Positions 1-32,416 of a stretch of 32,416 bases of DNA are shown here, piece by piece. The stretch is from the NCBI GenBank assembly GCA_030066715.1, contig JASJBC010000037.1, forward strand, positions 1 through 32,416, in the 5' to 3' direction. Origin of the DNA: Acidimicrobiia bacterium (GTDB lineage Bacteria > Actinomycetota > Acidimicrobiia > Spongiisociales > UBA5794). Each line of letters begins with the position of its first letter. Positions within the stretch are counted from its first letter, which is position 1. The notes below the pieces were generated by a model. That model was not told where the DNA came from, searched no databases, and saw only the letters and a list, made by a program, of their open reading frames with translations. Both the position numbers and the translations under genes were made by a program.

Positions 1-293
1 CACCAGTCGGCCGGAACGATCGAGGTCGCCGCCAGTCGATCCGGAGTGATCGGCGATCCTGCGTCGATATCGGTCCGAACGCTGCCGGCGAGTTGGGCAT
101 GTGGGAGGAGGCCTTCCGGAACCTCTCGCCATTCGATCGACGCCTCGTCTGCGGCGACGCCGGCTTCGATGGCGTCGGCGGCAAACGGATAGGCGATGGT
201 GGGCGGCTCGCCGAGTTCAACCACGATCACTGCGACGACAACGAGGCCTGCGATCGACCAGCGGAACCATGCGATCGGCTGCAACCACCACAC
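1..293 (-). CDS. SAF-domain / CpaB-like membrane-anchored protein, partial (C-terminus beyond window start)
   Basis: Minus-strand reading from GTG at 293 is open to the window edge: VWWLQPIAWFRWSIAGLVVVAVIVVELGEPPTIAYPFAADAIEAGVAADEASIEWREVPEGLLPHAQLAGSVRTDIDAGSPITPDRLAATSIVPADW. One N-terminal TM segment followed by a SAF-like region as in CpaB-type proteins. Not in the ORF track because it has no stop inside the window. Confidence 0.5.
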   Translation of the reverse strand, partial: MWWLQPIAWFRWSIAGLVVVAVIVVELGEPPTIAYPFAADAIEAGVAADEASIEWREVPEGLLPHAQLAGSVRTDIDAGSPITPDRLAATSIVPADW

Positions 294-382
294 GCCACGA
301 ACGTACCGAACCCGATCCCGGGAAGGAAGTGGTCTGGCCTTTCGGTGATGACGAGTCGAACGCCTGCGATCCTCCAGGTCTC

Positions 383-410
383 GACTGGCGACTGGCGACC
401 GGCGACTGGC
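383..410. repeat. Short tandem repeat, 7-bp unit GACTGGC x4 (third unit GACCGGC)
   Basis: Direct reading: gactggc gactggc gaccggc gactggc. Confidence 0.8.
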
Positions 411-753
411 CGCTGGGCGGCCTCACACGCGAACCCTCCCCGGCCCCTCCCTCCGAAGAGGGAAGGGAGCCTCACGCAAGCAGGGGGAATGGTGGGGGAC
501 TTACGTTCGGCGCACGGGGAGGGGACCTATTGACCTCTGCACGGTAGATACGGACGGGTTCCTAAGTGAAGATTCGTTGGAATCACACTATCGAATGCGG
601 TGGGAGTTGTGCCTCCTAAGTTGTGATTCCACGCGCCGGCCCGTCGTCGGGCACAAGTCTATCCTGCGCGCTCTGCGTAGCCAATGACTTATTCGCGCTT
701 GCGGTCCGTAGCCGCGCGGCCTCGGCGATGCTCTGCTCCTAGACTCACCCCTC

Positions 754-1335
754 GTGGAAACCGCCCTCTCTATCGCCATTGCGTATCTGCTCGGGAGCGT
801 CGACGCCGGGGTCATCGTCCCGCGCCTCATGGGTGTCGACATCTACGAGCATGGGAGCGGCAACCCCGGCGCTTCCAACGTGATGCGCACTCTGGGCAAG
901 AAGGCTGGTGCCGCAGTCATGCTCGTCGATGCGCTCAAAGGCTTTCTGGCGGCCCTGATCGGAGCCGCATTGGTGAGCGATGTCGTCGGCTTCTGGTGTG
1001 CACTGGCCGCTGTTGTTGGCCACGTGTTCCCGGTCTGGCATCGGTTTCGCGGGGGGCGGGGTGTCGCCACCGCCATCGGGGCGGTCCTCTTCTTGGAGCC
1101 TTGGTTCGGGCTCATCCTTGCCGTCGGCTGGGGTGGGATTGTCGCCCTCACCAAGACGGCGTCGATAGCTTCTTTGGGGGCAATGGCGGTGTACGTACCC
1201 GGATACGCGTTGTTCGGGTGGCGGGGCTGGGCGCTGCTTGCAGCGGCGCTGACGGCAGCGCTCGTGGTCGTCCGCCATGCCGCAAACATCCGAAGGCTGC
1301 TCGGGGGAAGCGAACAGACCGTGGAGGCGCAATGA
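754..1335 (+). CDS. plsY: Glycerol-3-phosphate acyltransferase PlsY
   Basis: 193 aa, GTG start; AYLLGSVDAGVIVPRLMGVDIYEHGSGNPGASNVMRTLGKKAGAAVMLVDALKG matches PlsY motifs; multi-TM. Confidence 0.93.
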   Translation: METALSIAIAYLLGSVDAGVIVPRLMGVDIYEHGSGNPGASNVMRTLGKKAGAAVMLVDALKGFLAALIGAALVSDVVGFWCALAAVVGHVFPVWHRFRGGRGVATAIGAVLFLEPWFGLILAVGWGGIVALTKTASIASLGAMAVYVPGYALFGWRGWALLAAALTAALVVVRHAANIRRLLGGSEQTVEAQ

Positions 1336-2570
1336 GACCTTTGCCTGAAGCACAGCGAGAGGTGCTGGCGGCCATCGACCAGTTGCCGACTGAGCGTATT
1401 GAGCTGGCTGCGGCCGCAGGTTTGGCGCTGGCAGAGCCGATTGTTGCCCGCCACGACCTTCCCCCATTCGCCAACTCTGCGATGGACGGTTACGCAGTGA
1501 TAGCCGCCGATGTCGTGAACGCACCGGTCACGCTCCCGGTGCTCGAGGACGTCGCTGCCGGCAGCGTGCCCACTTTGTCGGTGACTCCCGGCACCACGAT
1601 CAAGATCATGACCGGTGCTCCAATGCCGGACGGCGCTGATGCGGTCGTCCCGGTCGAGGACACTGAGCCGGGGCAGCGTGAGGTTCGGATTCTGGCCGGC
1701 GTTCCTGCGGGCGAGTCCGTGCGTCCGGCCGGTGACGACGTCGCCGCCGGTACCGTCGTGCTGAATGTCGGGGAGCGTCTCACCCCTCCTCGCCTCGGTG
1801 TCTGCTCGTCGCTCGGCTATGCCCGACCTCTGGTCCGGCGGCGGCCACGGGTCGCGATCATGTCGACCGGTGACGAAATCGTGCCCCCGGAGACTTCGCA
1901 GCTGGCCCCGGGCAAGATCCGCGATGCCAACCGATTCACCTTGCGCGGAGCGCTCGAGGAGGTAGGGGCGGATGTGGTCGACCTCGGCATCGTGGGCGAC
2001 GACGCCGACGAGCTCCGTGCCACCTTCGCTACGGCCGCTGCTTCTGCTGATGTCGTCGTGTCGAGCGGGGGCGTCTCGATGGGGGAGTATGACCTGGTCA
2101 AACACCTCCTTGCTGAGCTCGGGTCGGTCGACTTCTGGAAGGTGGCGATGAAGCCGGCCAAGCCGTTCGCCTTTGGGAGCCTGGGCGGGAAGCCGTTCTT
2201 CGGGCTCCCCGGCAATCCGGTTTCGGTCGCCGTGGCCTTCGAGCAGTTCCTCCGCCCGGCGCTGCTGCACATGATGGGATCGGACAAGCTCTTCCGGCCC
2301 CGGCTGCACGGGATCCTCGAGCAGGATGTCAAGACCGACCCGATGAAGATCGTCTTTCTGCGGGTGAACGTTGCCCCGGGTGCGGACGGGCTGCTCCGGG
2401 CGCACCTGAGCGGCGGGCAGGGCTCGAACATCCTCAGCGCCCTTGCTGCGGCAGACGCCTACGCCGCGATTCCCGTTGGCGTCGCTGAGGTTCCGGCTGG
2501 TTCAATGGTGGAGTTGGAGATGATGAAGATGCCGGAGGCGCGGACGGCAGCGGAGGTGACGGGTGGCTGA
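1332..2570 (+). CDS. moeA: Molybdopterin molybdotransferase MoeA / gephyrin-like protein
   Basis: ATG at 1332 overlaps the plsY stop (ATGA). Protein MRPLPEAQREVLAAIDQL...DLPPFANSAMDGYAV...VSSGGVSMGEYDLVK...KPFAFG...FFGLPGNPVSVAVAFEQFLRPAL is diagnostic of MoeA. The track ORF start (684) is an upstream extension in the same frame. Confidence 0.95.
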   Translation: MRPLPEAQREVLAAIDQLPTERIELAAAAGLALAEPIVARHDLPPFANSAMDGYAVIAADVVNAPVTLPVLEDVAAGSVPTLSVTPGTTIKIMTGAPMPDGADAVVPVEDTEPGQREVRILAGVPAGESVRPAGDDVAAGTVVLNVGERLTPPRLGVCSSLGYARPLVRRRPRVAIMSTGDEIVPPETSQLAPGKIRDANRFTLRGALEEVGADVVDLGIVGDDADELRATFATAAASADVVVSSGGVSMGEYDLVKHLLAELGSVDFWKVAMKPAKPFAFGSLGGKPFFGLPGNPVSVAVAFEQFLRPALLHMMGSDKLFRPRLHGILEQDVKTDPMKIVFLRVNVAPGADGLLRAHLSGGQGSNILSALAAADAYAAIPVGVAEVPAGSMVELEMMKMPEARTAAEVTGG

Positions 2571-3033
2571 AGGGTTCACCCATCTGGACGACCAAGGCAA
2601 CGCCCGGATGGTCGATGTCGGAGAGAAGTCCGTCACGGCGCGGGTCGCTGTTGCCGAAGCCGGGGTGCGCCTCTCCGCAGAGGTGAGGGAGAAGCTCTTC
2701 GCCGGGGACCTGCCCAAAGGCGACGCACTGGGCGTTGCCCGGGTAGCCGCGATCATGGCGGCGAAGCAGACACCAAACCTCATTCCCCTATGTCACCCGA
2801 TCGCGATTGATGGCGTGGACGTGGACATCCAGGAAACCGATACGGGGGCCCGGGTCGAGGTGACCGCACGCACCACGGCGAAGACTGGGATCGAGATGGA
2901 GGCGATGACTGCGGCTGCCATCGGGGCCGTTGCCATCTACGACATGGTGAAGGGGCTCGACCGATCCGCAGAGATCGATTCGGTGCGGCTGCTGGCAAAG
3001 AGCGGCGGCAAGTCGGGGGACTGGACTCGATGA
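2563..3033 (+). CDS. moaC: Cyclic pyranopterin monophosphate synthase MoaC
   Basis: 156 aa; FTHLDDQGNARMVDVGEKSVTARVAVAEA...KGDALGVARVAAIMAAKQTPNLIPLCHPI...TGIEMEAMTAAAIGAVAIYDMVKG. Confidence 0.96.
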   Translation: MAEGFTHLDDQGNARMVDVGEKSVTARVAVAEAGVRLSAEVREKLFAGDLPKGDALGVARVAAIMAAKQTPNLIPLCHPIAIDGVDVDIQETDTGARVEVTARTTAKTGIEMEAMTAAAIGAVAIYDMVKGLDRSAEIDSVRLLAKSGGKSGDWTR

Positions 3034-3509
3034 GAGCCGCCGTAGTCACTGTGAGTGACCGTGTCTCCCAGGGCACGGCCGAGGATCTCTCCGGCCCGGC
3101 GGCGGTGAATCGGCTCGCCGCCTACGGAATTGATGGTGCGAGCCTCCGCGTGGTGCCGGACGGGGTCGAGTCGGTCCGGTCCGCTCTCGAGGATCTGATG
3201 ACCGACCACGACCTCATCGTGACGACTGGAGGTACCGGATTCTCCCCGCGCGATGTGACTCCTGAGGCCACTCGCCTCGTGATCGACCGCGAAGCGCCGG
3301 GTCTCGCAGAGGCAATGAGGGCGGCCACTTTCGGCCGTTTTCCCCACGGCATGCTGTCCCGCGGCGTGTCCGGGATCGCCGGCTCGACCCTAATCGTCAA
3401 CCTCCCCGGGTCCGTCAAGGCGGTCGAGGAGTCGCTTGATATCATCGGTCCGGCTCTCAGCCATGGAATCGAATTGCTTATAGCCGGCCAAAGCGACCAC
3501 AATATGTGA
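3030..3509 (+). CDS. MogA/MoaB-family molybdopterin adenylyltransferase-like protein
   Basis: 159 aa; AAVVTVSDRVSQGTAEDLSG...LIVTTGGTGFSPRDVTPEATRLVIDREAPGLAEAMR...LSRGVSGIAGSTLIVNLPGSVKAVEESL; ATGA overlap with moaC. Confidence 0.92.
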   Translation: MRAAVVTVSDRVSQGTAEDLSGPAAVNRLAAYGIDGASLRVVPDGVESVRSALEDLMTDHDLIVTTGGTGFSPRDVTPEATRLVIDREAPGLAEAMRAATFGRFPHGMLSRGVSGIAGSTLIVNLPGSVKAVEESLDIIGPALSHGIELLIAGQSDHNM

Positions 3510-3594
3510 TCACCCGTATGGGACGGACGGGCCGAAATACTTGGCTGCACTCGAAGCAGTGCCTACGCTCAGTGGCGGGCGGAGTAAGGAACAG

Positions 3595-4038
3595 ATGGAA
3601 ATATTGGCCTTCCTGATCATCGGGGGCGTGTGGGCAGTCTTTTTGCTGCCCTCGTTCTTCGAAGGGCAGAAGAGTGCCTCCATGAGGTCGACTCGCAGTT
3701 TTGCGCGCAGCAACGACCTTCTTGCTTCCGTTGCGCTCCGTTCAGCCGACGAAGTCCGAGCCGCCAGCGGCGCAAGACGGCGGCGACGTCGTGCGGTGGC
3801 AATCCTGGGTTCTGGGGCTCTGGGCTCGCTTGGTGCCGCTGTCATCACGGGCAGCACGGTGTGGCTCGGCGTCACGATCTTCTTCGATGTTCTGCTGGCC
3901 GGGTTTGTGACTGCGCTGCTGCAGGCGAAAGCCGCCCGGTTCCAGCAAGTGGCCCCGGTGGTGTCCATCGATTCGGCGCAGGGTGGAGAGGCCACCGAGG
4001 TCGAGGCGATACCCACGATCCGGATCGTCGGAGCCTGA
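3595..4038 (+). CDS. Small membrane protein resembling GlpR (receptor of gephyrin-like Glp)
   Basis: From ATG 3595: MEILAFLIIGGVWAVFLLPSFFEGQKSASMRSTRSFARSND...RRRRRRAVAILGSGALGSLGAAVITGSTVWLGVTIFFDVLLAGFVTALLQAKAARF. N-terminal TM, soluble linker, Arg-rich cluster, then two TMs; lies downstream of moeA. Confidence 0.6.
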   Translation: MEILAFLIIGGVWAVFLLPSFFEGQKSASMRSTRSFARSNDLLASVALRSADEVRAASGARRRRRRAVAILGSGALGSLGAAVITGSTVWLGVTIFFDVLLAGFVTALLQAKAARFQQVAPVVSIDSAQGGEATEVEAIPTIRIVGA

Positions 4039-4662
4039 GTGGCTGACTCCCTGAACCTTGACTCGCTTGAAGCCGAAGTCCGCGCCGAACTCGACGAGAA
4101 GTTTGCGGCCCGGGAACTTGCGCTGAAGAACTGCCGGAAGATCATCCAGGCGTCCTCGAAAGCCATACGGGCACTGCACCGTGGCGACCTCGCCGATGCT
4201 GATGAGCTTCTCGCCGCAGGGCGGGCGCTGATCGATGAAGCCGAGGCGCCGCTCACCGAGCATCGTGACATCTACCACGCCGGGTTCTTCTACGACGCAG
4301 TGAAGGAGTACGCAGAGGCGGAACTGACCAAGGCTCTGGTTCTGCAACAGCCCCTGCCGCTGCCGTCCGATCTCGGGCTCCACGCAGTGCCGTACCTAAA
4401 GGGTCTTGGTGAGGCTGTCGGCGAGTTGCGACGGCGGCTCCTCGACCAACTGCGCAAGGGAGAGCTGGCAGAGGCCGAGGACACCTTTGCGGACATGGAG
4501 ACCATCCACGATCTTCTTGCCGCGTTGGACTACCCCGATGGCATGACCTCCTCGCTGCGCCGCACCACCGACGTGGCCCGCTCTCTGATCGAGCGCAGCC
4601 GTGCGGATCTGACGACGACCATCGTCCAAGAGCGGCTCCGCAGCCAACTCGAAGCCAACTGA
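4039..4662 (+). CDS. Translin-family protein
   Basis: 207 aa all-helical; CRKIIQASSKAIRALHRGDLADADELL...AGFFYDAVKEYAEAELTKALV...YLKGLGEAVGELRRRLLDQLRKGELAEAEDTFADMETIHDLLAALDYPDGMTSSLRRTTDVARSLIERSRADLTTTI resembles translin/TRAX (YLxGlgelvGELRR; YPd...LRrxxDvaRsLIexTraDLT). GTG immediately follows the TGA of the previous gene. Confidence 0.75.
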   Translation: MADSLNLDSLEAEVRAELDEKFAARELALKNCRKIIQASSKAIRALHRGDLADADELLAAGRALIDEAEAPLTEHRDIYHAGFFYDAVKEYAEAELTKALVLQQPLPLPSDLGLHAVPYLKGLGEAVGELRRRLLDQLRKGELAEAEDTFADMETIHDLLAALDYPDGMTSSLRRTTDVARSLIERSRADLTTTIVQERLRSQLEAN

Positions 4663-4687
4663 CGATGGCTACACTTGCTTCTCGCCC

Positions 4688-4761
4688 GGGGGTGTAGCTC
4701 AGTTCGGCAGAGCGCTACGTTCGCAACGTAGAAGTCACGGGTTCAAATCCCGTCACCTCCA
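4688..4761 (+). tRNA. tRNA-Ala (anticodon CGC)
   Basis: Cloverleaf: acceptor GGGGGTG/CACCTCC with G3:U70 (alanine identity element); anticodon stem-loop CTACG-TTCGCAA-CGTAG; T arm ACGGG-TTCAAAT-CCCGT; discriminator A; CCA not encoded. Confidence 0.93.
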
Positions 4762-4763
4762 CG

Positions 4764-4800
4764 AAGGGACCGTCCTACTCGGCCGGTCCCTTCTCCTATT
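4764..4800 (+). terminator. Rho-independent-like terminator after tRNA-Ala
   Basis: 9-bp perfect hairpin AAGGGACCG / CGGTCCCTT followed by a pyrimidine/T-rich tail ctccta. Confidence 0.65.
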
Positions 4801-4804
4801 CGAG

Positions 4805-4957
4805 CGGTGCGTTGGCGATAGGTTGTGTTTCCGCCTCCGGGATAGACCGTGGGATGGGCTGGTGGCCGGTTTGCCGTTTGGTTGGCGCGGGCGGGAGCAG
4901 GTTCAAATCCCGTCACCTCCACTGTGAGTGCATCCGATCATCAGATCGGATGCACTC
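4805..4957. repeat. tRNA-tail cassette copy A: spacer + 23-nt tRNA-Ala 3' tail + hairpin
   Basis: Shares cggtgcgttggcgataggtt...ccgcctccgggatagaccg...gcgggagcaggttcaaatcccgtcacctccac...gagtgcatccgatcatcag.tcggatgcac with copy B. The 23-nt tail (4900-4922) is identical to 4740-4762 of the tRNA locus. Hairpin arms 4926-4939 and 4944-4957 are a perfect 14 bp. Confidence 0.88.
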
Positions 4958-4968
4958 TTCTTCTAGGC

Positions 4969-5116
4969 CGGTGCGTTGGCGATAGGTTCTCATTCCGCCT
5001 CCGGGATAGACCGCAGGGTGGGCGATGGCCGATTCGCTGTGGCGGGTAGCGGGCGGGAGCAGGTTCAAATCCCGTCACCTCCACTCGAGTGCATCCGATC
5101 ATCAGCTCGGATGCAC
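4969..5116. repeat. tRNA-tail cassette copy B: spacer + 23-nt tRNA-Ala 3' tail + hairpin
   Basis: Second copy; tRNA tail at 5062-5084; hairpin arms GTGCATCCGA (5089-5098) and TCGGATGCAC (5107-5116). Confidence 0.88.
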
Positions 5117-5216
5117 CCGCAACCGATTTACCCGTCTCCGATGATGGGGATAGGCTCCTGTCGGAGCGAGCGCCGTCGTCATCCGATGCAATCGGCGCCG
5201 GGACTACACGAGCGGG

Positions 5217-7940
5217 ATGTCCTGCATGGAATCGGCTTGGGACGGCGAAGGGGTGACCGTACCTTCCCGACTCGTCCGCCGGGGCGCGGCGGCGTGGCGC
5301 TGGATGCTTCAACCGTGGCGGTCGTTCGGGTTGATCGTTGCTCTGATCGCCTCGTTCGCAGTGCCCTCCTTCATGGCGGCGAGCGCCGATGTCTTCCGGC
5401 TGGCGGCGGCGGACGCGATTACCCGCCAAGCAGTTGAGGACGATCCGGGAGGTCTTGATGCAACCCTCATGGCGACCGGGAGACTGAGCGTTGATGGTGT
5501 CCAGGCTTTGGAAGGGGCAACCCGTGCTCAGCTCGGGCGTGTCGATCGGCTCGGTGAACCTTCACTGACTCTGTACGTCCCGGGTGCCGACCTGGGTTTG
5601 CAGACTCCGCCCGAGGAGGATGGAGCGCCGGCCGAGACGATCATTGGATCTGGCGCCAGGTTCCTCGCTCGCGACGGTGCGATTGCCGCTTTGGATGTCG
5701 TGGCAGGTGACCGGTCTGTCGAAGGACTCTGGATCTCCGAGGATCGGTCCGAACAGCTTGGCCTTGGCGTCGGCGACCTCGTCGTGGTCAACGACCGCGA
5801 TCCCGTCCCGATTGCCGGGGTATATGCGAACTTGTGGGAGGGTGAACGAGATCCGTACTGGGACGATCTGCCTGCGGTGGTGGTGCCGAGCTACTCATCC
5901 GTATACGGCGGAGCGCTCTTTGAGGTGGTCGTCCTACCCGAGTCGTTGCTCTTGTCGCTCGGGGTCGACGGTGTGGCCCGCTGGGAGGCGGCGGCGACAG
6001 AAACGGTAGAAACGTACGCCGGCCTCGTCGAGCATGCGACGCAGCTTCGTGGGATTGAGCGCTCCTACACCGGATCCGACGAGATGGCGGCCGCAATCGC
6101 CGAGTTTGCTGGCGACGGTGGTCCGGTGCCTGCGTTGATGACCGACACGTTCGACATTCGTGTCGACGTCGACCGGGTCCTTGCCGATCTAGACCAACCG
6201 ATCGAGACCACGGCCTTTGCCGGCATCGTGCTCGGTCTCGTCGTAACCGCAGCAGGCGCGGGGTTTGCTGTTCGCCGCCGTGCGGTCGAGATGCGCCTTC
6301 TGCGGGCAGATGGGGATGCTTGGTGGCGGTTCGCATTACGTGCAATCGTGCAGTACCTACCCGCTGCAGTGGTAGGCGGAGCCCTCGGCGTTGTGGCGGG
6401 TTGGGCTCTCATCGCCCTGCCGGGCGAGGTGGACCGCAGTCGATGGGACGTGATCGAATTCCGACCCATCGTCTGGACCCTGGCGGCCGGGCTCCTCGTT
6501 GCCGCCGCCGTTACGGCAGTCGCTGCGAGCCGGCTGTTGTACACGCGCCAGGCCGCAGTCGCTGGGCTGAGACCGGCTTGGCTACTTCCGCTCTTGGGCG
6601 GCGCAGTGGCGGCGTGGATCCAGGTCGGTTCGGCCGCAGATTCCGGCGAGGTTGACCTGCTGGTAGTCGCCTTTCCCCTGGTCGGGCTGCTGGCGGGTGT
6701 CGGGCTCGTCGTCTTCGCTGCTCGATGGTTGATGCGACGTGTTCACCGGACCGGTGGGTCACTCCCACCCGCCCTCTTCTTCGCCTGGCGCAGGATCACC
6801 AGCGCCGAGGCCGGTGCCGTTCTCCTTTCGGCCGCCATGGGTGTCGCACTCGGGCTGATCGTCTTCACCACCACGCTCGTTGACTCGCTGGAGCGTGCGA
6901 CGGACGCCAAAACGACGGCAGTCGTCGGCGGGCAGACCCAGGCCCAGCTGTACTTCCCCTATGACGGTGAACTCCCCGAGACAACGACCATCGTCCGCTC
7001 TCAGCGGACGCGCCTGACGATCGGCGGAGGTGTCGTTGCCGTCCGGGCGATCGACCTCGACACCTATGCCGATGCTGTTACTTGGGATCCCTTATTCGGC
7101 GGATCGGCCGAGCAGGTGGTTGAGGCATTGCGGACGCCAGTTGCAGCCGACGTCGCTGTCGTCGTTGCCGGCGATAGGTCGATTCCCACTGGCGGCGGGT
7201 TTGGGATAACGACCGTGATGTCCTACGAGATCGTGGGCACCGTCGATTCGGCCCCGCTCGTCTCGGAGGCGCATCCGACGATCATCGTTCGTTGGGATCA
7301 GATGATCGACGTCGCCCGCAACCGGCACGAGGCACAGCGTCCGCCCGACGTCGATCGAGACGATTGGGCAGCCACCTTCCGCTCGCCCTTTGTCGGGGCT
7401 CGTCGCGTCGTGGTCTCGCAGCTCAACGAGGAAGCCCTTCAAGTGTTCCTCGCTGAGAATGACGCCGATGTGCGAGAGTTCACGACGGTCGCGGATCGAG
7501 AACGATTGGCTGCAACGCGGGCTGCGCAATGGGCGTTCGGCCACCTCGGGCTGCTTGCCGCCGTCGCCGGGCTTGCTGCCATCGGAACGATGCTCTTCTA
7601 CCTGTCCGAGCAGCGAACAGCGCGGCGGATCTCCTCGATGATGTCGCGCCGGATGGGGATGCGACCGCTCGCCGATGCGGCCGCCGAGGTGATGGAGCTC
7701 CTCGGGCTGGTGGTGATCGCCTACGCCGCCGGTGCCTCGACGGCGGTGTTGATTGCGCACCGCGTCTTCGACCGATTCGAACCCGATCGTCGTGTGCCCC
7801 CGGACGTCGGTCTCCAGACCTCCTGGCCGCTCCTGCTGGCGATTGCTGCGCTTGGTGTAGGTGTCGTGGTGATCGCGGCTCTCGTCAACCACCGCATCGC
7901 CGCTAGGCGATCGTACGGGGAGGTGCTCCGTGACGTCTGA
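5217..7940 (+). CDS. FtsX-like / MacB-type ABC transporter permease (907 aa)
   Basis: About 10 predicted TM segments: one N-terminal, a central cluster and a C-terminal cluster, flanking large extracytoplasmic regions. Tail GHLGLLAAVAGLAAIGTMLFYLSEQRTARRISSMMSRRMGMRPL is typical FtsX. GTG 5253 is an alternative start. Confidence 0.85.
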   Translation: MSCMESAWDGEGVTVPSRLVRRGAAAWRWMLQPWRSFGLIVALIASFAVPSFMAASADVFRLAAADAITRQAVEDDPGGLDATLMATGRLSVDGVQALEGATRAQLGRVDRLGEPSLTLYVPGADLGLQTPPEEDGAPAETIIGSGARFLARDGAIAALDVVAGDRSVEGLWISEDRSEQLGLGVGDLVVVNDRDPVPIAGVYANLWEGERDPYWDDLPAVVVPSYSSVYGGALFEVVVLPESLLLSLGVDGVARWEAAATETVETYAGLVEHATQLRGIERSYTGSDEMAAAIAEFAGDGGPVPALMTDTFDIRVDVDRVLADLDQPIETTAFAGIVLGLVVTAAGAGFAVRRRAVEMRLLRADGDAWWRFALRAIVQYLPAAVVGGALGVVAGWALIALPGEVDRSRWDVIEFRPIVWTLAAGLLVAAAVTAVAASRLLYTRQAAVAGLRPAWLLPLLGGAVAAWIQVGSAADSGEVDLLVVAFPLVGLLAGVGLVVFAARWLMRRVHRTGGSLPPALFFAWRRITSAEAGAVLLSAAMGVALGLIVFTTTLVDSLERATDAKTTAVVGGQTQAQLYFPYDGELPETTTIVRSQRTRLTIGGGVVAVRAIDLDTYADAVTWDPLFGGSAEQVVEALRTPVAADVAVVVAGDRSIPTGGGFGITTVMSYEIVGTVDSAPLVSEAHPTIIVRWDQMIDVARNRHEAQRPPDVDRDDWAATFRSPFVGARRVVVSQLNEEALQVFLAENDADVREFTTVADRERLAATRAAQWAFGHLGLLAAVAGLAAIGTMLFYLSEQRTARRISSMMSRRMGMRPLADAAAEVMELLGLVVIAYAAGASTAVLIAHRVFDRFEPDRRVPPDVGLQTSWPLLLAIAALGVGVVVIAALVNHRIAARRSYGEVLRDV

Positions 7941-8751
7941 ACGGCGAGCCGTGATCGAGTGCACCGGCCTGCTGCGGGTGTTCGAGTCGGCGAGCGGTCG
8001 CGTCCAGGCGGTTCGGGGCGTGGATCTGACGATTGAGTCCGGTCGAACCGCAGCGGTCGTGGGCCCGTCCGGGAGCGGCAAGACCTCCCTTTTGCGCATG
8101 ATCGGAGGGCTGGACGAACCCTCGGCAGGTGATGTGCTCATCGACGGGGTCAACCTTGCACGCCTTTCCCGGTCGGCCCGACGGCGGATGCGGGCACGGT
8201 TGATCGCCAACGTGCACCAGCGCCCGACCGACAACCTGCTCCCGCACCTCACCGCGCTCGATCAGGTCGTTCGAGTGGCGCACCGGCGCAGCTCGGGGCT
8301 GAGCGAGTCGCTGCGGATCCTCGACCAGCTGGGTCTCGGGGACCGGGCGCACCACCTCCCCGGCCAGATGTCGGGCGGTGAGCAGCAACGGTTGGCGTTC
8401 GCCCGCGGTGCGGTCGGCGGACCGGCGGTGATCGTCGCCGACGAGCCGACCGCCGAGCTCGACACTTCCAGCACCGACCGGGTCCTCGACGCCATCGAGC
8501 GGCTGTCCGAGGAAGGCATCACAGTGTTGACTGCCACGCACGACCCGCGAGTGCTGAGCCGGGTCGACGAGGTGATCATGCTCCGCGACGGTTCGGTTGC
8601 GTCGGTCACAGACAGTGGAACGGAGCTCGCCGTCATCGATCATGCCGGTCGGATCCAGCTCCCACCCGAAGTGCGTGAGCATTTCCCCAACCGAAGGGCG
8701 CGGATCTCGTGGGATGCCGAGCAGCGCATCTTCACAGTGGAGGAGCCATGA
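7930..8751 (+). CDS. ABC transporter ATP-binding protein (LolD/MacB type) with C-terminal extension
   Basis: Walker A GPSGSGKTS, signature MSGGEQQRLAFARG, Walker B VIVADEPTAELD, H-loop ATHDPRV. Extension AVIDHAGRIQLPPEVREHFPNRRARISWDAEQRIFTVEEP. Confidence 0.95.
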   Translation: MTSERRAVIECTGLLRVFESASGRVQAVRGVDLTIESGRTAAVVGPSGSGKTSLLRMIGGLDEPSAGDVLIDGVNLARLSRSARRRMRARLIANVHQRPTDNLLPHLTALDQVVRVAHRRSSGLSESLRILDQLGLGDRAHHLPGQMSGGEQQRLAFARGAVGGPAVIVADEPTAELDTSSTDRVLDAIERLSEEGITVLTATHDPRVLSRVDEVIMLRDGSVASVTDSGTELAVIDHAGRIQLPPEVREHFPNRRARISWDAEQRIFTVEEP

Positions 8752-9374
8752 GCATCGTTGCGGCGGAGAACGTCACAAAGCGGTACCGACGTGGTCGCGA
8801 GACGGTCACCGCCGTAGATGCTGCGTCCTTCGAAGTCGTCGCCGGCCAGATCACAGGGCTCGTGGGACCGTCGGGCTCGGGGAAGACGACATTGCTAGAC
8901 ATCGTGGTCGGGGGCACGGAACCCGACAATGGCCGGGTCACAGGGTTGCCGGACGAGCCGATGTGGGCCGAGCTCGCCATCGTTCCGCAGGCAATCGGCC
9001 TGCTACCCGAGTTGACGATTAGGGAGAACATCGACCTGCCCCGCCGCCTTGGGATTCCCGCGCCAGTCGACACTGACCAGGTGATGACCGATCTTGGGAT
9101 CGCCGCGCTTGTCGACCGTGCGCCAGACGAGGTTTCACTAGGAGAACAGCAGCGGGCTGCGATCGCTCGGGCCCTCGTTGCCTCCCCGCGGCTTCTCGTC
9201 GCCGACGAGCCGACGAGCCACCAGGATGAGGCCAACGTGCAACGGGTGGTGACGGCACTACACGACACGACGCAGACGGGCTCGGGAGTCTTGGTTGCGA
9301 CGCACGACCCGCGCGTCATCGAAAGGTGCGATCGTATCCTGTGGATGCGCGACGGGGTCGTGAACCTCCACTGA
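8748..9374 (+). CDS. ABC transporter ATP-binding protein
   Basis: ATG 8748 (ATGA overlap); Walker A GPSGSGKTT, signature-like VSLGEQQRAAIARAL, Walker B LLVADEPTSHQD, H-loop ATHDPRV. Confidence 0.94.
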   Translation: MSIVAAENVTKRYRRGRETVTAVDAASFEVVAGQITGLVGPSGSGKTTLLDIVVGGTEPDNGRVTGLPDEPMWAELAIVPQAIGLLPELTIRENIDLPRRLGIPAPVDTDQVMTDLGIAALVDRAPDEVSLGEQQRAAIARALVASPRLLVADEPTSHQDEANVQRVVTALHDTTQTGSGVLVATHDPRVIERCDRILWMRDGVVNLH

Positions 9375-9450
9375 CACCTGCCTGATCCAATTAGCTCGAG
9401 CACATGCAATCCGCCCGCGACTTCCCTGTCGTCGGCGCCGGAGCATGGAG

Positions 9451-10224
9451 TTACGACATGAAGCCCTGTTTCCTCAGGTAGGCCAGGAGGGATGCCGAGT
9501 GCCTCTCGTGGGCCTCCGGGGTGTATTTGAGGCGCGTGTAGACCTGCGCCAGGTTCTCCACGTCCGACTCTTCGATCATCTGGCGCAGCCGGGCGTTCGC
9601 CATGTAGCGATCCCAACCGACCTTGTTGCGCTCCCGGTAGATCTCCTCGATCTCCTCCGCCGTGTGATCGTGGTAGCGCTCGTAGTGAACCAGGCCGGAG
9701 AAGGGGAGCCGATCTCGCCTCTGGGGCTCCTCATCGGGCCAGCCAAGCGAGAATCCCGTTACCGGGACGACTCCGGCGGGCAGCTCCAGCACCTCGCCGA
9801 CCAGGTGTGCGTTGCCCAACGTGGCGCCGATGTAGCAGATCCCCAGCCCCTTGGCCTCCGCCGCCAGCGCAACGTTCTGCGAGACCAGCACCGCATCGAT
9901 GGCTCCGATCATGAAGGCGAAGAAGTCGCCGAAGTTGTCCGGCGCATCGTTCTGCGCCAGCCACTTCCGCATTCGGCGGAAATCCGAGCAGAACGTCACT
10001 TGTACCGGGGCGTCGCGCACCATCTGCTGTTGCTTCAGGGGCAGAAAGAGCCGCTCTCGGGTCTCCTGATCGCGGGAAACGACCAGCGAGTAGGAGTTCA
10101 TGTTCCCGTACGAGGACGCCCGGATCCCGGCCTCGAGGACCTCCGTCAGCATGTCCTCTGCAACCGGATCCGTCTTGAACTTGCGGACGGATCGGTGATC
10201 GCTGATTGCCTCGAGGATGTCCAT
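9451..10224 (-). CDS. Nitroreductase-family oxidoreductase
   Basis: From ATG at 10224: [52 protein letters not shown]...[52 protein letters not shown] nitroreductase fold, NfsA-like. Confidence 0.9.
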
Positions 10225-10351
10225 CGCCCAAATGCTAGGCGTGCCCGGCGATCTCGAAATATGCGGAATGAACAACAAATTGTCGGCGAGGGGTTTCGGA
10301 TGCTTCAATGGGTGTACCAGCAGAGGAAGCCCGCAGGGAAAGGTGGCAGCC

Positions 10352-11686
10352 ATGGCCGAGTTCTTCACCGAGGTGACCGAGCCCATCCGCTACGAGGGTC
10401 CGGACACAGCGAACCCCCTTGCGTTCCGGGTGTACGACCCGGACCGCATCGTTGCCGGCAAGCGTCTCGAGGACCACCTCCGTATTGCGGTCTGCTACTG
10501 GCACTCGTTCCAGTGGCCGGGGAGCGACATCTTTGGCGACGGCACGTTCGATCGCCCTTGGCTCGACAATCCCGCCGACGAGATGGCAGCGGCCCGGCAG
10601 AAGATGGACGCCGCCTTCGAGTTCTTCACCAAGCTCGGCACGCCGTATTTCTGCTTCCACGACCGTGACATCGCACCGGACGGCGCCGACTACGGCGAGA
10701 CGGTGAGCAATCTCCACCAGATGGTCGACTACGCCGCCGAGAAGATGGAGCAGACGGGCGTCAAGCTGCTGTGGGGCACCGCCAACCTGTTCAGCCATCC
10801 CCGCTTCATGGCGGGGGCATCGACCAACCCGAATCCGGAGGCGTTTGCGTTCGCCGCGGCTCAGGTGCGGCACGCTCTCGACGCCACCAAGCGGCTCGAT
10901 GGTCAGAGCTACGTTCTCTGGGGCGGTCGCGAAGGCTACGACACGCTGCTGAACACGGATCTGAAGCAAGAGGGTGCCCAGTTCGCCCGGTTCCTCGAGA
11001 TGGTCGCCGAGCACAAGCGCAAGATCGGGTTCGAAGGGCAACTCTTCATCGAGCCGAAGCCGCAAGAGCCGACCAAGCACCAGTACGACTACGACAGTGC
11101 CACGGTTCACGGCTTCCTCGAGCGTTTCGATCTCGTCGATGAGTTCCAGGTCAATATCGAGGTCAACCATGCGACGCTCGCCGGCCACAGCTTCCACCAC
11201 GAAGTTGCCTACGCCGTCCAGCACGGCATCTTCGGCAGCATCGATGCGAACCGCGGCGATCCTCAGAACGGCTGGGACACCGACCAGTTCCCCAACTCAG
11301 TCGAGGAGTTGGTGCCGCCGCTCCATGAGATATTTGGCGCAGGCGGTTTCAAGTACGGCGGCTTCAACTTCGACACGAAACTCCGCCGGCAGAGCGTCGA
11401 CCGGACCGACCTGTTCCACGGGCACATCGGCGGCATCGACACCCTGGCCAAGGCGACTCTCATTGCCTTCGATCTCCTGGAGAAGGAGACATTGACGAAG
11501 GTCCGCCGGGATCGCTACGCGGGCTGGAGCGGAGACCTCGGCAAGTGGATCCTGTCCCCCGACTCCTCGCTCGAGGCTGTCGCCGACAAGGTGCTCGCCG
11601 ACGGCATCGACCCGGTTCCCGTCTCCGGTCGGCAGGAGGTTCTGGAGAATCTCGTCAACAGAGCCATCTGGTCCGATCCCTCCTAG
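10352..11686 (+). CDS. xylA: Xylose isomerase
   Basis: 444 aa; [27 protein letters not shown]...[11 protein letters not shown]...[21 protein letters not shown]...[17 protein letters not shown]...[17 protein letters not shown]...[20 protein letters not shown]. Confidence 0.97.
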
Positions 11687-11770
11687 TGGCGGCGAGGGGC
11701 CGTGCCTGGCGCGGCCCCGCGGAGAGTCATCGCAAGGCACAAGAACCCCGATCGGGTACGCTGCCCGCTG

Positions 11771-13135
11771 ATGAGAACCCGCCGCATACTCTTCCCCGCC
11801 GTCGCTCTGGCCCTCTTCCTTGGCGCCTGCTCCGGGCAAGCCGAGAACCAAACGACAACACAGGCGCCGCAGACCTCCGCCGGCCCGGAGACCACAACGA
11901 CGATTGACGCCTCCCGAAACGGTGTCACGCCGATCGTATCGGCCGGGGCCGGGATCGAACCAGAAGTCGTCGACCGTCTCACCGAACAGATCACCGAGCT
12001 CGTTGCGGCGACAGAGGAGGTTCGCGGGTTGCCGTTTCTCGCTCCGCCGAACGTGAGCATCCTGACGCCTGCGGAGCTCGAGCAGCGGGTCAGGGACGAC
12101 ATCGCCGAGGAGTTGGTCCCCGAGGAGCTGGCCGTCGACGAGCGATTGCTCGAGCTGCTCGGGCTGCTCGAACCGGGTGACGACCTCGAGCAGATCCTCC
12201 TCGACCTCTACGGAGAGCAGGTCGCCGGTTTCTACGACGGAGAGACCGGGGAACTCGTTGTTGGCGGAGAGGCCGCCGACATCACCCCCTACACGAAGAG
12301 CGTGATAGTCCATGAGCTCATCCACGCCCTCACGGATCAGCACTTCATGTTCCACGACGACTTCGTGGATATGTTCGACGAGCAGCGCTACGAGGAAGGA
12401 TCTGCGTTCCAGGCGCTCATCGAGGGCGATGCGACGTACTTCCAGTTCGTCTACATCCAACAGCTGCCGATTGCGGAGCAGCTGGCGATGGCGACGGAAG
12501 CGCTCGAGCTGTTGCAGGAGACCAACACCGACGGTGTCCCCGAGTGGATCCTGACGGACCTCTCCTTTCCCTACGAGAGCGGGCAGTTCTTCGTAGAGAA
12601 CCTCGTGGGCTCAGGAGGAATAGCTGCCGTCGACGCGGCATACACCGACCGCCCGCTGTCGACTGAAGTAGTGCTGCATCCGTCACGGTTCGAGGGTGGA
12701 GAGACCGTGCTCGAAGTTGTGCCGGTGGAGGTCACAGTCGACGGATACGAGGTGCACGAGGCGTCATCGTATGGTGAGTGGGGGCTGCAAGTGCTCCTCG
12801 GTGAGTCCGCGTCACCCGGCGTGGCGGTGCAGGCCGCCAACGGCTGGGGTGGGGACTCGTATCAGGTCCTCTACGACGACGATGACGTCTTGTTTGCGCT
12901 GGCCTACAAGGGAGATTCCGAGGATGACTCCTTCGAGCTGGCCGATGCCCTGATCACGATGGTGCGCGACGGATTGGCAATGGGTGAGGGCGTCGGCGAT
13001 GGTGGCGGCATCTCATTCAACGCTGAAGACGGTCGTTATGCCCATGTCGACAGGATCGGAGATGGGCTCATCTTTGTCCTGGCCACTGATCCCGCAGCAG
13101 GTGCGACGGCGGTGGATCAGATGAGGGTTCCCTGA
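11771..13135 (+). CDS. Lipoprotein with putative gluzincin-like metallopeptidase motif
   Basis: ATG 11771: MRTRRILFPAVALALFLGAC (lipobox LGAC); VIVHELIHALTDQHF (HExxH) and downstream EEGSAFQALIEGDATYFQF, a candidate third zinc ligand. Confidence 0.7.
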   Translation: MRTRRILFPAVALALFLGACSGQAENQTTTQAPQTSAGPETTTTIDASRNGVTPIVSAGAGIEPEVVDRLTEQITELVAATEEVRGLPFLAPPNVSILTPAELEQRVRDDIAEELVPEELAVDERLLELLGLLEPGDDLEQILLDLYGEQVAGFYDGETGELVVGGEAADITPYTKSVIVHELIHALTDQHFMFHDDFVDMFDEQRYEEGSAFQALIEGDATYFQFVYIQQLPIAEQLAMATEALELLQETNTDGVPEWILTDLSFPYESGQFFVENLVGSGGIAAVDAAYTDRPLSTEVVLHPSRFEGGETVLEVVPVEVTVDGYEVHEASSYGEWGLQVLLGESASPGVAVQAANGWGGDSYQVLYDDDDVLFALAYKGDSEDDSFELADALITMVRDGLAMGEGVGDGGGISFNAEDGRYAHVDRIGDGLIFVLATDPAAGATAVDQMRVP

Positions 13136-13162
13136 AGGTTGGCTGTCACATAGCCTTGCGAC

Positions 13163-13699
13163 GTGCTTCGAGCGCGCCAAAAAGACACCGAGTCACGTGA
13201 GCGAAAGCGTGCGGCGGATCAGCCGCGACCGGCGTTGGGGCGGCGCCCGTGGTTTGCCTTACTGCGGCGGGCGCGAAGCTTGCGTCGTTTTGCCTTTGCC
13301 ATAAGGCGGGAGAGCGTAGCACGATCGCGTCGGTTGGTCACCATTGCCGACACCGGGGCGGTGTGGTGTGTGGACGGCGTGCTTGTTGCCACAAACCGGA
13401 GGGATCGACTGGCCGGGGTCAAGACGGGTCATGGCGCGGTGCTGGTGAGGACGACCTCGGTGCACGGGTGGGGAATCGATCGGCCGCTGTTGCTGGTAGG
13501 CCTCGATTCGGTGGGGCAGGTGGTCGCGGTGCGGTGTCTACGGCCCCGTTGCATCTCGAGCATCCCCGCCGCTGCGTGGATCCTCGAGCTGCCGCAGGAC
13601 GTTGGGGCACCCACCGTAGGAGCCGTTCTCTCCCTCTATGCTCGCCCGTGTGACTGGCAAGCTCGTTCTGTGCGGCACGCCCATAGGCAATCTAGGTGA
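13163..13699 (+). CDS. DUF192-like protein
   Basis: 178 aa; VLVATNRRDRLAGVKTGHGAVLVRTTSVHGWGIDRPLLLVGLDSVGQVVAVRCLRPRCISSIPAAAWILELP resembles DUF192 core spacing (LxGl ... t..vhtfgm..pldvvfld..g.Vv ... a.~vLEl). Overlaps the start of rsmI. Confidence 0.5.
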   Translation: MLRARQKDTESRERKRAADQPRPALGRRPWFALLRRARSLRRFAFAIRRESVARSRRLVTIADTGAVWCVDGVLVATNRRDRLAGVKTGHGAVLVRTTSVHGWGIDRPLLLVGLDSVGQVVAVRCLRPRCISSIPAAAWILELPQDVGAPTVGAVLSLYARPCDWQARSVRHAHRQSR

Positions 13700-14477
13700 T
13701 GCCTCCCATCGCCTCCGGCTCGCCCTTGCCGATGCCGACGTCATCTATGCGGAGGACACGAGGCGTGCGGCAAAGCTGTTGAGCGCTCTCGACGTGAGCA
13801 CCCCAGTTCGCTCGTACTTCGTCGGGAACGAGCGCCAGCGATCGGTCGAGTTGTCATCCCGGCTCGAGGAGGGCCTCACCGCAGCGCTCATAACTGATGC
13901 AGGCATGCCTTCGATCGCCGACCCCGGCTTGAGCGCCGTCGCCGCTGCCCTCGCAGTCGGCGCCGGCGTGACGGTGGTGCCGGGACCAAGCGCCGTTACT
14001 GCGGCGCTGGCCGTGTCCGGACTCCCCGCGGAGCGTTTTGTCTTCGAGGGCTTTCTGCCCAGGAAGGGCAAGGATCGGGCAGCTCGGATCGGTGACCTGG
14101 CAAGCGAGCAGCGGACAACCGTTTTGTTCTCCGGGAAGTCACGTGTCGTCGCGGACCTGAAAGACATGGCCGACCAACTCGACGGTGGCCGGCAGGTCGT
14201 CGTGACGCGGGAACTCACCAAGGCGTTCGAGGAAGTGTGGCGAGGCTCTCTCGCGGACGCAGTTGCGCACTGGGAAAGCCAGGAGCTGCGCGGCGAGTTC
14301 ACCATCGTTCTCGCCGGAGCTGAAGAGCAACTCGCCGACTTCGATCGCATCGTTGCCGCGGCAATCGATGCGATCGAGTCGGATGAGTCTTTGGCCGACG
14401 CGGTCCGCCGCCTCGCGTCGGAATCGGGGGTCAGCCGCCGTGCCCTCTATGAGGCCGTGTTACGGAAACGCGGCTAG
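13638..14477 (+). CDS. rsmI: 16S rRNA (cytidine(1402)-2'-O)-methyltransferase RsmI
   Basis: GKLVLCGTPIGNLGDASHRLRLALADADVIYAEDTRRAAKLLSAL...LITDAGMPSIADPG...VVPGPSAVTAALAVSGLPAERFVFEGFLPRKGKDR; GTG 13650 is an alternative start. Confidence 0.96.
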   Translation: MLARVTGKLVLCGTPIGNLGDASHRLRLALADADVIYAEDTRRAAKLLSALDVSTPVRSYFVGNERQRSVELSSRLEEGLTAALITDAGMPSIADPGLSAVAAALAVGAGVTVVPGPSAVTAALAVSGLPAERFVFEGFLPRKGKDRAARIGDLASEQRTTVLFSGKSRVVADLKDMADQLDGGRQVVVTRELTKAFEEVWRGSLADAVAHWESQELRGEFTIVLAGAEEQLADFDRIVAAAIDAIESDESLADAVRRLASESGVSRRALYEAVLRKRG

Positions 14478-14502
14478 GCCGGGCTGCCCGGTTGGACCGT
14501 TC

Positions 14503-14739
14503 CTAACCCGCCAGGGTGGACCGGCATGATGCGCAGACTCCACGTCCCTTGAATTCGCTCACATCATCTGTCGAACCGCAGAAGACACAAGTTGCGTCGA
14601 GTTTGCGGATGATTATCGAGTCGCCGTCCACCGAAATGGCGAGTTCGTCCCCCTCGCGGATATTGAAGAGTCGGCGAGTCTCGGCGGGAATCACGATCCG
14701 TCCGAGGTCGTCGATCTTACGCACCATTGCGGTGTTCAA
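14503..14739 (-). CDS. AbrB/SpoVT-family transcriptional regulator with C-terminal zinc ribbon
   Basis: (M)NTAMVRKIDDLGRIVIPAETRRLFNIREGDELAISVDGDSIIIRKLDATCVFCGSTDDVSEFKGRGVCASCRSTLAG. TTG start at 14739 is 8 nt downstream of GGAGGT; ATG 14727 is an alternative. Two CxxC pairs. Confidence 0.9.
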   Translation of the reverse strand: MNTAMVRKIDDLGRIVIPAETRRLFNIREGDELAISVDGDSIIIRKLDATCVFCGSTDDVSEFKGRGVCASCRSTLAG

Positions 14740-14964
14740 GAGATCGCACCTCCAGGTTATCGACGACGGCTTATCCGTCATCTGGCTTCTCTGACGCTCC
14801 CGAGTGTACCCCAGAGAGTGGAAACCGGGGGAGCGTTCCCAGTCGTCGGCAAACGTACTTAGTGCGCAAATCGCCAATGAACTAGGGGGGTTTTTCCGAC
14901 TGGGTGTCGGGGGGTCGCGCCGATTCGGCTTGGTTGGGGGAGTGGCTGGTACCATCCCGCGCCC

Positions 14965-16626
14965 GTGGATACTTCAAACCAACCCCGCACAATCTTGGTG
15001 GCCGTCGCTTGGCCTTACGCCAGCGGATCACGCCATCTCGGCCACCTGGCAGGCGCCTATCTGCCCGCCGATATCTTTGCCCGCTTCCAGCGGGCACGAG
15101 GCCATCGCGTCCTCATGGTGTCGGGTTCGGACGTCCACGGGACACCCATCACGGTCAGGGCCGAGGCCGAGGGTGTTGCCCCGCAAGAGATCGTCGATCG
15201 TTATCACAGCGAGTTTGTCCGCCATTGGGATGAACTCGGTTTCGACTGGGATCTCTTCACCACGACCGGCACCGGGAACCACCATGCGGTGACCCAGGAT
15301 GTGTTCAGCCGGCTGTACGAACGCGGGTACATCGACAAGCGGTCGTCGGAGCAGTTCTTCGATCCGGAAGCTGAACGCTTCCTCCCCGATCGCTATGTGG
15401 AGGGTATCTGCCCGCACTGCGGATACGACGGCGCCCGTGGTGATCAGTGTGACAACTGCGGTCGAACGCTGGATCCAACCGACCTGGTCAAGCCGCGCTC
15501 CAGCCTCACCGGGACAACTCCAGAGCGCAGGTCGACTGAGCACTTCTATCTGCGCCTCTCCGACTTCGCCGACGAACTGCGTGATTGGCTGGGCAGCAGG
15601 GAAGGCTGGCGCAAGCACGTCCTCAACTTCTCCCTCGGCTGGATCGAAGAGGGGCTGCACGACCGAGCGATCACCCGTGACCTCGAGTGGGGAGTCGAAA
15701 TCCCGATCGAGGGTCTCGGCGAAGGGAAGCGGATCTACGTCTGGTTCGACGCAGTCATCGGCTATCTGTCGGCGTCGAAGGAGTGGGCGGCCCTACAGGG
15801 GACACCCGACGTATGGCAGGACTGGTGGCAGGACGACGCCGCCGATCACTTCTACTTCATCGGCAAGGACAACATCCCGTTCCATACGATCGTCTGGCCG
15901 GCCATCCTTCTCGGCTACGGAGACCTGCACCTCCCCACCGACGTGCCCGCCAACCAATTCGTGACGTTCAAGGGGGGAAAGGCCTCGGCAAGCCGAGGCA
16001 TCGGTCTGACGATCGGCGCCGCACTCGAGCGCTACGAGCCCGACGCACTCCGCTACGCATTGGCCGCAAACCTCCCCGAGACCTCAGACGTCGATATCAC
16101 CGAAGCCGAGCTGGTACGCCGCATCAACGAAGAGCTGGTCGCGACCTGGGGCAACCTGGTGAATCGTGTCGTCTCAATGACTCATCGCTACTTCGACGGC
16201 GTTGTTTCTCCGCCGGGGGATCTCGAGCCCGCCGACCGCGATGTGCTGCAGTCGGTGGATGATGCCTTGGCTGAGGCCGCCGAGCACCTCGATGGTGTCA
16301 GGCTCCGTGCGGCCCTGGCAGCCCTGCTGGGTGGAGCCCAGGCCACCAATCAGTATCTCTCCGAGCTCGAGCCGTGGAAGACCGCCAAGACGGACACGGA
16401 GCGGACCGGGACGACGCTGTACACCGCACTGCAGGCGGTCGCCGGGCTGGCCGCAGGCTTTGCGCCCTTCCTGCCTGCGACGTCGCGGCGTGTCCTGGAC
16501 ACGCTGGGGCTCGAAGACGGTGCCCGGCAGCCGGCCTGGGAGAGGCGCGACGTGCCCGAGGGCACGGCGCTAGGTCCGGCCGTTCCACTCTTCGCCAAGG
16601 CCGAGCCGCCACCCGACTCCGACTGA
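14965..16626 (+). CDS. metG: Methionyl-tRNA synthetase
   Basis: VAVAWPYASGSRHLGHLAGAYLPADIFARFQRARGH...SGSDVHGTPI; zinc knuckle CPHCGYDGARGDQCDNCG; FKGGKASASRGIGL in the KMSKS position; NLVNRV. GTG start. Confidence 0.96.
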   Translation: MDTSNQPRTILVAVAWPYASGSRHLGHLAGAYLPADIFARFQRARGHRVLMVSGSDVHGTPITVRAEAEGVAPQEIVDRYHSEFVRHWDELGFDWDLFTTTGTGNHHAVTQDVFSRLYERGYIDKRSSEQFFDPEAERFLPDRYVEGICPHCGYDGARGDQCDNCGRTLDPTDLVKPRSSLTGTTPERRSTEHFYLRLSDFADELRDWLGSREGWRKHVLNFSLGWIEEGLHDRAITRDLEWGVEIPIEGLGEGKRIYVWFDAVIGYLSASKEWAALQGTPDVWQDWWQDDAADHFYFIGKDNIPFHTIVWPAILLGYGDLHLPTDVPANQFVTFKGGKASASRGIGLTIGAALERYEPDALRYALAANLPETSDVDITEAELVRRINEELVATWGNLVNRVVSMTHRYFDGVVSPPGDLEPADRDVLQSVDDALAEAAEHLDGVRLRAALAALLGGAQATNQYLSELEPWKTAKTDTERTGTTLYTALQAVAGLAAGFAPFLPATSRRVLDTLGLEDGARQPAWERRDVPEGTALGPAVPLFAKAEPPPDSD

Positions 16627-16628
16627 GC

Positions 16629-17387
16629 ATGTGGGTCGACAGCCACTGTCACCTCTTCGCAGCTGACGATGCTGCGTCGGATCTCCTCGATCGCGCCGCG
16701 CATGCCGAGGTCGACTGGGTCATGTGCCCCGGTATCGATCTGGAGACCTCGCTGGAGGCGCGCCGGCTTTCGATCGGTGATCGCCGCCGGGTGCTCTGGT
16801 CGGCCGGTCTGCACCCGCATGACGCAACCCGATGGCGAGATGAAGGGATGCGGCTGACGGCGCTCATCGCCGAGGCGGACGCAGTCGGAGAATGTGGGCT
16901 GGACTATTACCGCGATCTCTCCCCGCGACCAGTGCAGCGCGAGGTCTTTGCGGCGCAGCTGAGTCTTGCCGGTGAGCTGGACAAGCCCATCATCGTCCAC
17001 TGCCGTGACGCCTTTGCCGACGTCTACGAAGCCGTTGCGGCTGCCGGCCTCGGCGACAAAGTGATCCTGCATAGCTGGACCGGCGGCCCCAAATGGACCA
17101 AGCGATTCGCCTCGCTTGGTGTCACGTTCTCCTTTGCGGGGATGGTCACCTATCCGACCGCCGACACCGTACGACGCGCTGTGGCGGTAGCTGCGCCAGA
17201 GCGATGCATGATCGAGACCGACACCCCATATCTGCCGCCGCAGGCTCACCGCGACCGGCCCAATGAGCCCGCCTTCGTACCGCTGGTCGGCATGCAGCTC
17301 GCCGAAGTGTGGGGTATGGAACCTGGCGATGTTGCCAGACTCACCTCCGCAACCGCGGTGCGGGTGTATCGGTACGGCGCGCCGTGA
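16629..17387 (+). CDS. TatD-family DNase
   Basis: ATG 16629: MWVDSHCHLFAADD...AGLHPHDA...VGECGLDYYRD...QREVFAAQLSLAGELDKPIIVHCRDAFAD...ILHSWTG...IETDTPYLPPQAHRDRPNEPAFV. Confidence 0.95.
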   Translation: MWVDSHCHLFAADDAASDLLDRAAHAEVDWVMCPGIDLETSLEARRLSIGDRRRVLWSAGLHPHDATRWRDEGMRLTALIAEADAVGECGLDYYRDLSPRPVQREVFAAQLSLAGELDKPIIVHCRDAFADVYEAVAAAGLGDKVILHSWTGGPKWTKRFASLGVTFSFAGMVTYPTADTVRRAVAVAAPERCMIETDTPYLPPQAHRDRPNEPAFVPLVGMQLAEVWGMEPGDVARLTSATAVRVYRYGAP

Positions 17388-18193
17388 TGCCGCAGGGCCG
17401 AAACGAGATTCGGGCCCTGCTCGAAGCACACGGGGTTCGGCCTCGACGCAGCCTCGGACAGAACTTCCTTGCCGACCCCAATCTCGTCGACCGCATCGTC
17501 CGCACTGCCGGGCCGGGTCCCGGTGACCGGATCGTGGAAGTGGGTGCGGGGACCGGAACCCTGACCAGGGGGCTAGCGGCCACCGGGGCAGACGTGTTGG
17601 CGTTCGAGGTCGATCGCCGCTTGCTGCCGGTGCTGGAGGAAACGCTCTCCGGCACCGATGTGGACCTAAGGGGTGACGATGTCACGAAGGTCGACCTCGG
17701 TGCTGTGCTCGGCGAAGGACCCTGGACGATGGTGGCCAACCTGCCCTACAACGTTGGAACGCCGCTGGTTCTCGAGGTCCTCCGCGATGTCCCCGCTGTT
17801 GTTCGGCTCGTGGTCATGGTGCAGCGAGAGGTCGCCGACCGCTTCGTGGCCGGCCCCGGGTCGCGTACGTACGGAGTGCCGTCCGTGGTCGTGGCGCTGC
17901 ACGCAGACACCGAACTGGCGTTTACAGTGCCGCCCTCCGTGTTCTATCCCGTCCCCGAGGTGGAGTCAGCCGTGGTCACGATGTCCCGGATCGATCCCCC
18001 GGAACACGTCGACAGCGCAATTCAGCTCGCCGGCGTTGCCTTCCGGCAGCGGCGCAAGATGCTGCGCAGGTCGTTGAGCTCGGTCGTCGCCGATGCGGGC
18101 GCCGTCCTCGCCGCGGCCGGCATCGATGCCACTGCGCGGCCGGAGGACTTACCACCGAACGCGTTCGTCCGTCTTGCGGAGGCCATGCCATGA
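17387..18193 (+). CDS. rsmA: 16S rRNA (adenine(1518)-N6/adenine(1519)-N6)-dimethyltransferase RsmA/KsgA
   Basis: RPRRSLGQNFLADPNLVDRIV...VEVGAGTGTLTRGLA...MVANLPYNVGTPLVLEVL...VQREVADRFVAGPGSRTYGVPSV...FYPVPEVESAVV. Confidence 0.96.
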   Translation: MPQGRNEIRALLEAHGVRPRRSLGQNFLADPNLVDRIVRTAGPGPGDRIVEVGAGTGTLTRGLAATGADVLAFEVDRRLLPVLEETLSGTDVDLRGDDVTKVDLGAVLGEGPWTMVANLPYNVGTPLVLEVLRDVPAVVRLVVMVQREVADRFVAGPGSRTYGVPSVVVALHADTELAFTVPPSVFYPVPEVESAVVTMSRIDPPEHVDSAIQLAGVAFRQRRKMLRRSLSSVVADAGAVLAAAGIDATARPEDLPPNAFVRLAEAMP

Positions 18194-19041
18194 TCGAGGG
18201 TGTCGCATACGGCAAAGTGAACCTCGGCCTCCGGGTCGGTCGGCTGCGTCCTGACGGGTTTCACCCGGTTGCGGGGATCTTCCAGTCGATCGACGTCGCC
18301 GACGAACTCACGTTGTCGAGTGCGAATGAGGATTCCATCAGCTCGGCGGCGGGGCGTCCAGTCGTTGATGGGTTGGACAACCTCGCATTCCGTGCTGCCG
18401 CCGCCGTTCGGACGGAAGCACGGAGCGCACAACCGCTGGCAATCACTCTGGACAAGAGGATTCCCACCGCGGCCGGCCTCGGGGGTGGCAGTGCCGATGC
18501 GGCCGGTGCGTTGGCCCTCGCCGGCAGGCACTTCGCCGTAGCCGCCGTCGCCTTGGCCGAATTGGCTCCACAACTGGGCAGCGATGTTCCGTTCTGTCTG
18601 GCCGGAGGGACCGCCCGGGTCGGCGGACGTGGCGAAGACGTACAGAGCATGCCCGCGCTGGGTGGCTTTGCGCTTGCCGTGGTCGTCCCGCCCTTTGAGA
18701 TCGCGACCCCGGCAGCGTTTCGACGGTGGGACGAGATGGACGAGCCTTCGGGGCTGCGGATGCCCCAGGCGGCGTTGCCGCCGCAGCTGCGACCGGAGGG
18801 GGATCTGGTCAATGACTTGTATCCGGCTGCCGCATCGATCGCTGCCGGGCTCGACGACTGGCGGGCTGATCTGGAGCGCTCGTGGGGTCGCCATGTGATG
18901 CTGTCGGGTAGCGGTCCGTCGCTGTACGCCTTCTTCCTCGATATCGAGGAGGCCGCATCGGCCGTGGACGACGTCCCCTCCGGGGCGCGTTTTGCGGAGG
19001 CCTGTGACCTGTCGCCGGTTGGCTGGCGGATCGACGAGTAG
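18190..19041 (+). CDS. ispE: 4-diphosphocytidyl-2-C-methyl-D-erythritol kinase
   Basis: YGKVNLGLRVGRLRPDGFHPVAGIFQSID...LDKRIPTAAGLGGGSADAAGAL...LAPQLGSDVPFCLAGGTARVGGRGE...LSGSGPSLYAFF. Confidence 0.95.
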   Translation: MIEGVAYGKVNLGLRVGRLRPDGFHPVAGIFQSIDVADELTLSSANEDSISSAAGRPVVDGLDNLAFRAAAAVRTEARSAQPLAITLDKRIPTAAGLGGGSADAAGALALAGRHFAVAAVALAELAPQLGSDVPFCLAGGTARVGGRGEDVQSMPALGGFALAVVVPPFEIATPAAFRRWDEMDEPSGLRMPQAALPPQLRPEGDLVNDLYPAAASIAAGLDDWRADLERSWGRHVMLSGSGPSLYAFFLDIEEAASAVDDVPSGARFAEACDLSPVGWRIDE

Positions 19042-19085
19042 CCCCTACAATCTCTCCCGCCCCACAGCGGGGTCCCCAGTTCCAT

Positions 19086-19160
19086 TGGGGGATGGTGTAA
19101 TTGGCAGCACACGTGGTTTTGGTCCACGCAGTCCGGGTTCGAGTCCTGGTCCCCCAGCCA
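19086..19160 (+). tRNA. tRNA-Gln (anticodon TTG)
   Basis: TGGGGGA/TCCCCCA acceptor; anticodon arm CGTGG-TTTTGGT-CCACG; T arm with GGTTCGAGTCC; discriminator G followed by encoded CCA (19158-19160). Confidence 0.93.
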
Positions 19161-19180
19161 GAAGTGTCCTTTTCTGATCG

Positions 19181-19927
19181 GTGGTTTTTGTGGCGGTCAA
19201 AGCTGTAGTCCTTGGTGCGGGCAAGGGCACGCGGATGAAGTCGGACCTGGCCAAAGTGCTGCACCCTGTCGCCGGCCGTCCGATGCTGCTGTGGGCTCTC
19301 GATGCGTTGAACACGGCCGGGTGCACGGAGACCGTGGTTGTGGTCGGGCATCAGGCTGACGACGTTCGGGCGATTCTGCCGTCGGACGTTGGAAGCGCCC
19401 TGCAGGCCGAGCAGCTTGGCACCGGTCACGCAACGATGGTCGGCCTTGCTGCGATGGACGCCGGCGATGGAGACGAGATCATCGTGATGCCGGGAGACAT
19501 GCCTCTTGTGCAGGGACGGACCCTCAGCGACTTGCTCGCAGTGCATCGTGACACCGGAGCAGCCGCGACGCTCCTCTCGGTGGTGCTCGACGAGCCTGGC
19601 TCCTATGGCCGGGTGGTGCGGGACGATTCCGGTGTTGTCGGCATCGTCGAGGCGAAGGATGCGACGGCCGAGCAGCTGGAGATCAGAGAGGTTGGAACCT
19701 CCGTGTACGTGTTCTCGGGCAGATACCTCGATTCGGCGCTGTCCAGGATCAGCACCGACAACGCGCAGGGGGAGTACTACCTGACCGATGTCATCGGCAT
19801 CCTCGTAGAGGATGGGCTTGGGGTTGCCGCCCATAGTGCCGATCCCGAGGAAGGGCTGGGGATCAATTCTGTCGATCAAATTGCGGCCGTCGAGGCGGCG
19901 TTGCGGCGCCGGAGCCGCTCCGTCTGA
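19181..19927 (+). CDS. GlmU-type N-acetylglucosamine-1-phosphate uridylyltransferase (pyrophosphorylase domain only)
   Basis: VAVKAVVLGAGKGTRMKSDLAKVLHPVAGRPMLLWALDAL...QLGTGHATM...PGDMPLV...GSYGRVVRDDSGVVGIVEAKDAT...NAQGEYYLTDVIGILVEDG...GINSVDQIAAVEAALRRRSRSV*; ends right after the catalytic domain. Confidence 0.9.
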   Translation: MVFVAVKAVVLGAGKGTRMKSDLAKVLHPVAGRPMLLWALDALNTAGCTETVVVVGHQADDVRAILPSDVGSALQAEQLGTGHATMVGLAAMDAGDGDEIIVMPGDMPLVQGRTLSDLLAVHRDTGAAATLLSVVLDEPGSYGRVVRDDSGVVGIVEAKDATAEQLEIREVGTSVYVFSGRYLDSALSRISTDNAQGEYYLTDVIGILVEDGLGVAAHSADPEEGLGINSVDQIAAVEAALRRRSRSV

Positions 19928-19996
19928 GTCCGTTGTGCGATAGACGCCACGACCGCTAGCCTTCGCCGTGGAAGTCTGCGGGAGGATCGACACAGC

Positions 19997-20968
19997 GTGG
20001 AGATCACCAGCCGAAAGCGTCTGATGGTGTTCTCGGGCTCGGCCAACGAGGGTCTGGCCCGGGAAGTCGCCAACATCCTGGGCACCAACCTCGGAGGCGT
20101 GGAACGCGAGGTCTTCGCCAACAGCGAGGTCTACATCCACTTCACTGAAAGTGTTCGCGGCTCTGACTGTTTCGTGGTGCAGAGCCATGTGTCCCCGGTC
20201 AACTTCCATGTGGTGGAGCAGCTGATCATGATCGATGCGCTGAAGCGAGCATCGGCAAAGCGCATCACTGCGGTGATCCCGTACTTCGGTTACGCCCGCC
20301 AGGACAAGAAGGGCCGGCCGCGCGAGCCGATCACAGCCAAGTTGATGGGAGACCTCTTCGTCACCGCAGGGGCCGATCGATTGGCTTCAGTAGACCTGCA
20401 TACGGGGCAGATACAGGGGTTTGTCGATGTTCCCTTCGACCACTTGACCGCGCTTCCCGTGTTCGTCGATTACCTGGCCAAGACCCTCGACGGTCCGACA
20501 ACCATCGTCTCGCCGGACGCGGGCGGCGTGAAGCGAGCCGCTCGCTACGCACGCCACCTCGATGCGGCTGTGGCCTTCATCGACAAACGACGCAGCACTG
20601 ATGTGCGCAATCAGTCCGAGTCGCTGGAGGTGATCGGCGACATCAACGGCAGACACTGCATCATCGTCGATGACATCATCGATACCGCAGGTAGCGCCGT
20701 CGGCGCAGCCAACCTGTTGCAGCAGCGCGGGGCGCTCAGCGTACGACTGGCCGCGACCCACGGCATCATGTCTGATCCAGCGGTCGACCGGATCAAGAAC
20801 TCGGCTATCAGCGAGGTCGTGATCAGCAACACACTGCCCGTCCCCGACGACGCATCGGATTTGCCGACCCTCACGGTCCTCTCGATCGGATCCGTTCTTG
20901 CCGGTGCGATCAACGCCATCTTCACCGATGCGTCGGTCAGCGCCATCTTCAAGGGCGAGAACATGTGA
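19997..20968 (+). CDS. prs: Ribose-phosphate pyrophosphokinase
   Basis: LMVFSGSANEGLAREVANILG...REVFANSEVYIHFTESVRGSDCFVVQSH...IPYFGYARQDKKGRPREPITAKL...SVDLHTGQIQGFVDVPFDHL...HCIIVDDIIDTAGS. Confidence 0.97.
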   Translation: MEITSRKRLMVFSGSANEGLAREVANILGTNLGGVEREVFANSEVYIHFTESVRGSDCFVVQSHVSPVNFHVVEQLIMIDALKRASAKRITAVIPYFGYARQDKKGRPREPITAKLMGDLFVTAGADRLASVDLHTGQIQGFVDVPFDHLTALPVFVDYLAKTLDGPTTIVSPDAGGVKRAARYARHLDAAVAFIDKRRSTDVRNQSESLEVIGDINGRHCIIVDDIIDTAGSAVGAANLLQQRGALSVRLAATHGIMSDPAVDRIKNSAISEVVISNTLPVPDDASDLPTLTVLSIGSVLAGAINAIFTDASVSAIFKGENM

Positions 20969-22689
20969 CCGGGTCTGCGGACCTCATCGCCCGGATCGCT
21001 GCCACGGAGTTTCAGCTCTATCGCGACCAGTTTGATGCGCTCACGGCCATGGCGCCGGAGCGTTTTGGGGGCCGCGATTGGTCGGGCTTGCAGGAAGATG
21101 CCGCAACCCGGCTCGACATCTACAACGATCGGGTTGCCACCGCCGCAGGTGAGATCGAAGACCAACTCGGGCCGCAGGACCAGAACCTCGCCGTATGGCA
21201 AGAGGCAAAGGTCCAGTTCGCCGCCGCAATGGAAGGGCGCGGAGATGCCGAAATCGGCAGGACCTTCTTCAGTTCGCTGACCCGGCGGGTTCTGACGACG
21301 GAGGGAACCAATCCCGAGGTCGAGTTCACCGACGAGCCGTCGCAGTCTTTGCCCGGGGAGCCGAAGCTGCTCAGTCTCGGTCTCGGCGACAAGGAGGATC
21401 GGCTGGGGACGCTGTTGCGGCAGACGATTTCGGAAACTGACTGGCAGAACCTCGAGCGCGATGTCCGGCTCGCCGCCCTGGAGATCGAGCGCCGCTTTGC
21501 CTCACACGGCGCTGCCGCAGCCACAGTCGAGGTCGAAGCGTATCCCGAACCCTTCTATCGCGGGCGGGCGGCCTACGTCGTCGGCACCATCAGTGCGGGT
21601 GACGTGAGGCTGCCGCTTGCGATCGCCGTCCACCACACCAACCGCGGCCTTGTGGTCGGTGCCGTCCTGCTCGAGCCCGACGACATCTCAGTTCTGTTCA
21701 GCTACACCCGTGCGTCGTTTGTCGTGGCTGTGGAGAACCCCGGCCAGATGGTCAACTACCTGCGACGGCTGCTGTCGCATCGCAAACCCGCTGAGCTCTT
21801 TGCCGCGATCGGGTTCAACAAGCACGGCAAGACCGAGCGCTACCGGGACCTGCGCTCCTACATCGACGAGTCGGGTACCCGATTCGACTACGCCCGTGGG
21901 ATACGCGGCATGGTGATGATCGTGTTCACCCTGCCCGGCTATGACGCAGTGTTCAAGGTCATCAGAGATCGGTTCCCGTATCCGAAGCAGACCACACGGC
22001 GTCAGGTGATGTCCAAGTATCGAATGGTGTTCCGTCACGACCGCGCCGGCCGGCTCATCGACGCCCATGAGTTCGAGCACATGCGCTTCAGTCGTGACCG
22101 GTTTGCGCCTGAGTTGCTGGCCGAGCTGGAGACGGCGGCCACCCGATCCGTCACGGTTGCCGATGACATCGTGACTCTGCACCACGTGTACGTGGAGAGG
22201 AAGGTCGTACCGCTCGACATCTACCTGCGGGAGAGCAACCCCCTGAAGGGCAGGGCCGCCATGATCGACTACGGGCGGGCGATCAAGAATCTTGCGATGT
22301 CCGACATCTTCCCCGGGGACATGTTGCTGAAGAACTTTGGTGTCACGAGGTCGGGACGTGTCGTCTTCTACGACTACGACGAGCTGACCAGGGTGACCGA
22401 GTGCAACTTCCGCGAGCTGCCGCAGACACAGGATCCCGATCGGGAGATGGCGGCCGACCCTTGGTTCGGCGTCGGGGACAACGATGTCTTCCCCGAGGAG
22501 TTCCGCAACTTCCTGGGAATTCGCGGCGAGCTTCGCTCAGTGCTCGAGCGCCATCATGGGGATCTGTTCGGCGTTCGCTTCTGGCGACGCGTTCAAGACA
22601 GGGTCGGCTCCGGCGAGGTCATCGAAATATTCCCCTACGAGCGGAGCCGCCGGCTCGGTGCCGGCATCCGAAGGAGGACGAGCACCTAG
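20965..22689 (+). CDS. aceK: Isocitrate dehydrogenase kinase/phosphatase AceK
   Basis: 574 aa; GIRGMVMIVFTLPGYDAVFKVIRDRFPYPKQTTRRQVMSKYRMVFRHDRAGRLIDAHEFEHMRF...VTLHHVYVERKVVPLDIYL...DYGRAIKNLAMSDIFPGDMLLKNFGVTRSGRVVFYDYDELTRVTECNFRELP...DVFPEEFRNFLG are AceK signatures. Confidence 0.96.
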   Translation: MTGSADLIARIAATEFQLYRDQFDALTAMAPERFGGRDWSGLQEDAATRLDIYNDRVATAAGEIEDQLGPQDQNLAVWQEAKVQFAAAMEGRGDAEIGRTFFSSLTRRVLTTEGTNPEVEFTDEPSQSLPGEPKLLSLGLGDKEDRLGTLLRQTISETDWQNLERDVRLAALEIERRFASHGAAAATVEVEAYPEPFYRGRAAYVVGTISAGDVRLPLAIAVHHTNRGLVVGAVLLEPDDISVLFSYTRASFVVAVENPGQMVNYLRRLLSHRKPAELFAAIGFNKHGKTERYRDLRSYIDESGTRFDYARGIRGMVMIVFTLPGYDAVFKVIRDRFPYPKQTTRRQVMSKYRMVFRHDRAGRLIDAHEFEHMRFSRDRFAPELLAELETAATRSVTVADDIVTLHHVYVERKVVPLDIYLRESNPLKGRAAMIDYGRAIKNLAMSDIFPGDMLLKNFGVTRSGRVVFYDYDELTRVTECNFRELPQTQDPDREMAADPWFGVGDNDVFPEEFRNFLGIRGELRSVLERHHGDLFGVRFWRRVQDRVGSGEVIEIFPYERSRRLGAGIRRRTST

Positions 22690-23093
22690 TGAAGACGACA
22701 GTCATCAGCGTCCACACCGGTTCTTCCCGCGGGGTGACCGACATCACTGCGGAAGCTGCCACCTTTGTCGCCGGCCTCGGCGACGGATTGCTCAACGTCT
22801 TTGTTCCTCACGCCACGGCTGGTGTCGCCATCCTGGAGACCGGGGCGGGCAGCGATCAGGATTTGATGGACATCCTCGATGACCTCCTGCCGCGCGTGGA
22901 CCAGTATCGCCACCGCCACGGGAGTCCGGGACACGGCGCCGACCACGTTCTTCCCGGGATCGTGGCGCCGTCGACCGTCATCCCGGTCCTGGGCGGGAAG
23001 CTGGCGCTGGGGACTTGGCAGTCGGTAGTCCTCGTCGACCCGAACGCCGACAATGCCGATCGTCGCATCCGGTTCAGCTTCGTTGCGGGCTGA
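22689..23093 (+). CDS. YjbQ/UPF0047 family protein
   Basis: From GTG 22689: MKTTVISVHTGSSRGVTDITAEAATFV...GLLNVFVPHATAGVAILETGAGSDQDLMDILDDLLP...HRHGSPGHGADHVLPGIVAPSTVIPVLGGKLALGTWQSVVLVDPN. Confidence 0.93.
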   Translation: MKTTVISVHTGSSRGVTDITAEAATFVAGLGDGLLNVFVPHATAGVAILETGAGSDQDLMDILDDLLPRVDQYRHRHGSPGHGADHVLPGIVAPSTVIPVLGGKLALGTWQSVVLVDPNADNADRRIRFSFVAG

Positions 23094-23107
23094 TCGGCCC
23101 TTTCCCT

Positions 23108-23136
23108 TTGCCTACGGCGGCGCAATAGCGCATAAT
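23108..23136 (+). promoter_or_regulatory. Candidate sigma70-type promoter for rplY
   Basis: TTGCCT (23108-23113), 17-bp spacer, CATAAT (23131-23136), upstream of the rplY leader. Confidence 0.55.
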
Positions 23137-23152
23137 GTGGGCCGTTCTATTG

Positions 23153-23175
23153 CGCCGCGCCTTCTTTGCGCGGCG
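23153..23175 (+). promoter_or_regulatory. rplY 5'-leader hairpin
   Basis: Perfect 8-bp stem CGCCGCGC-cttcttt-GCGCGGCG just downstream of the candidate promoter. Confidence 0.5.
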
Positions 23176-23214
23176 TGACAACCCCCAACTCGACCTCATG
23201 AGGAGACGTAAACG

Positions 23215-23889
23215 ATGGAGCAGGTGACACTAAGCGCCAAGCCGCGCGCTGCATTTGGGACCCGTCCGTCCCGGCGCCTGCGACGCCAGGGCCTGATCCC
23301 GGCGACGGTCTATGGCAAGAACGCCGAAGCGAAGTCAATCACCGTTGACAGCCGTGAGCTCTACCTGGCAATGCACACCGAGGCCGGGCGCAACGCGCTG
23401 CTCAACGTCGATATCGAAGGCGACGAGAAGGTGCTCGCAGTTGCTCGTGAGATCCAGCGTCATCCGGTGCGTGGTGAGGTGATACACCTCGACCTGATCC
23501 AGATCTCGCTGGACGAAGCGATCAGCGCCGACGTTGCGCTGGAGTACATCGGCACGCCGATCGGCGTCCGCGAGGACGGCGGCTTCGTCGAGTCCATTGC
23601 AACCACCGTCAATATCTTGGCGCTGCCGACGGCCATTCCCAGCTCGATCGTTATCGACATCGAAGACCTCCATACCGGCGACACACTCAAGGTGTCCGAC
23701 CTTCCCGAGCTCGAAGGTGTCGAGTACACCGACGATGTGGACCGCCCCCTCGTGACCGTCCTCCTGCCGAGGGTCGAGGAAGAGGTCGAGGTTCTCGTCG
23801 AGCTCGGCGAAGACGGGGAGCCCATCGAGGCTGCCGAGGAGGGCGCCGAAGAGGCTGCTGCCGAGGCATCCGCGGAGGAAGAGGAGTAA
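23215..23889 (+). CDS. rplY: 50S ribosomal protein L25/general stress protein Ctc
   Basis: LSAKPRAAFGTRPSRRLRRQGLIPATVYGKNAEAKSITVDSREL...EIQRHPVRGEVIHLDLIQI...; acidic C-terminal tail EEGAEEAAAEASAEEEE; CTC-type long form. Confidence 0.95.
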   Translation: MEQVTLSAKPRAAFGTRPSRRLRRQGLIPATVYGKNAEAKSITVDSRELYLAMHTEAGRNALLNVDIEGDEKVLAVAREIQRHPVRGEVIHLDLIQISLDEAISADVALEYIGTPIGVREDGGFVESIATTVNILALPTAIPSSIVIDIEDLHTGDTLKVSDLPELEGVEYTDDVDRPLVTVLLPRVEEEVEVLVELGEDGEPIEAAEEGAEEAAAEASAEEEE

Positions 23890-23924
23890 CCGTCTCCTCC
23901 GACGCTCCAGAGCGGCGGCTCCCG

Positions 23925-24497
23925 ATTGTCGTCGGGCTGCGCAACCCGGGCCAGCGGTACGACCAGACGCGGCACAACCTAGGCGCCGATGTGCTGCTGG
24001 CGTTGACCGGCCGGAGCGGGGCCACCTTCAAGCGAGCGCGGCGAACTGTGCGCGCCGAAGTGTGTGAGACGAGGATCGGCGACACCCGCGCCGTGTTGGC
24101 GATGCCGACAACCTTCATGAACGAGTCGGGGCAGGCCGTTGCCCCGCTGATTCGCTACTTCGACGGCTCGCCCGCCGATCTGTTGATCATCCACGACGAC
24201 ATCGATCTTCCGTTCGCCAAGCTGCGGCTGCAATACGACCGCGGCTCGGGGGGCAACAACGGCGCCCGCTCCGTGATTCGGTCATTGGGAACCCAGGAGT
24301 TCTGGAGACTCAAATGTGGAGTTGGGCGGCCACCGGGCAGAATGGACCCGGCAGCCTTTGTGCTGCGCCGCTTCACCACCAAGGAGCAGCCAGAGATCGA
24401 TGTGGTCATCGAGCAAGCGGCGGATGTGGTGGAACGGTTCATAATCGAGGGCGGACCGGCCGCCCAGCAGCTAACCGGTTCAACAGAAAGCGGCTGA
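23925..24497 (+). CDS. pth: Peptidyl-tRNA hydrolase (start uncertain; non-canonical ATT shown)
   Basis: [27 protein letters not shown]...[21 protein letters not shown]...[53 protein letters not shown]. The ORF track begins at GTG 23991, after the conserved NPG and RHN motifs. Confidence 0.88.
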
Positions 24498-24513
24498 GTC
24501 GGAAGGAGACACC

Positions 24514-25992
24514 GTGGCATATGTCGGAGCGATCGATCAGGGAACGACGAGCACACGGGTTGCAATAGTCGATCACGCCGGGACCTTCGTCGGGATGGCC
24601 CAGAAGGAGCATGCCCAGCTGATGCCTCAACCCGGATGGGTCGAGCACGACGCCACGGAGATCTGGGCGAACATCGAGGAAGTCACGGCTGCCGCGCTAG
24701 CCGACGCCGGTATCGACCGGACAGACCTGGCTGCGGTGGGTCTGACCAACCAACGGGAGACAACCCTCGTTTGGGATGCGGCTACCGGTGAGCCGTTGGC
24801 TCCCGCCATCGTGTGGCAGGACACCCGGACCGACGTGATCTGCCGCGAGCTCGGGGGCGCCGAAGGAGCGGACCGGTTCCGCGCCAAGACGGGCCTCCCG
24901 CTGGCAACCTATTTCGCCGGACCGAAGCTGGTCTGGTTGCTCGACAACGTCGCCGGACTGCGCGAGAGAGCCGAAGCCGGCGAGGTCCGCTTCGGAACTA
25001 TGGACTCCTGGGTGATGTGGAACCTGACCGGGGAGCACGTCACCGATGTCACCAACGCCAGCCGGACGATGCTCATGGATCTCGAGACCCTGGATTGGGA
25101 CGATGAGATCGTCGGCATATTCGGGATTCCCAAGTCGGTGCTGCCGCGGATCGTGCCCTCGGTCGGCCTGATCGGCCGGGGCAAGGGCGTCCTCGAAGGC
25201 GTCCCGGTTGCCGGAATCCTCGGGGACCAGCAGGCCGCGATGTTCGGTCAGGCGTGCTTCAACCCGGGTGATACGAAGAACACGTACGGCACAGGGTGCT
25301 TCATGCTGCTGAACACGGGTACGCAGGCGGTGCAGTCGACCAAGGGTCTGCTGACGACGGTTGCGTATCAGATAGCGAGCGGCAAGCCGCGCTATGCGCT
25401 CGAGGGCTCGGTAGCGATTGCCGGGTCTGGTGTCCAGTGGCTGCGAGATCAGATGCGCATGATCGACGATGCTCCCCAGGTCGAGCCGCTGGCGAAGACC
25501 GTTCCAGACAATGGTGACGTGTACTTCGTCCCCGCATTCTCCGGGTTGTTCGCTCCGTACTGGCGCTCCGACGCCCGCGGCGTGATCGCCGGCCTCACCC
25601 GGTTCAGCGAGGCCGGACATGTTGCCCGGGCAGTGTTGGAGTCGGTTGCGTACCAGAGCCGTGACGTGCTCGAAGCGATGGAAGCCGACTCGGGCGTCGA
25701 CATGAATGAGCTGAAGGTGGACGGGGGCATGGTCGTCAACGAGCTGCTGATGCAGTTCCAGGCGGACATCCTCGATGTCGACGTCGTGAGGCCCACGATC
25801 ATCGAAACGACCGTTCTCGGTGCAGCCTATGCGGCCGGCCTCGCCACCGGGTTCTGGCGGGGGCTCGATGAGCTGCGCGAGCACTGGGCCGAAGACAGGC
25901 GATTCGTGGCCGATATGGCGGAGGACGAGCGTGCCGCGTTGTACGACTCATGGAAGAAGGCCGTCGACAAGAGCCTGAACTGGGTGGACTAG
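24514..25992 (+). CDS. glpK: Glycerol kinase
   Basis: [21 protein letters not shown]...[19 protein letters not shown]...[29 protein letters not shown]...[36 protein letters not shown]...[17 protein letters not shown]. Confidence 0.96.
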
Positions 25993-26105
25993 CTGCCGAC
26001 GACCGATCGCGGCGCGCCGGCCGAGCCGCCCGCCGGTCCGGGAGAAGGCCTGCCTGTCGTGTGTGGCAGATGATCGTCGCTGCACCCAGCGGTTAGCATC
26101 GCCCC

Positions 26106-26687
26106 ATGGCGCAACAGCTGAACGTCCCGAACATACTTGCGTTGACGCGCATTGCGCTGACCCCGGTTGTGATGACGCTGGTGCTGCTGTCAGAGCATAT
26201 TGAGCACGCCTTTGGTCTCGCCCTTGCGGTTTTCATACCGGCCGCTCTCACCGACTTCGCCGACGGCTATCTGGCGCGGCGGTGGAAGCTAACGACCGTC
26301 TTCGGGGCATTCCTCGACTCCGTTGCCGACAAGGTCCTCGTCATTGGGGGCTTGCTGGTCCTCATCGAGGTGGGCCGGGCCTGGTCGTGGGCTGCGTTCA
26401 TCATCATCACCCGCGAAGTGGCGGTGATGGGTCTGCGTGCCGTGGCCGCCTTGGAGAAGGCGACGGTACCGCCGAGCTTCTGGGGCAAGAGCAAGACCAC
26501 CTTCCAGTTCCTCGCCATCGGCTTTGCGATGATCCGACCCGAATCCGAGCTGGGCCCGTTCTTCTTCGATGAGTGGCTCATGCTGGTCGCGGTCTTCGCC
26601 ACCGTTTTGTCGGGATGGGACTACTTCCGGCGCTACTGGAGCGCTTTCGAAACCGACGAAAAGGTCGAGATCCCCGCCGACGAGTAG
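26106..26687 (+). CDS. pgsA: CDP-diacylglycerol--glycerol-3-phosphate 3-phosphatidyltransferase
   Basis: NVPNILALTRIALTPVVM...; CDP-alcohol phosphotransferase motif DFADGYLARRWKLTTVFGAFLDSVADK. Confidence 0.94.
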   Translation: MAQQLNVPNILALTRIALTPVVMTLVLLSEHIEHAFGLALAVFIPAALTDFADGYLARRWKLTTVFGAFLDSVADKVLVIGGLLVLIEVGRAWSWAAFIIITREVAVMGLRAVAALEKATVPPSFWGKSKTTFQFLAIGFAMIRPESELGPFFFDEWLMLVAVFATVLSGWDYFRRYWSAFETDEKVEIPADE

Positions 26688-26694
26688 TCCCCTC

Positions 26695-26818
26695 TCTCGT
26701 TCTGGCGGATCTCAGTTCCAAATACCGAACTGACGTCCGCAAGAAACGTTGGATTGCGCACCTTTCTCGTTCTGGCGGATCTCCCTTCCATATGGAGAAC
26801 TGCCGTCCGCAAGAACCG
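26695..26818. repeat. Two tandem palindromic repeats, period 70 bp
   Basis: Copy 1 tctcgttctggcggatctcagttccaaataccgaactgacgtccgcaagaa; copy 2 tctcgttctggcggatctcccttccatatggagaactgccgtccgcaagaa. Each is an imperfect inverted repeat (26700-26745 and 26770-26815). Confidence 0.85.
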
Positions 26819-26848
26819 GGGAATGGCTAGTCGGTTGCGACCGCTAGA

Positions 26849-29800
26849 TTGAGCGTCCCTGTGACTGCTGCGCTCGAACCCCTTGCTTCTGTCTGGCCGA
26901 AGTCGCTCGTCCCTGATGCGAGCGGCCGACTCGTCATACCCCCCGGCTTGCGGGCACTGGCGCTTGCGGGCATCGCCCGTCACCTCGACAAGCCGCTATT
27001 GGCAGTGGTGCCGGGGGAACGGGCGGCCGAGGAGCTATTCGACGACGTATCGCTGTTCACCGACTCCGTGTGGCAGCTACCGGCTTGGGGAACGCTGCCG
27101 TTCGAGCACGTCTCGCCCAATCAAGCGACGATGGCGCATCGCGCCGAAGCCGTCTACCGGCTGCAAACCGGGGGTCCCGGCACGGTCATCGTTGCCTCGG
27201 TTCGGGCGGCAACGCAGCGGCTGAGCCCCTCGACGTTCGAGCCGATCCTCATCGAGTCCGGAGCCGAGCACGGCTTTGACCGTCTCGTCGCCGAACTGAC
27301 CGTCCACGGCTACCACCGGACCGACCGCGTCGAAGCCCGCGGGGAGTACGCAGTGCGCGGCGGCATCGTCGACATCTTCCCGGCGCAGGGCGACGATGCC
27401 TACCGCGTCGAGTTCTGGGGCGATGAGGTCGACGAGATCCGGACCTTTGCAATCGGGTCGCAGCGGTCAGTCGAGAAGGTTCCGTCGATTGCCGTCTTTC
27501 CGGCCCGTGAGCTGCGGCCCGACCCCGGGGTGCGGGCCAGGGCGGAGGAGCTCATGGGGGAGCAGGCCTGGGCGGCCGAGACTTGGGATCGCATCATCGC
27601 CGGCGTCACGTTTCAGGGTATCGAGTCATGGCTGCCCTGGCTGGCGGAGGAGCGGTGCACGCTCGATTTGGAGGCGGATCGTTACACGGTCTTGTTTGAC
27701 CCGGTCCAGGCACACGCCCGCTCCGAGGAGCTGCGCAAGGAGGAGGCCGATCTCGCCGCGACGTTGGCGCCCACCTGGGGGACGGGCGCACCCAAGCCGG
27801 ATGATCACCCGACCTTGTTCCTGCAACTGCGCCAACAGATCTATGTCGAGGCTCCTCCCGCCGCGGCCGGTCCCGGAGACGAAGTCGTCGAGATGCGAGG
27901 TCTCGATGCCATTCCCGGGGATGCCGAGTCGATTGCTGCGGCGTTGCAGCACTGGCAGGGCCGCGACGTCGAGATCGTTGTCGCCATGGACGGCACGGGT
28001 GCGGCCCAGCGCATCTCGCGGCTACTCGCCGAGGCAGGGCACGCCGTCCCGGTGGCCGAGCGGCTGGACGAGGTCCAGTCGGCGGTCCTCGGCGACGGTA
28101 TCCACCACGGCTTTGTCGCACCTCTGCTCGGCATCGGCGTCGTCGGTGAGCGGGAGATCGCAGGCAGACGGCGCGCCCATCGCCGCACCCGACAGGTCGC
28201 AACCGAGGATCCCGGCGAGGCCTATCGCGACCTCAGCCCCGGTGACTATGTGGTTCATCACCATCACGGGATAGGCAAGTTCGAGGGTCTCGTTCATCGG
28301 GAGATGGCCGGGGTGGAACGGGACTACCTGCTCATCCGCTTCCAAGGTGAGGACCGCATCTACGTTCCGACCGACCAGTTGGCAGCCGTCGTCCGCTACA
28401 CGGGTGGGGAGACACCGCGGTTGTCGCGCATGGGAGGGGCCGATTGGGCGAAGACCCGGACCAAGGTTCGCAAGGCCGTTGCCGTTGTCGCCGAGGCAGT
28501 CGTCGAACTCCACCGCAAGCGAGCTGCGGCGACGGGCCATGCGTTTGCGGCGGACACACCATGGCAGACCGAGTTCGAGTCGGCCTTCCCCTTCGAGGAG
28601 ACCCGGGACCAAATCACGGCGATCGCAGATGTCAAGCGGGACATGGAGGCAGAGGCACCGATGGATCGTTTGATCTTTGGTGATGTGGGGTTCGGCAAGA
28701 CCGAAGTTGCCCTTCGCGGAGCCTTCAAGGCGGTGCAGAGCGGAAAGCAAGTGGCGCTGCTGGTCCCGACTACCTTGCTGGCCCAGCAGCACTTCACCAC
28801 CCTCGAGGACCGGTTTGCGCCCTACCCCGTCCAGGTCTCCTCACTCAGCCGATTCCTCACCGCCGGACAGCAACGCGATGTCGTCCGTGGTCTCGCCGAT
28901 GGGTCGGTCGACATCGTCGTCGGCACCCACCGGCTTCTTTCCGAGGACGTCGAGTTCAAGGACCTGGGGTTGCTCATCATCGATGAGGAGCAACGGTTTG
29001 GTGTTGCCGCCAAGGACAAGCTCAAGGCCCTCCGCACATCGATCGACGTGTTGACGTTGACGGCAACACCGATTCCGCGGACGCTGGAGATGGCTCTGAC
29101 CGGAATCCGCGAGGTGAGCCACATCCGCACCGCGCCGGAGGATCGGCATCCGATCCTCACCTATGTCGGACCGCTCGATGAGCGTGCCACGTCGGCCGCG
29201 ATTCGTCGAGAGATGTTGCGGGAAGGGCAGGTCTTCTACGTTCACAACCGGGTGCAGTCGATCGACCATGCTGTCGCCAGACTCCGCGAACTCGTGCCCG
29301 ACGCCCGGTTTGCCGTCGCTCACGGGCAGATGAGCGAAGGGGCGTTGGAACAGGTGATGTTCGACTTCTGGAACGGCGACTACGACGTCCTCGTCGCAAC
29401 CACGATCATCGAGTCCGGTCTCGATCTCCCTCAGGTCAACACGCTGCTCGTCGAGCGGGCCGACCGGCTGGGGCTGGCGCAGCTCTACCAGTTGCGTGGT
29501 CGGGTGGGGCGCTCCAACCAGCGGGCATACGCATACCTCTTCCATCCCAAGGAGCAGACGCTCTCGGAGTCCGCCTACCGACGCCTCGAGGCGATCGGCG
29601 AGTACTCAGATCTCGGATCCGGCTTCGAGTTGGCGATGCGCGATCTCGAGATTCGTGGTGCCGGGTCGATCCTGGGGGAGACGCAAGCAGGGCATATCTC
29701 GGCGGTCGGGTTCGATCTCTATGTCGAGCTTGTCTCCGATGCCGTCACCAAGCTCAAGGGTGAGCCCCTCCCGGAGCGTCCACCCGAAATCAGAATCGAC

Positions 29801-30211
29801 CTGCCGGTCGATGCCCATCTGCCCGGCTACTACGTGGACAGTGCCAACGAGCGGCTCGAGGCCTACCGGCGCATGGCGGCCGCGGAGACTGCTTCTCAGG
29901 TGGCCGACGTGGCCACCGAGTGGCGGGATCGCTTCGGCGAACTCCCCGCCGAGGCGAAAGCCCTGGTGGATGTCGCCCTGCTTCGTGTCGAGGCCCTCCG
30001 CGTCGGCCTCACCGAGATCGTGAAGGTGCGCAATGAGGTGCGGATGGGCCCGATAGCGCTGCGGGCGTCACAGGAAGTGAGGCTCAATCGCCTCGCTCCC
30101 CGTTCGGTTGTGCGCGGACCGACTGTGTTCCTCCCTGCCCCGCGGCGGGACCTCATTCAGTCGTTGATTGAATTCGTTCGTAAGATGTGGCCACCAGATC
30201 AGGAGAGTTGA
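26849..30211 (+). CDS. mfd: Transcription-repair coupling factor Mfd
   Basis: 1120 aa; LSPGDYVVHHHHGIGKFEGLV...MDRLIFGDVGFGKTEVALRGAFKAV...IIDEEQRFGVAAKDKLKALRTSIDVLTLTATPIPRTLEMALTGIREVSHI...TTIIESGLDLPQVNTLLVERADRLGLAQLYQLRGRVGRSNQRAYAYL. TTG start (GTG 26861 alternative). Confidence 0.97.
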   Translation: MSVPVTAALEPLASVWPKSLVPDASGRLVIPPGLRALALAGIARHLDKPLLAVVPGERAAEELFDDVSLFTDSVWQLPAWGTLPFEHVSPNQATMAHRAEAVYRLQTGGPGTVIVASVRAATQRLSPSTFEPILIESGAEHGFDRLVAELTVHGYHRTDRVEARGEYAVRGGIVDIFPAQGDDAYRVEFWGDEVDEIRTFAIGSQRSVEKVPSIAVFPARELRPDPGVRARAEELMGEQAWAAETWDRIIAGVTFQGIESWLPWLAEERCTLDLEADRYTVLFDPVQAHARSEELRKEEADLAATLAPTWGTGAPKPDDHPTLFLQLRQQIYVEAPPAAAGPGDEVVEMRGLDAIPGDAESIAAALQHWQGRDVEIVVAMDGTGAAQRISRLLAEAGHAVPVAERLDEVQSAVLGDGIHHGFVAPLLGIGVVGEREIAGRRRAHRRTRQVATEDPGEAYRDLSPGDYVVHHHHGIGKFEGLVHREMAGVERDYLLIRFQGEDRIYVPTDQLAAVVRYTGGETPRLSRMGGADWAKTRTKVRKAVAVVAEAVVELHRKRAAATGHAFAADTPWQTEFESAFPFEETRDQITAIADVKRDMEAEAPMDRLIFGDVGFGKTEVALRGAFKAVQSGKQVALLVPTTLLAQQHFTTLEDRFAPYPVQVSSLSRFLTAGQQRDVVRGLADGSVDIVVGTHRLLSEDVEFKDLGLLIIDEEQRFGVAAKDKLKALRTSIDVLTLTATPIPRTLEMALTGIREVSHIRTAPEDRHPILTYVGPLDERATSAAIRREMLREGQVFYVHNRVQSIDHAVARLRELVPDARFAVAHGQMSEGALEQVMFDFWNGDYDVLVATTIIESGLDLPQVNTLLVERADRLGLAQLYQLRGRVGRSNQRAYAYLFHPKEQTLSESAYRRLEAIGEYSDLGSGFELAMRDLEIRGAGSILGETQAGHISAVGFDLYVELVSDAVTKLKGEPLPERPPEIRIDLPVDAHLPGYYVDSANERLEAYRRMAAAETASQVADVATEWRDRFGELPAEAKALVDVALLRVEALRVGLTEIVKVRNEVRMGPIALRASQEVRLNRLAPRSVVRGPTVFLPAPRRDLIQSLIEFVRKMWPPDQES

Positions 30212-31125
30212 TGTTCCGCCGCCTATTGCCCGTTCTCGCCATAGCGTTGCTAGCCGCGTCGTGTTCGACGTCAGAGGTGCTCGCCACGGTGAACGGCGTA
30301 GATATCACTGAGCAGGACCTTTATCAGGTCTACCCCGAGTGGGAGGAATCAACCAACCTGAGCGGCGAGGACTTGCGCCAAGCCGTCAGCAACCTTGTCG
30401 TCTTCGAAGCGATCGGGCAGGCGGCTGAGGATCAGTACGGTGTTGTATTGGACGACGCCGCGATCGCGGAGCGGATGGAGAATCCGCCCGATCGCTATGC
30501 GACGATATTGGTGCCCGAGTTGATGACCGGGACCGCCAACGACGAGATCCGGCGTCTCAACGCAGTCCAATCCTTGCTCACCGATGCGATTGGCCCCCAG
30601 CTCTTCGCCGCAGACCTGGGTGGCTACGACGGTTGGCTGGAGTCCCGCCCCGAGACGGTGGCTCGGGTGTGCATGCGCTACATACTCGTCGCAACGACCG
30701 AGGATGCTGCGAACGCCATCGATCGGCTCAACGCAGGGGAGGACTTCGCAGTGGTGGTCGCAGAGGTCTCCTTGGACCAGAGCGCTCCCGACGGGCTTCT
30801 CGTGAACGACGAGGGGAGCTGTCTCATCTCCCTGGCATTGTTCAACGACACCATCGTCGTAGCGGCGATCGACGCAGAGCTGGGCGAGCCCATCGGCCCG
30901 GTCCCGATTGGAACGAGCTACGCCGTCCTCCGGTTCGAGGACAGAGTCCTCCCGACGCCGGCTGAGCTTGCCGCAGACCCTATGGAGTGGGCGGATCCGG
31001 CTCCGATCAACGCCACCTACTCCGGGTGGACATCCGATGTTCTCCGCGAGGCCGACATCTCCGTCTCGCCCGTCCTTGGTCGGTGGTCGTCCGCCGGATT
31101 CGGCATCGAACCTCCTCCAAATTGA
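30211..31125 (+). CDS. SurA/PpiC-like peptidyl-prolyl isomerase lipoprotein
   Basis: MFRRLLPVLAIALLAASCSTSEVLATVNGVDITEQDL (lipobox AASC, SurA-like N-terminus); ARVCMRYILVATTEDAANAIDRLNAGEDFAVVVAEVSLDQS...DGLL parvulin-like region. Confidence 0.8.
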   Translation: MFRRLLPVLAIALLAASCSTSEVLATVNGVDITEQDLYQVYPEWEESTNLSGEDLRQAVSNLVVFEAIGQAAEDQYGVVLDDAAIAERMENPPDRYATILVPELMTGTANDEIRRLNAVQSLLTDAIGPQLFAADLGGYDGWLESRPETVARVCMRYILVATTEDAANAIDRLNAGEDFAVVVAEVSLDQSAPDGLLVNDEGSCLISLALFNDTIVVAAIDAELGEPIGPVPIGTSYAVLRFEDRVLPTPAELAADPMEWADPAPINATYSGWTSDVLREADISVSPVLGRWSSAGFGIEPPPN

Positions 31126-32416
31126 GTTCACCGCAGTTGTTCGTGGTTGGTCTCGGACCGGCGGGACTCGATCGCCTTGCGGAGCGGACGCTCACGCTGC
31201 TGCGCGACCGCGACTACCACCTGATCGTCAGAACGGCCCATCACCCCGGTGTGGAACAGCTCATAGGCGAGCGCAGCGTCACCACCTGCGACGACCTGTA
31301 CGACGCCGCCGAGCAACTCGACGACGTATACCGGGCGATTGCCGATCGGGTGCTGGAGAGCGCCGCACAGCAGCCGACTGTGTATGCGGTCCCGGGAAGC
31401 GCTGTGGTAGGGGAGCGAACGGTCACCGAGATTCGCGCTCGAGCCGATACGGCTATTGAGGTCATTCCGGGTGAGTCGTTCCTCGATCTCGTGTTTCTGG
31501 AAGCGGCGGTAGATCCGATTGATACGCCGGTGAAGATCCTCGATGGACGTGACCTGCCCGACCCGCTGGTCTTCGACGCGGCGCTGGTCATAACCCAGGT
31601 GGATCGTGTGGAAGTGCTGGGCGACGTGAGCGGCGAGTTGGGGCGCGTGCTGCGCGACGATGAGCCCATCCTCGTCCTCGACAGGCTCGGCGATGCCGAT
31701 CAGGTCGTGCTGCCCACCACCCTGGCTGAGCTACCCGACTACTCACCGGGACCGCGCACGACACTCTTTCTGGATCCGGATCCGGCCGGCTGGTTCGGGC
31801 TCGTTGTCACCAACCGGATCCTCCGCCAGGAATGCCCGTGGGATCGAAAGCAAACACACCACAGCCTCGTCAGCCATCTCATCGAGGAGACATACGAGAC
31901 GGTCGACTCGATTCGGGCGCTGCCCGCCGAGGCCCCCGGCGGCGAACCCGACTACGGCGTCTACGCCGAGGTCGAAGAGGAGTTGGGCGATCTCCTTCTC
32001 CAGGTTGTGTTCCACGCGACGCTGGCGCGGGAGGTTGGCGCTTTTGACGTCGAGGAAGTGGCAGAAGTCATCCGACGGAAGCTCGTGAACCGGCACCCTC
32101 ACGTGTTCGGTGAGGTTGTCGCGGAGGACGCAGCCACCGTGATCACCAATTGGGAGACGATCAAGGGCGAGGAGAAGAAGCGGGAGTCGCTCATGGATGA
32201 CATCCCCGCGGCGATGCCGGCCCTGGTGCGCGCTGACAAGATGCAACGGCGCGCCCGGTCGGTTGGTTTCGACTGGGACGATCCACAGCCCGTGTTCACC
32301 AAGATCCGCGAGGAGCTCGATGAGCTGGCCGCCGAATCGCATGACCCGGTGCGGGCGACGGAGGAGTTCGGTGATCTCCTCTTCGCCGCTGTGAACCTGT
32401 CCCGTCACCTTGGCGT
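31122..32416 (+). CDS. mazG: MazG-family nucleoside triphosphate pyrophosphohydrolase with N-terminal tetrapyrrole-methylase-like domain (YabN type), partial at window end
   Basis: TTG start at 31122: MSSPQLFVVGLGPAGLDRLAERTLTLL...; later LRQECPWDRKQTHHSLVSHLIEETYETVDSI...EVEEELGDLLLQVVFHATLA...RRKLVNRHPHVFGE...KKRESLMDDIPAAMPALVRADKMQRRARSVGFDW...EELDELAAE...EEFGDLLFAAVNLSRHLG; open to the edge. Confidence 0.93.
   Translation, partial: MSSPQLFVVGLGPAGLDRLAERTLTLLRDRDYHLIVRTAHHPGVEQLIGERSVTTCDDLYDAAEQLDDVYRAIADRVLESAAQQPTVYAVPGSAVVGERTVTEIRARADTAIEVIPGESFLDLVFLEAAVDPIDTPVKILDGRDLPDPLVFDAALVITQVDRVEVLGDVSGELGRVLRDDEPILVLDRLGDADQVVLPTTLAELPDYSPGPRTTLFLDPDPAGWFGLVVTNRILRQECPWDRKQTHHSLVSHLIEETYETVDSIRALPAEAPGGEPDYGVYAEVEEELGDLLLQVVFHATLAREVGAFDVEEVAEVIRRKLVNRHPHVFGEVVAEDAATVITNWETIKGEEKKRESLMDDIPAAMPALVRADKMQRRARSVGFDWDDPQPVFTKIREELDELAAESHDPVRATEEFGDLLFAAVNLSRHLG

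Follow-up and report, generated by a model that had tools for sequence, protein, structure and literature searches.

A short SepX/GlpR-like membrane protein beside an apparently ordinary MoeA in an operon of Acidimicrobiia

Introduction

The window, meaning the whole stretch of 32,416 nucleotides of an Acidimicrobiia bacterium analysed here, contains a gene for a small membrane protein downstream of moeA, moaC and mog. This arrangement raises the question of whether MoeA and the small protein form a Glp/GlpR pair, in which a MoeA paralogue (Glp) works with a membrane receptor (GlpR) in cell division, as the initial annotation had proposed for this deep actinobacterial lineage. The glp clade has been described as confined for the most part to the class Actinomycetes (PMC10522489), and homologues of SepX have been searched by BLAST from Streptomyces (PMC8748795). 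In the literature that we searched, no mention was found of SepX together with Acidimicrobiia.

We consider it probable that the small protein is a short SepX/GlpR component of the divisome, independent of MoeA, and that it stands beside an ordinary MoeA in a gene neighbourhood that was in place before the duplication giving rise to Glp. The evidence comes from the sequence of the two proteins, from their gene neighbourhood and from their distribution across the class.

The locus and its neighbourhood

The operon formed by plsY, moeA, moaC, mog and the small-protein gene is genuine and conserved across Acidimicrobiia (Table 1). ORF calls and Pfam matches agree with the initial annotation in placing a three-TM protein after moeA-moaC-mogA, and the ORF coordinates confirm the overlaps that it had described for moeA, of the ATGA type with plsY and of 8 bases with moaC. 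A further ATGA joins moaC to mog, 85 bases separate mog from the small-protein gene, and the next ORF starts directly after the latter. MoaA and MoaE are encoded elsewhere in the genome.

Table 1. Genes of the locus and segments of the small membrane protein, in window coordinates
Feature	Coordinates	Strand	Evidence or remark
plsY, glycerol-3-phosphate acyltransferase	754..1335	+	Pfam PF02660, E 5.6e-48
moeA, catalytic-type molybdopterin molybdotransferase (predicted)	1332..2570	+	PF03453/PF00994/PF03454
moaC	2563..3033	+	TIGR00581 183.8 bits, exceeds cut-off
mog/moaB-type molybdopterin adenylyltransferase (MoCF_biosynth)	3030..3509	+	PF00994 106.5 bits; TIGR00177 exceeds cut-off
Short three-TM SepX/GlpR-family protein (putative), 147 aa	3595..4038	+	NCBIfam SepX_GlpR matches; kept in 54/60 relatives
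TM1 of the small protein	3598..3660	+	W13, L17, P19 invariant or nearly so within the order
STRSFAR motif, residues 32-38, just inside TM1	3688..3708	+	T33, R34, F36, R38 nearly invariant (alignment A1)
RRRRRR cluster, residues 61-66, before TM2	3775..3792	+	R63, R64 invariant across class-level relatives
TM2-TM3 hairpin	3793..3927	+	region best matched by SepX/GlpR models
C-terminal peptide TIRIVGA	4015..4035	+	V142, R143, A146, G147 columns nearly invariant (A1)
Neighbour ORF, 207 aa, PRK14562-like, weak Translin/DUF1771 matches	4039..4662	+	conserved beside SepX/GlpR-like gene in many lineages

Among relatives, moeA, moaC, mog and the downstream ORF flank the small-protein gene in nearly all loci long enough to show them. 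This constancy, added to the orthologues found in 54 of 60 relatives, establishes that the gene is no chance ORF. By hand count, moeA and the small-protein gene share a contig within about 3 kb in 44 of the 54 MoeA-bearing relatives. In three f7 genomes and in G015, moeA is found on a different contig from moaC, mog and the TM gene, which stay together, a reading limited by contig breaks; in G042, G049 and G015, the TM gene match was weak or the moaC-mog-TM order was read directly. The neighbourhood is of the glp/sepX type, its order matching that of the Streptomyces-like genome G249 (glp-moaC-mog-gap-sepX) and of several other classes, SepX/GlpR-like genes adjoining moeA-moaC-(mog) in several of them.

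The small membrane protein

Pfam models find no match in the small protein. Hydropathy places TM1 at about residues 2-22 and a hydrophobic stretch fitting two further TMs at residues 67-111, and an AlphaFold2 model of low confidence (mean pLDDT 65) contains helices at residues 2-16, 51-85 and 88-119. Hydropathy, alignments and this low-confidence model concur on a layout of TM1, linker, TM2-TM3 and tail, and the N-terminal TM, STRSFAR linker, RRRRRR cluster and two additional TMs first noticed in the initial annotation are all found in sequence and hydropathy. Shared by the relatives throughout are WAxxLxP in TM1, an (S/T)xxxF motif, a stretch of basic residues, the hairpin of TM2 and TM3, and a tail that varies; the orthologues mostly finish this tail with a conserved (T/S)VRV(I/V)AG peptide. 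A PDB sequence search returned mainly HIV Env chains (E 0.077 and worse); these share a poly-Arg stretch by chance and were rejected as relatives.

Comparison with NCBIfam relates the protein to SepX_GlpR_4 (2.4e-5), SepX_GlpR_2 (1.9e-4) and SepX_GlpR_1 (0.0015), with a score of 24.5 bits against a curated cut-off of 110 bits. At the level of the order, SepX_GlpR_4 (NF050101) is matched by 22 of 22 orthologues (best 4e-9, all below the curated cut-off) and SepX_GlpR_1 (NF045516) by 21 of 22 (best 2.9e-8); despite significant E-values, no protein of this lineage reaches the curated SepX/GlpR cut-offs. The same models are matched by relatives from the class and from other classes, and a profile built on the order retrieves similar proteins across the phylum in 89 of 396 genomes (E <= 0.001; some weak). 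The gene of G249 is a bona fide sepX, scoring 223 bits against the SepX_GlpR_2 cut-off of 150 bits. Although the scores remain below the cut-offs, homology with SepX/GlpR is well supported by the profile matches, the synteny with G249 and the recurring motifs.

Comparison with the model proteins delimits this kinship. SepX of Streptomyces venezuelae (PMC8748795) has in common with the window protein the three TMs, the TM2-TM3 hairpin, the WAxxLxP of TM1 and the basic stretch before TM2, but it counts 344 aa, whereas the window protein has 147 aa, a 44-aa linker and a conserved VRV(I/V)AG end; the window locus also lacks the extra gene between mog and the sepX-like gene, and its protein scores below the curated cut-offs. 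GlpR (Cgl0885) of Corynebacterium glutamicum is likewise related by profile, has three TMs and lies near a moeA-family gene (PMC10522489). It carries two long disordered regions of opposite charge, of which IDR1 is acidic (residues 27-218, pI 4.05) and IDR2 basic (PMC10522489); in the window protein, the linker is basic (44 residues, pI 12) and the 36-aa tail at the place corresponding to IDR2 is acidic. The two long cytoplasmic disordered regions typical of SepX/GlpR in model species are thus missing from the small protein. Linkers and tails of intermediate length in other lineages show that the length of these regions varies within the family.

The relationship to GlpR put forward in the initial annotation stands as homology by profile, architecture and gene order, and stops short of the curated cut-offs and the long disordered regions. 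One of the cases that it had named as telling against its proposal, a separate bona fide glp/glpR pair elsewhere in the genome, was not encountered: no second GlpR-like gene was found in the window's genome, which is 76% complete. These data support placing the small protein in the SepX/GlpR divisome family as a divergent member, for which a role in division appears likely.

The neighbouring MoeA

The window MoeA comprises the three MoeA domains with their active-site residues. It is identical to E. coli MoeA at all 13 positions compared, which were picked because we take them to be active-site or conserved residues. The degenerate active site that characterizes Glp is thus not seen; in mycobacterial Glp, D228 is replaced by A, T or N, K279 by H, and D259 is changed in most cases (E. 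coli MoeA positions). Among solved structures, its best relative is E. coli MoeA (PDB 1fc5, 281 bits, with different gene neighbours) versus 168 bits for C. glutamicum Glp. The latter (Cgl0883, PDB 8bve/8bvf) shares with the window MoeA its fold and operon neighbourhood; the window MoeA differs in its preserved catalytic residues, its lack of the FtsZ-loop residues and its occurrence as a single copy.

The FtsZ-binding residues M361 and Y369 (C. glutamicum Glp numbering) are absent from the window MoeA, which reads A-PGAD-GLL. They are likewise absent from Streptomyces-like proteins above the Glp cut-off, so that in the sampled sequences the FtsZ loop is a feature of Corynebacteriales and its absence alone does not exclude a wider Glp role. 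Model scores are not decisive by themselves (PRK10680 399.6 bits, Glp_gephyrin 382, MoeA_actino 369), and the NCBIfam Glp model NF045515 is matched at 382 bits, below its cut-off of 475. The likely second hinge of the window MoeA reads RRRPRVA.

Counting moeA paralogues gave one MoeA in the window's genome (76% complete); a second PF00994 match on another contig is CinA and was rejected as a paralogue. Some relatives, including G012, G017, G029, G038, G045, G052 and others, have an extra tandem MoeA pair away from the operon; two proteins from such pairs lie on a very long branch and carry Ala where E. coli has R137.

In a MoeA tree with mainly Chloroflexota as outgroups, the Acidimicrobiia proteins form their own groups, and Glp shares a separate clade with the second Actinomycetia MoeA copies (SH-aLRT 98). 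A clade uniting Acidimicrobiia MoeA with Glp was rejected (p-AU 0.0097), placing the window MoeA outside Glp by both tree and AU test. Grouping Glp with every operonic MoeA to the exclusion of the second Actinomycetia copies was disfavoured (p-AU 0.033), so that simple vertical orthology between Glp and the window MoeA is not the best reading. These are quick trees with long branches, in which E. coli falls oddly among Acidimicrobiia, leaving the exact root unsure.

The equation of this MoeA with Glp in the initial annotation is not upheld, the catalytic residues being intact, the FtsZ-loop residues absent and the protein placed elsewhere than in the clade of Actinomycetia Glp and MoeA. What it resembles is an ordinary enzyme of the cofactor pathway rather than the specialised division partner Glp, and its residues suggest that it is catalytically active.

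The downstream ORF

The ORF following the small-protein gene occupies the same place in most Acidimicrobiia loci, in several other classes and in the MoeA-less genome G276. It could on this ground be the working partner of the small protein, the two forming a pair unrelated to MoeA and to SepX-type division, but the Streptomyces-like locus showed no homologue of it near sepX, nor did G223 and G255 beside the SepX/GlpR-like gene as far as their loci were read, and we regard such a pair as improbable.

Further downstream, the 3' end of a tRNA-Ala(CGC) gene (4688-4762) is repeated twice, at 4887-4923 and 5049-5085, recurring about every 160 bases, and a 30-base palindrome-like repeat accompanies these copies at 4926 and 5087 (region 4688-5116). 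These repeats are possibly integration-site remnants or a small repeat array.

Coupling of the two genes and division partners

Presence of the two proteins was surveyed by profile matches in 217 Acidimicrobiia genomes selected with a 90% completeness filter, the window's own genome being included. The membrane protein occurs in 205 of them and MoeA in 182; cross-tabulated by hand, 174 genomes have both, 31 the membrane protein only, 8 MoeA only and 4 neither. The membrane protein is thus kept in 31 of 35 MoeA-less genomes, spanning seven families that differ from the window's own, so that Glp/GlpR-type pairing is not the rule in the class. Among the MoeA-less genomes, some small ones in family f82 (4e-4 to 1.6e-7) and in part of f13 gave weak matches to the membrane protein; G223, G255 and G276 match SepX/GlpR models independently.

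MoaA was absent from all 14 MoeA-less genomes tested, 13 with the membrane protein and one without. MoeA is thus lost along with cofactor synthesis and is not kept for the sake of the membrane protein, which persists in its absence. This pattern speaks against an obligate partnership of the Glp type within the class. Two genomes with no MoaE match were considered as cofactor-free species keeping MoeA (G051, G059) and rejected, MoaA being present. A facultative partnership in species having both genes would be compatible with the linkage alone.

As for the FtsZ C-terminal tail and Wag31-type partner to which the initial annotation had pointed, both a conserved FtsZ tail and DivIVA-domain proteins were found. 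The FtsZ of the window's genome has EDDLDIPGFVSG as its C-terminus, most relatives having LDIP/FDVP-type tails, and DivIVA-domain proteins occur in 21 of 21 genomes tested, including the window's. Their presence shows that the players exist and no more. In the window's order, FtsZ mostly has an extra final Gly (LDIPGFVQG, LDIPDFLKG; L167, L179, L181, L182); the SepX/GlpR-like protein also ends in a hydrophobic stretch followed by AG, possibly by coincidence.

A true Glp/GlpR-like pair would require the single MoeA to make the cofactor and also to bind the membrane protein and FtsZ, as a moonlighting pre-duplication ancestor of Glp. The conserved tight linkage, the single MoeA of 165 among the 182 MoeA-bearing class genomes (hand count), a branching outside the Glp/MoeA duplication that would let both roles persist, and the FtsZ tail and DivIVA-domain proteins all fit such a pair; it is nevertheless unlikely, given the missing M361 and Y369, a linker that is short and basic where C. 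glutamicum GlpR has its long acidic IDR1 (PMC10522489), and the separate loss of MoeA. Of the deep Glp/GlpR pair first proposed, the SepX/GlpR-like protein finds support and the partnership does not, as MoeA lacks the Glp signature and the genes are lost separately. We also consider it unlikely that the single Acidimicrobiia MoeA is a moonlighting ancestor docking at the septum on the short SepX/GlpR protein, with a receptor partnership predating the Glp duplication. A service of the membrane protein in cofactor synthesis or molybdoenzyme assembly, such as tethering MoeA or Mog to the membrane, has in its favour the operon position beside moaC and mog, but is very unlikely for a homologue of a divisome family that is kept in 13 tested genomes without MoeA and MoaA.

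Proposed role and evolution

A short SepX/GlpR divisome component independent of MoeA is thus the reading we retain. The N-terminus of the protein would lie outside; TM1 would lead into a short basic linker on the cytoplasmic side, and the TM2-TM3 hairpin would be followed by a tail, also cytoplasmic, that finishes in VR(V/I)(I/V)AG. Since conservation is concentrated in the membrane segments and the residues adjoining them, it probably acts by self-assembly and membrane contacts with other division proteins. SepX has been reported to interact with itself and to contact DynB in Streptomyces, its conserved residues being those in the membrane (PMC8748795); the small protein may similarly sit at the septal membrane, self-assemble and contact division proteins through its membrane part, with the basic linker and the C-terminal VRV(I/V)AG peptide as candidate contact sites. 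In the window's organism, it would do so independently of MoeA, which would make the cofactor with MoaC and Mog.

The proximity of the two genes would be explained by an ancestral neighbourhood moeA-moaC-mog-sepX that predates the Actinomycetia Glp duplication, a MoeA copy having presumably been recruited as Glp later, within Actinomycetia. If this is true, Glp is younger than both the SepX/GlpR membrane protein and the position of its gene next to moeA-moaC-mog, and several lineages use the protein with no MoeA as partner. The order of evolution would then be testable, with the membrane protein and the neighbourhood coming first and the recruitment of a MoeA copy later.
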